Position numbers and translations under genes: made by a program
Source: Bacillota bacterium
GTDB lineage: Bacteria > Bacillota > Sulfobacillia > Sulfobacillales > Sulfobacillaceae
Assembly (NCBI GenBank): GCA_021784595.1
Contig: JAJYHT010000100.1
Span: 1 to 64,000 of the forward strand
Direction of reading: 5' to 3'
Length of the DNA: 64,000 nt
Shown here: piece after piece, positions 1 through 64,000 of the stretch
Layout of the letters: every line of letters begins with the position of its first letter
Numbering within the stretch: position 1 is the stretch's first letter
Notes under the pieces: generated by a model
Databases searched by the model: none
What the model was told of the DNA's origin: nothing
The model's input: only the letters and a program-made list of their open reading frames with translations

Positions 1-60
1 TGCCTTGAAACACGGAACTCAAAATTTTTTTGCTGCTGAGAGCGATGGCCCACGGGTGAT

Positions 61-80
61 AACCATGGGAAACCATGGGA
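61..80. repeat. tandem 10-bp direct repeat
   Basis: The 10-mer aaccatggga occurs twice head to tail and is followed by a partial third unit. It lies just upstream of the TnsA-like fragment. No function can be assigned; it may be part of a transposon end. Confidence 0.5.
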
Positions 81-110
81 AACATTGTCGCTGAACAATA
101 GCCAAAAAAC

Positions 111-320
111 TTGTGGGTAAAGATTAGCACTAAGATGCGGGGGACCGGGCGCGGAGCAAACTATAAGCCGTGGATTTTGGTGCCAGATGTTCCGTCCCCA
201 GGATTGGCCAATCGTGTTAAGGGAGTACCCGCTACGATTTCTTGCTGCTGGATGACTGCTCTGCATCCTTTGACCGTCGACGAAAGTCGTGATCTCCTTG
301 CATGGAATCGGATTTTCGCT
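111..320 (+). pseudogene. TnsA-like endonuclease fragment (Tn7-type remnant)
   Basis: The frame opened by the TTG at 111 contains NYKPWILVPDVPS followed by NRVKG. From memory this resembles the N-terminus of Tn7-family TnsA (YKPW..V.DVPS.G...R..GWKTGR), the endonuclease that cuts the 5' ends of the transposon. After the VKG residues the similarity moves to another frame (TRYDFLLLDD), which suggests a frameshift. The catalytic core and the expected downstream tnsB and tnsC are absent; VapBC follows instead. It is therefore a dead fragment if the assignment is right. The match is short, so the family call is moderate. Confidence 0.42.
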
Positions 321-333
321 CTAACTGACGACG

Positions 334-753
334 TCAGTCGGCGTGATTAGGGTGAACTCCTCCTGCAGCCACCATGGCTTGGTCGAAGGTGTAGACGGGG
401 ATTTCCGGCGAATATGCGAGCAGAAGACAGTCCACCCAGTCGAGATTTGTTTCCTCAAACTGTCGGAGCGCTTTAAGTACCACGTCGAGGTCTACAACCT
501 CTACACCCTCCAATGCAAAAAACCCACGTAGGACGTCTGCGATCTGTCGCCGTGGATAAGCTGCCAGCCTAGGCGACGTGAGAACGTAAATCACCTCGGC
601 GCATACGACCGGATGGATTACCGCGGTTAGTTCTGCTCGCGACGCCCGGTCGAATATCGCCTTTGAAGAGTGGGCCTGGTCCTCCGGTTCGCCTAAGAGA
701 AGGCGCAGGATCACATTAGCGTCAACATGAGCACGGCGAGCCTCCTCACGCAT
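334..753 (-). CDS. vapC: VapC-like PIN-domain ribonuclease toxin
   Basis: This 139-residue protein has PIN-domain features: an N-terminal VDANVILRLL with the first acidic metal ligand, E in HPVVCAEVIYVL, and DLDVVLKALRQF..TNLDWVDCLLLAY near the C-terminus supplying the remaining acidic residues. PIN toxins are Mg-dependent RNases, often cutting tRNA or rRNA. The ATG at 753 overlaps the end of the upstream AbrB-type antitoxin by 8 bp, so the two are translationally coupled. Length is normal for VapC and it looks intact. The cognate target cannot be read from the sequence. Confidence 0.85.
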   Translation of the reverse strand: MREEARRAHVDANVILRLLLGEPEDQAHSSKAIFDRASRAELTAVIHPVVCAEVIYVLTSPRLAAYPRRQIADVLRGFFALEGVEVVDLDVVLKALRQFEETNLDWVDCLLLAYSPEIPVYTFDQAMVAAGGVHPNHAD

Positions 754-1006
754 CAGGTTGACCTTCCTTTAGCTTGTCGACCAAGTGGTTCTGATAGTCC
801 TGACGCGCCTCCTTTACATTCACCGGCTTGGGCATCCGAAGAATACCAAGGAGATCGGACGTGGTGCGGGCAGGCACGGGAGTCAGGACTACCTTTCCAT
901 CTTGAATGTCAAATACGACCCGGTCACCTGGACCAATCCCGATTACATCGCGAAGTTCCTTCGGCAGAACTACCTGGCCCTTTTGACCAACGCGCGACAT
1001 AGTCAT
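746..1006 (-). CDS. vapB: AbrB/SpoVT-type antitoxin (VapB)
   Basis: This 86-residue protein begins with a swapped-hairpin AbrB domain: VGQKGQVVLPKELRDVIGI, then GDRVVFDIQDGKVVLTPV. This fold binds the operator DNA of VapBC operons. The C-terminal part (about residues 50-86, rich in charged residues) is the likely toxin-binding tail. A GAGGTGAT site lies 6 nt before the ATG at 1006; an ATG two codons later is an alternative start. It is the first gene of a two-gene operon with the PIN toxin and is expected to autorepress. Confidence 0.85.
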   Translation of the reverse strand: MTMSRVGQKGQVVLPKELRDVIGIGPGDRVVFDIQDGKVVLTPVPARTTSDLLGILRMPKPVNVKEARQDYQNHLVDKLKEGQPDA

Positions 1007-1150
1007 CGACGTATCACCTCGCGCTCATTGTATCACTATTGGCCAATCTGTGCTACCAGAGGAGTCAAGTCATACCACGTCGATTTGTGGCATGATAATC
1101 TAGATGAAGATAACTGAATGACTGCAGCCTGGCGGCCGTGTGGTGATGGG

Positions 1151-1180
1151 GGCTCCGTTACACGGAGTCATTATTTTGTT
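1151..1180 (+). terminator. candidate hairpin terminator
   Basis: GGCTCCG and CGGAGTC pair around a TTACA loop (7 bp with one G-T pair) and are followed by ATTATTTTGTT. It lies in the AT-rich gap between vapB and the transposase remnant, so the transcript it would end is unknown. Confidence 0.35.
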
Positions 1181-1321
1181 GACGATAGGCTCCCCAGTTT
1201 AGATAATTATTTGTTCTCAGGCGTAGGGGAACGATACGGGAAATCGGACCACGATAAGTAATTATTTTTCTCTGCTCCTCGCGTACACAACAAAAATCGC
1301 CTGTTTTTAGGGGTGTCAGAA

Positions 1322-1373
1322 TAGATAATTGTTTTCCTCAAACAGTTATTGTTCAGTAACAAAAATTACGTTA
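1322..1373 (+). repeat. imperfect 52-bp direct repeat, copy 1
   Basis: This stretch starts TAGATAATT and ends ACAAAAATTACGTTA, and is repeated with substitutions at 2471-2522. A shorter related motif (TAGATAATTATTTGTTCTC) begins at 1200. The IS1634-like reading frame starts 38 bp downstream, so this may be the end of that insertion sequence. The gap 1010-1321 is otherwise AT-rich and gene-free. Confidence 0.55.
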
Positions 1374-1410
1374 ACTGAACAATAATTAGCTAGACTGGAC
1401 AAAAAATAAC

Positions 1411-1733
1411 GTGACTGTAGTGGGAAGACATGGCATAGTTGCGCTTTACGACTGTCGGGAGGATGTCGCTCAGGCGATACAACAATGGCAAGACCGCCGC
1501 GACACCGCATGGTTTGCGGTTGAGACCACCATTCATGGGGAAACGCCGCGCCTCCTCCGTAGTCGGCGCGGTCGGCCGTAGAAAACCGAGGAGCGGCTCA
1601 CCAAAAAATGGTGGCGGGTGACGGCCACCATCGGGGCAGTGAACACCGCTGTCCGGCAACGCGACATCCCGAGGGTCTCCTTTACTGTTGATCCAATAGC
1701 TATAAAAGATTATAATTTGGTCAGAATATTACT
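1411..1733 (+). pseudogene. degenerate transposase fragment, IS1634/IS4-like
   Basis: From the GTG at 1411 one frame reads VVGRHGIVALYDCREDV, then WFAVETTIHGE and RSRRGRP before a stop at 1579. The frame then shifts to KTEERLTKKWWRVTATIGAV and continues to RVSFTVDPIA near 1700. Tryptophan-rich segments and the RGRP linker are typical of IS1634-group DDE transposases. Only a central slice of about 100 codons remains, with a stop and a frameshift, so it cannot be active. The family call is by eye. Confidence 0.5.
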
Positions 1734-1755
1734 ATAAGGAGCTTAATGTCAGGCC

Positions 1756-2046
1756 ATGCAAATAAAACCGTCTGCTAGCATCCGGCAGAATTACAACGAA
1801 ATTGCGGATTTGTGCAAGTCCACCGGGGAACCTGTGTACCTGACAAAAAATGGCGAGGGCGACCTCGTGGTAATGGATATAGAAGCGTTTACTCGCCGCG
1901 AGAAAATGTTGAAATTGCGCGAAGAATTACTGGCCGTGGAGGAGGACCGCCTGGCTGGACGTCTGGGATATACATCGGATGAATTGGAGGGTTATTTAGA
2001 CAGTATTATTGATGGGGTAGAGAATGGAAAAGACACCCAATTATAA
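1756..2046 (+). CDS. Phd/YefM-family antitoxin
   Basis: The 96-residue protein starts MQIKPSASIRQNYNEIADLC, then EPVYLTKNGEGDLVVMDIEAF, which is the Phd/YefM DNA-binding fold. The C-terminal half (EELLAVEEDRLAGR...LEGYLDSII) is acidic and helical, as expected for toxin neutralisation. A TAAGGAG site lies upstream. The last codons overlap the start of the RelE-type toxin by 23 bp, indicating coupled translation. The promoter is probably in the AT-rich stretch TATAAAAGATTATAATTTGG just upstream (about 1700-1720). Confidence 0.85.
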   Translation: MQIKPSASIRQNYNEIADLCKSTGEPVYLTKNGEGDLVVMDIEAFTRREKMLKLREELLAVEEDRLAGRLGYTSDELEGYLDSIIDGVENGKDTQL

Positions 2047-2341
2047 GGTAATTGTTTCTGAACGTACACGTCAGATATTGGGGAACCATGTCCTGTTTTT
2101 AGCCCAAAAGAGTCCTTCTGCCGCTAGAAAACTAAAAAGCGATTTAATGAACGCCATTCGTTCTCTTCATCAATTCTCGGAACGTTTTCCGTTTCTTGAA
2201 GCGGAATTTGTCCCGTACAACAAGTACCATAAACTGTTCGTCGAAAAGTGGTATCTGATTTTGTATCAGATTAAGGATCGGACGGTATACGTTGACTATA
2301 TCGTCGATTGCAGGCAAGACTATAGTTGGTTGGTGCGGTAG
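2024..2341 (+). CDS. RelE/ParE-superfamily toxin
   Basis: This 105-residue basic protein has the RelE/ParE layout: an N-terminal strand YKVIVSERTRQIL, a helix-rich middle (KSPSAARKLKSDLMNAIRSL), then FPFLEAEFVPYNKYHKLFVEKWYLILYQI and a C-terminal VYVDYIVDCRQDYSWL. RelE members cleave mRNA in the ribosome and ParE members poison gyrase; the sequence does not decide between them. It is the second gene of the operon and overlaps the antitoxin. It looks intact. Confidence 0.83.
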   Translation: MEKTPNYKVIVSERTRQILGNHVLFLAQKSPSAARKLKSDLMNAIRSLHQFSERFPFLEAEFVPYNKYHKLFVEKWYLILYQIKDRTVYVDYIVDCRQDYSWLVR

Positions 2342-2470
2342 TAGTAGCCAGGGAAAAGCCAGTAAAGGGTATTTTTGTGCCGTCTAAGAGAGTTTGGGTG
2401 AATGAAGTGTATAAGGCAAAACTGTAAGTCAATTAGAAGATGTTTCGTGGCCTTGTTGCCATTCTGAGTA

Positions 2471-2522
2471 TAGATAATTTTCGTCCTGAAACAACTAATG
2501 TTCCGTGACAAAAATTACGTTA
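2471..2522 (+). repeat. imperfect 52-bp direct repeat, copy 2
   Basis: Starts TAGATAATTTTCGTCCTGAAAC and ends GACAAAAATTACGTTA; pairs with 1322-1373. The two copies bracket the IS1634-like remnant and the Phd/RelE module. The last 15 bp are the most conserved part. Confidence 0.55.
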
Positions 2523-2573
2523 TAACGATCTAAGTAATTCATGTGTATTGGAAAAGTTTGAACTGGAGCGGCA

Positions 2574-3065
2574 ATGTTGGACAAACGCCAGGTTCCTTGG
2601 CATATTGTGACTGAGCAGGATCTGTCGGCGACTCTTATTGATGTCTGCGGTCGCCAGATCATCGCGTATAATCTGGGACTCACCTGCAAAGAGACGGATG
2701 CGGCGCGGACCTTGCAATCGGCCGTCACTCTTCGGCAAGCGGAATGGGCGGAGCCACTGGTGATTCATACGACAATGGGTCCCAATTTATCGTCGCGGCG
2801 TTTGAAAAACAGTGTGCAGCACTCGCCTTAGACCATGAACGGATCGCGGTGCATAGTCCGAATTTCAATGTGCTTATATTCAACTCGAACGCGAGTGTCC
2901 CGCACGCCAAGAGTGTGCGACCTATGCGGAGGCACTGGCGCGAAATTCCTGTATCCGTGCATACCAGACCTGTTGGAGCGTTTCACTTTCCGGGGGCGTC
3001 CGCAGTATTTCATTCCTTTTATCGGTGTGTTAACCCGAGTAGGCAGTGCAACCGCGCCGAATAAA
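2574..3065 (+). pseudogene. degenerate IS3-type transposase (integrase core)
   Basis: Three frames must be joined. The first (2574) has SATLIDVCGRQIIAYNLGL, matching the D-F-S-R-K-I-V-G-W region of rve cores. A shift then gives YDNGSQFIVAAFEKQCAAL, i.e. the DNGSQF motif with the second catalytic Asp. A later segment has HSPNFNV, then RECPTRQECATYAEALA, corresponding to the PN.NAHIE.F.S.LE.EC region of IS3 transposases. Several indels and substitutions remove function. There is no tnpA-like first ORF. Confidence 0.6.
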
Positions 3066-3510
3066 ATGTGGGTAAGATTTGACGCATACGCAGGAGCAAA
3101 TTCTCTCTACACGGCGCGTGATTTATGCTGAAACGTGACTTTAGCACCTTGACCCATATTGAGGACGCTTTTAACCGCATGATTGTGGGTCTGTCGCTCG
3201 TCATGGAATGTCCGAGTTGGTTAGGTGCAATGTTTTTGAGTTGGAAAACGTGATGAGTGACAAGCAGGGTGATCATACAAATTACTGGATCGGTTACGTC
3301 GGGGACAAGACGGTCCGCACGGGCAATTGGGGGACAAAACGTCTTCTTTATTCAGAAGACACCTTTTGGTGGTGGCTCCATTTAACCTGGTCCTCAGGAG
3401 TCGACCGGAGGTCGACTCTCGAGAATCAGGGACTGACTATGTGTCCAAAGGACAGGTGGGGGGACGTCACGAAAAGCACCAAACCTTCCAAACGTCCTAA
3501 AACAACGTGT
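3066..3510. other. gene-free stretch with a short perfect hairpin
   Basis: No convincing gene is seen; an open frame at 3208-3519 (+) has no recognisable features and no good ribosome binding site. At 3398-3418 GAGTCGAC and GTCGACTC form a perfect 8-bp stem with a CGGAG loop, but without a T-run. Confidence 0.5.
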
Positions 3511-4032
3511 CTATCTTAGACGGGCTCTCCAAGGCAACGGGTCCTCTGCTGGCATAAGAGGCGAAGGCACAGTGACATCCGGGGTGGCTCTTTCCTTAAC
3601 GTCATTGGCGTCGTGTGTTGGTGCGGGAGTTTCGCTTGGACCCGCAGGACTGATGGAAGTTTTTGCTCGTGCGGGTTGCTCACTCAATGCCGGACTCGCG
3701 GGCGTTGCGGCCTCGGGGATGTCCTGGTCGGGTACCGATGCCATGACAAAATCCATGACGATCAGACCATCTCCTGGATCGGTCCGGAAGAAGACCGTGG
3801 CGGAAGCCAACCCCGTAATCAAAACTCCTCCACTCAAATCAACAATCCGATGCTGATCATAAAGTCGTCCTTGCCCCCGTAATACAAACCAGCCGTGTTC
3901 CGGATGCGGTGTAACTTCGACCTGCTGCTCGGGGGGCAACCACCATAGCGTCAGTCCCGGGCCCTCCGACTTCCATTGCACTCCGTGGGGACCCGGCAGC
4001 CAGGCCCGTTCGTTCATATCGATTACACGCAT
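3511..4032 (-). CDS. cupin-like small protein, third gene of an unknown operon
   Basis: The protein (173 residues from ATG 4032, preceded by GGGGGGC; an ATG at 4047 is possible) starts MRVIDMNERAWLPGPHGVQW. It continues VEVTPHPEHGWFVLRGQGRL..IVDLSGGVLIT, which has the spacing of a single cupin beta-barrel with the H.EHGW.VL.G motif. After about residue 115 it is a proline/alanine/serine-rich low-complexity tail. It follows the 277-residue gene by 54 bp on the same strand. Function is not known; a ligand-sensing or sugar-binding role is only a guess from the fold. Confidence 0.55.
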   Translation of the reverse strand: MRVIDMNERAWLPGPHGVQWKSEGPGLTLWWLPPEQQVEVTPHPEHGWFVLRGQGRLYDQHRIVDLSGGVLITGLASATVFFRTDPGDGLIVMDFVMASVPDQDIPEAATPASPALSEQPARAKTSISPAGPSETPAPTHDANDVKERATPDVTVPSPLMPAEDPLPWRARLR

Positions 4033-4101
4033 TTTGATGCCCCCCATGACCTTCTCGTGCCCATGTCGACGATCATTTTCCCTATCTTATGCTGAAACGT
4101 A

Positions 4102-4935
4102 TCAGGTGTGCGGCGGATCCCAGGCTGTGACAAATTCATCCACGATAATCCGTATGATTTTTTTGCGCATGGCCCACGAGTGTTCCCAATAGTGCACGGG
4201 ATCCAGAAAATCGCGCAGACGTGGTGGGTGCGGGCCGAAGAGCACGGAAGCATCCACGCTATGAACCGTGGTTTGGACTGTATCCACGGTCTCGACAATA
4301 CACGGCATATGGGTAATTCCTTGTGCCAGGAGGCCGACCGCACGGTGTGTGCCGTCTTTAAGATACAGACGATCATGCCATGCTTGTGCTTGGCAAAAGA
4401 CTGCCGTTTTGCCCACGGTAAAGGTTACCTGCAGGCCATGGTCCGTCAGCATTCGGGCTTCGGCAACCATGACGTTCAGATCGGTGGTCAGCAGGGTGCA
4501 CCCGATCTCCTGATTGCCACGTGCGGTTACACCCCCAGTGACATCGAACGGTTGGGCTACAGCTGGTAAACACAGAGAAAAAATGTCCGACCACGACGTG
4601 GTAGATTGAGCCCGCATTAGCGCAAAGTCATAGGCGACGTGCGGTTGGATTGGCACCAGCGATCCAATGTCAACCATGCGGAACTGAACCGTTCGGTCGG
4701 CAAAAAGTTTGAGGAACAAGGGGCGCTTCATGACTTGATGCACATGGTCAGCCCATAGGTCAGGTATTGGGGTTGTTATGCAAGCGGGAGGTTCAGGACG
4801 TTGGAGCCTGGCCTGGCGACTGAGATCATCATGTCGTGCGAGAGTTTCGAGATCAACCGGTGCCGTGGTGTGATTATGAAAAAAAGCGGCAGTTTCTCCG
4901 AGCGGAGCAAGACCTAACAGATATCGTCCTGTCAT
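4102..4935 (-). CDS. hypothetical protein with a ParB-like loop
   Basis: I do not recognise this 277-residue protein. A good AAGGAGGAATGTCCC leader precedes the ATG at 4935. There is no signal peptide and no membrane segment. The sequence AWHDRLYLKDGTHRAVGLL followed by MPCIVETVD (about residues 185-220) resembles the short G.HR..AL...G...PV segment of ParB-like nucleases, but the rest does not extend the match. It is the middle gene of a three-gene minus-strand operon, 65 bp after a small DUF2642-like gene. Confidence 0.6.
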   Translation of the reverse strand: MTGRYLLGLAPLGETAAFFHNHTTAPVDLETLARHDDLSRQARLQRPEPPACITTPIPDLWADHVHQVMKRPLFLKLFADRTVQFRMVDIGSLVPIQPHVAYDFALMRAQSTTSWSDIFSLCLPAVAQPFDVTGGVTARGNQEIGCTLLTTDLNVMVAEARMLTDHGLQVTFTVGKTAVFCQAQAWHDRLYLKDGTHRAVGLLAQGITHMPCIVETVDTVQTTVHSVDASVLFGPHPPRLRDFLDPVHYWEHSWAMRKKIIRIIVDEFVTAWDPPHT

Positions 4936-5000
4936 GGGACATTCCTCCTTGCCAGACCAGGGCGAGCAACCGGAGGGTCGCTCGCCAGGAATCGCTATTG

Positions 5001-5243
5001 TTATAGCTCGGTGACTGCATTAATGTGTCGCACGGGAATATAGACCAGTGCCACGTGGGCCGATGTGGTGTGACGAGCACTCGCCAACGTAACAAAGGTT
5101 GTCTCGACGTCTGCTAATTTTCCGACAAAGGCCGAATCGTTGGTTTGGATGGATACGGTGTCTCCAAGCAGACGTTCCAGAATTCGACGGAAATTTGTGC
5201 CATGCCACGCGTGGGATCCTTGCACGTCACTAAATTCGCTCAT
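5001..5243 (-). CDS. small beta-barrel protein, DUF2642-like
   Basis: The start at 5243 was chosen because AAAGGAGAAACTA precedes the ATG; the open frame extends to 5423 but has no other good site. The 80-residue product has RILERLLGDTVSIQTNDSA, FVGKLADVETTFVTL and VYIPVRHINAV. This matches the pattern of small Firmicute DUF2642/YuzF-type proteins (LLG..V...T....G.L.DV....V.L....YIP...I..V). Those are Sm-like folds often linked to spores. It is the first gene of the operon running to 3511. Confidence 0.55.
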   Translation of the reverse strand: MSEFSDVQGSHAWHGTNFRRILERLLGDTVSIQTNDSAFVGKLADVETTFVTLASARHTTSAHVALVYIPVRHINAVTEL

Positions 5244-5818
5244 TAGTTTCTCCTTTCTTTTACGACAGCGATGACATTCATAGCGAGAGAAACCTCGCAC
5301 TCCACAATATGGGAAAGGGAATACTGCGGTGACAGATTCTACCATTCTCGGAAACATTTTGTTTTTGGTTAGAATCGGACACTCGGCACATGGTTGGGAC
5401 CTCGTGTCGGTGTAGATCGCCACTTTACTCCACTATGTCCCGCCATAAGCGAAGGACAGAGAGGTTCGGGAGTGCGTGAATCTCGAACCATCAGTCTGGG
5501 GCATTGTCTAATGGGTTATCGATATTGTAAGGTTGGTTGACTCACCGGTAATACTGTCGTGTCCCCCTGGACCCCCGCTCGGCTATTCGCCTAAGAAGGG
5601 GAATGTGGGGCGATATGTTCAATGTCAATCACAGATTTTGGGGGCACCCATGGCTAAACGCCATGACACTAGCGTAGTTGTTCACACGCCATGGCACCCG
5701 TACTTCGTCCAAACTCACTACAGGCAAGCGACAAGGGTGCCGCTTGCCTAACAATGGAGGCATCAGGTGGTTGTTGCACACGCCAAGAGGGAATTCATCT
5801 GCCCGGAGCCCCCAGGTA
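5244..5818. other. gene-free stretch
   Basis: About 575 bp between the unknown operon and the 3' end of prpB. The open frames here have no homology cue and no ribosome binding site. The promoter of the 5243 gene should lie in 5250-5400. Nothing else is seen. Confidence 0.45.
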
Positions 5819-6763
5819 TCATGCGTCTTCGTCGTGTTCCTGCTGATGCGTAGACTCATGTGAAGTGGGCAAGATGGTGCGTGCAATGTGAGCATCCAAC
5901 GCTTCATAATCCCAATAATGAATTAAATCATACAGTTCTTGTCGCGTCTGCATGGCGCTTAACACTGAAATTTGCGTCCCTTCCTCAAGCAATATTCGGT
6001 AGAGGTTTGCATAAGCCTTGGCTGCCACTCGCAACGACGAGACGGGGAAAAGGACCATGCGATATCCCCACTGCTCAAACTGATCTGCCGAAAAGTAAGG
6101 TGTTCGACCAAATTCGGTCATGTTGGCCAAAAGGGGTCCGGGAACTTTTTCCGCCACGCGCTGAAAAGATTCCGCCGAGTCTAGTCCTTCCGGGAAGATA
6201 CCGTCCGCGCCAGCCTCTCGATATTGAAGGGCCCGTTCTACGGTTCCGGAAACCCCCTCCTGGGCATAGGCATCGGTACGGGCGATAATCGTAAGCGTTG
6301 GAACGGTTTCTCGCATAGCACGGATTTTAGCGGCCATTTCCTCGGCAGGTATGATATTTTTGCCATTAAGATGTCCGCATTTTTTTGGTAAATCTTGGTC
6401 CTCGATTTGTACGCCGGCAACGCGCGCTTCTACCATTTCTTTAGCGGTCCTAACGGCATTTAAAACCCCACCGTATCCGGTATCAATGTCTACGAGGAGA
6501 GGCAAGTTAGTGGCTCGAATAATGTCACGAGCGCGTTCCGCTATCTCTGACACGGTGATCAAGCCTATATCCGGTAAGCCGCGACTAGCGGTGTAGGCTC
6601 CGCCGGACAGATACAATACCTCGAATCCCGTTTCTTTTGCGACCAAACCTGCCATGGCGTCGTGCGCTCCAGGTATTTTAAGGATTTCCGGCTTCTGGAT
6701 GCGCATACGTAACATCTCGGACAGCTCTCTTTGTGACCGCTCCTTATCAGTTAACCACGCCAT
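5819..6763 (-). CDS. prpB: methylisocitrate lyase
   Basis: The enzyme splits 2-methylisocitrate into pyruvate and succinate in the methylcitrate cycle. The 314-residue protein has the isocitrate-lyase/PEP-mutase barrel: IPGAHDAMAG, the SGG.YTASRG loop, DIDTGYGG with the metal-binding Asp, and PKKCGHL, which is the KKCGH catalytic loop typical of PrpB (KRCGH in isocitrate lyase). TIIARTDAYAQEG and ADGIFPEGL follow. AAAGGAGGGATACAAA precedes the ATG. It is the third gene of prpC-prpD-prpB, 21 bp after prpD. Length is slightly above the usual 295-300, mostly at the C-terminus. Confidence 0.93.
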   Translation of the reverse strand: MAWLTDKERSQRELSEMLRMRIQKPEILKIPGAHDAMAGLVAKETGFEVLYLSGGAYTASRGLPDIGLITVSEIAERARDIIRATNLPLLVDIDTGYGGVLNAVRTAKEMVEARVAGVQIEDQDLPKKCGHLNGKNIIPAEEMAAKIRAMRETVPTLTIIARTDAYAQEGVSGTVERALQYREAGADGIFPEGLDSAESFQRVAEKVPGPLLANMTEFGRTPYFSADQFEQWGYRMVLFPVSSLRVAAKAYANLYRILLEEGTQISVLSAMQTRQELYDLIHYWDYEALDAHIARTILPTSHESTHQQEHDEDA

Positions 6764-6784
6764 TTTGTATCCCTCCTTTCCGCT

Positions 6785-8227
6785 CTAGATTCGCCACAGT
6801 GCCATAAATTCCGGAACGGGCATCAGATCCCATGGTCCAGATTGCATCTGGACCCGTAGACGTTGCGCGCGGGGCGCAACAAACCACGATGTCAAGTTTT
6901 CTTCAAACTTCTTCCACAGCGGGCCTTCGGCTTCGTGCCGACGGTGGGGATGGCCCAAAGGATATTCTACAAGGATACGCGGAGAACTGGTTCCATCTCG
7001 GAATCGAACTTGCACTGCATTGGCAATCGCTCGTTTATTGAGATCTAAATAATCACGAGAAAATGCCGGGTTTTCCCGCACCACCATCTTTTCACGTAGA
7101 TGGTCGATGCGTGGATCGCGTGCTGCCGGATCCAAATAATCCTCTGCTGTGAGCCGTCCATTGATGAGTCCTACAGCGGTCATGTACTGAAGACAGTGAT
7201 CCCGGTCTGCCGCATTACGCAACGGTCCGGATTTGTTGATTATCCGCATGGCCGATTCTTGGGTCTCAATATCTATTTGTTCAATCTGTTCAAGGCGTCC
7301 CTGCACCAAAGGATGTAGCGCGATGGCCGCTTCTACGGCTGTCTGCCCGTGGAATTCCGCGGGATAGGAGATTTTAAAAAGGACATTTTCAATAACATAA
7401 GATGTCAAAGGTTGGCTAAGACGAATAGGCTTTTGGTGCATGACGACATCATTGAAGCCCCATTCGGGGGCAGATAGGGGCGTATCATATCCCATTTCGT
7501 CGGTCAATGCCATAAGACTCAGACGAACTGCACGACTCGTGGAATCCGCCGCCGCCCATGACTTGCGCGATCCTGTATTGGGTGCGTGCCGATACGTTCG
7601 CAACGGCCCATTATCTAGCCAGGCATTGGACAGCGCGTTAATAATCTGTTGCGTGGTGGCACCGAACAAAAATGCAGAGACGGCGGTCGATGCCACTTTG
7701 ACAAAGAGGACGTGGTCCAATCCGACCTTGTTTAGACTGTTTTGCAACGAGAGTACACCTTGGATTTCGTGGGCTTTAATTATGGCGGTCAGCACATCGC
7801 GCATTACCAAGGGCGGCTGGCCCAATTGGAGATTTTTTCGGCTTTGCCACTCTGCTGATGCTAAAATAGCTCCTATATTATCGGATGGATGGCCCCATTC
7901 CTGAGCTAGCCATGTATCGTTATAATCAAGCCAACGATTCATGCAAGTGATGTTAAAGGCGGCTTGGACGGGATCTAATCGGTAAGATAGTCCCGGTACG
8001 CTACAGCCGTCTGAGATGAGGGCTTCGGGCACCAACGGTCCGAGTAATTTTCGGCATTCAGGATAATTTAGTGCAAGGATCCCCGATCCCAGTGCATCTA
8101 AGAGCACCCATCGGGCCATGTTATAGGCATTGGGACTAGCAATCTCGGTATTTACGGTATAGTCCGCGATGGCTGTCAGTACATCATCAACACTTCTAGA
8201 ATGGGACTCTTCATCCGTGATGGACAT
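6785..8227 (-). CDS. prpD: 2-methylcitrate dehydratase (MmgE/PrpD family)
   Basis: PrpD removes water from 2-methylcitrate to give 2-methylaconitate. The 480-residue length is normal. Family features include [14 protein letters not shown] near residue 45, then [39 protein letters not shown], the conserved N-D-T-...-HPSD segment. [15 protein letters not shown] and [17 protein letters not shown] are also as in PrpD. AAAGGATCGAGATTTC precedes the ATG at 8227. It lies 48 bp downstream of the citrate-synthase gene and 21 bp ahead of prpB, so one transcript is likely. Confidence 0.93.
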
Positions 8228-8275
8228 GAAATCTCGATCCTTTCTGTTCGTCTTGGTTTTCCGGCCGGGGTTAAC

Positions 8276-9394
8276 CTAGTCGAGTTGTAAATGACGAGCG
8301 CCAGTGTAGCGCACTCGTGGTCGGAAAAGACGATTGTGTGCATATTGCTCTCGGATATGCGCTATCAGACCCGCTGACCTTGCGGCAAAAAATATTGGCG
8401 TATATAGCTCGATGGGAATGCCCAATAGATAATAAACCGGCGCTGCGTAATAATCCAGGTTTGGATATAACCCTTTTTCCCGTTGCATGACCATTTCGCC
8501 GCGAGTAAACATTTCAAAGAGGTTCTCTTGTTCTGGAGTGTGTACCAATTGTTGAAAAAGTTCCTTCATGAGCACTGCGCGGGGGTCCGGTTGATGCATG
8601 TAGACGCGGTGACCAAAACCCATGATCCGTTCTTTTGCTGCTAGTTTTGCGAGGAGCCATGGTTCCACCTGATCGATAGTTTCCATGTCCAGCACCATCC
8701 TCATCACCGCTTCATTGGCCCCTCCGTGCAGAGGTCCTTTCAATGATGCCGTCGCTCCCACCAACGCGCCATACAAATCTGTTAGTGTCGATGCGATGAC
8801 AATCGCGGCAAATGTTGAATTTGGCATTTCATGTTCGCTGTACACGGTTAAAAGTTGGTCGAATGCCTGGGATTCTTGAATAGTGGGCTTCCGACCGGTA
8901 ATCATATATAAAAAATTTGCACTATAGCCTAATTCAGGGTCAGGAAGGATACTAGGCTGCTGATGCTTGATATGATAGCTATTAGCAACAATCATCGGAA
9001 TTTGTCCTAACAAGCGCAGCGCTTGGCGTAAAGTCGCATCCGTTGAATGATCGTCGAGATCAGGATCATATGTCGCCAAACATGATAAACCCGTTCGCAG
9101 AAAATCCATAAGATGTCCATCTGGTGCCAGGTTGCGCAGAACATTCTCTATGGGCCCTTCCCAGGTTTGATGACCTAATACGCCCTTAGTAAAGCTTGCG
9201 TTTTCCCCGGGTGATGGCAAACAACCTTCAATGAGCAGATGAGCTACGGAAAGGTAATCGAGATGACGAGCTAACGCGATTAAATCATATCCGCGGATTA
9301 CGATTTCTTCGTGGTCTACGTCTAAAAATGAGATTGCGGTCTCAGTAGCTACCACCCCTTCCAAGCCTGGCCTATACTCGTCTGATGGATTCAT
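8276..9394 (-). CDS. prpC: citrate/2-methylcitrate synthase
   Basis: It condenses propionyl-CoA (or acetyl-CoA) with oxaloacetate. The 372-residue protein is a short type-II-like citrate synthase. It has PLHGGANEAVMRM with the active-site His, IMGFGHRVYMHQPDPRA with the second His, and ARSAGLIAHIREQ near the C-terminus. AGGAGGAGGAAC precedes the ATG. Its position as first gene of prpC-prpD-prpB favours methylcitrate synthase over a house-keeping citrate synthase, but substrate choice cannot be read directly. The promoter should lie upstream of 9394, in a long intergenic region shared with a divergent LysR gene. Confidence 0.88.
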   Translation of the reverse strand: MNPSDEYRPGLEGVVATETAISFLDVDHEEIVIRGYDLIALARHLDYLSVAHLLIEGCLPSPGENASFTKGVLGHQTWEGPIENVLRNLAPDGHLMDFLRTGLSCLATYDPDLDDHSTDATLRQALRLLGQIPMIVANSYHIKHQQPSILPDPELGYSANFLYMITGRKPTIQESQAFDQLLTVYSEHEMPNSTFAAIVIASTLTDLYGALVGATASLKGPLHGGANEAVMRMVLDMETIDQVEPWLLAKLAAKERIMGFGHRVYMHQPDPRAVLMKELFQQLVHTPEQENLFEMFTRGEMVMQREKGLYPNLDYYAAPVYYLLGIPIELYTPIFFAARSAGLIAHIREQYAHNRLFRPRVRYTGARHLQLD

Positions 9395-10264
9395 GTTCCT
9401 CCTCCTATCATGGTTATGTCGTGCGCATCAAAGATTCGAATCGGCACCCAGTCGAGCCATCTAAAAATTTGTCGGCTTGCGCGGTATATTCTTGTAAGCT
9501 GGCAAAAAAACAAATCCCTAGATAGTGGGCCCCCCTCGTTAACGTCTCCCAACCATTAGGTCAATGGGTCTCCGTACTGATGTTTTCGATGCCTAATCCC
9601 CATTTTGGAGAATAAGGGATGGCCGTGGCTTGGGCTGTTCCCCCGGCCCATCAAATTTTGCGAATGTCCCACTAAAATTTTTAGAAACGGAACCCGTCTT
9701 GCAACCTAGGCCAATGTTCTGTTCTAGGTACTGAATCTCGGCACGATCATGACAGCGATTCTTGATGCTGTCAATGCGGCAGATAACGACCAAATGCTAT
9801 GGACGAAGAGCTAATCCTCGCTTTAAGAATCCTAATGATATAAGCATTTTTGGGGAATTCCAAAGACGAGCCAGTGCCTGCCCGGGTTCTTGGGGATGGG
9901 AGAAATCGTATCGCCTGATACACAATAGATCCCATCATTAAGGATCCGGTAGGACGGATCGCTTCAATGTCGTTTGGTGCGTGTTAAGTGAATGCTCCCC
10001 GCGATGTTATCCGCTCTGATTTCGCCAATATAATCTGAGGATTTTAGGATAAGGCTCGGTCATGATGCTGGGGCAAAGGTCGACGGCTAGTCAAAGTTTA
10101 TCCAGGCAGGATCCTGTTTTTCTCCAGACGACCTGATATGAGATATAATTTTTAATACACGAACGATCGCGTTGCTGTACCATTTTTGAGCGCAGTCGAT
10201 TCAGTGGCCGTCAGGTGTCTGCGTGGAAACCGGGATTTTTGACGGCATTGCGGAGGTAGCTTTC
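9395..10264. other. long intergenic region between prpCDB and the LysR gene
   Basis: About 870 bp without a supported gene. It should contain the divergent promoters for prpCDB and lysR. On the minus strand near 9910-9960 the frame reads LMMGSIVYQAI, similar to LMFGSVLYQAI at about 11330-11360, so both spots may be tails of one decayed gene family rather than operators. Confidence 0.45.
9909..9922. promoter_or_regulatory. repeated TATC-N4-GATA element, site 1
   Basis: TATCGCCTGATACA occurs here and again at 11324-11337. Its core TATC-GCCT-GATA is a dyad. The two copies flank the LysR gene and lie upstream of prpCDB and the acyl-CoA synthetase gene. This is compatible with a LysR-type operator, but a shared decayed coding sequence explains it equally well. 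Confidence 0.3.
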
Positions 10265-11146
10265 GTGGAAATGCGACAAATTGAGTATTTCGTGACAGTG
10301 GCCGAGGAATTGAGCTTTCGGCGCGCGGCAGCTAGACTGAACATCTCGCAACCTCCACTTAGTCAGCAAATTAGGAAGTTGGAAGATGAACTGGGTTTTG
10401 CATTGTTTAGACGTGACACGCACCATGTATCGCTTACAGAAGCTGGACGTTTTTTTTTAAATGAAACCCGTCCTCTTCTAGCACGTTTCTCACAAGCGAA
10501 ACATCAAGGGGAGCAAATTCATCAGGGAGCAGTCGGACGTTTGACCATCGGGTTCTTAGGATCGACTACCTATAAACTTGCCTCGATTCTACGGACCTAC
10601 CGTAAAACCTATCCATTTGTCGCGCTGTCCCTGCGACAGCTTAAAATGCCTGAACAACTGCAATCACTACATGAAGGCCAAATCGATATTGGACTTATGC
10701 GAGATGTGCCATCGCATCCGTCGCTCGATTCTTTGACTTTATATGATGAACCTTTACTTGCTGTTCTTCCAAAAGATCACACACTACCGGGATTGGATAG
10801 CGGCATTCCGCTAGATCTCAAACAATTAGCCAATGAACCCTTCGTCATGACCCCGTATCGTCAAGGATCTAGCTACTACGATAGGGTCATCGGATGTTGT
10901 CTCCAGTCTGGGTTTCATCCTCGTGTCGCATTGGAGGCTCCAGAAATTCTGACCATTGTAGCGCTGGTGGGGATGGGAGCAGGAGTGGCCTTGGTACCAG
11001 AGTCATTTCGACAGTTTTCACATGACAACGTTAGGTATTGTCCGCTGCAAAATGCCATTGCTGTCTTGCCGTTGGTGTTGGTGTGGAAAAAAGAGCATGA
11101 ACGCATAGTAACCAATTTTGTCAATATCACTCAACGTATTTTTTAA
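10265..11146 (+). CDS. LysR-family transcriptional regulator
   Basis: The GTG at 10265 (VEMRQIEYFVTVAEELSF) was chosen because GGAGG at 10252 is 8 nt upstream. The N-terminal 60 residues are a LysR HTH: FRRAAARLNISQPPLSQQIRKLEDELGFALFRR. A LysR effector domain follows (VGRLTIGFLGS..., GIPLDLKQLANEPFVM, VALVGMGAGVALVPES). LysR proteins act as tetramers and respond to small ligands. It stands divergent to prpCDB and ahead of the acyl-CoA synthetase and permease, so it probably controls propionate/acetate use; that link is inferred from context. Confidence 0.9.
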   Translation: MEMRQIEYFVTVAEELSFRRAAARLNISQPPLSQQIRKLEDELGFALFRRDTHHVSLTEAGRFFLNETRPLLARFSQAKHQGEQIHQGAVGRLTIGFLGSTTYKLASILRTYRKTYPFVALSLRQLKMPEQLQSLHEGQIDIGLMRDVPSHPSLDSLTLYDEPLLAVLPKDHTLPGLDSGIPLDLKQLANEPFVMTPYRQGSSYYDRVIGCCLQSGFHPRVALEAPEILTIVALVGMGAGVALVPESFRQFSHDNVRYCPLQNAIAVLPLVLVWKKEHERIVTNFVNITQRIF

Positions 11147-11571
11147 CAGAGATTTGCGCGACACGTAGTCTACCTGTTTGACATCTATCCCTCGATGTAC
11201 AGCATTACTATCATTTAGCATGTGCTAACCAGACTCCCAAAGTTTTCCGCATAACTGCAATATGGTGGGAAAGGGGACTGAGGGGGCTTTATTGAAGGTT
11301 GCCACGCGGTTTGTCATCTACCCTATCGCCTGATACAGAACCGATCCGAACATTAGCGCCAATATCGCTTGAATTATGATGTTAGCCATACTATTCTTAC
11401 GGTAATCCCGCAATGAGCGGGTACCAATGCTCCGCCTCAATCACCACACAACGTTACGAGGCCGCTTCCGGGGTGATCTGGGGATTCGCCTACCGCATTG
11501 CTACGTGTCCGACAACAGCCCTCGATGGGGTGGTGTCAGATACTAGAAGATTTTGTTGTTCGCTGTGAGAA
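11147..11571. other. intergenic region upstream of the acyl-CoA synthetase
   Basis: About 425 bp with no supported gene. It contains the second TATC-N4-GATA element (11324-11337) and should hold the promoter for the synthetase-permease operon. No clear -35/-10 pair was found. Confidence 0.4.
11324..11337. promoter_or_regulatory. repeated TATC-N4-GATA element, site 2
   Basis: Second copy of TATCGCCTGATACA, identical over 14 bp to 9909-9922 and in the same orientation, 235 bp before the synthetase gene. On the minus strand it lies in the short frame ANIIIQAILALMFGSVLYQAIG, which may instead be a gene remnant. Confidence 0.3.
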
Positions 11572-13500
11572 ATGAACAATATCCTCGTCGACAGCGAAGA
11601 GAGGAGAGAACGCCTTTTGGATATCATCAACCCCCGAGTTAGTGCGGAACTTGAAGCCGCCAACGATTGGCAAACTTACTGGACTCAAGTGGGAAACCGA
11701 GTGCACTGGAACACCCCGTTCCATACCGTGTACGAGAAAATTGGCGACACCTCGCATTGGTTTTTGGGAGGAACTACCAACCTTGCGGTGAACGCGTTAG
11801 ATGCTCATGCTGCAACCGCTCCCGAACGTACGGCGCTAGTTAGCATACAGGAAAACGGAACAACACAAACCTATACCTACGCCGAATTGTTTCGGTTGGT
11901 GCTGACCCTGTCTCGTGCGTATCGAGCGCTGGGAGTTGCGCCCGGTGATCGGGTGGCAATTTACATGCCTACGGGACCAGAAGCTATTGCTTCGATGTTG
12001 GCGTTGTCCCGCATTGGCGCTATTCATCTCGTTGTGTTTGCGGGATTCGGTAGTGCAGCATTGGCCCAAAGGATTCGTTTGTCCGGTGCCAAGCTCCTGA
12101 TTGCGAGCGATGTAACCTGGAGAAAAGGGAATCCCGTGGAATTGACCTCCATTGTGGCCGATGCGTTAAAAGATCCTGCGAGTCCAGTCCAACAGGTTGT
12201 GTGGCATTGCCGCGTCGGCGATCCTCCGCAAATTCCTAACGTGGCTTCGTATCAATGGGACGAATTGGAGCATTTAGGCCAATCTGCGTCGGATGACCCG
12301 GAGTGGATGGACGCCAACGCGCCTGCATTTATTTTAGCCACCAGTGGCACCACGGCGGAACCGAAGTTAGTAGTGCATAGCCATGGAGCTTATCAAGCGG
12401 GGCTCCTGCACACCAGCCGAGTAATGTTCGACCTGAAAGCGTCCGACATCTGGTGGTCGACATCGGACATCGGGTGGATTGTTGGTCACAGCTTCATCGT
12501 GTATGCCCCTCTTCTAGTAGGAGCCACGACACTTACTTACGAAGGGGCACTAGACTATCCTGGGCCTGAACACTTCTACCAAATTCTCCAAGAACAGCAT
12601 GTGACCGGAATTTTTACGGCACCGACCGCAGTGAGATTATTGAACCGCTATGGCGTGGAACCGGCTAGGAAGTATGATTTGACTTCGGTAGAAAAAATAT
12701 TTTCTGCGGGGGAGCCATTAAACCCTCCAGCTTGGGAGATGTTTTCGCATCAAATCTTTGAGGACCGGGTCCCTGTGATTGACCATTGGTGGCAAACCGA
12801 AACCGGCGGTCCCGTGATCGGGAACCCGTATGGGTTAGGGCAGCTTCCCATCAAACCAGGCTCGGCTGGCATTGCATTGCCGGGCTACGCAGTGGAAGTC
12901 AGGCGTCCAGACGGTACCGCCTGTGATGATGACGAACCCGGAAGTGTTGTAATCACTAGGCCTTTTCCCGGATTGACCGCCAAACTCTGGGGGGATTCCG
13001 AGAATCGCTATGAGCGCACCTATTGGTCGCAAATTCCGGGAATGTACCTGACCGGGGATGCAGCTTCTCGAGATTCCGACGGCTATTTCTGGTTTCGCGG
13101 GCGATCGGATGAAGTGCTAAAGATTGCGGCACACCGGATTGGTACCAGTGAGGTCGAGTCGGCGCTACTGAAGCATCCAGCCGTATCCGAAGCAGGTGTT
13201 ACGGGACTGCCGGACGACCTGCGGGGGGAAGTAATTGCTGCATTCGTGGTACTGCGTCCAGGACAAACTGCGGGAAATCAGTTGGAAGAAGAGTTGCGTC
13301 AGACAATACGACACGAACTAGGACCGGTGGCGGTGGTGGGCAGAGTGGAATTTGTTCCTAGTCTGCCAAAAACCAGAAGCGGCAAAATCATGCGACGTTT
13401 GTTGAAATCTGTGGTGTTAGACCAAGACCAGGGGGATATTTCCACCATCGAGGATCCCTCTGCGGTCGAAGCAGCCCGGACAGCATGGAAAGAACACTGA
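11572..13500 (+). CDS. acetyl-/propionyl-CoA synthetase (AMP-forming)
   Basis: This 642-residue ANL-superfamily enzyme activates a short-chain acid with ATP and CoA. It has the ACS N-terminal cap, the P-loop FILATSGTTAEPKLVVHS, IWWSTSDIGWIVGHSFIVYAPL typical of acetyl/propionyl-CoA synthetases, DHWWQTETGG for adenylate binding, YLTGDAASRDSDGYFWFRGRSDEV hinge, and LPKTRSGKIMRR with the catalytic, acetylatable Lys. Length is normal. Next to prpCDB a PrpE role (propionyl-CoA) is likely, but acetate is equally possible. The permease starts 38 bp downstream, so they form an operon. Confidence 0.92.
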   Translation: MNNILVDSEERRERLLDIINPRVSAELEAANDWQTYWTQVGNRVHWNTPFHTVYEKIGDTSHWFLGGTTNLAVNALDAHAATAPERTALVSIQENGTTQTYTYAELFRLVLTLSRAYRALGVAPGDRVAIYMPTGPEAIASMLALSRIGAIHLVVFAGFGSAALAQRIRLSGAKLLIASDVTWRKGNPVELTSIVADALKDPASPVQQVVWHCRVGDPPQIPNVASYQWDELEHLGQSASDDPEWMDANAPAFILATSGTTAEPKLVVHSHGAYQAGLLHTSRVMFDLKASDIWWSTSDIGWIVGHSFIVYAPLLVGATTLTYEGALDYPGPEHFYQILQEQHVTGIFTAPTAVRLLNRYGVEPARKYDLTSVEKIFSAGEPLNPPAWEMFSHQIFEDRVPVIDHWWQTETGGPVIGNPYGLGQLPIKPGSAGIALPGYAVEVRRPDGTACDDDEPGSVVITRPFPGLTAKLWGDSENRYERTYWSQIPGMYLTGDAASRDSDGYFWFRGRSDEVLKIAAHRIGTSEVESALLKHPAVSEAGVTGLPDDLRGEVIAAFVVLRPGQTAGNQLEEELRQTIRHELGPVAVVGRVEFVPSLPKTRSGKIMRRLLKSVVLDQDQGDISTIEDPSAVEAARTAWKEH

Positions 13501-13538
13501 TTGGGTGACAACCATTACGATTTGTAGGAGGATGAACG

Positions 13539-14144
13539 ATGGCTGATGAACCAAAGTTGCAGCGGCTCCAAGTGGCCGACCCGGGTCCTTTAGGATTAGC
13601 GGCTTTTGCCTTGACGACGTTTGTGTTGTCGGTGGCCAACGCTGGATGGATTCCAGCGGCAGCCGCTACGGTATTTCTCCCCTTGGCATTGTTTTATGGT
13701 GGGCTAACGCAGCTGATTGCGGGGTCTTTTGAGTTTTTTAACCGCAACACGTTTGGCGCGACGGCGTTTTCTTCGTATGGTGGGTTTTGGATCTCGCTGG
13801 CCGTAATGGTGTATTTGGAAATTCAGCATGTGCTGGTCTTCGGATCGGCGGCAGGAATCGCATTGGGCCTGTTTTTATTGGCATGGACTATTTTCACCTT
13901 CTATATGATGATTGCCTCATTTCGCTTAAACGGAGCTTTAACCGCCGTATTTGTCGTATTGTTTGTAACCTTCGTGGTACTTACCATCGGTGCCTTCACA
14001 GGAATGGCATCCCTTACGCACCTAGGCGGATATCTTGGAGTGGTGACGGCTCTCTTGGCGTGGTACACTTCCGGAGCCGGCGTTATTAACAGCGTTTCTG
14101 GACATGCTGTAGTACCTGTCTGGCCGTACTCGCATTCGAGTTAA
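13539..14144 (+). CDS. GPR1/FUN34/YaaH-family acetate permease
   Basis: The 201-residue protein has six hydrophobic segments. It starts with ADPGPLGLAAFALTTFVLS, corresponding to the family's NPAPLGL signature, and contains AAAATVFLPLALFYGGLTQLIAGSFEF and TAFSSYGGFW. Members (SatP, Ato) carry acetate or succinate across the membrane, often as channels or proton symporters. TAGGAGGATGAACG precedes the ATG. Pairing with the CoA synthetase 38 bp upstream suggests uptake and activation of the same acid. Confidence 0.9.
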   Translation: MADEPKLQRLQVADPGPLGLAAFALTTFVLSVANAGWIPAAAATVFLPLALFYGGLTQLIAGSFEFFNRNTFGATAFSSYGGFWISLAVMVYLEIQHVLVFGSAAGIALGLFLLAWTIFTFYMMIASFRLNGALTAVFVVLFVTFVVLTIGAFTGMASLTHLGGYLGVVTALLAWYTSGAGVINSVSGHAVVPVWPYSHSS

Positions 14145-14832
14145 AGTATGGGCGACCCGGCACCGTCTTCCCAGGCCATTTGGGTTGACGACCCTACTGA
14201 AGACAATGTGGCAATCGATACTAAGCAGGGCGAGTGCGGCGACTCCCGCGTTGCACTCGGTACTCTGAATGGATGTCCAGGTAACGACCCCAAATGACAC
14301 TACGATAACTTTTTCTTTATCGTCTCGGTGGGACCAACCTCAGATATTGTCAGACTCAGCGTGAATTTGTCATGGGCAGCCACTCAAACAACCATGGGGT
14401 CGCGTAGTTCTTAAAGAAAGTTTCTGGCATCCGCATTTTGGAGCGCATCTTGCTCTCGTTATTCAAGCTATTGTCTCTTAAGACAACCTTCAAGTGGACC
14501 CCAATCCTGCCACTGTCCGCAACATTAGTACCTGGATTTCCTCCTCAAAGGACTGTGGCAAATGGGGTCCCATGGCTATCGGATTGACTCGCCGCCTTAA
14601 AACTCAAAAGTTTGCTGGATCCCGATCATACTCAGATAGTGGTTGCTCGGCTTCGCGTCCTTGACGAAGAAAGCGGCGCACATTCGGGTAGCCTAGGGCC
14701 AACTTCGGTGTGATGGTGTCGGCGATCATCAAGCAAGAGCCCTCAAGCGATGAGGGGTCGAAGCTACCGCGTCCTCGTAAGCACATAAAACCAGAACAGA
14801 TGTGGCGCCGCAAATTTTTGTCGATTTTCTCA
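14145..14832. other. gene-free stretch
   Basis: Nearly 700 bp between the permease and the dab promoter. Short open frames lack start sites and family cues. A hairpin TTGTCT-CTTA-AGACAA occurs near 14472-14487. Possibly a decayed region. Confidence 0.4.
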
Positions 14833-14861
14833 TTGCATATTTGGCGGTGGCTGCGTATAAT
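14833..14861 (+). promoter_or_regulatory. candidate sigma-A promoter for dabBA
   Basis: TTGCAT (14833-14838) and a perfect TATAAT (14856-14861) are separated by 17 bp. The -10 box abuts the inverted repeat at 14863-14886. The dabB start is about 180 bp downstream. A second possible promoter, TTGACA at 15022 with TATGAT at 15044 (16-bp spacer), overlaps the proposed dabB start and would only serve a later start. Confidence 0.6.
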
Positions 14862-14862
14862 T

Positions 14863-14886
14863 AATCACGATACAAAAGTCGTGATT
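14863..14886. promoter_or_regulatory. inverted-repeat operator at the dabBA promoter
   Basis: AATCACGA and TCGTGATT form a perfect 8-bp inverted repeat with an 8-bp spacer, starting one base after the -10 box. The same half-site ATCACGA occurs in inverted form at the ilvD promoter (19391-19410). Its place suggests repression by a dimeric regulator. Confidence 0.6.
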
Positions 14887-15044
14887 TATGTGTCGTATGT
14901 GTGTGGCACACAGACCGATGCTAGTGATGCAGGGTTTTTGCCCACGATTTTATACCACAAGTCCTGGAAGGCGATTTTGGTCAGGTGTGGTTGGTTTTCT
15001 ACATTTACGATAAGGTGGTTATTGACATAGAAACCCTTCTAAAT

Positions 15045-16688
15045 ATGATAACATCCGTATTCCTGTGGATTTTGCCTGTACCGCTGTTTTTGGTTGGTCT
15101 GGTGGTCGGGATTGGTGCTGACCGCCACCCACAACTGATCAGGGGATTGTCAAAGGCTGCTGCATGGTTCGCCTTGATGTGTGGGGGTTGGGTGGCAGTG
15201 ACATATTCGTTAGGGGTGCTCCAACCCACCACCTACACCTCTCAACATTTGCCAGCCGGGTTCGGCTTCTCATGGTTCAGTGTGGACGTCAACGGTCTGA
15301 CCGTTCTGATGCTGTTGTTAGTAGCTTTGGTCGGCATGATTGTTGTTCGCTATTCGTATACCTATCTAGAAAGCGACATCCATGAAGGACGATTCCATCG
15401 GTGGCTGAGCCTCACGTTGGGATCATTCTTAATGCTAATCTTGTCCGGCAATGTGTGGGACTTCTTCGTTTTTTGGGTTGTCACGAGCTTGTTCTTGCAT
15501 AAGTTGCTGGCGTTTTACCCTGAGCGGCCCGGCGCAGTGCTTGCCGCCAGAAAAAAATTTCTGTTCCACCGGATTGCCGACGCAAGCTTGTTGGCGGCTC
15601 TTGTACTCATGGTCCGCACGCTTCATACGTCACAATTCGTGGGCATCCTTCCCACGCTCGCCGCCATCCACGGTTCTCTGCCGGAATCCCTGCAAATTGC
15701 AAGCGGTCTCATCGTCTTGAGTGCGGTCCTAAAGAGTGCGCAATTCCCATTCCACGGATGGCTTATACAGGTCATGGAAGCCCCGACGCCGGTATCGGCG
15801 TTGCTACATGCGGGCATCATTTACACCGGCGCGTTTTTGATCCTGCGTATGGTTCCCATCATGTCACGGGTGCATTGGGCCGGAGATGTGCTGATCCTGG
15901 CGGGACTGCTCTCCATAGCCGTCGCTTCTCTTATGATGATGACAGCGACCAATATTAAGGGATCGCTCGCCTATTCAACCTGTGCGCAGATGGGCTTTAT
16001 GCTGATGGAATGCGGACTCGGTCTGTATAGTCTGGCACTCTTGCATATTGTTTCGCACTCCGTTTACAAGGCTCATGCCTTCCTATCCTCAGGCAGCGTG
16101 GTTGATCATTTCCGGGCACCTGTGTTGCCGACGGTGCCCCGCATCGCAACCATGTGGCAGGTGATGCGGAGTCTTGCTGTGGCGGCGCCCATAGTCATCG
16201 GTACTGGCGCCGTGTTTGGGGTGTCATTGCCTCAGCAGACTGCGTTGATCGTCATGGGAATAATCCTGACGGTGGCCATCTCCCAGTTGCTTTTGCAAGC
16301 GTTGAATATGGGGAAAATTAGTGCCAGCCGGTTACTGCTGGCGATAATCGGCCTCAGTGCACTGGTTTCCACGGCTTATTTCGGTCTCGACACACTTTTT
16401 ACCGTGCTGTTTCGGGCGAGCTTGCCGACCGCTCAAGGATCAGCCGGCGTCGTTCAGGACGGGCTCTTGGGATTGATTACCGCGGTGTTTGTGGGTCTTT
16501 TGCTGGTCCAGCAGATGCTACCTCGGCTCCTGAACAAGCCATTTTGGCAAGCGACCTATGTGCATTTCTACAACGGTCTTTACATTGACACGTTCTTTAC
16601 CCGGTTAGTCCGGCGTTTTAGGCCAATGGGCACCACGGGATCATTACGAGCAGACAGGCCAGGCCAATCACGGGAGGTGAAGTCATGA
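15045..16688 (+). CDS. dabB: DabB, proton-channel subunit of the DAB inorganic-carbon pump
   Basis: This membrane protein belongs to the NuoL/MrpA-like proton-conducting family that pairs with DabA. It has about 13-14 hydrophobic segments, and the antiporter core includes GLIVLSAVLKSAQFPFHGWLIQVMEAPTPVSALLHAG with the conserved Lys, HGWL and SALLHAG, then a Lys in TATNIKGSLAYSTCAQMGFM. It should let protons through to drive DabA hydration of carbon dioxide. Start: ATG 15045 gives 547 residues; a GTG at 14985 is upstream in frame, and neither has a strong ribosome binding site. The stop overlaps the dabA ATG (ATGA), so the two are coupled. Confidence 0.9.
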   Translation: MITSVFLWILPVPLFLVGLVVGIGADRHPQLIRGLSKAAAWFALMCGGWVAVTYSLGVLQPTTYTSQHLPAGFGFSWFSVDVNGLTVLMLLLVALVGMIVVRYSYTYLESDIHEGRFHRWLSLTLGSFLMLILSGNVWDFFVFWVVTSLFLHKLLAFYPERPGAVLAARKKFLFHRIADASLLAALVLMVRTLHTSQFVGILPTLAAIHGSLPESLQIASGLIVLSAVLKSAQFPFHGWLIQVMEAPTPVSALLHAGIIYTGAFLILRMVPIMSRVHWAGDVLILAGLLSIAVASLMMMTATNIKGSLAYSTCAQMGFMLMECGLGLYSLALLHIVSHSVYKAHAFLSSGSVVDHFRAPVLPTVPRIATMWQVMRSLAVAAPIVIGTGAVFGVSLPQQTALIVMGIILTVAISQLLLQALNMGKISASRLLLAIIGLSALVSTAYFGLDTLFTVLFRASLPTAQGSAGVVQDGLLGLITAVFVGLLLVQQMLPRLLNKPFWQATYVHFYNGLYIDTFFTRLVRRFRPMGTTGSLRADRPGQSREVKS

Positions 16689-19174
16689 TTGTAGAACACG
16701 CATATGGAGCAAATCTCATTGACCAGGTGGATGCGGCCTGCCAGCGAATTGCTCCGTTATGGCCGATCAAAAATTTTGTGGCGGTTAACCCATATTTTGG
16801 TCTGAGTGACCAGTCCTTTTGGCAGGCTCACAAGACACTTGAGCGAATCACCGGTGTAGGACTGTGTATGCCCCGTGGATACTACCAAGCGCAAATTGCT
16901 AGTGGCCGAATCACCTCGGCCGATTTGGCAGCAGCGTTGCGGGAGATGGGAAGTCCGTGGGACGTTGCAGGTTTTCTTCAGATGCTCGCCCGCGAGAGCT
17001 CATCGTCGGTCGCGCCATTCACTCTCGTCACCGATGTGATCGGAGAACTCGAAGACCAGGACTGGTCGAATTTTGTTGTAGAGCGAGTTAGTCAATATTG
17101 TGCCGCATATTTTGACCAAGGGCAAGCACTGTGGTCAATGCCGTGGCGCAATAAGTCACTCTATAGCGGTTGGCTCGAATTTACGCGCATCGATAAGAGT
17201 TCATGGACGATGGGCGTACGAGGTATGCGTGAGGCGATGGATGCGTTGCCGGATAATGCACAAGGCACCATTGTTTGGGCGTTGGGAGAACTTGCCGTGC
17301 CGCCCGAGGCCTGGGAGGATTATCTGCATGCGATCTTATTGAGCATTGGCGGGTGGGCGGGGTGGACACGCTATCTACGTTGGCAGGTGGAGCTTAAGCA
17401 AGGCCACGATGACTCAATGCGTGATCTGCTCGCCATACGTCTCGCGTGGGATGCCTTGCTCTATAAGCTGCGCTATAGCGAAGCGCTTGAGACGCGTTGG
17501 CGCCGGGCCCTGGCGGCAATTACCCAGCCGGTGCACCCTGATGTCCTAGTGCAGGTTGATGCGGTGCTGCAAACGGCCTTGGAGCTAGGCTATCAAAGAC
17601 AACTGTCCGCCACGCTAGTTGCCAATGGTGCGGCACAACGGCCCGCTCGGGTCGACGTACAGGCGGTATTTTGTATTGATGTGCGTTCAGAAGTTTACCG
17701 CCGGGCATTAGAAACGGTTGCTTCCAGCGTTCAGACGCTCGGGTTCGCCGGATTCTTTGGTGTGCTGATGGAATACCTTCCCTTTGGCGCTGCTGAGGCC
17801 AAGGGGCATCTCCCCATATTGTTTAATCCCTACTATCGCATCTGTGAGCGCCTAGACAGTGCGGATGCGCGCGAAGCAAACAAACACATCGTTCGGCGTC
17901 ACGCACGGATGCGCGTGGCCAGTGCATGGAAAATCTTTAAGACCTCAGCATCATCGTGTTTTTCGTTCGTCGAGGCCGTCGGTTTATTGTCGGCTCCCAA
18001 GCTCGTGAGCGATAGTATGGGATGGACCCGTCCGGTATCGCATCCTGATCGAAAGGGTCTGCATGGTGGATTGCACGGTCGTTTGGGTCCTGCGCTGACC
18101 TCTCGGGAAGATGGGCCGGGAACATGCACGGGTGACGGTCCCACCGGGATTCCCGAGGCAGAACGTCCAGCGGCAGCGGAGTTCGCCTTGCGAAATATGG
18201 GAATGGTCCGGGATTTCGCGCGCTTGGTGTTGTTTGTCGGGCATGGCAGCAGCACCGTCAACAACCCGCAGGCTACTGGCCTGGATTGTGGAGCCTGTGC
18301 CGGGCAGTCTGGAGAGGCCAGTGCCCGTATCGCAGCCGCGTTGCTCAATGATCCATTGACTCGTCAGGGTCTTAGGCAACAAGGGATCGATATTCCTGCA
18401 ACTACTTATTTTATGGCTGGCCTGCATGATACAACCACCGATGAGGTGCAGTTGTTTAACACGGATAGCGTGCCATCTTCGCATGGTGCGGATTTGGTTC
18501 AATTGCGTCAGTGGTTGGCAGCCGCCGGACAGATCACTCGTATGGAACGTGCGAACTTTTTAGGAATCGGTGATTTGCCTATGCCGGAGGTCCACCAGGA
18601 TATGCGGCGACGCACGCGCGATTGGGCACAGGTGCGCCCTGAATGGGCATTGGCCGGTAATGCCGCCTTTATAGCGGCCCCACGTACCCGCACAGCGCAT
18701 TGCGACCTGGCAGGTCGCGCGTTTTTGCACGAGTATGATTGGCACAACGATGCCAACTTTAGCACGCTGCAACTCATTATGAGCGCGCCCATGGTCGTGG
18801 CCAATTGGATCAATATGCAGTATTACGGTTCAGTGGTGGATAATCGTCGGTTGGGCAGCGGCAATAAGGTCCTGCATAACGTGGTGGGCGGCTCGATTGG
18901 CGTGCTGGAAGGCAATGGGGGCGACCTCCGAGTGGGTTTGGCTTTGCAGTCTGTGCACGACGGGACACAATGGATGCACGAGCCGATGCGCCTCAATGTC
19001 ATCATTGAGGCGCCGCAGGATGCCATCGATGACGTGATCGCGCGCCATGACATAGTGCGCGACCTGATCGAGAATGCGTGGATCCACCTTTTCCAGATCG
19101 ACCCGGATGGCCACCTGAACCGTCGCGGTCTCGACAGGCAGTGGCATAGCTACCAAACGGGGGAAGCGACCTAA
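16685..19174 (+). CDS. dabA: DabA, carbonic-anhydrase-like subunit of the DAB pump (DUF2309)
   Basis: The 829-residue protein carries the beta-carbonic-anhydrase-like zinc site of DabA: C330 and D332 in VFCIDVRSE, H520 in FVGHGSS, and C535 in LDCGACAGQSG. The 15-residue H-to-C spacing is the same as I recall for Halothiobacillus DabA. It is thought to hydrate carbon dioxide to bicarbonate in one direction, energised by ion flow through DabB. It is cytoplasmic and peripheral to DabB. The N-terminus (IAPLWPIKNFVAVNPYFGL) also fits UPF0753. All ligands are present, so it should be active. The start overlaps dabB by 4 bp. Confidence 0.94.
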   Translation: MIVEHAYGANLIDQVDAACQRIAPLWPIKNFVAVNPYFGLSDQSFWQAHKTLERITGVGLCMPRGYYQAQIASGRITSADLAAALREMGSPWDVAGFLQMLARESSSSVAPFTLVTDVIGELEDQDWSNFVVERVSQYCAAYFDQGQALWSMPWRNKSLYSGWLEFTRIDKSSWTMGVRGMREAMDALPDNAQGTIVWALGELAVPPEAWEDYLHAILLSIGGWAGWTRYLRWQVELKQGHDDSMRDLLAIRLAWDALLYKLRYSEALETRWRRALAAITQPVHPDVLVQVDAVLQTALELGYQRQLSATLVANGAAQRPARVDVQAVFCIDVRSEVYRRALETVASSVQTLGFAGFFGVLMEYLPFGAAEAKGHLPILFNPYYRICERLDSADAREANKHIVRRHARMRVASAWKIFKTSASSCFSFVEAVGLLSAPKLVSDSMGWTRPVSHPDRKGLHGGLHGRLGPALTSREDGPGTCTGDGPTGIPEAERPAAAEFALRNMGMVRDFARLVLFVGHGSSTVNNPQATGLDCGACAGQSGEASARIAAALLNDPLTRQGLRQQGIDIPATTYFMAGLHDTTTDEVQLFNTDSVPSSHGADLVQLRQWLAAAGQITRMERANFLGIGDLPMPEVHQDMRRRTRDWAQVRPEWALAGNAAFIAAPRTRTAHCDLAGRAFLHEYDWHNDANFSTLQLIMSAPMVVANWINMQYYGSVVDNRRLGSGNKVLHNVVGGSIGVLEGNGGDLRVGLALQSVHDGTQWMHEPMRLNVIIEAPQDAIDDVIARHDIVRDLIENAWIHLFQIDPDGHLNRRGLDRQWHSYQTGEAT

Positions 19175-19371
19175 TGAAATCTCCGATGCTGGGCTCAATG
19201 TATTGCTAATGAACTTGTATTGCGGGACTCATCACGCGTTCTGGACGGTCCGTCATGAAAATGAACCGAAATGCCACCCCACGGACATCGGAGGACCCCC
19301 ATGATTCACGAGACAATTAGCATAAAACTCTATTTCATCGTTAATCTGTCGGCAGATCGGATAGACGTGCC

Positions 19372-19400
19372 TTGACACACGATGTTGGTGTCGTGATAAT
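19372..19400 (+). promoter_or_regulatory. sigma-A promoter for ilvD
   Basis: A perfect TTGACA (19372-19377) is followed after 17 bp by GATAAT (19395-19400). The ilvD start is 132 bp further on, leaving a leader of about 125 nt. No T-box specifier-like structure was recognised in the leader. The gap 19175-19371 contains no gene. Confidence 0.7.
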
Positions 19401-19410
19401 TGAATCACGA
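19391..19410. promoter_or_regulatory. inverted-repeat operator at the ilvD promoter
   Basis: TCGTGAT and ATCACGA flank AATTGA, a perfect 7-bp inverted repeat overlapping the -10 box. The half-site is the same as at the dabBA promoter but the arms are in the opposite order and closer together. Confidence 0.6.
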
Positions 19411-19531
19411 ACTAAAAAGCGTTAAAAGTGGTTGCATTCATTGGCTGCAAAGATGGTTTAAGGCCAACACCGCCAACCTTGCATAGGCGATCTAGCCCAT
19501 AAGTGAAGAGTGAAGGAAGGATGACACGACA

Positions 19532-21223
19532 TTGGAACAAAAGCACAATGATGATTTGCGGATTCGCAGCATTGTCATCAGTGAAGGAGAAAACCGTGCT
19601 CCCAATCGGGCGATGTTACGGGCTGTAGGATTTACGGATGAAGATTTCAAAAAGCCGATGATCGGCATTGCCAGCACATGGAGTGAAGTGACTCCGTGCA
19701 ATGTGCACATCGATCAACTGGCGTTAAAAGCAAAGGAAGGTGCAAAAAAGGGAGGGGGAAAGCCTCTGATTTTTAACACGATTACCGTCTCAGACGGCAT
19801 CTCGATGGGCCACGAAGGAATGCGGTACTCCCTGCCAAGCCGCGAAGTGATAGCCGATTCGATTGAAACAGTCGTTGGTGCAGAGCGACTTGACGGACTG
19901 GTGGCCATTGGCGGTTGTGATAAAAATATGCCGGGTTGCATGATCGCAATCGGACGATTAAATATTCCATCGGTCTTCGTATACGGGGGAACCATTTCAC
20001 CGGGGAAATCTAAAGAAGGAAAAGATATAGACATCGTGTCCGTGTTTGAGGCGGTAGGACAGTATAACGCAGGGGATATTGACCGCAGCCAACTATATGA
20101 CATCGAAAGCCATGCTTGTCCAGGCGCTGGTTCTTGTGGCGGCATGTATACCGCGAATTCAATGGCGTCGGCAATCGAAGCAATGGGGATGAGTTTGCCG
20201 GGAAGTGCGTCTAATCCAGCCCAAACTGCACTAAAACTTGATGACTGTGATAAAGCTGGTCAGACGGTCGTCGACCTTCTGAGAAAAGGAATTTACCCTC
20301 GCGACATTATGACAAAAAAAGCGTTTGAAAATGCCATTACTGTAATAATGGCTCTGGGTGGCTCAACGAATGCATTTCTTCACCTATTGGCAATGGCCCA
20401 CTCGGTTGACGTTGAACTCACTCTTGATGATTTCGAAACCATTCGCAAACGGGTTCCCCATATCGCCGATTTGAAACCCAGTGGACGTTATGTGATGGAG
20501 GATCTCTATAAAGTGGGTGGGGTTGCCGCTGTAATGAAATTACTGCTCGACAACGGACTTCTTCATGGTGATTGCTTAACTGTTACGGGTCAGACACTTG
20601 CCGAAAATCTCTCTTCCCAGCCACCGCTCAAGAAAGATCAAGTCATAATCCGGCCACTAGACAATCCCTTCTTGGAAACTGGTCCGTTGTTTGTGTTAAA
20701 AGGAAATTTGGCGCCGGAAGGGTCGGTGGCTAAAATGTCAGGCTTAAAGGTGAAAAAATTTACCGGACCGGCGAGAGTTTTTGATGCAGAAGAAGACGGA
20801 ATCCAAGCTGTTTTAAACAACGAGATTAAGCCCGGCGAGGTTATCGTCATTCGCTATGCAGGACCCAAAGGCGGGCCTGGCATGTCCGAAATGCTTTCCA
20901 TTACGGCGATTATTATCGGTAAGGGACTAGGCGGCAAGGTCGGTTTAATTACCGATGGGCGTTTTTCGGGCGGTACATATGGGTTGGTGGTGGGTCACAT
21001 TTCACCGGAAGCCCAAGTAGGAGGACCTATTGCACTTCTTAAGGATGGTGATCAGATCACGATCGACAGTGAAACTCAAGAACTGTCAGTAGCCCTATCA
21101 GATGAAGAATTGTCCAATCGATTGAAAGGATGGCAAGAACCGCCGCTTCGGTATCAAAGAGGCATATTAAATAAATATGCAAGACTGGTATCGTCTGCAT
21201 CAAAAGGAGCGGTGACCGATTAA
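19532..21223 (+). CDS. ilvD: dihydroxy-acid dehydratase
   Basis: IlvD dehydrates 2,3-dihydroxy acids to 2-keto acids in valine, leucine and isoleucine synthesis, using an Fe-S cluster. The cluster cysteines are visible in [13 protein letters not shown] and [19 protein letters not shown], and the C-terminal [18 protein letters not shown] is conserved. The start is TTG at 19532, set by GGAAGGATGACACGACA upstream and by the family N-terminus ([22 protein letters not shown]). At 563 residues it is full length. No other ilv gene is nearby, so it is transcribed alone from the promoter at 19372. Confidence 0.95.
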
Positions 21224-22660
21224 TCGAAACCAGAATGGCAACTTTGAGAGATGCAGGCAGTCACGTTCAATGGTGTTCGCCGGTGATTTAGGAATAGGGG
21301 ACGCTATGATCGATCCGGTGGAACCGTAGCGGTTGATTTCCTCGCAAAGGGTTCGTGAGAGGGTGAGTCCGTCGGCATCGGCCCAAAGTCTTGGCACAAC
21401 AGGATAATCTGCCGTACGGCCGTACCACTTGCGGCTGTCGATAGAAATGTTTCGCGACCCGACCCAACAAAAAGGGCGAGCCATGCAGCCTACCAAGAAA
21501 AGCCAGCATCAGGGGAAAGGCGAAAGCGGGTTATATCATCGGGAACTGACTAATCGCAAGACGCTTCATGGGCAACTCGTGGATCAAATTATTGCTATAG
21601 GCACACAGATCAATACCGCAATACTCAGCTACAAAGCGTTTTTTAAAACGGCAAGTCTTCCGGATGTCGGCGACCATGCCAACCCCAGCGGACATCGCGC
21701 CACCATAAACGTACCGATTGGTAGCTCGATCGCGAAACCGCAGGGGAGGATCCGTCGGATGGACTTCTACTCCAATGGTTGTTGGACGGCTTGGCGCTGG
21801 AACAGCCGCAGGCCCATCGGCGACTCGGGCCACCGAAACCATTACCTATGAGCGGAAGAAAAAGACGGCGGGGAAGTTAGCTTCCCCGCAGGTGTCCCTC
21901 GAGGCAGGAGTGATCAGCGGCAGTCGTCCGGATCAGATCCAGGATCATCTACAGGGTCTTGCAAAGCTAGACAGATATTGCCAGATTGGGCTGGGTTTTC
22001 TAAGAGGGCCCTCACCGAAAACCTTTGGGACTTGTAGGTCTGAGCCCAATATCTTTATACGAGAATCCTGTAATGAAGTGTCCGGGTCGTATTTAGGGTT
22101 TGAGTAAAGAATGGCCCCTCTGATAGGGTTGGAGTAGCGAACAACAACCAAATTCAGGGGGCACAGTTAAATGGCTAAGCACAGTGTAGAGCAGAGCGAC
22201 GGAGGAAAGCAAGGACTGGGGGCGGTCGGCTGCTCCGCTTTCTTCCTCTAAGATGCGCTGGGCTTGCTCCAGGGTTTTGGGCACCTCGCACGCGGACCCA
22301 TCGGAAGAAGGCTCAATGGCGCTAGTCGTTGATTGCGCGTGGCGGCGCCACAGTGCCGCTCGGTTTCCCACCAATCAAAAAACGCCTCTAGGCAGATTCG
22401 ATCACTCTGGGCGAGGGTTTCCGGATGCCACTCTCATTGCTCGCGGCCAAACTGGAGCAGGAGTGCAAACGTGTCCCGATAGGCTTTGATGGTGCACGTG
22501 CTGAGATTCCGTTGAGCCGGGCCTCGACGTTCCCCTTTTTCTCTCACTGGTCAAACCTTTCGTCGCGGTCACCAAATCCATATTAAGCAAAACCCATGGC
22601 GTCCGTCTCAGTCTTTAGATAATCTCGGGGGTCAGCGACCGAGTAGATGATTATGGGACA
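21224..22660. other. 1.4-kb decayed region
   Basis: No intact gene. Apart from the OrfB-like remnant listed separately, open frames on both strands lack starts with ribosome binding sites and recognisable domains. A frame at 22093-22374 (-) contains LEQAQRILEEES and could be another transposase scrap, but this is not secure. Confidence 0.5.
21481..22107 (+). pseudogene. OrfB/TnpB-type transposase remnant
   Basis: The frame from 21481 contains HRELTNRKTLHGQLVDQII, then IGTQINTAILSYKAF. This is like the HRELANR...G..I.TE.LSYKAF segment that precedes the zinc finger in IS1341/IS605 OrfB proteins. After this the similarity is lost. A second frame from 21718 runs to 22107 and may be its degraded C-terminal tail. 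No RuvC catalytic residues can be placed. Assignment rests on one segment. Confidence 0.4.
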
Positions 22661-22665
22661 ATTTC

Positions 22666-22695
22666 TTGACACCGATGTCTTAAATTAGATATATT
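22666..22695 (+). promoter_or_regulatory. promoter of the ArsR-DUF2087 gene
   Basis: TTGACA (22666-22671) and TATATT (22690-22695) are spaced by 18 bp. The -10 box lies inside the perfect inverted repeat at 22683-22702, so the gene is probably autoregulated. Confidence 0.6.
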
Positions 22696-22702
22696 TCTAA
22701 TT
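22683..22702. promoter_or_regulatory. ArsR-type operator
   Basis: AATTAGA and TCTAATT flank TATATT as a perfect inverted repeat covering the -10 region, directly followed by a third half-like TTAGATAA. This is the typical position of an ArsR-family repressor site and is 40 bp upstream of an ArsR gene. Confidence 0.6.
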
Positions 22703-22742
22703 AGATAACATTAAATCTTGGAAAGAAAGGCCGTGTTATTAG

Positions 22743-23339
22743 GTGCAACTGGATAAACTTGTGGCATTTCATAAGGCGCTGGCGGATCCCACTCGGATCC
22801 GGATATTGTTCCTCCTGAAAAATGGACCATTACACGGCCAAGCCTTGGCGGAGAAACTGGGTGTGTCGGCACCGACGGTTACTCACCATATGGCGAAGCT
22901 GCGTCATGTCGCGCTGGTTAAGGAAATGCGTGACAAAAACACCATCTACTTCGAACTGGACCGATATTTCTTGGAACAGGGTTCTAAAGCCTTACCGACT
23001 TCGCTGTTCGAAGGACAGCCTACTGGGGAGGAAAGCATGGATCACAACCATGAGCGATTCAAGCAGTCAGTTCTCAACAACTTCTTTACCAAAGAGGGAA
23101 AGCTCCAGCAGATTCCTGCTCAGCGCAAACGCAAGCTAATCATATTCGAGTACATGCTAGATGGGCTGACGATAGGGCAGAAATACCCAGAAAATGAGAT
23201 TAACGCCCACATTTTACAGTTTCATGAAGACTACTGCACGATCCGGCGAGAGTTTATTGTGAATCACTTTATGTTCCGAGAACAAGGGATCTACGAACTC
23301 AATCCGCACGAAATGTGGGTCGACTGGCGGAGTTTATAA
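22743..23339 (+). CDS. ArsR-family HTH regulator with DUF2087 domain
   Basis: The 198-residue protein (GTG start) has two parts. Residues 1-75 are an ArsR winged helix: FHKALADPTRIRILFLLKNG, GQALAEKLGVSAPTVTHHMAKLR. Residues about 120-190 are DUF2087: RKRKLIIFEYMLDGLTIGQKYPENEINAHILQF, then DYCTIRREFIVNHFMFRE. There are no paired cysteines, so metal sensing is unlikely. The ligand is unknown. No neighbour is clearly its target; the next intact gene is an opposing Nudix hydrolase. It probably represses itself through the operator at 22683. Confidence 0.85.
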   Translation: MQLDKLVAFHKALADPTRIRILFLLKNGPLHGQALAEKLGVSAPTVTHHMAKLRHVALVKEMRDKNTIYFELDRYFLEQGSKALPTSLFEGQPTGEESMDHNHERFKQSVLNNFFTKEGKLQQIPAQRKRKLIIFEYMLDGLTIGQKYPENEINAHILQFHEDYCTIRREFIVNHFMFREQGIYELNPHEMWVDWRSL

Positions 23340-23893
23340 TTTCGGAATATGAAGGAGAACTGGAGGACACACAAGAAGAATAGCTCCGATTAGTGTTTCC
23401 TGTCAGTGAGCATTGGGGGCATCGGATTCGTGCCTATCAATTGGCTTGAGGCGGACGTATTCCATGATGGGCCATTGGCATGCTCAAGCCGAATTGCCAC
23501 AGATCCTCGCTAACCAACGGTCCCGACCTGGGGTCGAGGAGATCCTGTACGTGCCAATCCCTTGGTCTCTGATGTCGTGACCGAGCAAATGTATGAATGG
23601 CTACCTTGCGCGATTCCGACATCCAGGATGTTCAGCGCATTGCCTGGCATTTTTCATCATGTTGTCTGGAGTCAAACACGTGATTAAGACGAATCCGGAT
23701 CAATGTATTTTTGTGTACTATAACTATTGGTACAATCGACTAGAGAAAAGAACATCGACCTCGTGTATCCGTTTCGATAAATTACCCGGACAAATTTTGG
23801 GGCGCGGTTCTTCCACGATTGCGTGTCGACGGTTCAATCAGGAGCCCGGTGTGAGCTGAACCATAGTGCTGACAGAGGTTGGGTCTATTTTCA
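23340..23893. other. decayed coding region, origin unknown
   Basis: Reading frames on the plus strand switch several times (for example LRLVFPVSEHWGHRIRAYQ near 23390, VVTEQMYEWLPCAIPTS near 23575, and RCELNHSADRGWVYFH near 23850). This suggests a broken gene just before the Nudix gene. I do not recognise the family. Confidence 0.35.
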
Positions 23894-24472
23894 TCAACCG
23901 TCTTCAAAATCTCCGGTCCCTTGTCTACGATGAGTGGCCAACCAGTTCTTAGCCAAGTAATAGGTGGCCACGCTAAACAAGTAGGGCAATGTGCCCGACT
24001 GTATCATCAGACCCATCTCGTCAAACGAAAATTCGGCAATGGAGATATCCTCGGTGGCGTCCAATTGTTGATGCCCTACTCGTTCGGCATTGTCGATAAG
24101 AAAGCAGTGCACCATGTTGTTTGACGTGGCTGGATTGGGATAAAACTTACCTAAAAACACGGGAGGCTCGGAGGAGGCATAGCCGGTCTCCTCGCGCACC
24201 TCACGCACGATGGCAGCTTGCGGGGATTCCAAAGGCTCCATCATGCCTCCCGGAATCTCGCGTATGATGGACTGTACCCCATGTCGATACTGCTGGAGCA
24301 GTACGACCGAGCGCTGTGGCGTAACTACCAGCGCATTCACCCAATCACTATACTCATTGACATAATAGTTAATTTCCTCTCCGCTTGGGAGCCGGCACCG
24401 ATCCCGTCGTAGTTTATCGTAGGGCGTATTGTCTACAACATATTCACGAGATACAACGGCCCACTTTTGCAT
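23894..24472 (-). CDS. Nudix hydrolase, ADP-ribose pyrophosphatase-like
   Basis: The 192-residue protein has a perfect Nudix box: G(MMEPL)E, then REVREETGY, i.e. GX5EX7REUXEEXGU, at about residues 75-98. The preceding VVTPQRSVVLLQQYRHGVQ and REIPGG are as in ADP-ribose or sugar-nucleotide pyrophosphatases (NudF-like), which cleave the diphosphate with Mg. AGGGGGTATAAACG precedes the ATG. It is a lone gene on the minus strand. Substrate is not determinable from sequence. Confidence 0.9.
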   Translation of the reverse strand: MQKWAVVSREYVVDNTPYDKLRRDRCRLPSGEEINYYVNEYSDWVNALVVTPQRSVVLLQQYRHGVQSIIREIPGGMMEPLESPQAAIVREVREETGYASSEPPVFLGKFYPNPATSNNMVHCFLIDNAERVGHQQLDATEDISIAEFSFDEMGLMIQSGTLPYLFSVATYYLAKNWLATHRRQGTGDFEDG

Positions 24473-24887
24473 CGTTTATACCCCCTATCCATGTTGATTT
24501 CGTTTATCCAATCATACGCCACTGTCCCTCCCTAGTCAGCAACCACAATATCGTTGGTTCGCGCATATACCTCATCACTGAGAACATGTTCGGGATGGGC
24601 GTCGATTCCAACCATAGCATTAAGAGGCGGTACTGCGCTGGTATGCCGGTCCCGCTATCGGGCGTTGGCACCCCTCTCGATATTCCCGGGGTGGCCCGAA
24701 GGCGCCACGGCTCATACCCATTTGGAAATCTCTGATGGGTGATGGCAGCTCTGGTCTGTGGGCATGATGGATGCACTTAAATCGGGACCCAAACCCGATA
24801 CCCATGATAGGGTGATGCTGTCAGATTAAATTTTAGGAGTTGCCTTCTAGGCAGCAGGATAGCGGCGATGAGTGTATAATTATCGCC
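24473..24887. other. gene-free stretch
   Basis: About 400 bp between the first Nudix gene and the IS607 remnant. It should hold the Nudix promoter. A TATAAT at 24875-24880 precedes the remnant tnpA start. Nothing else is seen. Confidence 0.4.
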
Positions 24888-25135
24888 ATGGAGAACCCGA
24901 TGACTGCTGCACGAATTGCCAAGATTTTAGGGGTGACGGTAAAAACTGTCCAGCGCTGGGATCGTGAAGGTCGTCTGAAGCCGCCATGCCGCACGGTGAC
25001 AAATCGCCGCTAGTACACGGCGGATCAAAAGGTGCGATTCGCCCGCCAATCGATTCGCCAAAAGAATCCCACCAAGTGAGGACACGACAGCGCGTCGCGT
25101 ATTGCCGTGCGAGTAGCCAGCGTCGTATGTTCTGG
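24888..25135 (+). pseudogene. IS607-type serine recombinase TnpA, remnant
   Basis: From the ATG at 24888 the frame reads MTAARIAKILGVTVKTVQRW, then DREGRLKPPCRTVTNRR and a stop at 25011. This is the MerR-like HTH of IS607 TnpA. The catalytic part continues in another frame as RTRQRVAYCRASSQRR near 25080-25125, which contains the active-site Ser motif (Y.RVSS in intact enzymes). At least one stop and frameshifts, and loss of the rest of the resolvase domain, make it inactive. The tnpB remnant follows directly. Confidence 0.7.
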
Positions 25136-25526
25136 AGGAGTTTTGCGTGGCACGCGAACGTTAGGGCACAAAATCCGGCTCCATCCGACGCCGGAACCAA
25201 TCCAGTACTTTAAACAAGCGGCCGCGGCGGAGCGGATGGTTTGGCATGCGGCGTTAACGACATGGAATCAGCAATATGCGACGGCGTGTCGATGGTGTGG
25301 GATGGCCCATGACCGTGCCATCAATGCCGCACGCAATTTGCATCGGCTGGCAACCAACACTGCCCTCCCGTGGCGGCGCGTTTGGCAACGGACGCCACGG
25401 GGTTCGAAGATCCTGCGCTTGATCGGGATTCGGACTTCGACGGGAAAGTCACGCCTGTCAGGCTATAGGCTGGGGACTTCGGGGCAGGAAGAATGTTGTG
25501 ATCACCAACGATTACAAGATTTATAG
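25136..25526 (+). pseudogene. internally deleted TnpB (OrfB) of IS607
   Basis: One open frame joins the TnpB N-terminus (GHKIRLHPTPEPIQYFKQAA, then ERMVWHAALTTWNQQY) directly to the C-terminal end (CRWCGMAHDRAINAARNLH). The RuvC-I and RuvC-II parts, some 250-300 residues in normal TnpB, are gone. In the final HDRDxNAAxN motif the catalytic Asp is Ala. The deletion is in frame. This could not act as an RNA-guided nuclease. It ends 16 bp before a Nudix gene. Confidence 0.7.
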
Positions 25527-25541
25527 GAGGACTTAAAGCCC

Positions 25542-26042
25542 ATGAGTATTCGTCTCCGCCAGATGGCGACCGTGTTTTTACGAAATGGATCGGACTGGCT
25601 CTTAATGAAACGGGCCGACACGCGAGTCCTGGCGCCAGGACTGTGGGCTGGTGTGGGGGGGCATCTGGAACCAAGCGAAATCAGTGACCCGGAACGCGCG
25701 GCATTGCGGGAAGTCGAAGAAGAGACCGGCATCCGGGGCGATCAGATACAAGACCTACGCCTGACGGCTATTTTACACCGTCGCCGGGATCACGAAATTC
25801 GAGTGCAATATCTCTATGTCGGTCGGGTGACAACCAGAGAGGTGCATGACACAGAGGAAGGCATCCTTCATTGGGTACCGAGCCACGAAGTTCTTGCTAA
25901 AAGTATGGCCTCCTCTACGAGGGTCTTTTTGGAGCGATATTTTTCCCAAGGAGCGTCGGATCAAGTCTGGGTGGGAACTTTAGGCAAACAGAACGCAGCG
26001 CCGTATATCCAATGGGCAATATTGGAAGATTGGGAGCCGTGA
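25542..26042 (+). CDS. Nudix hydrolase, MutT-like
   Basis: This 166-residue protein has VGGHLEPSE, then REVEEETGI at residues about 41-66: a Nudix box with a two-residue insertion in the middle loop (GX5EX9REUXEEXGU). VFLRNGSDWLLMKRAD and APGLWAGVGGHLE are typical of MutT-like nucleotide pyrophosphatases. GGAGGACTTAAAGCCC precedes the ATG. It lies just downstream of the IS607 remnant and may have lost its original promoter. It is unrelated in detail to the Nudix protein at 23894. Confidence 0.88.
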   Translation: MSIRLRQMATVFLRNGSDWLLMKRADTRVLAPGLWAGVGGHLEPSEISDPERAALREVEEETGIRGDQIQDLRLTAILHRRRDHEIRVQYLYVGRVTTREVHDTEEGILHWVPSHEVLAKSMASSTRVFLERYFSQGASDQVWVGTLGKQNAAPYIQWAILEDWEP

Positions 26043-26499
26043 CCGAACCACAAGCCGATCAACGGCATTCGCTCCCATAAGCGCCTGCACCGCGCCTAGA
26101 GTCACTTTTTTGGCTTGACTCATCCGGGATCTGTCCAAGGGCGCGGGGATTCGCGTGTGGCACCCGCCCAAAATGCACCGCCCACGCCAAACCCGAAGGA
26201 CATAGGAGTCCTCCAAACGGAAGACACGATGACCGTCATGGTGCGGCTCCTAAAGGAATTGCCCATTGACATAGTCCCGGCGTCAGTAATGGGGACGTTT
26301 AATGCGGTGGTGAGCATGGCCAGAAAATACGCGTTAAGCGTAGTAAAGCCCCGGCGTTCACGCCCGGGGCATATCAGCCCGTTGGCCCATTAGGGTCAAA
26401 TCGAAATCCTTGAAGAGCACGGGCTTTTGAGCTAGACTCTTTTTGCTAGCGGATTTCTTCGGGAATCGAAAGTGGAGTCACTTCTTATGGCAGGGGGTC
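26043..26499. other. gene-free stretch
   Basis: No supported gene. A frame at 26115-26393 (+) has no family cue. It contains the GC-rich hairpin at 26348-26370 and the degraded end of the IS4-type transposase. Confidence 0.4.
26348..26370. repeat. GC-rich hairpin resembling an IS200/IS605-type end
   Basis: GCCCCGG and CCGGGGC form a perfect 7-bp stem around CGTTCACGC. The motif CCCCGGCGTTCACGC is, from memory, like the hairpins at the 3' end of TnpB/OrfB elements, where the guide-RNA scaffold ends. No intact transposase is attached; it may be a leftover right end. Confidence 0.4.
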
Positions 26500-26950
26500 T
26501 TAGGAGGAATTTCGGTTAACCTGGTCCCACTCCGCCATCGGACTTCATCCCAATTCATCGTCGCTTTTACGTCCCAAACAGCCGCCGAGTTTGGCTATCG
26601 CCCGCATGGCGTCCCGGAGCGGCAAAGGTTGCCCGGGGGGCCGATCAATCTTTTGAAAGGTGGCGAGACGCTTCAAAGCCGGGATCTCGCGAGCAAAGAA
26701 CGCCATCTCCCACGACTGATCCGGATCAAGCTCTGCCTGGTAGGTCATTCACAGAAGCCGCCAAGCGTTAATGGAATAGAGCGTAATGACTCGTCGCCCG
26801 TGGCTTTCTCATGGCAGGACTTCCTCCAGTTTTCCACGGGTAGTGCAAGCGCTCAATCCGCCAGCGATAGCTATACCAGGGCATGATGCGCTTGGCGTCT
26901 GCGGTTGTGACCACCGCCACGGTGGTTTCAACAAGCGTCAAAAACTCCAA
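26500..26950 (-). pseudogene. IS4-family transposase C-terminal remnant
   Basis: On the minus strand two frames join. The upstream one (26950) has MPWYSYRWRIERLHYPWKTG, the Y.(2)R.(3)E signature region of IS4 transposases, where the Glu is catalytic. The downstream one (26748) has LTYQAELDP-like residues, then RDAMRAIAKLGGCLGRKSDDE, the conserved C-terminal AIA.LGGFLGRK..GEPG stretch; RWRSGTRLTEI near 26530 is the last part. The N-terminal two thirds are missing and at least two frameshifts are present. Confidence 0.7.
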
Positions 26951-26996
26951 GATTGTGGGAAATAGGGTAGTAATCTAAGGGAAGGAAGGACTTATA

Positions 26997-27464
26997 GTGG
27001 AATCACAAAGTGCTTTTACTGCACAAACCATGGATTTTGATGAACGTGTTCGGTCAAGCTTCGCCAAACAAACGGTCATGAATCTCATTGGTGCGGAACT
27101 CGTTAAGATCCTGCCCGGTGAAGTGGAGATTCTCCTTCCTTTTCGTCACGAGTTGACTCAACAGCACGGTTTTCTGCATGCGGGTATTGTCACGACCATC
27201 GTGGATAGCGCGTGCGGCTATGCAGCCTTGAGCCTCATGCCAGCGGCCGCTTCCGTCCTGACCGTTGAATTTAAGGTGAATCTTCTTGCCCCGGCGCAGG
27301 GAGAAAGGTTTTTAGCCCGAGGAAAAGTCGTCAAACCGGGACGGACCATTACCTTCTGTTCCGGTGAAGTTTTTGTGCTAGGTTCAGACGCGACCAAATT
27401 GGTCGCCACAATGACAGCAACGATGATGACGCTTCTAGGTCGTCCCGGCGTAGACGAGGGTTAA
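26997..27464 (+). CDS. PaaI-type hotdog thioesterase
   Basis: The 155-residue protein (GTG start, GGAAGGAAGGA upstream) has the single hotdog domain of the PaaI/DUF4442 group: ELTQQHGFLHAGIVTTIVDSACGYAAL with the HGG-like loop and catalytic acidic residue, then ASVLTVEFKVNLLAPAQGE and RTITFCSGEVF. Members hydrolyse acyl-CoA thioesters, often aryl- or short-chain-CoA. It is a single-gene unit on the plus strand between an IS4 remnant and a gene-poor region. Substrate is unknown. Confidence 0.88.
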   Translation: MESQSAFTAQTMDFDERVRSSFAKQTVMNLIGAELVKILPGEVEILLPFRHELTQQHGFLHAGIVTTIVDSACGYAALSLMPAAASVLTVEFKVNLLAPAQGERFLARGKVVKPGRTITFCSGEVFVLGSDATKLVATMTATMMTLLGRPGVDEG

Positions 27465-28243
27465 GAACTGTGAAATCCATTCAAATGTGGCCCGATATAA
27501 TTTGTTCGACACTGCTGGCCGACCTTGTAAAAAAACTTTTTGCCGAATTCCCTATTATCAAACATAGCCGTGCATTAGTACGGTCGGGATGGCATAACTC
27601 TGTAAAAGAACTTTTTTCCCTTAAAGTATAGGGCAGGAGAGACCGTAGACCTACGACCGACGCAGGTCCAATGTTTGGGCCAGTAACAGATCTTTCACTA
27701 TAGAGACTGTGGTCAGGTTATGCCGGCGTCATGCCAGTCACGCATGTGTCCTACCTAAACGGCAATACTCTTGGGAATGCTCTATACCTGGGTGGATTAG
27801 GCCCGTCCCCAGGGGGGCACCAGACTAACCAAAGCGGTTAGAACGTCGGTTTAGTCAGAAAATCACAACAGCAAGCCAGGCAACCTGTTCTATTATTCGG
27901 TGGCCACCTCTATGCGAAGTTACACCTTCAGCCCACCTGGGACTAGTGGATGCCTGAGTTTCTTAGACACCACTTCACTTAAAAGTCTACAGCATTTGGA
28001 ATATCGCCCCAACTACGGACGAATGGGGTACAATAATGGTCAAGGAGTTTGGCATTTTTTGAGCGAGTCGTCGACCCACACCAGGATACACTGACGGTGT
28101 GGCTACCACGTGATAGAACCTTTTCATGTAGGCGAGATCGTGGAGAGTCCTGTATTCTATCTCGCCGAAGTTTCGCGCCCACCCAGGGAATGGCAAGCCT
28201 GTAAAGGCGTCCATTCATGGAGCTGAACCTAGGAGGTCTTGCG
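27465..28243. other. gene-poor stretch with one doubtful small frame
   Basis: About 780 bp. The only protein-like frame is 27987-28214 (-), 75 residues including EIEYRTLHDLAYMKRFYHVV and NSLTIIVPHSSV, with a weak ribosome binding site and no family I recognise. The rest shows no gene or clear regulatory structure. Confidence 0.35.
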
Positions 28244-28453
28244 ATGTTTGGACGTTCTTTGCGTATTCGCCGTTCGGTGAAGCGACGTCGCTCAGTGATT
28301 GAGGCGGGCCACCACCGTCCGTTTTCTGCATCATGGTCCGATGGGGTACGGCTTTGGCCTTGGGAAGAGGAACCCGCGGCTGAGCCTAGCCCCGAACTCA
28401 GGGCACGCACGCCCAGACGCCGTTGGAGACGCTGGCGGCATCGTGCTCCGTAA
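28244..28453 (+). CDS. small arginine-rich hypothetical protein
   Basis: The ATG at 28244 is preceded by AGGAGGTCTTGCG, an excellent site, which is the main reason to call it. The 69-residue product starts MFGRSLRIRRSVKRRRSVIE and ends in TPRRRWRRWRHRAP, with an acidic patch WEEEPAAEPSPE between. It is strongly basic overall and may bind nucleic acid or membrane. No homologue is known to me. Confidence 0.5.
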   Translation: MFGRSLRIRRSVKRRRSVIEAGHHRPFSASWSDGVRLWPWEEEPAAEPSPELRARTPRRRWRRWRHRAP

Positions 28454-28617
28454 ACCCTCTTGACGCCGTATTTTTTGAAACAAATGGTGCGTGAATCGGT
28501 AATCTGGCGATTCGTTGAGACATAACGACCAGGCGGATCGATTGTTGCGGGCCCTAGCGATCATGGAACCCCATGGTCGTTGGGGTACGGTGGCGGGCGA
28601 GAGCATGTATACCCATG

Positions 28618-29799
28618 CTAAGCGCTTGAAGCGTTATTTTTCTTAGCGGATGTCCGCGAGGCGATGTGGATCAACAGCGTGGTTAGTGGCCACAATGCTA
28701 GTATTATTCGCATCACCGCCAGCGCACTAGGGCCGATCGTTAAGAAGCCTAAAAAGATTAAAAACGACATCATGCGCCCACTATTAAGCCATAATTCTTT
28801 CATACTGGTGAGACCAACTTGGTCGGCTGAATGCTGAGAAGTCTCTTGGATTACCGCAAGCGCATGCCCCTCAATCTGAACCTTATAAATCGGATATGCT
28901 ACGGACGTTAAAACTCCTAATATTAAGACTCCGGGTATTGTCGGCAATAGGATAAAGATTCCTCCAGAGACAACGGACATCAAAAGGGCTGTCCGCCGCC
29001 TGGTCTTAGTTGAACCCTTCTGGCTCCTATGCGCCAGGACCCAAAAGGCGAGTGTCTGGACTCCGGCCTGGATAGCCAGATACCAACCCAGCCAGAGAGG
29101 ACTTTTTGTCATGATAAAGAGATAGAGACCGGGGACAAAGAAAAGAATGCCATCTCGAAGACCTAGTGCCGCCATGCTCCATCGCACATCGTGCCAGGCG
29201 CCTTTTGGGGGAGTTGTTCTCGATCTAGAGGCTGAGGCAGTAGAGGGGCTGAAAGGCTCCAGACCGAAAACAAGAGCCCCTGCCAAGATGGCCATCGCCA
29301 AACCAAACACCACCCGATAACCCACTCCCGAACTGAATGCTGCGATGATACCCGCCGCGACAGGTGGACCGACGATGGCAAACACATTTTCCACAATCCC
29401 GATCCAGGCATTGTACCAATCCGCTTTCTGGGGTGGCACGGTAGCGGCCCCGCCCACGTAAAGCGACAACCAGTAAAAACCGCTGGAAAATCCAGTCAGC
29501 GCCGCGATGACCCACACCAGATGCCCGGAGGCCGGACCTAGCACCGTTAGAAGACCGAGGTAGGTGATAGCCACCGCTATGCCTGTTCCCCGCAGCCACT
29601 GGTAGCGCAACGAGTGTGGCGTCATAGCAGCCCACCCATATACGAGCCCCATGACCAGGAACCACAAGAGATAGTAGAAGATGATGGTGGATACTGCAGT
29701 GCGTATGTGCCAAAACCACGCGCCGACAAAACTTGACGCCCAGGCCATGGCGAGTTCCCACAGCCCTGCAATAATTAATAAGCGCTGTGCCGGCGACAT
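28618..29799 (-). CDS. MFS transporter
   Basis: The 393-residue protein (ATG 29799 after GGGGGGTTATTC; the frame extends upstream to 29862) has about 12 hydrophobic segments with a charged break in the middle (SPSTASASRSRTTPPKGAW, residues about 190-205). It fits an MFS permease with a short central loop. The substrate is unknown; the sequence GFSSGFYWLSLYVGGAATVP is reminiscent of uncharacterised Firmicute YcxA/YkuC-like transporters, which is a weak resemblance. It is transcribed alone, divergent to the TVP38-like gene. Confidence 0.8.
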   Translation of the reverse strand: MSPAQRLLIIAGLWELAMAWASSFVGAWFWHIRTAVSTIIFYYLLWFLVMGLVYGWAAMTPHSLRYQWLRGTGIAVAITYLGLLTVLGPASGHLVWVIAALTGFSSGFYWLSLYVGGAATVPPQKADWYNAWIGIVENVFAIVGPPVAAGIIAAFSSGVGYRVVFGLAMAILAGALVFGLEPFSPSTASASRSRTTPPKGAWHDVRWSMAALGLRDGILFFVPGLYLFIMTKSPLWLGWYLAIQAGVQTLAFWVLAHRSQKGSTKTRRRTALLMSVVSGGIFILLPTIPGVLILGVLTSVAYPIYKVQIEGHALAVIQETSQHSADQVGLTSMKELWLNSGRMMSFLIFLGFLTIGPSALAVMRIILALWPLTTLLIHIASRTSAKKNNASSA

Positions 29800-30033
29800 G
29801 AATAACCCCCCGTGTCTTAAAATATAGCAAACGGGGCAATCCGTCCGTATTATGGACCACATTTCCCTGGGTGGACCGAGTGAAATTCTTTTTGCCCAGC
29901 AATGCTCTGGAGTGTAAGCTGGCTCACAGAACGTCGTGAGGCACGGGCGCTAGTATTAAGAGACGGGAGTTTGGAAAACGGTGGGGGACCCCGACGACGA
30001 TTACCATTCCATCGACCCACCCGAAAGGCATGT

Positions 30034-30732
30034 GTGAGCTATTTGTCCACCAAGCGGCGCTATCCCTGGTCAAAATCGAAGAAGCGCCTGGGGATATTGA
30101 TGGGCGTCGTTGTCCTCTTTAGCGTGGGCGGGCTTGCCTTGGAGCCGGCTTGGCGAAGTGGCGTGGTTCGTCTATTAAGTTTAGAAACGCTGGCACATGT
30201 TCGCGTTCTAGTTGAATCCATGGGAATATGGGGTCCCATTTTTCTGATGGCTCTGATGGTGTTGCACAGTGTGACATTTGTTCCCTCCGAAATTCTTACA
30301 ATTGCTGCCGTAGCACTGTTTGGTCCCGTTAAAGGCGTCATCTATTCGTGGGTGGGGTCCATGCTCGGAGCTTATCTCGCGTTCTTCATGGCTAGAGGAT
30401 TTGGTAGGCCTCTGGTGGGTCGTTTTGTACCGCCCTCAGCATTAAAGACGTTCGACGATTTCGTCGCGCGCCGTGGTGTGTGGGGACTGGTGTTATTGCG
30501 GCTGATTCCACTGGTCTCTTTTAACGCTTTAAACTATGGGGCTGGATTGACGAAAATTACGGTATGGCAATTTACCTGGACAACGGGATTGGGCATCTTG
30601 CCCGCAGGAATCCTCATCGCCATTGTGTATCAAAGTGCCGTAGAACAAAGAGATGCTTTCGTTGGGTTAACAGTGGTGGCACTGCTCATCACACTAGCCG
30701 TGGTCCTGCGGTGGAAAATGCGTGCCCGCTAA
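30034..30732 (+). CDS. TVP38/TMEM64-family (SNARE-associated, DedA-like) membrane protein
   Basis: The protein has a lead TM segment (RLGILMGVVVLFSVGGLAL), then the VTT core: FVPSEILTIAAVALFGPVKGVIYSWVGSMLGAYLAFFMARGFGR with the conserved G-A-Y-F-R pattern, and LVLLRLIPLVSFNALNYGAGLT. Members are membrane proteins linked to lipid scrambling or flippase activity. The frame is open from 29902; GTG 30034 (232 residues) gives a normal length but its ribosome binding site (GAAAGG) is weak, so the start is uncertain. Confidence 0.82.
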   Translation: MSYLSTKRRYPWSKSKKRLGILMGVVVLFSVGGLALEPAWRSGVVRLLSLETLAHVRVLVESMGIWGPIFLMALMVLHSVTFVPSEILTIAAVALFGPVKGVIYSWVGSMLGAYLAFFMARGFGRPLVGRFVPPSALKTFDDFVARRGVWGLVLLRLIPLVSFNALNYGAGLTKITVWQFTWTTGLGILPAGILIAIVYQSAVEQRDAFVGLTVVALLITLAVVLRWKMRAR

Positions 30733-30926
30733 CCAAGGTTTAGACACCAAGGGTCACGGACCCAAGGGCGTTCCGTCAACGAAAGAGCGTGTTAAGCAGG
30801 TCAAAGAATTCTCCTGACAAAAGATGGGTGTAATCTAGTTCACTGAGGATCCATCCGCTGGGGGTTAGAGTGGTGGAGATTTCCGTTTAATCGCCGACTA
30901 GAATAGGGATGGGGGAAGGACAAACG

Positions 30927-31244
30927 ATGGCCACACAAAAGATAACCGATGCGGATTTTTCTACATTCGTGCACTCGACTAAACCGGTACTGGTCGATTT
31001 TTGGGCTGCATGGTGTCAACCATGTAAGAGAATGGCGCCGATTCTTGAGGCAATATCCGAACAGTACAGCGACACCTTGATCGTCGGCAAACTTGATGTG
31101 GATCAAAATCCTGTGACCGCGAGCCAATTCAAAATACAAAGTATTCCCACCATGATTTTGTTCCAAGAGGGAGAGCCCGTTAAACAGATCGTAGGATTTC
31201 GCCCTCAATCAGATTTACTGGCTCAATTGGCTGATGTGTTATAG
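30927..31244 (+). CDS. thioredoxin with WCQPC active site
   Basis: The 105-residue protein is a complete thioredoxin fold: FVHSTKPVLVDFWAAWCQPCKRMAP with the redox cysteines C30 and C33, then VGKLDVDQNPVTASQFKIQSIPTMILF with the cis-Pro, and GFRPQSDLLAQL. The usual WCGPC is WCQPC here, which may shift redox potential. GGGGGAAGGACAAACG precedes the ATG at 30927. It stands alone; its reductase is not adjacent, although a disulfide oxidoreductase lies at 37.5 kb. Confidence 0.92.
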   Translation: MATQKITDADFSTFVHSTKPVLVDFWAAWCQPCKRMAPILEAISEQYSDTLIVGKLDVDQNPVTASQFKIQSIPTMILFQEGEPVKQIVGFRPQSDLLAQLADVL

Positions 31245-31483
31245 TGCCCTTCTTCCATGCTAGAGACATCAAGTGGGGAATAGGGGCCGGCATCAGTTGT
31301 CATGACCCATTGCGCAGAGAAATGCAAACAATCGCAGCGCTATAATTGTCGACGGTTTCGCACGGCTGACCTGGCCTTATCTGGGTTTACCCAAAACCAA
31401 ATCAACGAAGCCTTTGACCGTATCCGAGACTGTACAAAACCATAAATTCGCATGTAGACATGGTGCTGCGGGAAGGGAGTCGC

Positions 31484-32992
31484 ATGAATCGCACACAACT
31501 CCTAGACAATGACGAGAATATCGCGATCGCTGCATATCCGCAAGCGGGCGAGACACAAAGACTCCGCGCGGGGCACTTACGTTTTCTTCGTACCATCGCT
31601 GAATCTGTTGGTGTGCAAGGACCGACTGGGGGGGTCGTGATCGGCGCCGCAATTTTGGCGGGCATGTCCGGCGGTGGGACCGCACTGGTACAGGTGATAG
31701 CGGCCATCGCCATGGGATTTGTGGCGTATGCCTTTGTCATTTTTACCCGTGGATTCAATAGTGCGGGATCCGTATATGGCTTTACGGGGGCGGTGGTGGG
31801 ACCGCGATTTGGGTTTCTCTCGGCGTGGGCATTGATGTTTGTCTATATCAACTTCGCCGGAGGTGTCTATGCCAGTTTTGCTGATGAAGCGCAACCTGCC
31901 TTCGCCGCTATTGGGCTTCATCTTCCCTGGCAGATCTATGCTCTGGTGGCCTTTATTCTGGTAGTAATTTTAGCCTATCTAGACATTAAGATCTCGTCTA
32001 CAGTGATCCTTATTCTCGAAGGAGCCTCCATGGCCCTGATTACCGTCGTAGGGGTGATTATCGCAGCCAAGACTGGGTATCATGGACACGCTTTTAGGTT
32101 TGCACCCTTTCGAACTCACGGTGTCCCTCTGGCAGCGCTTGGGCTCGGGGTCGTATACTCCTTTTCTGCGTTTTCGGGTTTTGAAGCCGCCGCCACGTTG
32201 GGAGAGGAATCTAGCCGGCCCAGGCGGACCATTCCGATGGCGGTGGCCCTGTCACTGGTGGTGGTCGCGATCTATGAGATTGCTGTGGCTGCCGTGGTGA
32301 CCAACGCATTTCCCAGCACTAAAATGTTGGCCGGGTCGGCGGTACCCCTAGTGTCAGTGACAGACCATTTTGTCTCGCCGTGGGTTGGTGTGCTGGTCAA
32401 CTTCGGTGCGGTGGTCAGTTCATTTGGCGCCGCATTGGCATCTGCCAATGGAGCCGCCCGCATGCTGTTTGCATTGGGAAGAGATGGACTCGGCCCAAAA
32501 ATGCTGACCTGGGTGAGCCGTCGCACGGGATCGCCGGTTGGCGCGGTTCTTTGGGTGGCCGTGGCGAGCTTCGCCTTTTTAGTCGGATTTCTGCATGATG
32601 GCTCGGCGACTCGCGCGGTGGCTCTCATTTTAACCTACGGGGCCGATCTAATTCTCGCGGCCTACGGACTTGTGCTTATTGCGGCCATTGTCTTCACGGT
32701 CAAGCAGCGGCGATCACGACTTAGCACGGCAATTCTTGTGGTTGGTTTGGGCATCTTCATTTATATTGTGAAAGACACTTTTGTCCCTTTCCCTGCTGCG
32801 CCCTATAATTGGGATGCGTATGGCGCTTTGATCACCTTGGGTATCGGTCTGTTACTACCAGTACTATCACCGAAGATTCGGCACGGCATTGGTCAGTCGC
32901 CGTTACTGAAGGTCGGCGCAACTGCCTTAATATCTTCCCCAGGACGAAAAACGAAATCCGGCCCAAGTTCTACCCAGGGGACCGCATTATAA
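31484..32992 (+). CDS. APC-family amino-acid permease
   Basis: The 502-residue protein (ATG 31484 after GGAAGGGAGTCGC) has 12 predicted hydrophobic segments. Early signature residues are ESVGVQGPTGGVVIGAAIL and the second-helix GFNSAGSVYGFTGAVVGPR; the sixth segment has YSFSAFSGFEAAATLGEESSRPRRTIP, the APC F-x-G-F-E...A.E..NP-like motif. Members carry amino acids with protons or as exchangers. The substrate cannot be named. It precedes mtnK by about 100 bp, so the two may be co-transcribed. Confidence 0.9.
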   Translation: MNRTQLLDNDENIAIAAYPQAGETQRLRAGHLRFLRTIAESVGVQGPTGGVVIGAAILAGMSGGGTALVQVIAAIAMGFVAYAFVIFTRGFNSAGSVYGFTGAVVGPRFGFLSAWALMFVYINFAGGVYASFADEAQPAFAAIGLHLPWQIYALVAFILVVILAYLDIKISSTVILILEGASMALITVVGVIIAAKTGYHGHAFRFAPFRTHGVPLAALGLGVVYSFSAFSGFEAAATLGEESSRPRRTIPMAVALSLVVVAIYEIAVAAVVTNAFPSTKMLAGSAVPLVSVTDHFVSPWVGVLVNFGAVVSSFGAALASANGAARMLFALGRDGLGPKMLTWVSRRTGSPVGAVLWVAVASFAFLVGFLHDGSATRAVALILTYGADLILAAYGLVLIAAIVFTVKQRRSRLSTAILVVGLGIFIYIVKDTFVPFPAAPYNWDAYGALITLGIGLLLPVLSPKIRHGIGQSPLLKVGATALISSPGRKTKSGPSSTQGTAL

Positions 32993-33097
32993 GGGGCAAA
33001 AAGACCAAATTGTTCGGTTCGGCATCACCTATAAGCATTGCCATGGCAGAGTAGGTATGGAGGTGTTTTCGGAACGAGACATGGCGTTGATGTACCG

Positions 33098-34321
33098 ATG
33101 ACAATCCAAGATGTCATTCAATACGTCAAAGTTTTGCCCAATCTGTTTTCCCGACAGGCTGTGTTGACGGGGAGTGAAATCGGCAACGGGAATATGAATT
33201 TTGTGTTCCGTGTGGTCGATGCAGGTCTTCACGGACCGGGCAGCGTGATTGTCAAGTGCACGCCTCCTTATATGCGTTCGGTGGGCACGGCCTGGCCACT
33301 GACGGCCGAGCGGCTCCACCTGGAATATGACGCATTAACGATTCAGTATGAATTATGCCCGGGGTTAGTTCCGAAAGTCTATCATTATGACCAAGAACGG
33401 TCGCTGATGGTGATGGAGGATCTTTGGACACACACACTATTGCGGGACAGGCTCATGGCTCGGCAGATCTATCCTCAGGTGGCTCCACAAATCGGGAAGT
33501 TCCTTGCCCGGACCTTGTTTCTAACCTCCCAGTTTGCGCTCGATGCCGGAGAAGTCGAGGAATTGAAACATCATTTCGCCAATGCGGAATTGGTCCAGAT
33601 TACAACAGATTTCATTTTTACATTCCCTTTCACTGCACATGCGATGAATCGATTTAACCCCCTTTTGAGCAACAGGGTGCACGAGATGTGGGAAAATGGG
33701 GATCTCCAAAGTGAGGTTGCGGCTCTCAGAACCCGATTCAACACGGATGGCCAAGCGTTGATTCACGGTGACTTACATACGGGCAGTCTCATGGTCACGG
33801 AGCAGGACACGAAAGTGATTGACCCCGAGTTCGCATGCTATGGGCCCATGGGATTTGACAGCGGTGTCTTGATGGCGAACCTGTTACTTAACCTTTGTTT
33901 GCATGCCAGTGAGGGAAACCGGACAAATATCATCGGGCAATATCAGCGAGAGCTGCTAAAAATCATTGAGATGGTTTGGGCCCATTTTCACAAGGAGTTT
34001 AAGAGCCTGTGGCTACGCACGAATCGCCGCTCAGGACGTGCTCCCGGTGGGGAAGTAGAGCATGTATTGGTTGAAATATTGCAAGATTCGCTAGGATTTG
34101 CCGGATGTGAAATGATTCGGCGCGTGATTGGGACGTCTCATGTCAGGGACTTAAACAGCATAGAAGACGCCAGCAGACGGGCGCGGGTGGAGATTTTAGC
34201 GCTTACTCTCGGACAACACCTCATTTTGGAACGACATCACGCTCACACGATTCAAGATTTGATTGAATACGTCCATGATAGCTGGCTTACGTGTGGTGAA
34301 ACGAAAAAAACTTATCGGTGA
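33098..34321 (+). CDS. mtnK: methylthioribose kinase
   Basis: MtnK phosphorylates 5-methylthioribose in the methionine salvage pathway. Family features of the 407-residue protein are MTIQDVIQYVKVLPNLF at the start, GSEIGNGNMNFVFRV (ATP-loop), IVKCTPPYMRSVG, and QALIHGDLHTGSLMVT with the catalytic Asp, followed by KVIDPEFACYGPMGFDSG with the metal-binding D.E. ATG 33098 was chosen by the family N-terminus; the upstream GGAGGTG at 33059 is too far away, so the start is uncertain. No mtnA or other salvage gene is adjacent. Confidence 0.9.
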   Translation: MTIQDVIQYVKVLPNLFSRQAVLTGSEIGNGNMNFVFRVVDAGLHGPGSVIVKCTPPYMRSVGTAWPLTAERLHLEYDALTIQYELCPGLVPKVYHYDQERSLMVMEDLWTHTLLRDRLMARQIYPQVAPQIGKFLARTLFLTSQFALDAGEVEELKHHFANAELVQITTDFIFTFPFTAHAMNRFNPLLSNRVHEMWENGDLQSEVAALRTRFNTDGQALIHGDLHTGSLMVTEQDTKVIDPEFACYGPMGFDSGVLMANLLLNLCLHASEGNRTNIIGQYQRELLKIIEMVWAHFHKEFKSLWLRTNRRSGRAPGGEVEHVLVEILQDSLGFAGCEMIRRVIGTSHVRDLNSIEDASRRARVEILALTLGQHLILERHHAHTIQDLIEYVHDSWLTCGETKKTYR

Positions 34322-34420
34322 AGATAAGATGCCCGAAGAGTACGTAAGTGAGCTAGGTTACAGACCACTTTGACATTTTTGCCTATGGTAAATGTCTTAG
34401 AAGTCTGGAGTTGACACCTG

Positions 34421-35005
34421 ATGTTGGATACTCATGCACGCAAATACGTACAGCCGATTATTCGAGACACGGCACGCAGCTGTCTCAAGATGGGCTTAAA
34501 TCCAAACCAAGTCACCTGGGCAGCATGGGTGATTGGTATGGGGGCGGGTATGTTGGTGTACTTTGAGCGTCCTATCCTCGCCGTGTTTCTTTTATGGGTA
34601 TCGGGTTACTTAGATGCCGTCGACGGGTCGATGGCTCGAGAGGCGAATCGGATGAGTGCCTGGGGCACCCTCCTAGACATTACTTTTGACCGGATCGTGG
34701 AGCTCGGCATCATTATTAGCCTTGCGATCCGCCATCCCCACAGTCAGCTTCTGTTGCTCCTGCTTACAGCAAGTATTGTTTTCTCGATGACCGTATTCTT
34801 AACCGTCGGCGCGTTATCGGAAAAAAAGGGACTGAAGTCCTTCTATTATCAAGCGGGTTTGGCGGAACGGACGGAAGGACTTATACTTTTGTCCCTGATG
34901 ACCTTATTTCCCAAGGACTTGCTGTGGAGTACTGGACTGTTTTTGGTGATGGAGGTTTTGACCGGTCTTCAACGCATGGGGGAAGCGAAGCGCCTTCTTG
35001 CCTAG
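34421..35005 (+). CDS. CDP-alcohol phosphatidyltransferase-family protein
   Basis: The 194-residue membrane protein contains the complete CDP-OH motif DAVDGSMAR, then GTLLDITFD, i.e. DX2DGX2ARX8GX3DX3D, near residues 65-90; these acidic residues bind two metal ions. It has about six hydrophobic segments. Members move a phospho-alcohol group from CDP-linked donors to an acceptor, mainly in phospholipid synthesis. The donor and acceptor are unknown. It lies 99 bp downstream of mtnK on the same strand. Confidence 0.88.
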   Translation: MLDTHARKYVQPIIRDTARSCLKMGLNPNQVTWAAWVIGMGAGMLVYFERPILAVFLLWVSGYLDAVDGSMAREANRMSAWGTLLDITFDRIVELGIIISLAIRHPHSQLLLLLLTASIVFSMTVFLTVGALSEKKGLKSFYYQAGLAERTEGLILLSLMTLFPKDLLWSTGLFLVMEVLTGLQRMGEAKRLLA

Positions 35006-35085
35006 AACGTGTAAAAGTTTTCGATGAAACGGGTCGGCGTGGATTTACTGACCCAAGGACATTTCGTCTTCTAATATCCGAGGTT

Positions 35086-35144
35086 CCCGGCACGTCACGG
35101 CAGCCCGTCTTTAATTTTCCAGAGGGCTGCCGTGACGTGTCGGG
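35086..35144. terminator. 21-bp stem-loop between convergent genes
   Basis: Arms 35086-35106 and 35124-35144 pair over 21 bp with a single G-T, around a 17-nt loop. It sits between the ends of the phosphotransferase and nnrE, both pointing towards it, so a bidirectional terminator is likely. No T-run follows on either side. Confidence 0.65.
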
Positions 35145-35178
35145 TGATCGAGCGCCGATGCTCTGCAACAGAACACAT

Positions 35179-35982
35179 TCAACGGTCCAAGAGGTTTAAT
35201 GCCACATAAGGTTTGCCATTGAAAATTGCTGGAACCGACAGTGAGATGGTGCTGTACAGATTGGGAGGAACGCCGATATCCGCGAGAAACAGGCGGCCTA
35301 CGAGGTTTTGTACGTGAGGAAGCAATAGTCCAATTTTTGGCAAGGCCAGGGTCATGGTGGCTACTGCTTTGATGGAGGGCTGGTAAAAGGCATCGCCGTC
35401 ACTCGACAACCCCGAAGGGACGTCTAAAGATATTACAGGAATATTTGTACGATTGACGGTCGTGACCAGGTCTGCCGTAATCCCCGTCAACGAATCGCGT
35501 AGGCCATACCCGACCAAGGCATCGATCAAGAGGTCGGCGGATTCAATGTTTTGTATGGAGGGTTCATCAAGAACCGACACGTCGTGAACCCGGACTCCCA
35601 TGGCCGCTAAAATCTTTCGTTGGTGAATAGTTACAGCCTTAGACGGTCCAGCCGGCATTAAGACTTGAATGTGGGCGCCATAGGCATGCAATCGACGGGC
35701 AGCCACGAGGCCTCCGCCGCCATTGTGGCCGTGACCCGCCAGAATCGTAATGGCTTTGTCGGACACATCTCCTGTCAAATACCGAGTGGTTAAATACGAC
35801 AGCGCCGCCCCTGCGTTTTCCATCAACTGCAACAAGTTGTAACCAAGCTGCATGAGTGCATCATCGATGTGCTGCATTTCCGCAGCCGTGATAGCGGGAA
35901 TCTTGATTTGTTCAGCCAGTGCGTGCGGTCGAGTATCGGGTTTATCCATTATTTCACACATCCTTAACATCAATTTTAGCAT
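35179..35982 (-). CDS. nnrE: NAD(P)H-hydrate epimerase (YjeF N-terminal domain)
   Basis: The 267-residue protein interconverts the S and R forms of hydrated NAD(P)H for repair. It shows AITAAEMQHIDDALMQLGYN at the N-terminus, ITILAGHGHNGGGGLVAARRL (dinucleotide-like site), LLIDALVGYGLRDSLTG, and VISLDVPSGLSSDG with the catalytic Asp. The dehydratase domain NnrD normally fused or adjacent is absent here. Start: ATG 35982 and an in-frame ATG at 35949 (MDKPDTRP) are both possible. Confidence 0.9.
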   Translation of the reverse strand: MLKLMLRMCEIMDKPDTRPHALAEQIKIPAITAAEMQHIDDALMQLGYNLLQLMENAGAALSYLTTRYLTGDVSDKAITILAGHGHNGGGGLVAARRLHAYGAHIQVLMPAGPSKAVTIHQRKILAAMGVRVHDVSVLDEPSIQNIESADLLIDALVGYGLRDSLTGITADLVTTVNRTNIPVISLDVPSGLSSDGDAFYQPSIKAVATMTLALPKIGLLLPHVQNLVGRLFLADIGVPPNLYSTISLSVPAIFNGKPYVALNLLDR

Positions 35983-36042
35983 CTTATTTGCAAGTTCTTG
36001 TTGCCGTTCTGATGGACTGAACTTCGAGTGAGCAGGGACCAG

Positions 36043-36699
36043 TCAGGAAACAAGACACCTGAGCCTTAGCCACTCTGCAAATTGGGGTGCGTGTCGAGCA
36101 ATAAAGGGATGCTGGGCATAAGCCATGACGTCTGACCAGGTGTCAACGTCTCGATGAGGTGACAAGAGACCATATGAAGCCGCGCATCGCTCAAGGACTT
36201 GCATAGTGTTTTGCAATACTGTGCAAGACCCCCAAGGAATGTCCGAGAACACCGAAGCCAGGATGCGGCGTAAACCGATAAGGTAATAGCCGCCGTCCAA
36301 GGCGGGACCTAATACGCATTCGTGCTGATCTAACGACTCAATAGCCTGAATCAAAAGGGAAACTGTCATCAAGGGCATGTCGCTTCCGATCAAAATGACC
36401 TTTTGATAATCACCGGCCAAGAAAAACTCTGTGAGGTGTTGCATTTTTTCTCCCAGGTCGTGACCTTTCTGAACTAATAGTCGAGACGTAAAGCGTGTAA
36501 AATACTCCAAACTCTGACGGCTCGGTGCTGACACCCACAGATCGTAATGCGCGCTATTAAGAACATGGCTTAGAATGTCATGAATAAGCGCTTCTTGTAA
36601 CCGATTAGCTTCTTGATAAGTCAGGACCTGGGCGATACGGGTTTTGCAGTTATCCACGGCTGGAGATTTCGACAGCAACACTACGGCGGGACGGGGCAT
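36043..36699 (-). CDS. TIGR04282-type transferase (DUF2064)
   Basis: The 218-residue protein (ATG 36699 after GGAGGCCCTGC) has a GT-A-like nucleotide-binding fold: SKSPAVDNCKTRIAQVL at the start, then VILIGSDMPLMTVSLLIQAI (the DxD-like metal site is D-M-P) and VLGPALDGGYYLIGLR. These features match the rSAM/selenodomain-associated transferase 1 group. Its start lies 19 bp inside the preceding TIGR04283-type gene, so the two are coupled. The characteristic GRVKTRL is SRKTRI-like here (NCKTRIA). Confidence 0.85.
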   Translation of the reverse strand: MPRPAVVLLSKSPAVDNCKTRIAQVLTYQEANRLQEALIHDILSHVLNSAHYDLWVSAPSRQSLEYFTRFTSRLLVQKGHDLGEKMQHLTEFFLAGDYQKVILIGSDMPLMTVSLLIQAIESLDQHECVLGPALDGGYYLIGLRRILASVFSDIPWGSCTVLQNTMQVLERCAASYGLLSPHRDVDTWSDVMAYAQHPFIARHAPQFAEWLRLRCLVS

Positions 36700-37382
36700 G
36701 CAGGGCCTCCCGCACCGGGATAGGTTTTGACTATGCGATCGGGGGCTACGCCCAAAAAATACCGCAATTTCGCGGCTTGCATGCCCACGATGGTGCGCCA
36801 TATGCCGTTTCGAATCAATCGACGGCCTGACGATTGCGATGGTGAGGGCAGGAGTACCAGTTTGCCATATTGCTTGAGTCGACGCGAGAGTTCAAGATCT
36901 TCCATAATCGGCTGGGCAGGGAACTGCCCTACGGCATCCCAATATGATCGCCGGACAAATAATGACTGATCGCCAAATATCCACTGCAAGTATTTTGCTC
37001 GGAGATTTGATGCATAGGCTATGGCGCGAAGAGACAATAAGTGCTCAGCGAATCGCAGTCTGAAACCGCCGCCCACGATGGCCGGGTTCTTTAACGCAGC
37101 ATACATCAATGGCAGCGCTTCACGCTGGACCTGACTATCAGCGTGGATAAACCACAGGATCTCACCTGAAGTGGCCATTGCCCCCGCATTCATCTGGTAT
37201 GCGCGACCCCGTTGACTAACCATCACACGAACATAAGGTTTTATCAGTGCGACCGTTTCGTCCGTGCTGCCACCATCCACTGCAATAAGTTCACATTCAG
37301 AGAATGTGTCCGCCAGGTAGCGAAGCGTTTTAGGTGCCCATTCAGCTTCATTGAATACGGGCACAACAATTGAAATGGTCAC
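36681..37382 (-). CDS. GT2 glycosyltransferase, TIGR04283 type
   Basis: The 233-residue protein starts (GTG) TISIVVPVFNEAEWAPKTL, then ECELIAVDGGSTDET, GRAYQMNAGAMATSGEILWF, IHADSQ (the D.D-like metal motif) and QWIFGDQSLFVRRSYWDAVG, followed by IMEDLELSRRL. This is the pattern of rSAM/selenodomain-associated transferase 2. It is the first gene of a two-gene operon with the TIGR04282-type transferase. Such pairs occur in many bacteria; their product is not established. Confidence 0.87.
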   Translation of the reverse strand: MTISIVVPVFNEAEWAPKTLRYLADTFSECELIAVDGGSTDETVALIKPYVRVMVSQRGRAYQMNAGAMATSGEILWFIHADSQVQREALPLMYAALKNPAIVGGGFRLRFAEHLLSLRAIAYASNLRAKYLQWIFGDQSLFVRRSYWDAVGQFPAQPIMEDLELSRRLKQYGKLVLLPSPSQSSGRRLIRNGIWRTIVGMQAAKLRYFLGVAPDRIVKTYPGAGGPACPVPP

Positions 37383-37548
37383 CCTGGCCCATCCCCCATT
37401 CTATGGTGGTCGGTCTTATCATAACCAGAATTCCATGCCCGCTCTGTAACGTGGCTTACAGCAAAGCAGAGCAGAATGTTACAGATTGTATCAAGATGCA
37501 AGCATCACTGTTAAAGTTTTGGCAATGCCAGTGGAAGAAGGACGTGTC

Positions 37549-38973
37549 ATGGGGGAAAGCTACGATTTAACGATTGTCGGTGGCGGCACTGCGGGGCTGA
37601 CCGTTGCCAGCGGCGCAGTGCGATTTGGTGCCAGGGTGGCATTAATAGAACGGGACCGGATGGGGGGAGATTGCCTAAATTGGGGATGTGTTCCCACCAA
37701 AGCGCTGATACGGTCGTCCCGGATTGCCGCCTCATTGCGGAACGCTAGCGACTATGGGATAGTGACCAACGGCTATGAGGTGAACTTTCCCGCGGTAATG
37801 AACCGCGTAAGAAGAACCGTTGAGATGCTTTCAGCAGCGGACTCTATCGAGCGGTTCCAAGGATTGGGCGTAGAGATCATATTAGGCAATCCCGAATTTC
37901 AAAGCGCTCATGAGATTCGTATCGGAGATCGGCGCATCACGTCGAGTAAAGTGGTTATCGCCACAGGGTCCCGAGCTGCCGTTCCTCCAATACCGGGAAT
38001 AAGAGAAACGGGATTCATCACCAATGTCGAAGCGCTAAAGCTCCAGAAATTGCCACGAAATTTAGTGATATTAGGGGCGGGACCCATCGGGTTGGAGTTT
38101 GCTCAAGCGTTTGCAAGGCTCGGATCGCATGTTACTGTCATCGAAATGTTCCCTCAAATTTTGCCCCGAGAAGATGGGGAAGTGGCAGAGGTCGTGAAAA
38201 GTGTGCTCTCGGGGGAAGGCATTCAATTTTTGCTAGGCAGCAAAGTTGTTCAGGTAACGGATGGGCAACCTGGTAAAATGATTGTCATAGAGCAGTATGG
38301 GCAGAAAATGACTGTATCATGTGATGAAGTGTTTGTTGCAACGGGAAGACTTCCAAACCGTGAGATCACCGGTCTTGAAAATGTCGGGGTTGCCTCCACG
38401 AGGACGGGCATTCGTGTAGATAGGTTCTTACGTACTACGGTTCCCCACATATATGCAGCCGGTGATGTCAACGGAGGGTTGCAATTTACCCATGTGGCTG
38501 GTTATGAGGGCAGAGTGGTGGTCAGGAACACTCAATTTCCTTTACGACAACGGACAAATTACCGGGTCGTGCCATGGACGATCTATACCGACCCCGAGGT
38601 GGCCCACGTTGGATTGACGGAACACGAGGCGAAAGAGCATGATGCCTCAGTCCATGTTTACACGGGAAATTTTCAGGATGTGGACCGGTCGGTCATTGAT
38701 GGAGAGACGGATGGTTTTGTTAAGGTGATCGTCGACAAAAAGGGGCAAATCGTTGGGGGACATGTGGTCGGAGCGCATGCGGGTGAATTGATTCAGGAAC
38801 TGGCGTTTGCTATGCATCATCATATTCCACTAGGCAGGATTTCTCAGGTAATTCATGCATATCCCTCCCGAGTGGAAGGTATCCGCAATGTCGCCGATCT
38901 ATACTGGCGTCAGAAGTTGTTTGACGGGAACACGGCTCAGTGGCTCAAGCGATTCAGCCGCTGGTCACGATGA
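37549..38973 (+). CDS. FAD-dependent pyridine nucleotide-disulfide oxidoreductase
   Basis: The 474-residue protein (ATG 37549 after GGAAGAAGGACGTGTC) is a class I disulfide reductase: TIVGGGTAGLTVASGAVRFGA (FAD site), GGDCLNWGCVPTKALIRSSR with redox C42 and C47, LVILGAGPIGLEFAQAFARLG for NAD(P)H, and HIYAAGDVNGG. It resembles MerA without the HMA head, but the C-terminus (WLKRFSRWSR) lacks the mercury-binding Cys pair. The His-Pro-Glu-like end (VIHAYPSRVEG) is also changed (AYPSR), as in many MerA-like reductases of unknown substrate. Confidence 0.88.
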   Translation: MGESYDLTIVGGGTAGLTVASGAVRFGARVALIERDRMGGDCLNWGCVPTKALIRSSRIAASLRNASDYGIVTNGYEVNFPAVMNRVRRTVEMLSAADSIERFQGLGVEIILGNPEFQSAHEIRIGDRRITSSKVVIATGSRAAVPPIPGIRETGFITNVEALKLQKLPRNLVILGAGPIGLEFAQAFARLGSHVTVIEMFPQILPREDGEVAEVVKSVLSGEGIQFLLGSKVVQVTDGQPGKMIVIEQYGQKMTVSCDEVFVATGRLPNREITGLENVGVASTRTGIRVDRFLRTTVPHIYAAGDVNGGLQFTHVAGYEGRVVVRNTQFPLRQRTNYRVVPWTIYTDPEVAHVGLTEHEAKEHDASVHVYTGNFQDVDRSVIDGETDGFVKVIVDKKGQIVGGHVVGAHAGELIQELAFAMHHHIPLGRISQVIHAYPSRVEGIRNVADLYWRQKLFDGNTAQWLKRFSRWSR

Positions 38974-39067
38974 GGTGACATGCCAATATTATCCACGGCC
39001 ATGATAATCGAAGATGCACCGAAGAAGATAGGGGCGGCAACACGATGAAAGGCGGGAAGACAATAAA

Positions 39068-39310
39068 ATGATCACCGTGTACACCCATGGGGGCTGTTGG
39101 GAAGGGGCCTTTATCTGCAGTCAGTTGGATCGATTGGGATATGCCTATCGTTGTTGCGATATCAGCCAAGATCCGGTCGCACATCAAGAATGGCGAAGGT
39201 GGGATGGACACACGACGCCCCTTTTAGTGGTGGGTACCCGATGGTTCGATCATTGGGATGCCGCGTTGGAAGATTATCTGATGGAGGTGCAGCGTTATGG
39301 ACATGTCTGA
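39068..39310 (+). CDS. glutaredoxin-like protein with a single active-site Cys
   Basis: The 80-residue protein has a thioredoxin-fold outline: MITVYTHGGCWEGAFICSQL, then YRCCDISQDPVAHQEWRRW and TTPLLVVGTRWF with the cis-Pro. The usual CxxC of glutaredoxins (CPYC) appears as CWEGAF here, so only C10 is in the right position; a later CC (about residues 33-34) is unusual. A monothiol or metal-binding role is possible. Its end overlaps the Crp/Fnr start by 14 bp, which implies coupled expression. Confidence 0.7.
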   Translation: MITVYTHGGCWEGAFICSQLDRLGYAYRCCDISQDPVAHQEWRRWDGHTTPLLVVGTRWFDHWDAALEDYLMEVQRYGHV

Positions 39311-39998
39311 TAAGCTGAGATATTTAGCCGAGATCAATCTCTTTAAGGAATTACCCGCTGCCGATTTAGAGGCTATCGACGCATTGGTACCATCGGTTAC
39401 CGTGCCCACGGGCACCATTCTTTACGAACCGGGACAGCCTTTGGATCGTTTATATTTTCTCAAACGGGGCCGTGTGCGCCTTTATGCCTTATCCGCCTCC
39501 GGGCGGGAATTAAGTTTGGCTATGCTGGGGCCTGGCAATATTTTTGGGGAAACCGACAGTGTAGCGACCGGGGCAGGATCATGTTTTGCAGAGACGGTAG
39601 AGCCCGCTTTGCTGTGTACTATGGGCACGTCGGCATTTCGCCATTTGATGGCGGAGCGGCCCACCCTGGCCATTCGATTGGTGGAAATGCTTTCAGAACG
39701 TATTCACTCGCTTCAGGAGCTCACCGCCACCATGGTGTTTCAAGACGTCAAAACGCGCGTAGCGCAATTATTATTGAAATTGGCCCACCAATTTGGGGAC
39801 GATAAAGCAGGGTCATTAACTAAAATTCCCTTCGTCATCACGCATCAAGAAATTGCGGCGATGGTGGGTAGCACCAGGGAATCGGTTAGTGTGGCGATGG
39901 GAGATTTGAGCGCAGACCATTTGATCCTCACAGGAAGAGGACATGTGGAGGTGAATTGTCCACGGGTCTCTCAGTGGCTCGCCGAGACGGCTGGGTAA
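39297..39998 (+). CDS. Crp/Fnr-family transcriptional regulator
   Basis: The 233-residue protein has an N-terminal cyclic-nucleotide-type barrel (VPTGTILYEPGQPLDRLYFLKRGRVRLY, GNIFGETD) and a C-terminal HTH with KIPFVITHQEIAAMVGSTRESVSVAMGDL. The N-terminus lacks the Fnr four-Cys cluster; only C84-like and C102-like cysteines near the barrel end are present. GGAGGTGCAGCGTT precedes the ATG. It follows and overlaps the thiol-fold gene and stands after the disulfide reductase, so redox or metal control is a reasonable guess. Confidence 0.9.
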   Translation: MDMSDKLRYLAEINLFKELPAADLEAIDALVPSVTVPTGTILYEPGQPLDRLYFLKRGRVRLYALSASGRELSLAMLGPGNIFGETDSVATGAGSCFAETVEPALLCTMGTSAFRHLMAERPTLAIRLVEMLSERIHSLQELTATMVFQDVKTRVAQLLLKLAHQFGDDKAGSLTKIPFVITHQEIAAMVGSTRESVSVAMGDLSADHLILTGRGHVEVNCPRVSQWLAETAG

Positions 39999-40074
39999 TC
40001 CTAACAATAGCGCACTTCTCGTGACATGAAGCAAAAGCAACTGGAGCCGCAGTTTTCCGCGGGCTGAGTTGCGT

Positions 40075-40749
40075 CTATTTTGCGGCGGGCAATGGTGGTA
40101 TAGTCGTTGGCAAAGAGGCCAGATCGGTGACGACGTAGGTCGGAGTGGCACCCAAAACCTCTAAAGGTTGTCCTTGGCGATTGACCCAGACGGTGCAAAA
40201 ACCAAAATGGCTTGCCCCCATCACATCCCAGCCATTGGAGGATACAAAATAGACTTCGTTCGGAGCTACATGATATCGGTCGACCACAATTTGGTAGGTG
40301 GAGGGGTGTGGTTTGTAGCATTGCACCTCATTCACGCTAATCGTTGCGTCAATGAGGGAGGACATGCCCGCCGCTCGGACGCCTTGGGTTAGCATGTCGG
40401 GATCACCATTTGAGAGAATCAGGCGGGACCACTGGGATAGGGTTTGCAGCATGGGAATAGCATCAGGAAATGGCTCCGGCTGAAACCAGGCGTTTCGCAG
40501 TCTCGTGCGTCCAGAGAGACCTGTCGACAGCTGCAATTTGGCCAATGCGAATGCCAACGCGTCTTCGGTAATGGATGAAAACGATTGGTAACGTCCCATG
40601 ACAGTTCGCAGAAAGGCATACTCTAGTTGTTTTTGCCGCCATAAATCTAAAAGCGGTCGACTAAAGGAAGGTCCCACTATCTCCTGGCATGTGGTTTCGA
40701 TACGTCCGATGTCCCATAATGTACCATAGGCGTCAAAAACAATAATCAT
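40075..40749 (-). CDS. HAD hydrolase, L-2-haloacid-dehalogenase-like
   Basis: The 224-residue protein starts MIIVFDAYGTLWDIG, with the nucleophile Asp in the D-A-Y-G-T-L motif of type II haloacid dehalogenases. The other motifs are RLILSNGDPDML (motif II, Ser-Asn), YKPHPSTYQ (Lys) and VYFVSSNGWDVMGASHFGF (motif IV Asp, with the S-S-N-x-W-D pattern). This is strong for the haloacid-dehalogenase branch; the substrate may be another organic halide or phosphate. AAGGGGGC precedes the ATG. It is a single minus-strand gene next to an ArsR gene. Confidence 0.88.
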   Translation of the reverse strand: MIIVFDAYGTLWDIGRIETTCQEIVGPSFSRPLLDLWRQKQLEYAFLRTVMGRYQSFSSITEDALAFALAKLQLSTGLSGRTRLRNAWFQPEPFPDAIPMLQTLSQWSRLILSNGDPDMLTQGVRAAGMSSLIDATISVNEVQCYKPHPSTYQIVVDRYHVAPNEVYFVSSNGWDVMGASHFGFCTVWVNRQGQPLEVLGATPTYVVTDLASLPTTIPPLPAAK

Positions 40750-40824
40750 GATGTAAATGCCCCCTTATCCCGGACAGACGGTATGCGGCGCGCCCCTTTA
40801 TATTATTTTGACAAATGCCAACCG

Positions 40825-41175
40825 TCAAATCCTGGCAAGTTCTTCTTTCACCCGATTGAAGGCGAAATCATGACGAATATAATAGATGCACTGCCCGCTC
40901 TTATAGGTGTTGACTAACCCTACACTGCGCAACGAGGCTAGATGATGCGATACGGTAGATTGTGGAAGATGCATATGCGCCACAAGGTCCTGCACGCACA
41001 GACCTAAGGGAGGCGCATCATCTGATGGCACCGGGACTACGCGGCAACAAAGTTCCTCTGTATTGCCCAATAGACGCATAATTTCTAAACGCGTGGGCTC
41101 GCTAAGCACTTTTAATGCCCTATCTAATGAAATATTGGACTGGATCACTGGTTCGCGATTGTATTGTAACGGCAC
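40825..41175 (-). CDS. ArsR-family repressor with a possible metal site
   Basis: The 116-residue protein (GTG start, GGAGGAATTCTC upstream) is an ArsR winged helix: ALKVLSEPTRLEIMRLLGN, LCVQDLVAHMHLPQSTVSHHLASLR, SGQCIYYIRHDF. C43-C44 in TEELCCRVV, C61 or so in GLCVQDL and C100 in GQCIYY are candidate ligands, so thiophilic metal or arsenite sensing is plausible. It is transcribed away from the methionine-rich gene at 41351. The intergenic region carries two inverted repeats. Confidence 0.87.
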   Translation of the reverse strand: MPLQYNREPVIQSNISLDRALKVLSEPTRLEIMRLLGNTEELCCRVVPVPSDDAPPLGLCVQDLVAHMHLPQSTVSHHLASLRSVGLVNTYKSGQCIYYIRHDFAFNRVKEELARI

Positions 41176-41209
41176 GAGAATTCCTCCGACTCTTTTTTAT
41201 AGTCTATTG

Positions 41210-41258
41210 ACAGTATAGCACATCAGTACTAGCGTATCTACATAGATGAATATACTGT
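41210..41258. promoter_or_regulatory. candidate operators in the arsR/Met-rich intergenic region
   Basis: Two dyads nest here: an outer ACAGTATA (41210-41217) with TATACTGT (41251-41258), and an inner ATCTACATAGAT (41236-41247). The TTGACAGTATAG box at 41207 is also a -35-like sequence for the plus-strand gene. Such nested dyads are expected for an ArsR repressor controlling both directions. Confidence 0.45.
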
Positions 41259-41350
41259 TCTAAGAGATGACGTTGAAAATAGGTGGCGAGTGGAATCGGG
41301 TACAGATGCAATACTAGGGTGGACCACTGCTATAAAGGAGATGATTTGTC

Positions 41351-41611
41351 GTGATGGAAAAAATGATGAGTATGATGATGCAAAAGATGACAGAAAAAAT
41401 GGGCCCTGAGGAAATGCGAAGCATGATGCAACAGATGATGCACGAGATGGTCGGCGATCTCAGCGTGGAGGATCGCGTTACCTTTATGCAAAGCATGATG
41501 GGCAGTTGCATCCCCATGATGACCCAAGGACTCGATGTCAATGCACGTACCCAACTTGCTCAAAGTCTTTTTCAGGCTTTTTCCGGACCGCCTGTAGGCG
41601 CAGAACTGTAA
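41351..41611 (+). CDS. methionine-rich small protein
   Basis: The 86-residue product (GTG 41351 or ATG 41354; AAAGGAG at about 41334) begins MMEKMMSMMMQKMTEKMGPE and continues EEMRSMMQQMMHEMVGDL. About a quarter of the residues are Met, mostly in MxxM and MM pairs along amphipathic helices. There is no signal peptide; one Cys occurs in GSCIPMM. Met-rich helices bind soft metals such as Cu(I) or Ag(I), so a cytosolic metal buffer is a reasonable guess. It faces an ArsR repressor and is expected to be under its control. Confidence 0.75.
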   Translation: MMEKMMSMMMQKMTEKMGPEEMRSMMQQMMHEMVGDLSVEDRVTFMQSMMGSCIPMMTQGLDVNARTQLAQSLFQAFSGPPVGAEL

Positions 41612-42255
41612 GATACGCCCAACCGCAGGCGGTCTCACTGCGGGCGAGTTGCTGAGGCGGCCCCAAAGGGGAATTTGACCAGATGGCTCATGACCTGATC
41701 CGTACCGAAAAGCCAGATCAACTTCATGAAAGGCGTTCAATTCTCGCGGGTGGAATTTGCTTGCATTTTTTAGGTTGGTCAATGTCTGGGTATGAGAAGC
41801 TCGTTGAGAGTACGTTCGAAGGGGAGCATGCGTTCGCTATTGACCCACAGGCGCTCGATGGACTACTCTGAGAGCGCATCCAAGATTTGGATTGCTTAAT
41901 GATTTTAGGTGAAGGGTAGACGAACGATTCCAGGCGATTGGGATGTAAGGTTTAAGAGAAGCAACAAGTGAGCGGAAAATCCTAACTGAAGACCGGGCAT
42001 GCCCATTTGGCCTAGTTCTTAATGTCGGTAGTAGTGTAAGATGATTTGACAAGCTGGTTGGCATTGCCACGGTGAGGATGAGCGACAGCACCCCGCTCAA
42101 TCTTTGGCTGATAAGATGCCTAAGACACGGTGACGCGTTGCCACTAATGGCGAGGCCTGGCCAACCAGTGATGGCAGCTGGAGAAAGAATCAAGCTGATT
42201 TGTGGCGGGCTAATTTGCTCGCAAGCACAGATCCGGTGAAAGGTGGAGTATTCGC
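41612..42255. other. gene-free stretch before the PLP enzyme
   Basis: About 640 bp. A frame at 41683-41871 (+, 62 residues, ending in FAIDPQALDGLL, with similar residues ERIQDLDCLMILGEG continuing after its stop) looks like a broken gene of unknown type. A weak hairpin CCGCAG/CTGCGG at 41622-41643 may end the Met-rich transcript. I looked for an S-box before the PLP gene and did not find one. Confidence 0.4.
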
Positions 42256-43431
42256 ATGGCCAAACGATTCCGGGGCCTTAATTCGACGTTGATTCATTGC
42301 GGCGAACGGCCCGATCCAACTACTGGCGCAGTTGTTCCCCCCATCTATCAGACCACTACGTTTGCCTTTCCGACCAACGAGAGCATGCTCGATCTAATGG
42401 AGGGCCGAACGTCGGGGTACATATACACGCGCTATGGCAATCCCAACTATGCCCTGGCGGAATCGAAAATCGCGGCATTGGAAGGTGCCCAAAGCGCTCT
42501 TGTCCTAGCTTCTGGGATGGCGGCAACCAGCACCGCGATTACGGCTCTGGCGCGGACGGGAGATCACATCATTAGCCATGCCGACATTTATGGGGGCAGT
42601 TTCGGACTATTTCACGATCTTTTGCCTCGGTTCGGACTTGAGACCAGTTTTGTGGATGCTACCAATCTACATAATGTTGAGCAGGCGATTCGTACCTCGA
42701 CAAAAATTATTTTTCTGGAGTCTCCGAGCAATCCTTCGTTGCGTGTGTGTGATATTCGCGCCATTGCCGACCTAGCTCATGCACATGGGATTCGGGTGGT
42801 CGTGGACAATACCTTTGCCACCCCATACAATCAGAAACCCCTCGCCTTAGGCGCTGATGCTGTCGTCCATAGTGGGACGAAGTATCTTAATGGTCATAGT
42901 GACGTGATGGCGGGGGCGATTGTTGGCACCCAGGAGTACATCGATGAGTGCATCAATGTTTTTCGAAAACTGGGCGGTAACCTCAATGCGATTGACTCAT
43001 GGCTATTGAACCGCGGTATGAAAACATTTGGCCTCCGAATGGCACGACACAATGAAAACGGGCAGGCTGTTGCAGAGTTCTTGTCCCATCATCCCAAGAT
43101 CGAGCGGGTTCACTATCCCGGGTTGTCCACTCATCCTCAGCATGAACTGGCGAAAAAGCAAATGACAGGATTCGGCGGCGTGCTCAGTATCGAATTGAAG
43201 GGCGGTCAGAAAGACGTAGATCGATTTCTCAATCGTGTGGAGCTATTCACCCGAGCGGTTAGCCTCGGATCGGTGGAATCGTTGATCACGCAGCCGGTGG
43301 CGGCCGTTCATCACAACGTGCCCCCCCAGTACCGGGAATTGGGTGGCATTACCGCCAACCTGGTCCGGATTTCCGTGGGCATCGAGGACGTTGAAGACAT
43401 ACTGGAGGACCTGGGTCAGGCATTGGAGTAA
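42256..43431 (+). CDS. Cys/Met-metabolism PLP enzyme (cystathionine gamma-synthase/lyase or methionine gamma-lyase)
   Basis: The 391-residue protein carries the family signature DAVVHSGTKYLNGHSDVMAG, with K209 forming the PLP aldimine. Other cues are ALVLASGMAATSTAI, SPSNPSLRVCDI, VVVDNTFATPYNQKPL, and SLGSVESLITQP near the C-terminus. This family includes cystathionine gamma-synthase, cystathionine gamma-lyase and methionine gamma-lyase, which eyeballing cannot separate. AAAGGTGGAGTATTCGC precedes the ATG. A strong terminator lies 60 bp after the stop, so it is a one-gene unit. Confidence 0.92.
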   Translation: MAKRFRGLNSTLIHCGERPDPTTGAVVPPIYQTTTFAFPTNESMLDLMEGRTSGYIYTRYGNPNYALAESKIAALEGAQSALVLASGMAATSTAITALARTGDHIISHADIYGGSFGLFHDLLPRFGLETSFVDATNLHNVEQAIRTSTKIIFLESPSNPSLRVCDIRAIADLAHAHGIRVVVDNTFATPYNQKPLALGADAVVHSGTKYLNGHSDVMAGAIVGTQEYIDECINVFRKLGGNLNAIDSWLLNRGMKTFGLRMARHNENGQAVAEFLSHHPKIERVHYPGLSTHPQHELAKKQMTGFGGVLSIELKGGQKDVDRFLNRVELFTRAVSLGSVESLITQPVAAVHHNVPPQYRELGGITANLVRISVGIEDVEDILEDLGQALE

Positions 43432-43490
43432 GACGTTTTTCCAAGTTGAGCGCCTGTTGTTCTGATGACGCTCATCTAAATAGCCTTTTG

Positions 43491-43545
43491 ACTCCCAGTC
43501 TGTGTATAGGCCATAGGTCATTGGCCGCACACACTGGGAGTTTTT
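43491..43545 (+). terminator. Rho-independent terminator
   Basis: ACTCCCAGT pairs with ACTGGGAGT around an inner stem (TGTG..GGCCA / TGGCC..CACA), followed by TTTTTCT. It is the clearest terminator in the window and ends the PLP-enzyme transcript. Confidence 0.85.
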
Positions 43546-43577
43546 CTAAAAACGCTGTCGGGTGGCAAGGGCCATCG

Positions 43578-43793
43578 TTATTTTGCCTTGAACCTTCCCG
43601 GTTTTACGGTAGGAGATTCTGGGAGAACCACCGTGGCTAGGCCCGGGCCAGATACCGCTAACGTTTCTTCACCGTCGGAGACCATCTCGAGATGGATGAC
43701 CCCTGCATCTGACAAGAGTTTCAAAGAGAGAAATTGTGTCCGAGATTTGTGGTCTAGGCGATGATGAAGAATCTGTCCTGCGCTTCGATTCAC
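43578..43793 (-). CDS. doubtful small protein, possibly truncated
   Basis: The GTG at 43793 opens a 71-residue frame with NRSAGQILHHRLDHKSRTQF, then LEMVSDGEETLAVSGPGLATV. The frame stays open upstream to a stop near 43870 (DRPQGQPTDPGKLLKIKNDL), without a start codon that has a ribosome binding site. It looks protein-like but I recognise no family, and it may be the remaining end of a longer gene. Confidence 0.35.
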   Translation of the reverse strand: MNRSAGQILHHRLDHKSRTQFLSLKLLSDAGVIHLEMVSDGEETLAVSGPGLATVVLPESPTVKPGRFKAK

Positions 43794-43974
43794 AAGTAGA
43801 TCGTTTTTGATTTTTAATAACTTGCCTGGGTCAGTGGGCTGACCTTGGGGACGATCAACGATATCCGATCAGGAGGCCTGGCGGTTTGTAAGCCAGGATA
43901 CGGAGCTTGCCTTAAACCAAGGCTATGATAATGCTCGAGCACCGCAATGAGACACAGATGGGAGGCAGGTCATT

Positions 43975-44976
43975 GTGAACGGTACAATCACGAGCGTTAT
44001 TCCTCGCAATACACCCACCACAGGAGGAAATTCTACCAGCGCAAACAGGCTGGCATCACAATTAGCTATTTTTGGATGGGTCAGCACGATCATACGGGAG
44101 GGCGAGCCAATTCCTCCGTCGGATCTTATCCTGGCTTGGAATGCGATTCAGGTGGGCGAGCGATTAATCCATACCGGTGTAGATCCCCGGCGAATCGTCG
44201 TGGTCTGGACCGGCACGGACTTATGGGAGGGTCTGGACCGGGACCCCAATGTGCTAAACCGGCTGGAATATGTAGGATGCCATATTGTCTTCACGGAGAC
44301 AGCCCGTGCAAGGTTGCTGGAACGTGCTTCTCACTGGACTGATCGGATTCAAGTTGTTTCGCCAGGGGTTGAGGATGGCTTGTTTAGACCAGGCCAAAGT
44401 GCCGAGTGCCACCCTCCAGCGATTTTGGTGGCCGGGGGCATCCGCACTGTAAAACGGACTCATTGGGCCATTGATTTGGTGGACCGACTGCGTTTAGGCG
44501 GTCTAGGGGTGGAGTTGTGGCTCGCGGGCCCCATGCGGGATGTCACGGAGGCGCAGTTGGTATCTGACCGCGCGGCGACACGTCCCTGGGTTCGCCTGTG
44601 GGGGGAGGTGGAACGGAGCATGATGCCCTTGCTGTACTGCCAGTCTACAGTGGTTTTGAACACTTCAGAGACGGAAGGAGTCTCTAATGCCCTGATGGAA
44701 GCCATGGCATGCGGGGCTGCAGTGGTGGCCACCAGGATACCCGGCAACGCCGCGCTGATCGAGGATGGAGTGACAGGATGGCTCTTTGACGATGCCTACG
44801 AATTTGAAACGGTATTGCCTGTCATAATGAAAGACAGAAATCTTCGTCAGCGTGTTGGCAACGCGGCGCGAAAACAGATGGAAACCCAGCATGGGGCACT
44901 TCGGGAAGCCTCGGTCTATGCGCACATTTTAGGTCAGAAAGCGGCTGCCCTAACGTTAAACCACAAAGCGGGGTAG
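43975..44976 (+). CDS. GT4-family glycosyltransferase
   Basis: The 333-residue protein (GTG start after GGGAGGCAGGTCATT) has a Rossmann-type N-terminal half with VVVWTGTDLWEGLDRDPNVL, then IQVVSPGVEDGLFRPG, VLNTSETEGVSNALMEAMACG (the GT4 E.F...EAMA motif, with the E-G-V-S-N variant) and GNAALIEDGVTGWLF. These are retaining sugar-nucleotide transferases with a GT-B fold. The TGTDL pentapeptide in the N-terminal half also occurs, as far as I recall, in SenB-type selenosugar synthases, but no partner gene is here. Acceptor unknown. Confidence 0.85.
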   Translation: MNGTITSVIPRNTPTTGGNSTSANRLASQLAIFGWVSTIIREGEPIPPSDLILAWNAIQVGERLIHTGVDPRRIVVVWTGTDLWEGLDRDPNVLNRLEYVGCHIVFTETARARLLERASHWTDRIQVVSPGVEDGLFRPGQSAECHPPAILVAGGIRTVKRTHWAIDLVDRLRLGGLGVELWLAGPMRDVTEAQLVSDRAATRPWVRLWGEVERSMMPLLYCQSTVVLNTSETEGVSNALMEAMACGAAVVATRIPGNAALIEDGVTGWLFDDAYEFETVLPVIMKDRNLRQRVGNAARKQMETQHGALREASVYAHILGQKAAALTLNHKAG

Positions 44977-45439
44977 CTGGGGCAATACGGGCCAACCTTA
45001 ACGTCGCCGATGCTGATTTGCAACATGCACATCGAGTTCATGGACAATGCATTGAAATATAACAATATACGTCCTATAATGAGATATATTCAGATCTTAA
45101 AGATGGTGCCTAAAGGCATGGATTTCGATGGCTTATTGGGGGGCGAGCGGGTCAGTCTTTGAAAATGGAGTCCTCGCGAGTTAGGTGCGTATTTGGGTAG
45201 CTTTTGCGTTTTGGGAGACGGTGCTTGGTATTTCCCAAGATCCGACATCTGTGAGGTACTCTAACCCCTATTGTTGTGTGGTCCATGCATCAGGAGAAAC
45301 CGCGAGAGAGACTCTATGCTGGCTAATAGTTTTCGATATCTGCAAGAATGGATCGAACCCGAATGGTGGCCAGGCTAATGGGGAGACCATATCATCCCAA
45401 AGCACGGCTGAGAAATTTATGTTGGGAGTGTGATGGAAC
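44977..45439. other. upstream region of merA
   Basis: About 460 bp. It holds the strong promoter at 45052-45080, about 360 bp ahead of merA. A frame at 45185-45433 (+) has no family cue. No MerR-type operator was recognised between promoter and gene, so a long untranslated leader or a lost small gene are both possible. Confidence 0.4.
45052..45080 (+). promoter_or_regulatory. strong sigma-A promoter upstream of merA
   Basis: TTGAAA (45052-45057), a 17-bp spacer and a perfect TATAAT (45075-45080), in an AT-rich setting. The 17-bp spacing is normal and not the stretched 19-bp spacing of MerR-controlled promoters. Confidence 0.6.
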
Positions 45440-47335
45440 ATGGATCAAACAAAGTACCACATGGACATTGAAGGGATGACCTGCACTGATTGCGAGCACC
45501 ATGTGACAAAAGCTTTGGAGTCGGCGGGGGCGAACAATGTGCAGGCCAATTTTCGGCGAGGCGAGGCTATTTTCTGGGCTCCCGCGAACTTCTCCGAGCA
45601 TGCTGCGCGACAGGCGGTAGAGCAGGCGGGATATCGGCCGCAAGATATTGATGTTGTCGCTTCGCAGGATGCAGCCGGCACGGCTATGACATACGATATG
45701 GACATTGAAGGGATGACCTGCACTGATTGCGAGCACCATGTGACAAAAGCTTTGGAGTCGGCGGGGGCGGACAATGTGCAGGCGAATTTTCGGCGAGGGC
45801 AAGCGACGTTTATCGTGCCGGCGAACTTTTCGTGGAATGCGGCCCGAGACGCTATTAGCAAAGCAGGTTATACTCCGGGTGCAGCACGGCCGCAAGCAGC
45901 AGGCGACACGCCTCAGGCGGGAATACATTCCCAGAACGATTATGAACTGGTCGTCATTGGTTCGGGAAGTGCTGCTTTCGCGGCCGCGATAGAAGCTCGG
46001 CAAGCGGGAGCCCGGGTAGCTATGGTTGAGCGAGGCACGATTGGCGGCACGTGTGTCAATGTTGGATGTGTCCCCTCTAAAACTCTTTTGCGCGCCGCTG
46101 ATTTGCATCATGGAGCCGTACATAATCCGTTTGTTGGACTGCATACCAGTGCTGAACCGGCCGATTTGAGCACGCTGGTTGTAGAAAAGGATCGCTTGGT
46201 AGCGGCGCTCCGTCAAAAGAAATATGAAGATTTGCTTCCGGAATATGAGATTGACCTGATTGCAGGCGAGGCACACTTTGTCGACGAGGCGCGGCTGGCA
46301 GTGGGAGATCGCGTGCTGACCGCTCATCGATATTTGCTAGCTACTGGGGCTAGCCCGCGGATTCCTGCCATTCCCGGATTGGATGCCGTAGAGTATTTGA
46401 CCAGTACTTCAGCGCTTAACCTCACCCAACGTCCAAACCATCTGATTGTTATCGGGTCAGGATACATCGCGCTCGAACTCGGCCAATTGTTTCGCTACTG
46501 GGGATCGCACGTGACGATGATGCAACGCGGAGCAGCGCTGACGCCCAACTATGATCCCGAAGTGCGGGCGGTCATTGCGGAGATGATGGCCGACGAAGGC
46601 ATTGAGGTAATGACTGGCGTCGTGTACGAACGAGTCGAGCAAAAGGGATCGGAAAAGCTCGTCCATTTGACTGTGAACGGTGAAAAGCGGGTGGTGTCCG
46701 GTGATGCGTTGTTGGTCGCTGCTGGGCGAGATCCTAACACAGACGCGTTGAATCTGGACGCGGCTGGAGTCAAGCGGGGATCCCATGGCGAACCCCAAGT
46801 CGACGCCACCTTGCGCACCGCCAATCCGAGAATTTACGCGGCGGGCGACGTCACTCTAGGACCGCAATTTGTTTACGTTGCTGCTTACGAAGGAAAGGTA
46901 GCGGCCAAAAATGCCCTGGATCTCAATGCTACGCCTCAAACTGTGGATCTGAGTGTGGTGCCCATGGTGACATTTACGCACCCGGCCATCGCGTCGGTTG
47001 GGCTTACCGAGGATGCTGCGGTACAACGCGGATTACGGGTAAGATCCTCCGTACTGCCCCTAGAGGCCGTTACACGGGCTTTGGCCAATCGCGAGACCCG
47101 AGGCGTGTTCAAAATGGTGGCGGATGAGGACACTGGGCGTATTCGGGGTGTACAGATTGTGGCCGAAAATGCGGGCGATGTCATCTACGCAGCGCAACTA
47201 GCCGTGAAATTTGGGTTGACGATTCATGACTTGAACGATACTTTGGCGCCATATTTGACGATGGCCGAGGGATTGAAGCTTGCTGCACTGACATTTGACA
47301 AGGATGTGGATAAACTGTCCTGTTGCGCGGGCTAG
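45440..47335 (+). CDS. merA: mercuric reductase with two N-terminal HMA domains
   Basis: MerA reduces Hg(II) to Hg(0) with NADPH. The 631-residue protein has two heavy-metal-associated domains, each with GMTCTDCEHH (C15/C18 and C94/C97), followed by a flavin disulfide reductase core: LVVIGSGSAAFAAAIEARQ, GGTCVNVGCVPSKTLLRAAD with the redox pair, HLIVIGSGYIALELGQLF, and RIYAAGDVTLGPQFVYVAA. The C-terminus ends LSCCAG, so the mercury-delivering CC pair (C628, C629) is present. The two HMA copies are nearly identical at DNA level. The following gene starts 28 bp after the stop and may be co-transcribed. Confidence 0.95.
   Translation: MDQTKYHMDIEGMTCTDCEHHVTKALESAGANNVQANFRRGEAIFWAPANFSEHAARQAVEQAGYRPQDIDVVASQDAAGTAMTYDMDIEGMTCTDCEHHVTKALESAGADNVQANFRRGQATFIVPANFSWNAARDAISKAGYTPGAARPQAAGDTPQAGIHSQNDYELVVIGSGSAAFAAAIEARQAGARVAMVERGTIGGTCVNVGCVPSKTLLRAADLHHGAVHNPFVGLHTSAEPADLSTLVVEKDRLVAALRQKKYEDLLPEYEIDLIAGEAHFVDEARLAVGDRVLTAHRYLLATGASPRIPAIPGLDAVEYLTSTSALNLTQRPNHLIVIGSGYIALELGQLFRYWGSHVTMMQRGAALTPNYDPEVRAVIAEMMADEGIEVMTGVVYERVEQKGSEKLVHLTVNGEKRVVSGDALLVAAGRDPNTDALNLDAAGVKRGSHGEPQVDATLRTANPRIYAAGDVTLGPQFVYVAAYEGKVAAKNALDLNATPQTVDLSVVPMVTFTHPAIASVGLTEDAAVQRGLRVRSSVLPLEAVTRALANRETRGVFKMVADEDTGRIRGVQIVAENAGDVIYAAQLAVKFGLTIHDLNDTLAPYLTMAEGLKLAALTFDKDVDKLSCCAG
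45461..45798. repeat. tandem duplication of the HMA-coding segment in merA
   Basis: 45461-45561 and 45698-45798 are the same 101 bp with only two differences, offset by 237 bp (79 codons). The flanking 136 bp between copies are much more diverged, which points to recent duplication or gene conversion of the metal-binding part only. Confidence 0.9.
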
Positions 47336-47363
47336 CGCGAGGAGAAGAAGGAGGCACCGTCCA

Positions 47364-47756
47364 ATGCGGGACCAGGAATGGCGACCAGTGTGTGACATTT
47401 GTGGCAGACCGCCATTTTGGGGCCGTTCGCTATTTCGGCTGTCGCACTCTCAGAGCACCGCCTGGCACTGTGAGCGGTGTGCTATTCGTCATCCCCGGTT
47501 GGTACGGCAGGCAGTGAAAACGTCTCTAGTGGTTGGAACATTGCTAGCGTTAATTAACCACGGGAGTATCTATTGGACGGGCCCGATCACACTCGGGCTG
47601 GTTGCCAAAACGGGACTAACTTATTGTGTGCCTTTTGGTGTCGCTATGTGGGGAGCGTTGATGGCGAACCGCGGGCAGCCGCCCGTGGAAAATGCTAGAC
47701 CGTCCTTCACCACGATTTCTGCCCTATCACGAGAACCGTCAGATCAACAATTGTGA
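47364..47756 (+). CDS. NrtS-like membrane protein with N-terminal CxxC pairs
   Basis: ATG 47364 is set by GGAGGCACCGTCCA. The 130-residue protein has VCDICGRPPFWGRSLFR and WHCERCAIRH, a zinc-ribbon-like head with two CxxC pairs. Two hydrophobic segments follow: VVGTLLALINHGSIYWTGPI and TGLTYCVPFGVAMWGALMA, which match the NrtS pattern (VVGTLL.LIN.GD...LTYLVPFCV...GA). NrtS was described in nitrate/nitrite transport. After merA, a role tied to mercury or thiols is suggested by context only; the Cys in YCVPF lies in a membrane segment. Confidence 0.65.
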   Translation: MRDQEWRPVCDICGRPPFWGRSLFRLSHSQSTAWHCERCAIRHPRLVRQAVKTSLVVGTLLALINHGSIYWTGPITLGLVAKTGLTYCVPFGVAMWGALMANRGQPPVENARPSFTTISALSREPSDQQL

Positions 47757-47886
47757 TCCCGACATGCAAAACGGTATAAAGAATGGCTATTTGCAAAAGG
47801 TGGTTGAAAGAGCCACAAACGGATCGGACAGAGTAAGGTGCGATTTGTGCAATATCGGGTGGAGTTCTTCTTGAATCACAGGTTCT

Positions 47887-48315
47887 TTGGCGCTGCTCGA
47901 TAGTCTTGGGCAGATCTATGGAGGGTTTTCACGGTTAGAGGCGGACCATGTGGCGCGGTGGGTCACGGAAACAGGACGCTTTCTGGATAAGCCAGAAGAT
48001 CCGCAAGAGGGCCAATGGGATAAGGTTGTTCGCGAAACATTTCTTGATGCCCGGGCGCTGCATCGTATCGTGGGATCCACACCGAATGGATTGCGCGAAC
48101 TGTTGGAGTTTGCTGAGTTGTATTGGTCCGATGTGGTGCGGAGTTACGCGTTAACCGCCTATGAGGGGGTCGAGTTTGAACTGCGAGTCCGATTCCAGGG
48201 CTACCGCCAAAACGTGCAAGTCTTTCGGAGAGACCTCGCCGACACGCGTGTAAGGGTTCATTCGACGTGCGGACTCCGGAGCGATATATCCTTCCTGGAC
48301 AAGCCAGCGTCCTAG
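47887..48315 (+). CDS. doubtful hypothetical protein
   Basis: The TTG at 47887 opens a 142-residue frame (DSLGQIYGGFSRLEADHVAR, LDARALHRIVGSTPNGLREL) that looks protein-like in its first half but has no ribosome binding site and a stop just upstream. The second half (48151-48315) lies opposite a strong PIN-toxin frame and is more likely a shadow. It may be a truncated gene. I do not recognise a family. Confidence 0.3.
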   Translation: MALLDSLGQIYGGFSRLEADHVARWVTETGRFLDKPEDPQEGQWDKVVRETFLDARALHRIVGSTPNGLRELLEFAELYWSDVVRSYALTAYEGVEFELRVRFQGYRQNVQVFRRDLADTRVRVHSTCGLRSDISFLDKPAS

Positions 48316-48611
48316 CAAAATTCATGCTGGACAGCAGTCGTGTTCAGAGTCGTGGGAGGTGCCGGCAGTAGCGTGTCAGGATTCCACTGGTGTTGAAAGA
48401 GCGTAGCGAAGAGGGTATCTATCTGACGATCCGATAACGGCGGCACTTTGCCAAAACCTCGGCGGAGATGACGTAGGGCTTCCGCGATGACACTTTGGGC
48501 CAACACCATGGTATAAATACTGGCAATGCCTTGGGCAATGACGCTGGCATTCGGTCCCAACGAATTGCCCACGGCCCCTAGAATGACGGTGGTGTCAAGC
48601 GTCGCTCTCAT
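48151..48611 (-). pseudogene. PIN-domain toxin gene with a single frameshift
   Basis: From ATG 48611 the frame reads ATLDTTVILGAVGNSLGPNA, LAQSVIAEALRHLRRGFG, then ends at HEFC (48312). The third frame continues without a break in sense from the same place: LLGRWLVQEGYIAPESARR, then VGEVSPKDLHVLAVALESDS, with the late PIN acidic motif. One missing base in a T-run (TTTT to TTT) near 48318-48322 would join them. It follows the HTH gene by 7 bp. It is either a true mutation, a phase-variable run, or a sequencing error. Confidence 0.65.
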
Positions 48612-48618
48612 GCTTTCT

Positions 48619-49017
48619 TTAGGCATCAAACTGGGTTTCCGGGTCTTCTACCCATACTTTGCTGACCGCATCGAGAGCACGGCGGAAGGCGTCGACTTGG
48701 TCTAGGTCTTTACGGGCAATCCGCCAATGACCACCGGGCGTGCGATAGCCTGGTATGAGGCCTTGTTCGCACCAGCGCCGTACCGAATCAGAACTGGCTC
48801 CCAGCAGACGTGCGGCTTCCGTGGGTGTGAGAATGGCTGGAGCCGTTAAGGTTTTACGACCCAAAGAGGGACGGATAATCAATTGTTGAAATACCTCACG
48901 CGTAGCCATCCGGACGTGCAGATCCGGCAACTGGGTTAATGCGGCATCAATTTCTTCAAAGTGCTCACGGACAATGGCGAGGGCTGTAGAAACGTCATGC
49001 TGACCCATGTCAATCAC
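48619..49017 (-). CDS. excisionase/MerR-type HTH protein, antitoxin of the PIN gene
   Basis: The 132-residue protein has a helix-turn-helix of the HTH_17 type: ILTPTEAARLLGASSDSVRRW, then CEQGLIPGYRTPGGHWRIARKDLD, at residues about 62-108. The first 60 residues (ALAIVREHFEEIDAALTQL) are helical. Such proteins pair with PIN toxins in VapBC-like modules or act in excision of elements. The ATG lies after TGAGGTGATTGAC. The PIN gene follows by 7 bp from its likely start. It looks intact. Confidence 0.75.
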   Translation of the reverse strand: MIDMGQHDVSTALAIVREHFEEIDAALTQLPDLHVRMATREVFQQLIIRPSLGRKTLTAPAILTPTEAARLLGASSDSVRRWCEQGLIPGYRTPGGHWRIARKDLDQVDAFRRALDAVSKVWVEDPETQFDA

Positions 49018-49081
49018 CTCACAAGTAGTATACCAAAAAACGCAAAAGTCGCAAACGACGTAAGCGTGGTCACGATAAGCC

Positions 49082-49391
49082 AGCCGTCGAATTCTTACTG
49101 CCGACAGCGACGGTGGTCGACAGCAACGGGAATGTGGTCAAAGACTACAATGGTACGCTTCAAGTGTCGTATGCCAAAGGGAGTGAGGATGGCATTCAAT
49201 TCTACGTCACTGGGGCACAAGCCGGAGTGACGACCCAAACCGTCAATATGACGAATGGTGTGGCTACGGTTCAAGTGGAAGCCGGCATGGTCCCGGGTGT
49301 TACCGATACGCTGGACACTGCGGCCTTAACCTTATCTTTACCCACAGCCTGGCATATAGTGCCAAACGGTGAAACAAATGATGGCAAGTGA
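49082..49391 (+). pseudogene. fragment of an Ig-like surface protein
   Basis: The open frame has FLLPTATVVDSNGNVVKDYNG, then VTTQTVNMTNGVATVQVEAG, typical of bacterial Ig-like repeat domains in cell-surface or S-layer proteins. No start codon with a ribosome binding site, signal peptide or anchoring domain is present. Only one domain remains, so it is a cut-off piece, probably carried in with the toxin module. Confidence 0.6.
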
Positions 49392-49397
49392 ATAGGA

Positions 49398-49412
49398 GCC
49401 CGCGATGCGGGC
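49398..49412. terminator. short GC hairpin
   Basis: GCCCGC-GAT-GCGGGC just after the surface-protein fragment stop. It is too short of loop and has no T-run, so termination is uncertain. Confidence 0.35.
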
Positions 49413-49800
49413 GAGGTGGCACGAGAGCGCTTGAGTAGGGCCGTTACGGCTGGAGGGGTGCGTTTCCGGGCATCCCAAAATTCCGTCGTTGACACGACGG
49501 AGCATACTAGGCAAGAGGTTAGGAAGGGTGCCGTGGCACCTCGTCCCACGGCACCGGGGTCAAGATGGCCGAAAAGGGTGGCTTCGGTCAAAAACCGGAG
49601 AATTCCAACCTCAGATTGCCCTTAGCCTAAAGAACATCAGAAGGAGTCGGTGTGGACGTAACTATTTTAACATTGTACTATTAGAATGTGTGGCTGGTTA
49701 ATTCGTTTTGTGCCCTAGTCTTAAAGAGAATCCTTATTGATTTACGCCTTCGGGTTTTAATTAGGTATGGGATAAATGAACTTTTCAGTTGGCGCATACA
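49413..49800. other. gene-free stretch with a 10-bp hairpin
   Basis: GGTGCCGTGG (49527-49536) and CCACGGCACC (49546-49555) form a perfect 10-bp stem. The region should also hold the promoter of the small ORF/ArsR pair; an AT-rich zone lies at 49660-49790 but no convincing -35/-10 pair was chosen. No gene is supported. Confidence 0.45.
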
Positions 49801-49815
49801 AGGAGGAAATTTTTG

Positions 49816-49959
49816 GTGAACAACAAACTGACGACGGCGACAAAACGTCTGGTTCGGACAAACACTGGGGATGCAGAATCCACTGCGGTGTTGGCGCTGC
49901 CTAGCAGAGTATACGGATGGCCAGAGAATCGTTCATTCGAAGGAGTGTGTGTGCGATGA
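49816..49959 (+). CDS. 47-residue ORF coupled to the ArsR gene
   Basis: A strong AGGAGGAAATTTTTG lies before the GTG at 49816. The frame gives a 47-residue product containing TTATKRLVRTNTGDAES, ending ...FEGVCVR with a stop that overlaps the ArsR ATG as ATGA. The product has no recognisable domain. It may be a leader peptide that tunes arsR translation, or a remnant. The ribosome site and exact overlap argue that it is translated. Confidence 0.5.
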   Translation: MNNKLTTATKRLVRTNTGDAESTAVLALPSRVYGWPENRSFEGVCVR

Positions 49960-50339
49960 TTATTGTGGGCCAAGATCGCGAAGAATTGCTAGCTGCTTTT
50001 TGGCAGGCGTTGAGCCACCCGATTCGACTGCGTGTATTGGAACATCTTCGCGAAGCGGGTCCGCTGAACGTGGGGGAACTAGTGGAACGTCTAGGCATAG
50101 GCCAGGGACATCTATCAAATCATTTGGCGTGTTTAAAGAGCTGTGGACTAGTGCAAACTGAACCGCGCGGTCGATTTGTGTACTATCACATTGGCGATGA
50201 GCGAGTCGACACACTACTCGAAATCGGCAGTGCCATCCTGCAAGATCATCTTGATGGTGTAGCGGCTTGCCGAGTAGTCCATCCTGGGTCCAAATCCCGG
50301 AATAAAGACGAATTTTTCCTTGAATCGAAAGGCGAGTAG
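49956..50339 (+). CDS. ArsR-family regulator near the mer genes
   Basis: The 127-residue protein starts MIIVGQDREELLAAFWQALSH, then PIRLRVLEHLREAGPLNVGE, LGIGQGHLSNHLACLKSCGL and GRFVYYHIGDERV: a full ArsR winged helix. The cysteines in LACLKSCGLV (about residues 62 and 66) and ACRVVHPG near the C-terminus (about 107) are candidate ligands; Cys in or beside the recognition helix is typical of metal-sensing ArsR proteins. GAAGGAG precedes the ATG. It is 2.6 kb from merA with no MerR gene in view, so it may be the mercury regulator; this is inference. Confidence 0.85.
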   Translation: MIIVGQDREELLAAFWQALSHPIRLRVLEHLREAGPLNVGELVERLGIGQGHLSNHLACLKSCGLVQTEPRGRFVYYHIGDERVDTLLEIGSAILQDHLDGVAACRVVHPGSKSRNKDEFFLESKGE

Positions 50340-50360
50340 TCCGCTACAGTGGTGCCCGCC

Positions 50361-50407
50361 GTATCAACCACCATCACCGTGACCTTGGTCACGGTGATGG
50401 TTGATAC
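50361..50407. terminator. long inverted repeat between convergent genes
   Basis: GTATCAACCACCATCACCGTGACC pairs with GGTCACGGTGATGGTTGATAC, leaving a 3-nt bulge in the left arm and a TT loop. It lies between the stops of arsR (50339) and the SEC-C mini-gene (50412) and is probably their shared terminator. Confidence 0.65.
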
Positions 50408-50411
50408 CGGA

Positions 50412-50540
50412 TTACTTAGCTCCGCAACATTCATTCGCCGGTTTGCCCGACCCACATGCACATGCGGTGTCATGCTGAGCTCCGCAACACACGCTGGCGG
50501 GTTTACCAGAACCACAACTGCAAAGGTCTTCTTTTGCCAT
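50412..50540 (-). CDS. 42-residue protein made of two SEC-C-like motifs
   Basis: Read on the minus strand from ATG 50540, preceded by GGAGGAAACCTTCT. The product is MAKEDLCSCGSGKPASVCCG, a short linker with a His, then CACGSGKPANECCGAK. Both halves carry the C-x-C-G-S-G-K-P-x-x-x-C-C zinc motif of the SEC-C domain, best known at the C-terminus of SecA and in several small or fused proteins. Nine residues of nineteen in each half are identical to the other. There is no catalytic part. It is a plausible small metal-binding protein, convergent to an ArsR regulator and divergent from tusA. Confidence 0.8.
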   Translation of the reverse strand: MAKEDLCSCGSGKPASVCCGAQHDTACACGSGKPANECCGAK

Positions 50541-50879
50541 AGAAGGTTTCCTCCCGTCTACGCTGACATGGGCGCATTATGACATAGGATGTCAGAGCGT
50601 TCTGTAACCGAGACTACAGAGCATCGGGTCCGGCATACGGATCTGGAAGTACTCAGTGCAAAGCACGATTAAAGCAACCATAACGATCTTTAGTCAACAA
50701 TTCACAGTTTATACGGAATATTAGGTAGTATATATAATAGTGTGAAGTATCTTACATACACACCCGGGATTAAGTGGTAGTGTCACGATAGAGCGTGCAA
50801 TTTTGTCGGATGGGACAGGGAGCCTGTTTCCTTAGGCAACCTATTTCTTATCTAGCTTGTATAGAAGGGGGGTGTCAAT
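50541..50879. promoter_or_regulatory. divergent promoter region of the SEC-C gene and tusA
   Basis: About 340 bp. A TATAAT at 50733-50738 lies in the AT-rich run TATATATAATAG and could serve as -10 for tusA-dsrE, although no good -35 stands at 17 bp. No gene is seen. The minus-strand promoter for the SEC-C gene should be in 50550-50650. Confidence 0.35.
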
Positions 50880-51131
50880 ATGGATGATCAAACCAGCACT
50901 GCTACTATTGCAGTCAAGATAGATGCTTCGGGATTGACATGCCCAATGCCTGTGGTTCGGGCTAAAAAGGGAATTTCCAGCATAGAGGTGGGCCAACTCA
51001 TGGAAATTATCGCTACAGATGCGGGGGCCATGGCGGATTTTGCGGCATGGACCCGGGCGACCGGGAATGAATTATTGTCTGGGGAGCGACAGGGTGAGTT
51101 CTTTCGCTTTGTCATTCGGCGTCTAAAGTAG
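50880..51131 (+). CDS. tusA: TusA-family sulfur carrier
   Basis: The 83-residue protein has the TusA fold with VKIDASGLTCPMPVVRAKKGI, where the Cys in the TCPxP motif (about C21) carries persulfide sulfur, and then VGQLMEIIATDAGAMADFAAW. Start: ATG 50880 after AGAAGGGGGGTGTCAAT. TusA hands sulfur to partners such as DsrE; in sulfur oxidisers tusA-dsrE pairs relay thiosulfate- or sulfide-derived sulfur. The dsrE-like gene starts 9 bp downstream. Confidence 0.92.
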   Translation: MDDQTSTATIAVKIDASGLTCPMPVVRAKKGISSIEVGQLMEIIATDAGAMADFAAWTRATGNELLSGERQGEFFRFVIRRLK

Positions 51132-51139
51132 AGGGGGAG

Positions 51140-51523
51140 ATGGAGATGGATCGTGTGGCCATCATCGTAAGTCAAGATGGGTTAGAGACGGCCTTTAAGG
51201 CGCTTAACGTCGCAATGGCGGCCGTGGCAATGGATGCCGATGTGCATGTGTTTTGTACATTTGGGGGCCTCTCGTTGTTGCGTCGGTCCCTCGACTACCC
51301 AGTACCTGCGTCGTTGGAGCCTTTTCGTGATCAGTTGGCGGCGTTGCCGGGCCCAGAGGCGTTAAGAGCGATGGCGCTAGAGTCAGGGGTCCAATTTATC
51401 GCGTGCCAAATGACCATGGACCTGATGGGGATCACAGCTGACGATTTAATCGAAGGGATACCAGTGGCGGGGGCGGCGACTTTTCTTAGCGAAGCCCAGG
51501 GCAGTACTACAGTGACTTTTTAA
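51140..51523 (+). CDS. DsrE-family sulfurtransferase subunit
   Basis: The 127-residue protein (ATG 51140 or 51146) has RVAIIVSQDGLETAFKALNV and VAMDADVHVFCTFGGLSLL at the N-terminus and VQFIACQMTMDLMGITADDL, with the conserved Cys of the DsrE/DsrE2 group (C in IACQMTMDLMG). GAGGGGGAG precedes the start. It follows tusA closely, so the two form a sulfur-relay operon. No rhodanese or hdr genes are next to it in this window. Membrane segments are absent. Confidence 0.88.
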   Translation: MEMDRVAIIVSQDGLETAFKALNVAMAAVAMDADVHVFCTFGGLSLLRRSLDYPVPASLEPFRDQLAALPGPEALRAMALESGVQFIACQMTMDLMGITADDLIEGIPVAGAATFLSEAQGSTTVTF

Positions 51524-52209
51524 AAAATTCTAAGGGAGTTCGCGGCTGAAGAGACGTGCCAGTCGGGCCTACGCCTCGAAGTCGCGTTCTCTCACCCTAT
51601 TGCCCCGACGTCGATGAGGATGGACGTTTCGCTGGTCATATAATGTCAACTGCCCCGCCATGAAAGGACGGAGCCTTGAGCAAACTCGAGCTGGGTTGAC
51701 CCAGTGCCCTCCAGTACCCCGTCACCACACCCGCCTGGTGTCAAGGACAATTTAAGTCCCCAGGTTTGGACATCGAGGTGGCTAGTGGAGGGTGTATCAG
51801 GCGCAATCGCAACAACAAATAGCAGACCTCCAAGCCACTGTCCAGACGCGATCTCGAGCACTGGCAGCGACAGGTGTTGAGCATCCCCGCCCCCGGACGC
51901 GGCAGTTGCCAAAGTACGCGTCTCAACCCATACGGTGTCCCCGGGAATACCTCATGCGCTAGAAGTGCGTGCAAGGATTCCAGACCGGGGATCTCTTGAA
52001 GACCGAGGCCACGTATCGCGGTTTGTTCAGCCGTGGGGACCAGTGGCCAGTTCAATATCCAATCCACACAAGGATTAATCCAAGCCATCTCTCATCATTT
52101 GTGAACCCTCATGCAAGGGGCGGACCGCTATGACTATTCGCTCACCATGATAGCGTCGGAGAAAGGAGAAGCGGGACTGGGCCAGGCAGATCCAGGTAAC
52201 ACTATCCTT
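51524..52209. other. decayed region
   Basis: About 690 bp. Two overlapping minus-strand frames (51646-51912, with LPVLEIASGQWLGGLLFVVA; 51741-52088, with MAWINPCVDWILNWPLVP, then ESLHALLAHEVFPGTPYG) look like parts of one frameshifted gene. I do not recognise it. Confidence 0.4.
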
Positions 52210-52228
52210 CTCCGACCAAAAGTCGGAG
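52210..52228. terminator. short perfect hairpin
   Basis: CTCCGAC-CAAAA-GTCGGAG, 7-bp stem with no T-run. Located in gene-poor DNA between dsrE and the beta-propeller gene. Confidence 0.4.
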
Positions 52229-52275
52229 GGTTCCCGTGTAATCAGATGAAGTTTTGTTGTCTTATTGGCGGTATG

Positions 52276-52329
52276 GCAACGGCCAGCATCTCACATGGCC
52301 GTATGGGCATCTGAGATCCTGGCCGTTGC
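52276..52329. terminator. 18-bp stem-loop after the beta-propeller gene
   Basis: Arms 52276-52293 (GCAACGGCCAGCATCTCA) and 52312-52329 pair with a single mismatch. It lies 19 bp downstream of the minus-strand stop at 52348, where a terminator is expected. No T-run. Confidence 0.55.
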
Positions 52330-52347
52330 AGAGGGAAACGGCAGTGG

Positions 52348-53385
52348 TTAGGGAATGGTCACCCATCGATTGCTGGCAAACTTAGGGAATGTGTGGAGAA
52401 TGGCTCCGTTGGACAAATTCACTACGACGCTTTCATCAAGGTTTTCGACGGTGACCAAGGCGCTGTTGCCTCCTGGCAAGATGGCCAAACCACTCAGCTT
52501 ATTGCCGCCACTGGCAGGGTTAGCGTTTATGGCTACTTCTCCTAGGTATTTGTCCTTTGATGCCGAAAATTCGAGAATATGGCCTGAAAATCCCGCTGCA
52601 TACACCGTATTATGATGAGGGCCAACCGCTAACTGCATGAAACCTGCAGTGGCTGCAGGGATGTCGGCATAGCTGAATTGGCTATCCACTTCTGGAGTGG
52701 CCATGGTGGTTATGGCATCGGTACGCGGATTCAACGCGGTCATGACGCCAGACTGGATATCAGCGGCGAAAATCTGTCCCCGTGCCCAGACCATGTCGCC
52801 GATTTGAGGAACTGGGTAGGTATTTAGGATTTGCCCGGTATGCAAATTGATTGCGGTAATGGTCTTATCCATATTGCCTCCCACGTAAGCGACCTGTCCA
52901 TTTGGACTGGTGACTAGAGCGTTGCCTCCGACAGGGTCTGTGAAGAGTTCCTGATGGGTCTTGAGACTATAGGCCGCCAAGGCACTGCCTGACATTACCA
53001 GCAAAAGGTGACTTTGGGGCACGACATGGCCAATCCGGCCACCGGCCAGGGATGGGAACTCCCCTGTGGTATTTAGGGTGGAACTGTTTAAGATGTAGGT
53101 GGTGCCTCCAAAGGTAGGAACATAGATACTGTGCGTGGCTGATGAATATCCCACAAAAAAGCTGTTACCGGTTTCGGTTTTGGCCTGCCCGTAGTATCCT
53201 GTGCGAGCGCTGCTGGGATGAAGCGTCCAAGAAGCCAAGGTTCCAGGCCCCGGGCCGGTTACCGGTGCTGGAAAGGCGCCGACGATTTCAGTGCCAGATG
53301 CTATTCGATGGTGAGGCACAGGAGACATGAGCGATAAGGTAGACAATGCGAGTACTGATGCGGTTAGGGAACGACCTAAAAACAT
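52348..53385 (-). CDS. secreted beta-propeller (YVTN-like) protein
   Basis: ATG 53385 follows TTGAGGAGGAGTCCC; the frame extends five codons further. The 345-residue protein starts with a Sec signal (LTASVLALSTLSLM). Repeats with the YVTN pattern follow: THSIYVPTFGGTTYILN, NGQVAYVGGNMDKTITAIN, HHNTVYAAGFSGHILEF, GNSALVTVENLDESVVVN. This suggests a six- or seven-bladed surface or extracellular propeller. No catalytic residues or metal motifs stand out. A palindromic operator lies upstream at 53467. Confidence 0.82.
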   Translation of the reverse strand: MFLGRSLTASVLALSTLSLMSPVPHHRIASGTEIVGAFPAPVTGPGPGTLASWTLHPSSARTGYYGQAKTETGNSFFVGYSSATHSIYVPTFGGTTYILNSSTLNTTGEFPSLAGGRIGHVVPQSHLLLVMSGSALAAYSLKTHQELFTDPVGGNALVTSPNGQVAYVGGNMDKTITAINLHTGQILNTYPVPQIGDMVWARGQIFAADIQSGVMTALNPRTDAITTMATPEVDSQFSYADIPAATAGFMQLAVGPHHNTVYAAGFSGHILEFSASKDKYLGEVAINANPASGGNKLSGLAILPGGNSALVTVENLDESVVVNLSNGAILHTFPKFASNRWVTIP

Positions 53386-53466
53386 GGGACTCCTCCTCAA
53401 ATAGAGATACTTTTCACGAAGAACGGACCTTTTCCTGATGGGTGACGCTATCTAACTCTATAAACT

Positions 53467-53480
53467 ACACTATGTAGTGT
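53467..53480. promoter_or_regulatory. palindromic operator candidate
   Basis: ACACTA-TG-TAGTGT, a 14-bp dyad in CTACACTATGTAGTGTA, resembling BlaI/MecI- or CopY-type boxes (TACA..TGTA). It is 82 bp upstream of the beta-propeller gene. No such regulator gene is nearby. Confidence 0.4.
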
Positions 53481-53953
53481 AATGTGAAATCAAGGCTCTG
53501 TCAACGTCAACGGTTTTCCCATGAATAGCTCGCGCGATTTGAAACAAACTCATGGAAGGGGTCCACTCTTATGATTTGTAGCGAAATTATACGAGCTCTT
53601 CTTCATACGGACTGTAATTTTCCTTACAGATAGGCGTAGTTTGGTATGGGAATTGATGGTTAATAAGAACACTCCACGGTCTAGGAACTTCACCTATCAC
53701 CAGTGCCAGAGTTGGATGCGGTGGCGGGCGAAGTTCATATCTAGGCCAGCTAAAAAAGTTGAACGGGCGCCGTGGATAACAGTAGGGTACGGTCGTTGGT
53801 ACAACCGCGCCCACATCGAAAAATATGTCGAACGCGTGTTCCCGTGGCATCACCCACCGCGGCGTGGCTATTTTTGAGATACACTGTACATGCTGGCGGT
53901 TGTTGGGGTACAAACGCCTAATAGGTTGACGTTGAAAGGATGAACTCAATCAC
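53481..53953. other. gene-free stretch
   Basis: About 470 bp between divergent genes. Open frames on both strands (for example 53641-53877 +) have no ribosome binding site and no family cue. Promoters of the DUF6904-like gene and possibly the propeller lie here. Confidence 0.4.
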
Positions 53954-54703
53954 ATGCTAATGGTTCGCAATACGCCAAATTATGTTGGCATCGAAATATT
54001 GGGAGACCGCATGGATTTGGATACCCTATATCTCGCCTTGCATACGGTGGTAGGGGAAGAGCTAGAATACAAATATTATGAAGGGCCTCGCATTAGGGTG
54101 CTGTCAGTGTGCTATGATCTGCGCCATGCGCTGATGGGTGACAGCGATGTTGAATTTGTCGGAAATGGCTTGGACCGGGATAAAATGAAGAGGATGGCAT
54201 TGGTTGCGCAGGAACAAAATCTTTACTACAAGACCCGGGTGATTTGGCCTGAGATTTTGTTTGTTACCGCTGCACTTAACGACTTCATCCGCCTATATGC
54301 GAAAAAACAGGCAAAAAACGCGCCGCTGCCATTGCTAGACAGGCGAGCTTTTTGGGATCCTTCGGTGGCTACTGTCCGACTCTTTCAGGCTGAAATCGTG
54401 AAGACCCTAAAGGACTCGGTGGCGGAGGCCTCTTTTTCACGGATGGTGAACTTGATGAATAAGGATTATCCATGGATGGCTGGCTATGCAACCCAGTATG
54501 TTGATATGCTAAACATCCGACATCTTGAATTAGACGCCGACGAACGCCAAAAAAGCCTGCCTACCATAGCTAAACGGCTAATGGAGCGGGGGAAAGAATA
54601 TCAAAAAATGTTGCAAGATATCACAACCATGGCACACAAACACAACTGCTCGGTCGAGAATATCGAGCTGTCTTTAGACTACCCGACGCAGATTGACTGG
54701 TAG
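53954..54703 (+). CDS. DUF6904-like protein of unknown function
   Basis: The 249-residue protein starts MLMVRNTPNYVGIEILGDRM, then DLDTLYLALHTVVGEE and YKYYEGPRIRVLSVCYDLRHALMGD. The start pattern TPNY.GIEI.GD..DLD.LY.ALH..VG is what I recall for DUF6904. The rest is mostly helical and charged, with no signal or membrane segment. Nothing in it shows an activity. It is transcribed alone; start at ATG 53954 or the ATG two codons later, after AAAGGATGAACTCAATCAC. Confidence 0.6.
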   Translation: MLMVRNTPNYVGIEILGDRMDLDTLYLALHTVVGEELEYKYYEGPRIRVLSVCYDLRHALMGDSDVEFVGNGLDRDKMKRMALVAQEQNLYYKTRVIWPEILFVTAALNDFIRLYAKKQAKNAPLPLLDRRAFWDPSVATVRLFQAEIVKTLKDSVAEASFSRMVNLMNKDYPWMAGYATQYVDMLNIRHLELDADERQKSLPTIAKRLMERGKEYQKMLQDITTMAHKHNCSVENIELSLDYPTQIDW

Positions 54704-55029
54704 GCAAAAGAATATACTTCGACCGACATTTTTAGGCTAGCAACCTCTAGATATCCATAGTGACGGTGGGACTTTTGATAGGCTGTTCCCGTGAGTGGTG
54801 TCCCAGAAGTTAAGCGTAAATGGGAGGCAAAACTGATTTTGATGACGCATCAGGGCATATTGATAATAGGAGAGACTTCCCTGGCGACATGGGCGGTCCA
54901 TATTGGCCAATAAGTGTTTTCGTGTTGTCGGTGACACAGATCGGATCCGACGCGTTATATCAGCAGAGATGGAGCAACCGACTAAGAGGACTCCTGTAGC
55001 ATGAAATACTTTTTCGGGGAGATTTTGCA
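54704..55029. other. gene-free stretch upstream of the lipoprotein gene
   Basis: About 325 bp. It should contain the lipoprotein promoter. Nothing else is seen. Confidence 0.4.
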
Positions 55030-56037
55030 ATGGCACTAAGCCGTGTCAACAAGGGAATTGCCATAGCCACGCTGGGAAGTTTAGGAGTCGTTATGACGGG
55101 GTGCGGGGGAGCGGTACCGGCAGCGGCTAGCCGCGTGCATTACCGATCTGTGGGGCATGCGCACCATAAGGTCTTTGCATTTCATGACACGCGGGTGTCT
55201 AATACCGTTTTGGTGTTTTCGTGCAGCGACCTTTCGGTTTTGTATGCAGTCCGTCAGTATCGCGCGGTCGGACCGGTGCTTGTTCCTTCCTATATCGAAC
55301 GGGAGGTCAACCGATGGGCACCTCAGGTCCAAACCGCGATGCTGCACTTTGTCTCAGCCAAGCAGTTGAGTTTGGATGCCACCTTGGTGAAACAAATCTT
55401 AGCCAGACCATCAGACCAACAAGTTTTATCGTCGCTACCCGGCTGGGTGTTGCAGCAACGTGATTTACCGAGCGGGAACAGCACATATTGGACACCCAAA
55501 TCGGGTCAGTGGCCGGGTTGGGACCCTCCTTCAGTGGTCCGATACGTTACCTCCGCCGAGACTCGATTGTCAGGACCGCTGACTACCACTAATGTGAGTT
55601 TAGGCGGATTGCACATTGGTCTATCTGAATCCCAAGTGCGCTCTCTATTGGGCAAGCCCCAAGATGTCGGTTTGCGCCATGGAACTCCATTTCCCGCATG
55701 GGAGTATCCTAAGAAGGGGTTGACTGTCAGCTTTTACAGTAACGGATCGTCCCGCAATAGGGGAGGCGTGGAATCCGTAAGCATTGACAATAGCTCGCGG
55801 TTGAGACTCAATTCCGGAATTGGCATTGGGTCGCCGATCAGCCAAATAATCCGAGTGTATCCTACGGTCCAATACGTCAGATTCAAGCAATATGCCAACG
55901 TTTTTGTTCAAGGTCAACAAAACGCCCTCTTGGGTGGCAGGATGGTATATCATCCGCAACTGCAAATGGTATTGGACAATGGGGTGGTAACCAACATAAG
56001 GTTATCCAATGAAAAACTGCCAACGCCTGCTAACTAG
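55030..56037 (+). CDS. lipoprotein with BamE-like C-terminal repeats
   Basis: GGGGAGATTTTGCA precedes the ATG. The 335-residue protein has a type II signal: VNKGIAIATLGSLGVVMTGC, with the lipid-bearing C25. The C-terminal half contains LGGLHIGLSESQVRSLLGKP followed by LTVSFYSNG, and a second copy-like part GIGIGSPISQIIRVYPTV with FVQGQQNALL. This is the SmpA/OmlA (BamE)-type fold seen in many lipoproteins. The middle (SAKQLSLDATLVKQILARP) is helical. Function unknown; likely on the outer face of the membrane. Confidence 0.8.
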   Translation: MALSRVNKGIAIATLGSLGVVMTGCGGAVPAAASRVHYRSVGHAHHKVFAFHDTRVSNTVLVFSCSDLSVLYAVRQYRAVGPVLVPSYIEREVNRWAPQVQTAMLHFVSAKQLSLDATLVKQILARPSDQQVLSSLPGWVLQQRDLPSGNSTYWTPKSGQWPGWDPPSVVRYVTSAETRLSGPLTTTNVSLGGLHIGLSESQVRSLLGKPQDVGLRHGTPFPAWEYPKKGLTVSFYSNGSSRNRGGVESVSIDNSSRLRLNSGIGIGSPISQIIRVYPTVQYVRFKQYANVFVQGQQNALLGGRMVYHPQLQMVLDNGVVTNIRLSNEKLPTPAN

Positions 56038-56237
56038 GCTCGCGGATGCTTTAATGTTAAAGCCTTGTATGGTATAAAATCCCATGACGGGAGGGTTCTG
56101 TCCGTTTGGACAATTCTTGCTATATTTAGCATGTGCGTCAACGGTGTGGTTGCTCATCTCGGGATACACGACCTGACAAATGCGGAGTTTTTCAGTACCG
56201 TCACCCTATCGCTGTTTTGTCGAGAGGGTGGTAGTGG

Positions 56238-57542
56238 GTGAAATCATGGAGTGTAGCCATAGGCGCATTCCTGTTAAGTGGGGTTTTCAGCGCTTTGAAT
56301 GCCATGGGTAGGCCTCTCATCCATGACGCGGGCCAGCCGTTGATAACAAAAGGGATAGCCCAGTCGACATCAATTTCGCCTCATCGGGCTGCATTCCATG
56401 GAGAAACTCCACGTGTTTTTCGTGATGGCCCTAATATGGAACCCGAAGTTGCCGTAGGTGTGCCAACGACTGTGGAGCGTGTTGCTGGTCAAAGGGATAC
56501 CGGTCTCGCACGGTCAATAGGGACCGTGTCCCGGGACACGCCTAGTCCCGTAAAGTCGATTTCCCCGGCTTCCACCAACCCGTCTGTCTCCCAGAGTTCG
56601 CCAGACATCCAGAACAAGCCGTGGGTGCTCGGGTATTACACGCAATATAGTCCCGATTCGGTTGCCTCTCAAAATAGCCTGACAGCCAATCTTAATGCCG
56701 TGACCGCCATTGCGCCGCTGTGGTATAGCTATCGCGCCGATGGCAGTTTGGTGACTATGGGCTATCATCGGGCATTTGTTCGCACCTATGCCGTCGCCCA
56801 TGGCATTGGCGTCTATCCGCTGGTAACCAATGCGGGAGGCAACGACACCATTCTTACCAATGCCACGATCCGCGAGCAAGTAGTGCAGAGCTTAACTCAG
56901 ATGGCTGTGCGGGATCAGTATCCGGGCTATAATATCGACTTTGAACAGCTCAACTACTGGGACCGCCAGGCAATGTCCGACTTTGTGGTCCAACTTGCGG
57001 ATGCCTTGAATCCGTTAGGCAAAGTCGTCACGGTGGCGGTGATTCCCAAAACCTTCACCGATCCTTATGGGCGGGCTTATGATTACCAGGTGCTCGGTCA
57101 ATATGCTGACAAAGTTGTATTGATGACTTATGACTATCATTGCATTGGATCGGGCGCAGGACCCATAGCGCCTATAGGGTGGGTCACTGATGCGGTGAAT
57201 TATGCTCTATCCAGAATGCCGGCCAACAAAATAGTATTGGGCCTGGCGGCCTATGGGTATGATTGGGGCTCCGATGGCACCACGGTTGAGGTGCACGATC
57301 AAGAGGCCGTTACTTTGGCAGAGGACCAGGGTGTACCAATTCAATGGAATGGTGCTTATCAGGAACCCTGGTTTACTTACACCAGTGGAGGCGTAAGCCA
57401 CACAGTATGGTTTGAAAATGGCTACAGCGATGCCTTTAAGATTGCGCTAGCGCAACAGGACCACTTGGGCGGCGTCGCAATTTGGCGTTTGGGAGATGAA
57501 GATTCCCATCTGTGGGCAGTACTGGGTAATATTAGATACTAG
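56238..57542 (+). CDS. secreted GH18-family glycoside hydrolase (YaaH-like)
   Basis: The 434-residue protein (GTG start; weak GAGGGTGG site) has an N-terminal hydrophobic signal SVAIGAFLLSGVFSALNAMG. From residue about 130: WVLGYYTQYSPDS, then YPGYNIDFEQLNYWDRQAM, the DxxDxDxE-like motif where the catalytic Glu follows D-F, VTVAVIPKTFTD, KVVLMTYDYHCIGSGAGPIAPIGW (with the MTYDYH motif) and GGVAIWRLGDED. These are as in the spore-cortex N-acetylglucosaminidases YaaH and relatives. It probably acts on peptidoglycan or chitin. Expressed alone. Confidence 0.88.
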   Translation: MKSWSVAIGAFLLSGVFSALNAMGRPLIHDAGQPLITKGIAQSTSISPHRAAFHGETPRVFRDGPNMEPEVAVGVPTTVERVAGQRDTGLARSIGTVSRDTPSPVKSISPASTNPSVSQSSPDIQNKPWVLGYYTQYSPDSVASQNSLTANLNAVTAIAPLWYSYRADGSLVTMGYHRAFVRTYAVAHGIGVYPLVTNAGGNDTILTNATIREQVVQSLTQMAVRDQYPGYNIDFEQLNYWDRQAMSDFVVQLADALNPLGKVVTVAVIPKTFTDPYGRAYDYQVLGQYADKVVLMTYDYHCIGSGAGPIAPIGWVTDAVNYALSRMPANKIVLGLAAYGYDWGSDGTTVEVHDQEAVTLAEDQGVPIQWNGAYQEPWFTYTSGGVSHTVWFENGYSDAFKIALAQQDHLGGVAIWRLGDEDSHLWAVLGNIRY

Positions 57543-57554
57543 CTCGCCGGTGGG

Positions 57555-57755
57555 TCACGGTAGTTTCTTGTTGCTGACGATCTTTGTCTTGGTTCTATCT
57601 AATAAAAATGCGCTGATATAATGGTATGCCGGTCCAACCACTGTAATATTGGGTTGGTGTCTTAAGCATTCGCGACACATATCTAAAAATAGGCCACGGT
57701 CACCAACAACGGCAACTCTATGCACAATCGGGCGCATTCGATTCGATCCTTTCAT
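57555..57755 (-). pseudogene. truncated response-regulator receiver domain
   Basis: The 66-residue frame starts MRPIVHRVAVVGDRGLFLDM, CRECLRHQPNITVVGPAYHY: the first half of a NarL/LuxR-type receiver. The phospho-acceptor Asp, switch Lys and HTH are absent; the frame ends in TKTKIVSNKKLP. The start may be ATG 57737 (AAAGGATCGAATCG upstream). It is a cut-off gene, not a working regulator. Confidence 0.6.
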
Positions 57756-58202
57756 TCAAAAATACGAAATCACGTGAAGAAATCCTATTTTGTATTAACC
57801 GAAATTATGGCAAATAGTTTGGTCTTGGTGATACGACAATCTTGTTCTCTTCGCTTTCGTGGGACAAGGCATTTCCCGATCCTTTTTCCATTTTTGCTAG
57901 GGGTATCATGTTATGACCCAAGCATGCGAAAGACAAACAATTGCAGAGAATCAAATAAGATTCAGGAGCGACATCGAAGAAAATTCTTCAAAATCACTTG
58001 GTCAACATCGACAGCTATGTTAACTTGAATTTGAAAATACCAACGTAAGATAGGGGGTGAGGGGATTCTAAGCGGTTACCTCCCACGCAGCCATTGCAGA
58101 AGCAAGAGATTCTGAGGACGACATTAGAAACCCCGCCAGAACCCGTCAGGGTTAGGCCGAGAGAGTCTATTACCTATACTGACATTAAGTGAGGCCATCT
58201 CC
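57756..58202. other. gene-free stretch
   Basis: About 450 bp with no recognisable gene. AT-rich between 57750 and 58030. It probably holds the promoter of the MFS gene. Confidence 0.4.
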
Positions 58203-59453
58203 ATGACCCCAAAATCAAATTCACATACAATTTGGAACGACATGGTCAGTGTCTTGTCGCCACGTACGGCCGTCTTGTTCGTTAGTTCCTTGGTGATTCC
58301 TGCCGCCGCATTTATGCTGTATCCGTTTCTGACCATCTATTTCACCCATGAACTGCACGATACGGCAGCCGAGGCCGGGTTATTGCTGTCCATCCGATTT
58401 TTATCGAGTGCAGTTTTCGGTTTTCTTGGCAGTTGGTCCTCTGGACGTTGGGGGCTGTTGCGTACGTACTACATTTCTAGCCTGTTGACCGCAGCCGCGA
58501 TTGGGCTACTGGCGTTTCAGCATCAAGTGCTTGCGATCATTCTCCTGCTCCTGGTGATGGGAGCGGCCGGCTCTACCGTGATGAGTATGATTCGCGGACT
58601 TTCTAACATCGGAGTCCCCATGGAGCACCGCGGAACGGCGCTTAATGTGATCCACTGGCTAACCAACGTGGGTATGGCTGTTGCTATGCCTTTCTCCGCA
58701 TTGTTGCTACACGGTGGACATTCCCGAATCCCGTTTTATGTCGCTGCCAGCTCCTACGCAGTGATGGTTCCGGTTGTCGCGCTATTCTTTGGCAAAAACC
58801 CTCCCGCTGGTGCCGGGAAACCCGATGCTCCCGAGAAGGGGAAGACGGGTGGACTGCGCGGGATCCTCCGGCAAGATATTGCCTTTACGTATCTGATGGG
58901 GTCATTTATTCTCTGGGCCCTGGTGGAAATGCAATTCGAATCTAATGTTCCTCTAGACTTGTCGTATCACTTGCCGCATGGCACAGCACTCTATGGTATC
59001 TTGGGCGGAATCGATATGGTGATCGTGTTTGTGCTTCAACTTGTCGTCAGCCATTGGCTCTCCCACACCAAATCTCCTTGGTACGGCTATGCTGGTTTCG
59101 TCATGTTGGGCGGCCTCATCGTCGGAGGTCTTTGGCAGACGGTGATTGGCTGGACAGTATCTATCATCTTGCTGAGTGTCGGCGAAGTTTTTAGTATTAG
59201 TCAAATCATGAACCTGATGGGCATTCTACCCAAAGAGGGGCAACAAGGCAGCTACTTCGCCATCTTTGGCATGGCACAGGGATTGGCTACCTTTCTCGCC
59301 TATAGCCTAGGAGGAATAGCCTACCAATGGCTGCACCCCGATCTCTTGTTTTCTTTATGCCTGCCGGTTGCCGTGCTTTCAGCCATTCTTTATCGTAATG
59401 CCCGCGTGCGCACTTACGCGACTGCACCGAAGAGCGAATCCTCGGCGGTGTAA
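58203..59453 (+). CDS. MFS transporter, DHA1-like
   Basis: The 416-residue protein has about 12 hydrophobic segments. The first part has IPAAAFMLYPFLTIYFTHEL and AGLLLSIRFLSSAVFGFLGSWSSGRWG, which covers the MFS motif A region (G...D..GR-like, here GSWSSGRWG). IRGLSNIGVPMEHRGTALNV and QGSYFAIFGMAQGLATFLAY are also conserved in DHA1-type drug exporters. AGTGAGGCCATCTCC precedes the ATG. Substrate unknown. A stem-loop at 59545 probably ends the transcript. Confidence 0.85.
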   Translation: MTPKSNSHTIWNDMVSVLSPRTAVLFVSSLVIPAAAFMLYPFLTIYFTHELHDTAAEAGLLLSIRFLSSAVFGFLGSWSSGRWGLLRTYYISSLLTAAAIGLLAFQHQVLAIILLLLVMGAAGSTVMSMIRGLSNIGVPMEHRGTALNVIHWLTNVGMAVAMPFSALLLHGGHSRIPFYVAASSYAVMVPVVALFFGKNPPAGAGKPDAPEKGKTGGLRGILRQDIAFTYLMGSFILWALVEMQFESNVPLDLSYHLPHGTALYGILGGIDMVIVFVLQLVVSHWLSHTKSPWYGYAGFVMLGGLIVGGLWQTVIGWTVSIILLSVGEVFSISQIMNLMGILPKEGQQGSYFAIFGMAQGLATFLAYSLGGIAYQWLHPDLLFSLCLPVAVLSAILYRNARVRTYATAPKSESSAV

Positions 59454-59544
59454 GTTCCCAAAAGCTCAATATCACTTCATCGACAGCCAGTTAGCTGTCT
59501 GGTAAGAGCGGGTTTTCTGATTGCGCACGCGGGGTTCTGAAGGG

Positions 59545-59573
59545 GAAGGGCATCTCACGGTGAGCTGCCCTTC
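59545..59573 (+). terminator. stem-loop terminator of the MFS gene
   Basis: GAAGGGCA-T-CTCAC-G-GTGAG-C-TGCCCTTC, a 13-bp stem with a single mismatch, followed by TGCTTTGC. It lies 92 bp downstream of the MFS stop. The T-run is weak. Confidence 0.6.
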
Positions 59574-60309
59574 TGCTTTGCTTTACAAAAGAGCTGGCTA
59601 CGGTCCCCCAGTTCCACGGCCGCGCTCTTCCCGTGTCAGACATGCCAGTGCACCGAATTTGTTGCCCATACGACCAAATAATATCTATCATGACGGCGCT
59701 GTAGTTCATCACCCGGACTTCCAGCAATGGTTTCACAGAATAAAGTATGGTTGCAAGTCCGCATAGGAAACATACAAATCGGACGTCCTAGGGGCAGGCG
59801 CGAAGGAGGTCCCTTAAAACGTGTGGCGCTATTCTTTTGGCTGCGACGGCTTGACATCCGTTAACAATATCGGCTGGCGTACTCCATTGGGGGTGGACTG
59901 TGCGCGAAGGGCAACCGTTGTACCCGGATCTTGGGACGGCTCGCCTGCGGGTGTCGGCAAAAAATGCGTTTGTGGTGGATCGACATGATATGTGCTTTAA
60001 ATCACATTCCTGCTATTTAATGTTTCTTTCGAAATTTAGCTGCGGAATGCGTATAGGACGGGCACTGCCTTAAGACACAATGCTGCGTTCTTCGGGCCTA
60101 AGAAGTTCCAACGCTGAGTACGACACGCACCGCTTTTTCGGTACACCGTGACGTAGATAAGGCCAAGATTAGGATCGGGATAAGATTTGTCGCAAGCGTG
60201 ACCATAAACTGACTTTCCACGAAACGGGAGGAGGAGCGATATCGGTCGGACATGTTCCGCGTTGATGACTCCCCGCGCATAAAACAAATTGATCAGGCAA
60301 ATACACGGT
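59574..60309. other. gene-free stretch
   Basis: About 735 bp. A minus-strand frame at 60036-60407 (AEHVRPISLLLPFRGKSVYG) looks protein-like but overlaps the end of the secreted-protein gene and lacks a start with a ribosome binding site. No function can be offered. Confidence 0.4.
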
Positions 60310-60782
60310 CTAAGTGTGGTGATTCCAACGATAATGCACCAGCAAGCCATCAACGATGTATACTCCCGGTCGTGTCGCTTCGAGCCCAAGAGTCGGTGCC
60401 CAGCCATGCGCTCCTCCTTGGCTGCTAAACGAACGGGGTACTGACGTCCAATGAGTCGTTTTCCATCCTAAAGCGACGCCTTGGCCGGGGGGGACTTGCG
60501 TGACCCCACTTTTCAGAGTGACATGAGGCGGGACGTTGGTGGGTATCACGGATACCACTGTTTCTGGTCGGCCTGTACTATTTTGAATCTGAAATCCTTC
60601 AAATGTTACAGGCCGTCCGACCCACCCTTCATAGCCCTCGGTGAAAGATCCCGCCTGAGCAGCCCGCAGTTCCGCACCTACGGGTCTGAAGCCATAGGTC
60701 GAGAAATTACCCAGAGTGTGATGAGCCCAAGACCGATGACACCCAGCACAATGGCTATGGCTCCTCGTCTGCCCATGATCAC
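60310..60782 (-). pseudogene. secreted/anchored protein broken by one frameshift
   Basis: From GTG 60782 (AAGGAGGGGAAAAAT upstream) the first frame gives MGRRGAIAIVLGVIGLGLIT, a membrane anchor, and stops at 60675-60680 after MASDP. The next frame continues without a break in sense: GFRPVGAELRAAQAGSFTEG, then FEGFQIQNSTGRPETVVSVI and VPPGQGVALGWKTTHWTSV, ending at 60310. A single base change near 60690 would restore about 155 residues. It follows the truncated secreted gene at 60811 and may be in the same operon. Function unknown. Confidence 0.6.
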
Positions 60783-60810
60783 ATTTTTCCCCTCCTTAAA
60801 TTGCTCAACC

Positions 60811-61272
60811 TTACCCACCAGCATAGGTTATACCTGACTGCGTTGGGTACCCGTTATTACCCCACAGATATTGAGTATAATTATAACAATGCCATCCTTC
60901 TTTCACATCGCTACTAAACCCGCTCTGAGCCGTTAAGCTCGCCCCAAAGGCACGATAAGCCGATTGATAGGTAAAAGCCGAATTGGTATCCCGCGTGAAC
61001 GTGGAACCGGGAGCCTGAACGATTTCGTATTGTGGTTCTGACGGCTCATTACGCACGTTGTTGTCGATTTCCATCCCACCATCCCACGTTGTGGCGTCTT
61101 CCACATAATATGGAGGATAATTCAGATTGTCTCCGCAGGCACTATGGTAGTAAGCCCGTTGATAAGAGAATTGAGACAATAATTGATAACCTTGATCAGA
61201 CCACTTTCCCGGTGATAAACACATGCCTTCTGTGGCTGAATTGCTATTGCCAATCTGTATTGTGCCATCTGG
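60811..61272 (-). CDS. secreted-type hypothetical protein, possibly 5'-truncated
   Basis: The ATG at 61224 starts a 137-residue protein: MCLSPGKWSDQGYQLLSQFS, then SACGDNLNYPPYYVEDATTW, FTRDTNSAFTYQSAYRAFGA. It has no signal peptide, though its composition (Tyr, Ser, Asn and three Cys) is that of an exported protein. The same frame is open upstream through GTIQIGNSNSATEG to the helicase stop codon, without any start. So it may be the tail of a longer gene cut by the helicase. I do not recognise a family. Confidence 0.5.
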   Translation of the reverse strand, partial: PDGTIQIGNSNSATEGMCLSPGKWSDQGYQLLSQFSYQRAYYHSACGDNLNYPPYYVEDATTWDGGMEIDNNVRNEPSEPQYEIVQAPGSTFTRDTNSAFTYQSAYRAFGASLTAQSGFSSDVKEGWHCYNYTQYLWGNNGYPTQSGITYAGG

Positions 61273-61284
61273 TATGCTTTTGAA

Positions 61285-63135
61285 TTATTTTGAGTTCTCC
61301 ACCACCTTAAGCCATGGTGAGGGATGGCCCTCGGGAGGTGCTACAGATAACAATTGGACGGCTCTGCGCGAACGCGTCAAGGAGGTGTAGAGCTTTCTAG
61401 CTCCATCGGGAGTTTTAGGGTACGCTTCTAGATTGACGTCCACTAGCAGCACGCCGTCGAACTCCAATCCCCGGACAGTATCTAACGAGGTCAAAATGAG
61501 GCCTCCACGATAGGTATCGTTCCCGCGCAGTACTTGAAACGTGACACCCAATGCGTGCAGTTGGTGGTCCCAATATTCGATACGATCTGAAGTGGGACTT
61601 AATAGCGCCACAGCAGTTATGCCCAATTGCTGCCAATCATTTAGCGTGGTGCGAATTTGCATGGCCAATGCGTCATGGCTGGGAACTGTTGCAATAGAGA
61701 CTTGGCCAGCATGGGAATGCCACGGCACGCTTTCGCTGCGAGGTGCGTTGGGACTCACCGCTAGGCGCAATCGCTCTGCAGCGGCGTGGATGTTGGGGGG
61801 GACCCGGTAGCTATAGCGAAGCCACAAGTGGGATACTTGGCTTGTATTCAATTTTAATGATTGTTGGATCTGGGACCAGCCACCCAATTCGTGGTGACTT
61901 CCTTGCTGCATGAGGTCTCCGGCCAAAATCCATGAAATCTTAGGGCCAAGCCATTCTCGGAGAGCATGATAGGCAAGCAGAGGAATCGCTTGCGCTTCAT
62001 CGACAATGATCCATTGTGGGTGCGGATTCGGCAGCGGGCGTCGTGCCCAGGCGCCCATCCACAGCAATCCTGGCACGTCTTCAACGCCGAATTGGAGACG
62101 GGGTGTTTGACCTAATAACTGGGCCGCCCGCCGATAAATAGTTTCCCAATCGGCACGCGGATGTTTAGACCTAGTGGTTTCAAAGGCACGGGTCCATGTG
62201 TCTGCATCCCCGGGGCCGTCCGGGACGATACTACTCAAATCGTCTCCCCAAGGGAAATCGGTCCACAGACTAATCGCCAGGTCAACCAGACTCCATGCTC
62301 GGGCGCGGTTCCGCTCTAGACCAAGCCGTGGCAGCACCGGTTGTATATACTCGCGCAAGGTCGTGGTCGGGGTTAGATAGATTCCGGGACTATCAGGTGA
62401 AGCGGCCACTGCAATGCGATGAGCTGCGACAACCGTTTTGCCAGTGCCTGCGGGTCCATCAAGGATCAGGAGACGCTGTTTAGGGTTTCGGTTGTTAATG
62501 ATGGCATTTTGCTCGCGATCCAGCACATCGGCAAGTACGTCGAGCGCAGGGAGTGCCGACTGTTGTAGACGTCTGCGCACGCGATCCTCAAAAATAGCGC
62601 CATAGCGTGGAGCAACGCGGACAACGCGGTTGTTTTCCAGTTCGATGTCCTCGACGGTACAGTGCATGACGCGAATATGCGCGATATTACGGGCATCGGG
62701 CCATTGATAGAAAGCTTTATCATTCACGGTCAACTGCAATTCCTGTTGGGAAGGATTGCGCACAAGATCGGCCAGGGGAGCTAGATGGCTGATATCGAGC
62801 ATCTCTTGACCATCTGCCAAAGGAAAGGCTTCCGAGCGATGATACCGATGAACGCGCAGGTCCACGTCAAAAACCTCACCATCTGCATCCTCCATTTGAC
62901 CTCGAATCCTCGAAAAATACGGATCCTGTCGCGATAACATGTCGGTTAGTTGAACATAACCCCGCTCCACGATTTCCGCGTGCAGCCAGGCTGCTTCATC
63001 CGAACTCCGAAGCGCCCTCTTATAGGCCAGGTCTGCGCTCAGGCGACGGTCTGGCAGCTCGCTTTCGGCCCATGACAACCAAGCGTCTAAAACCTTTTGT
63101 TCTACTAATCCAGCGTCTTTGGGACGGGTCCCCAC
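61285..63135 (-). CDS. UvrD/HelD-like superfamily 1 helicase
   Basis: The start is GTG 63135, 10 nt after GGAGG; the open frame begins at 63171. The 616-residue protein has motif I RLLILDGPAGTGKTVVAAHR, motif II WIIVDEAQAIPLLAYHAL, a Q-like motif around residues 225 (LDREQNAIINNRNPKQ), motif III WILAGDLMQQG, RYSYRVPPNIHAAAERLR, LILTSLDTVRGLEFDGVLLVDVN and LYTSLTRSRRAVQLL (motifs V and VI). The N-terminal 200 residues are coiled and charged (LDAWLSWAESELPDRRL), as in HelD proteins that clear RNA polymerase. HelD and other UvrD-like functions cannot be told apart here. Confidence 0.85.
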   Translation of the reverse strand: MGTRPKDAGLVEQKVLDAWLSWAESELPDRRLSADLAYKRALRSSDEAAWLHAEIVERGYVQLTDMLSRQDPYFSRIRGQMEDADGEVFDVDLRVHRYHRSEAFPLADGQEMLDISHLAPLADLVRNPSQQELQLTVNDKAFYQWPDARNIAHIRVMHCTVEDIELENNRVVRVAPRYGAIFEDRVRRRLQQSALPALDVLADVLDREQNAIINNRNPKQRLLILDGPAGTGKTVVAAHRIAVAASPDSPGIYLTPTTTLREYIQPVLPRLGLERNRARAWSLVDLAISLWTDFPWGDDLSSIVPDGPGDADTWTRAFETTRSKHPRADWETIYRRAAQLLGQTPRLQFGVEDVPGLLWMGAWARRPLPNPHPQWIIVDEAQAIPLLAYHALREWLGPKISWILAGDLMQQGSHHELGGWSQIQQSLKLNTSQVSHLWLRYSYRVPPNIHAAAERLRLAVSPNAPRSESVPWHSHAGQVSIATVPSHDALAMQIRTTLNDWQQLGITAVALLSPTSDRIEYWDHQLHALGVTFQVLRGNDTYRGGLILTSLDTVRGLEFDGVLLVDVNLEAYPKTPDGARKLYTSLTRSRRAVQLLSVAPPEGHPSPWLKVVENSK

Positions 63136-63171
63136 GATGCGATGACCTCCTTTACCCCATGTTGGAGGCAC

Positions 63172-63691
63172 GTATTATAACAAAATTGGCCTCTGTCGCC
63201 AAGAAATTTTTGCGATGCGCTGGTCGGTGAGTTATTGGGAAATGCTCATGGTGACAATCTCGATATTGCCGCCATTCCATATCTTGGATTTGAAACCTCG
63301 ACGGAAACGAGTCCGTTCGCTAAAGATTTAGGCTTGCAAGTAGATCCTAAGAGATGGTTAATTGTTGTGTTTTCACGGAGTGACGCGCACGATGATTAGT
63401 GGGAGCGTTGCGTGGGATGTTCCCTGTAAATCGCATTAACCGGCAAAATGAGTATCGTAGGTCGCCAGGACGAAGGAAATACCCCTTTGACCAAAGCGCC
63501 AGAGGATATACTAGTTCGGGCATAAAGGACTATATGGTCGGCCAATAGTTTAAAATGAACACAATCCGGCACATCGGCAACAACTTGTTATTCACCAATG
63601 CAAAGAAGATACCCCAACTATTGTGGTACAGATGGTAAAGTCAGGTAGATCGGTAACGCTCAAATCGACCAAGAAAGTAGTGTGCTGAGTC
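63172..63691. other. region with a start-less open frame
   Basis: From about 63186 to the stop at 63399 (+) one frame reads NFCDALVGELLGNAHGDNLD, then AAIPYLGFETSTETSPFAKD and VDPKRWLIVVFSRSDAHDD. It looks protein-like but has no start with a ribosome binding site and no known family, so it is probably the end of a lost gene. The rest, 63400-63691, should hold the promoter of the MFS gene. Confidence 0.4.
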
Positions 63692-64000
63692 ATGTCTACA
63701 ACGTTGCCCGGTTCCGACAGCCTATTGAAACGGATTCGTACCGTATCCAGTATCGGAATTTTGCTTGATGGCTACAATTTGTCTGTGATTGCGGTGGCGC
63801 TGGTCCCGTTGACCAAGCAATTTCATCTGGATGCAGCGGCAACCGGACTTCTGGCTTCGGCAATGTTGCTAGGATCCATTGTGGGTGGACTGGTTGCCGG
63901 AATTTTAGCAGATCGTTTGGGGCGCAAAACTCTTTTAATCTGGGATCTGGTTATCTTTATGGTGTTTTCCGTAATTTCCGCAGTGCTCTTCAATTACACA
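63692..64000 (+). CDS. MFS transporter, 5' part only (runs off the window)
   Basis: The 103 visible residues start MSTTLPGSDSLLKRIRTVSS, followed by three hydrophobic segments: GILLDGYNLSVIAVALVPLT, GLLASAMLLGSIVGGLVAGI and LLIWDLVIFMVFSVISAVLF. ADRLGRKTLL is the canonical motif A (G.LaDr.GRk). The D-G-Y start of the first helix fits the sugar/metabolite-proton symporter branch. The ribosome binding site is weak. The rest lies outside the window. Confidence 0.85.
   Translation, partial: MSTTLPGSDSLLKRIRTVSSIGILLDGYNLSVIAVALVPLTKQFHLDAAATGLLASAMLLGSIVGGLVAGILADRLGRKTLLIWDLVIFMVFSVISAVLFNYT

Follow-up and report, generated by a model that had tools for sequence, protein, structure and literature searches.

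Bacterial metallothioneins of the SmtA/BmtA type are short, cysteine-rich proteins that occur in a metal-resistance context. The SEC-C motif (PF02810), known from the C-terminal metal-binding domain of SecA, from YecA and from YchJ, is usually seen as the tail of larger proteins. In the metal-binding domain of SecA the metal is coordinated by the pattern CXCX8C(H/C), and the domain serves as an interaction module (PMC6620043). It binds Zn or Fe, and the authors of that study cite work according to which the ligand inside the cell may be iron (PMC6620043). For the stand-alone TRASH proteins of archaeal mer operons a function in mercury trafficking has been proposed, and these proteins are reported as never seen in bacterial mer operons (PMC3466566). 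Repression of mer by ArsR-type regulators is known in Sulfolobus and in Streptomyces (PMC3466566). In the open-access literature SEC-C is rarely mentioned in any relevant sense; 'SEC-C' and 'mercury' co-occur in a single plasmid sequence paper, and in this literature we found no description of a free tandem SEC-C family, nor of SEC-C together with metallothionein and small protein. We have analyzed here a stretch of 64,000 nucleotides from a member of the Sulfobacillaceae (hereafter the window), which harbors a gene for a very small SEC-C protein close to genes of mercury resistance and sulfur transfer.

The tandem SEC-C mini-protein and its family

The gene lies on the minus strand at 50412..50540, stop codon included, and its 42-residue translation reads MAKEDLCSCGSGKPASVCCGAQHDTACACGSGKPANECCGAK*. 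The first SEC-C unit, CSCGSGKPASVCC, covers residues 7-19 (50484..50522, minus strand) and the second, CACGSGKPANECC, residues 27-39 (50424..50462, minus strand); 7 linker residues separate them and there is no other domain. The Pfam profile PF02810 matched two stretches of the protein with 28.4 bits (E 1.5e-6), above the gathering score of 20.4, and by its sequence the protein is a member of the SEC-C family. The NCBIfam scan gave weak matches only, to SEC-C-bearing proteins. A ribosome-binding site, GGGAGGA, is located at 50549..50555 on the minus strand, and its GGAGG is separated from the ATG by 9 nt. The original prediction of a minus-strand frame with a strong GGAGG site, an ATG and two SEC-C-like units as its only content was thus accurate in coordinates, strand, length and motif. 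Each unit has all four cysteines of the CXCX8C(C/H) ligand pattern. The four cysteines of either unit, eight in total, are invariant across the homologues in two alignments of 25 and 32 sequences, partly by construction since the degenerate scan pattern itself demanded most of them. An AlphaFold2 model has a short helix after each GSGK turn, giving a turn-helix per unit, but with a pLDDT of 66.6 the model is uncertain. Its best structural match in the PDB, the YchJ zinc finger 9l6b_A, is not significant (E 1.4).

Around 40 other genomes encode stand-alone two-unit homologues of 35-60 aa. They are patchily distributed and usually occur once per genome (exactly one copy in all 16 genomes examined). 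Their hosts are Sulfobacillia, Actinomycetes, groundwater Deltaproteobacteria, Aminicenantes, Armatimonadetes, several candidate-phyla bacteria and Micrarchaeota, with taxon names as given in the records and many of the loci on MAG contigs. A search of 257 Gb of prokaryotic contigs with a degenerate pattern for two tandem units returned 54 stretches, of which just under 40 encode such short proteins; because the pattern starts with TGCGG the family is undercounted. Relatives of the same family or order (G030, G016, G041) have stand-alone two-unit proteins with 61-65% identity to the window protein, while the homologues of G027, G096, G119 and G005, the last with one and a half units, are more distant. 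A copy is also present in a MAG of S. benefaciens. The family is rare, with one hit in 398 sampled genomes of the window's phylum, and 6 in 395 and 1 in 297 in two other phyla. A version with three tandem units is found in a Peregrinibacterial locus (L113, 2318-2506). In L084 (5272-5751) a protein of 159 aa, in which several SEC-C-like units come after a hydrophobic N-terminus, is encoded beside a P-type ATPase akin to the copper ATPases found at other loci.

With only 42 codons, and with no two-unit homologue found in genomes of the same genus, the frame might be suspected to be a spurious ORF with a chance motif. However, close homologue pairs have dN/dS values of about 0.06-0.2, at synonymous sites near saturation, and this low ratio together with the recurrence of the stand-alone form in some 40 other genomes argues that the ORF did not arise by chance. 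The idea is refuted at the family level, and we give it practically no weight for the window; judged from this conservation, the 42-residue ORF is a real gene. A full AGGAGGT ribosome site precedes 13 of the 21 loci with a readable start outside the candidate phyla, and at least 6 of 7 positions are matched in 19 of the 21. The full sites suggest that the family is strongly translated, and the ribosome sites likewise speak against a spurious ORF. A plasmid, phage or mobile-element gene was considered and rejected, as neither 72,556 plasmid records nor 50,697 phage records held a full-length match to the mini-protein; three pattern matches on viral contigs were low-complexity frames and were discarded. 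A defense gene was likewise rejected, the PADLOC matches being weak (E 0.02 and 0.13).

Genomic neighborhood in the window and across the family

In the window, the mini-protein gene is convergent with a gene for an ArsR/SmtB metalloregulator with a CLKSC pair (49917..50339, plus strand; NF033788 90.6 bits, cut-off 55). The gap between the two genes is 73 bp, and the real start of arsR is probably the ATG at 49956. Further away, at a distance of 3.1 kb and on the opposite strand to the mini-protein gene, merA encodes a mercuric reductase (45440..47335, plus strand; TIGR02053 587.9 bits, 1.5e-176, cut-off 454) whose N-terminal heavy-metal (HMA-like) repeats are seen in the translation. Divergent from the SEC-C gene are a TusA sulfur-carrier protein (50880..51131, plus strand; PF01206 5.1e-20) and a DsrE/DsrE2 family protein (51140..51523, plus strand; PF13686 3.9e-27). 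These profile matches confirm the neighbors that had been named from the sequence, an ArsR regulator, tusA/dsrE and, at more distance, merA. Between the convergent SEC-C and arsR genes lies a 47-bp near-perfect inverted repeat, detected as an opposite-strand self-match (50361..50407, not assigned to a strand); the region folds with -91.5 kcal/mol (z -3.9). It was rejected as an intrinsic terminator, since it is a hairpin without a T-run and the terminator scan gave no match. The window also has a second frame for a MerA-like flavoprotein (37561-38898; 391.8 bits, under the MerA cut-off). An NrtS-like nitrate/nitrite transporter gene is found near three mini-SEC-C loci, namely at 47364-47756 in the window (NF038050 40 bits, cut-off 25), at 7907-8278 in L033 and at 5848-6147 in L148.

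The window ArsR is probably the mer repressor, because in eight genomes (G027, G011, G022, G040, G024, G031, G039 and G012) a relative of its subfamily is encoded 66-730 bp from MerA. Of 10 loci in the window's class, 4 encode a bona fide MerA within 6.5 kb of the mini-SEC-C gene, where 0.04 would be expected (P ~3e-8). These loci are the window itself (G000), G016, G119 and G022, the last with a single-unit form; the 6.5 kb limit was a post hoc choice, and the window and G016, which have additional genes in common, may represent one event. The proximity is therefore suggestive, not final. About 54 MerA loci were detected in the class, and only at 4 of them is the mini-SEC-C gene close by, so that it is not a fixed part of mer. 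The upstream regions of merA, arsR and the SEC-C gene showed no operator in common, and a shared ArsR operator was rejected, as the number of shared 8-mers is about that expected by chance. The two loci that share merA and the mini-SEC-C gene also have in common a gene for a secreted beta-propeller-like protein with a weak BamB/DUF6923 match (window 52348-53400; L034 9821-10795), and the shared genes of the window and L034 are possibly one transferred island.

For about 43 family loci, we clustered all ORFs up to 2.6 kb away and scanned them against Pfam. The commonest neighbor is a CRP/FNR-type regulator, present at 11 of the roughly 43 loci in several phyla. As the CRP-linked genomes carry only 1-5 such regulators, 0.3 would be expected; the linkage has P ~8e-15 if loci are independent and ~4e-9 when the loci are reduced to lineages (6 of 20 by a rough count). 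In 11 of 12 loci inspected the regulator gene is upstream on the same strand, ten of them having a gap of 67-936 bp; the twelve include L153, where the gap is just under 2.6 kb. The CRP/FNR genes are accompanied by cytochrome or thiol-redox genes, and not by metal-resistance genes. In Deltaproteobacteria, genes for a SoxA/TsdA-like cytochrome c containing NPC repeats and, behind it, a multihaem cytochrome follow the mini-SEC-C gene. Loci L144, L145 and L150-L155 form a conserved deltaproteobacterial cluster of this kind, most of them with the CRP regulator, in which KNPCAxKNPC repeats precede the SoxA/TsdA-type cytochrome c. Heavy-metal P-type ATPases are encoded near L035, L037 and L160 (25 bp upstream in L037), MerR genes near three mini-SEC-C loci, and thioredoxin, DsbD-like and MerT-like genes at L157. 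L145 has a DsrE gene immediately upstream and L151 one in the vicinity, and three are directly downstream in L158, so that with the window DsrE recurs in three phyla. Many copies from the candidate phyla (CPR) are placed among housekeeping genes.

Putative function and competing readings

Since each unit provides four cysteine thiolates, two bound metal ions per protein are most likely. We propose that it is a small cytosolic protein in which two zinc-knuckle-like units on a short linker would serve as a two-site buffer or carrier for thiophilic (soft) metals. The resting metal might be Zn or Fe, which could give way to soft ions such as Cu(I), Cd(II) or Hg(II). In the manner of a metallothionein, the protein would keep thiophilic metal off other thiols and hand it on to the detoxification machinery, in the window MerA under an ArsR-type repressor, and its synthesis may be induced by metal or redox stress. 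Such a role would match what has been proposed for the stand-alone TRASH protein in the mer operons of Sulfolobus. We favor a buffer or carrier on account of eight thiolates within 42 residues, the strong ribosome sites and the metal-resistance neighbors, and give this reading about an even chance of being correct. Against it stand the CRP/FNR regulators with their cytochrome or thiol-redox genes as the commonest family setting, the CPR copies among housekeeping genes, the small share of class MerA loci with the gene nearby and the lack of a common operator in the three upstream regions. The original prediction had suggested a minimal metal or persulfide buffer in this island. A minimal tandem SEC-C protein in a metal and sulfur setting is indeed what we find, with an ArsR of a mer-linked group as neighbor, merA at a distance of 3.1 kb and DsrE genes that accompany homologues in two other phyla. 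However, the protein is not peculiar to the island, and because the family is scattered and its commonest neighbor is a CRP/FNR-type regulator, any function has to be framed more broadly.

The linkage to CRP/FNR-type regulators, mostly just upstream on the same strand, and the thiol-redox and cytochrome genes alongside would also fit a zinc-finger adaptor that is switched by metal or redox state. Loss of metal or thiol oxidation would alter the fold and hence the binding of a partner, such as the neighboring CRP regulator, RNA polymerase, the ribosome or RNA, and the output would be signaling instead of buffering. The metal-binding domain of SecA is an interaction module as well (PMC6620043), and the best, though weak, fold match of the model, 9l6b, is titled a ROS-sensing transcription factor in its PDB entry. 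Yet there is no CRP gene beside the window gene, the linked CRP proteins are devoid of the N-terminal cysteines of FNR, and in both alignments no residues outside the motifs are conserved that could form a partner surface. We consider such an adaptor rather unlikely, but keep it as an alternative.

The TusA-DsrE pair divergent from the window gene and the DsrE genes at L145, L151 and L158 raise the idea that paired cysteines take up and pass on sulfane sulfur, the protein then carrying or buffering persulfide or zero-valent sulfur. However, DsrE and TusA are absent from most loci, the recurrence of DsrE is a plain count, and in solved relatives the motif is a structural metal site; a sulfur carrier seems improbable to us. 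As SEC-C is the tail motif of SecA, the protein could also be an accessory of the Sec pathway, a detached tail that binds SecB or ribosomes on behalf of a tail-less SecA. SecA without a SEC-C tail is indeed encoded in four Sulfobacillia genomes with one- or two-unit mini-SEC-C genes (G016, G019, G022 and G030; loci L167, L171, L175 and L179). In contrast, the SecA of the window genome keeps its own SEC-C and ends in NDPCPCGSGKKYKRCHG, and the same holds for G027, G005, G096, G119 and others. Among 17 genomes none had a SecB scoring above the cut-off, E. coli serving as the positive control, and the Micrarchaeota genome G547 has a mini-SEC-C gene and no SecA. A detached SecA tail or SecB partner is thus disfavored and in our opinion highly improbable.

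Returning to the buffer or carrier, the data tentatively outline an undescribed class of bacterial and archaeal mini-proteins, in which a tandem of all-cysteine SEC-C units would be a free two-metal buffer or carrier. The class would have spread horizontally, with a CRP-type regulator as its typical control, and Sulfobacillia would have adopted it as a bacterial counterpart of the archaeal mer TRASH protein. We hold this wider picture to have somewhat less than an even chance.

Relation to known metal-binding proteins

A conserved free form implies that the SEC-C motif can be a protein alone, in metal, sulfur and redox settings. A system of 42 residues allows the metal, redox and partner functions of SEC-C to be probed without SecA. 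Should mercury or copper be its cargo, the protein would supply the small thiol carrier that is missing from bacterial mer loci controlled by ArsR.

The mini-protein shares with SecA, YecA and YchJ the metal knuckle CxCGSGKxYxxC(C/H), above the curated cut-off of PF02810, and the same motif is present in the solved relatives 1tm6, 1ozb, 1sx0 and 9l6b, which include the SecA tail and YchJ zinc fingers. Unlike in the usual SEC-C proteins, the motif here is the whole protein, in tandem and not the tail of a larger protein. Both units are of the Cys4 type, in contrast to the Cys3His tail of the window genome's own SecA. To the SmtA/BmtA metallothioneins it bears a resemblance in being short, cysteine-rich, probably abundant and placed in a metal-resistance setting. 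However, each SEC-C unit would be a separate site of the mononuclear type instead of a multinuclear cluster, and the Pfam and NCBIfam scans of the mini-protein gave no match to metallothionein families, only to SEC-C or SEC-C-bearing ones. The TRASH protein of Sulfolobus mer is likewise a small stand-alone thiol metal-binding protein near merA and an ArsR-type regulator, metal binding being predicted for the mini-protein. It differs in its motif and archaeal host and is a member of the mer operon, whereas the window gene runs opposite to merA and is convergent with arsR. The motif itself is already known; what appears to be new is its free tandem Cys4 form with CRP, metal or sulfur neighbors.
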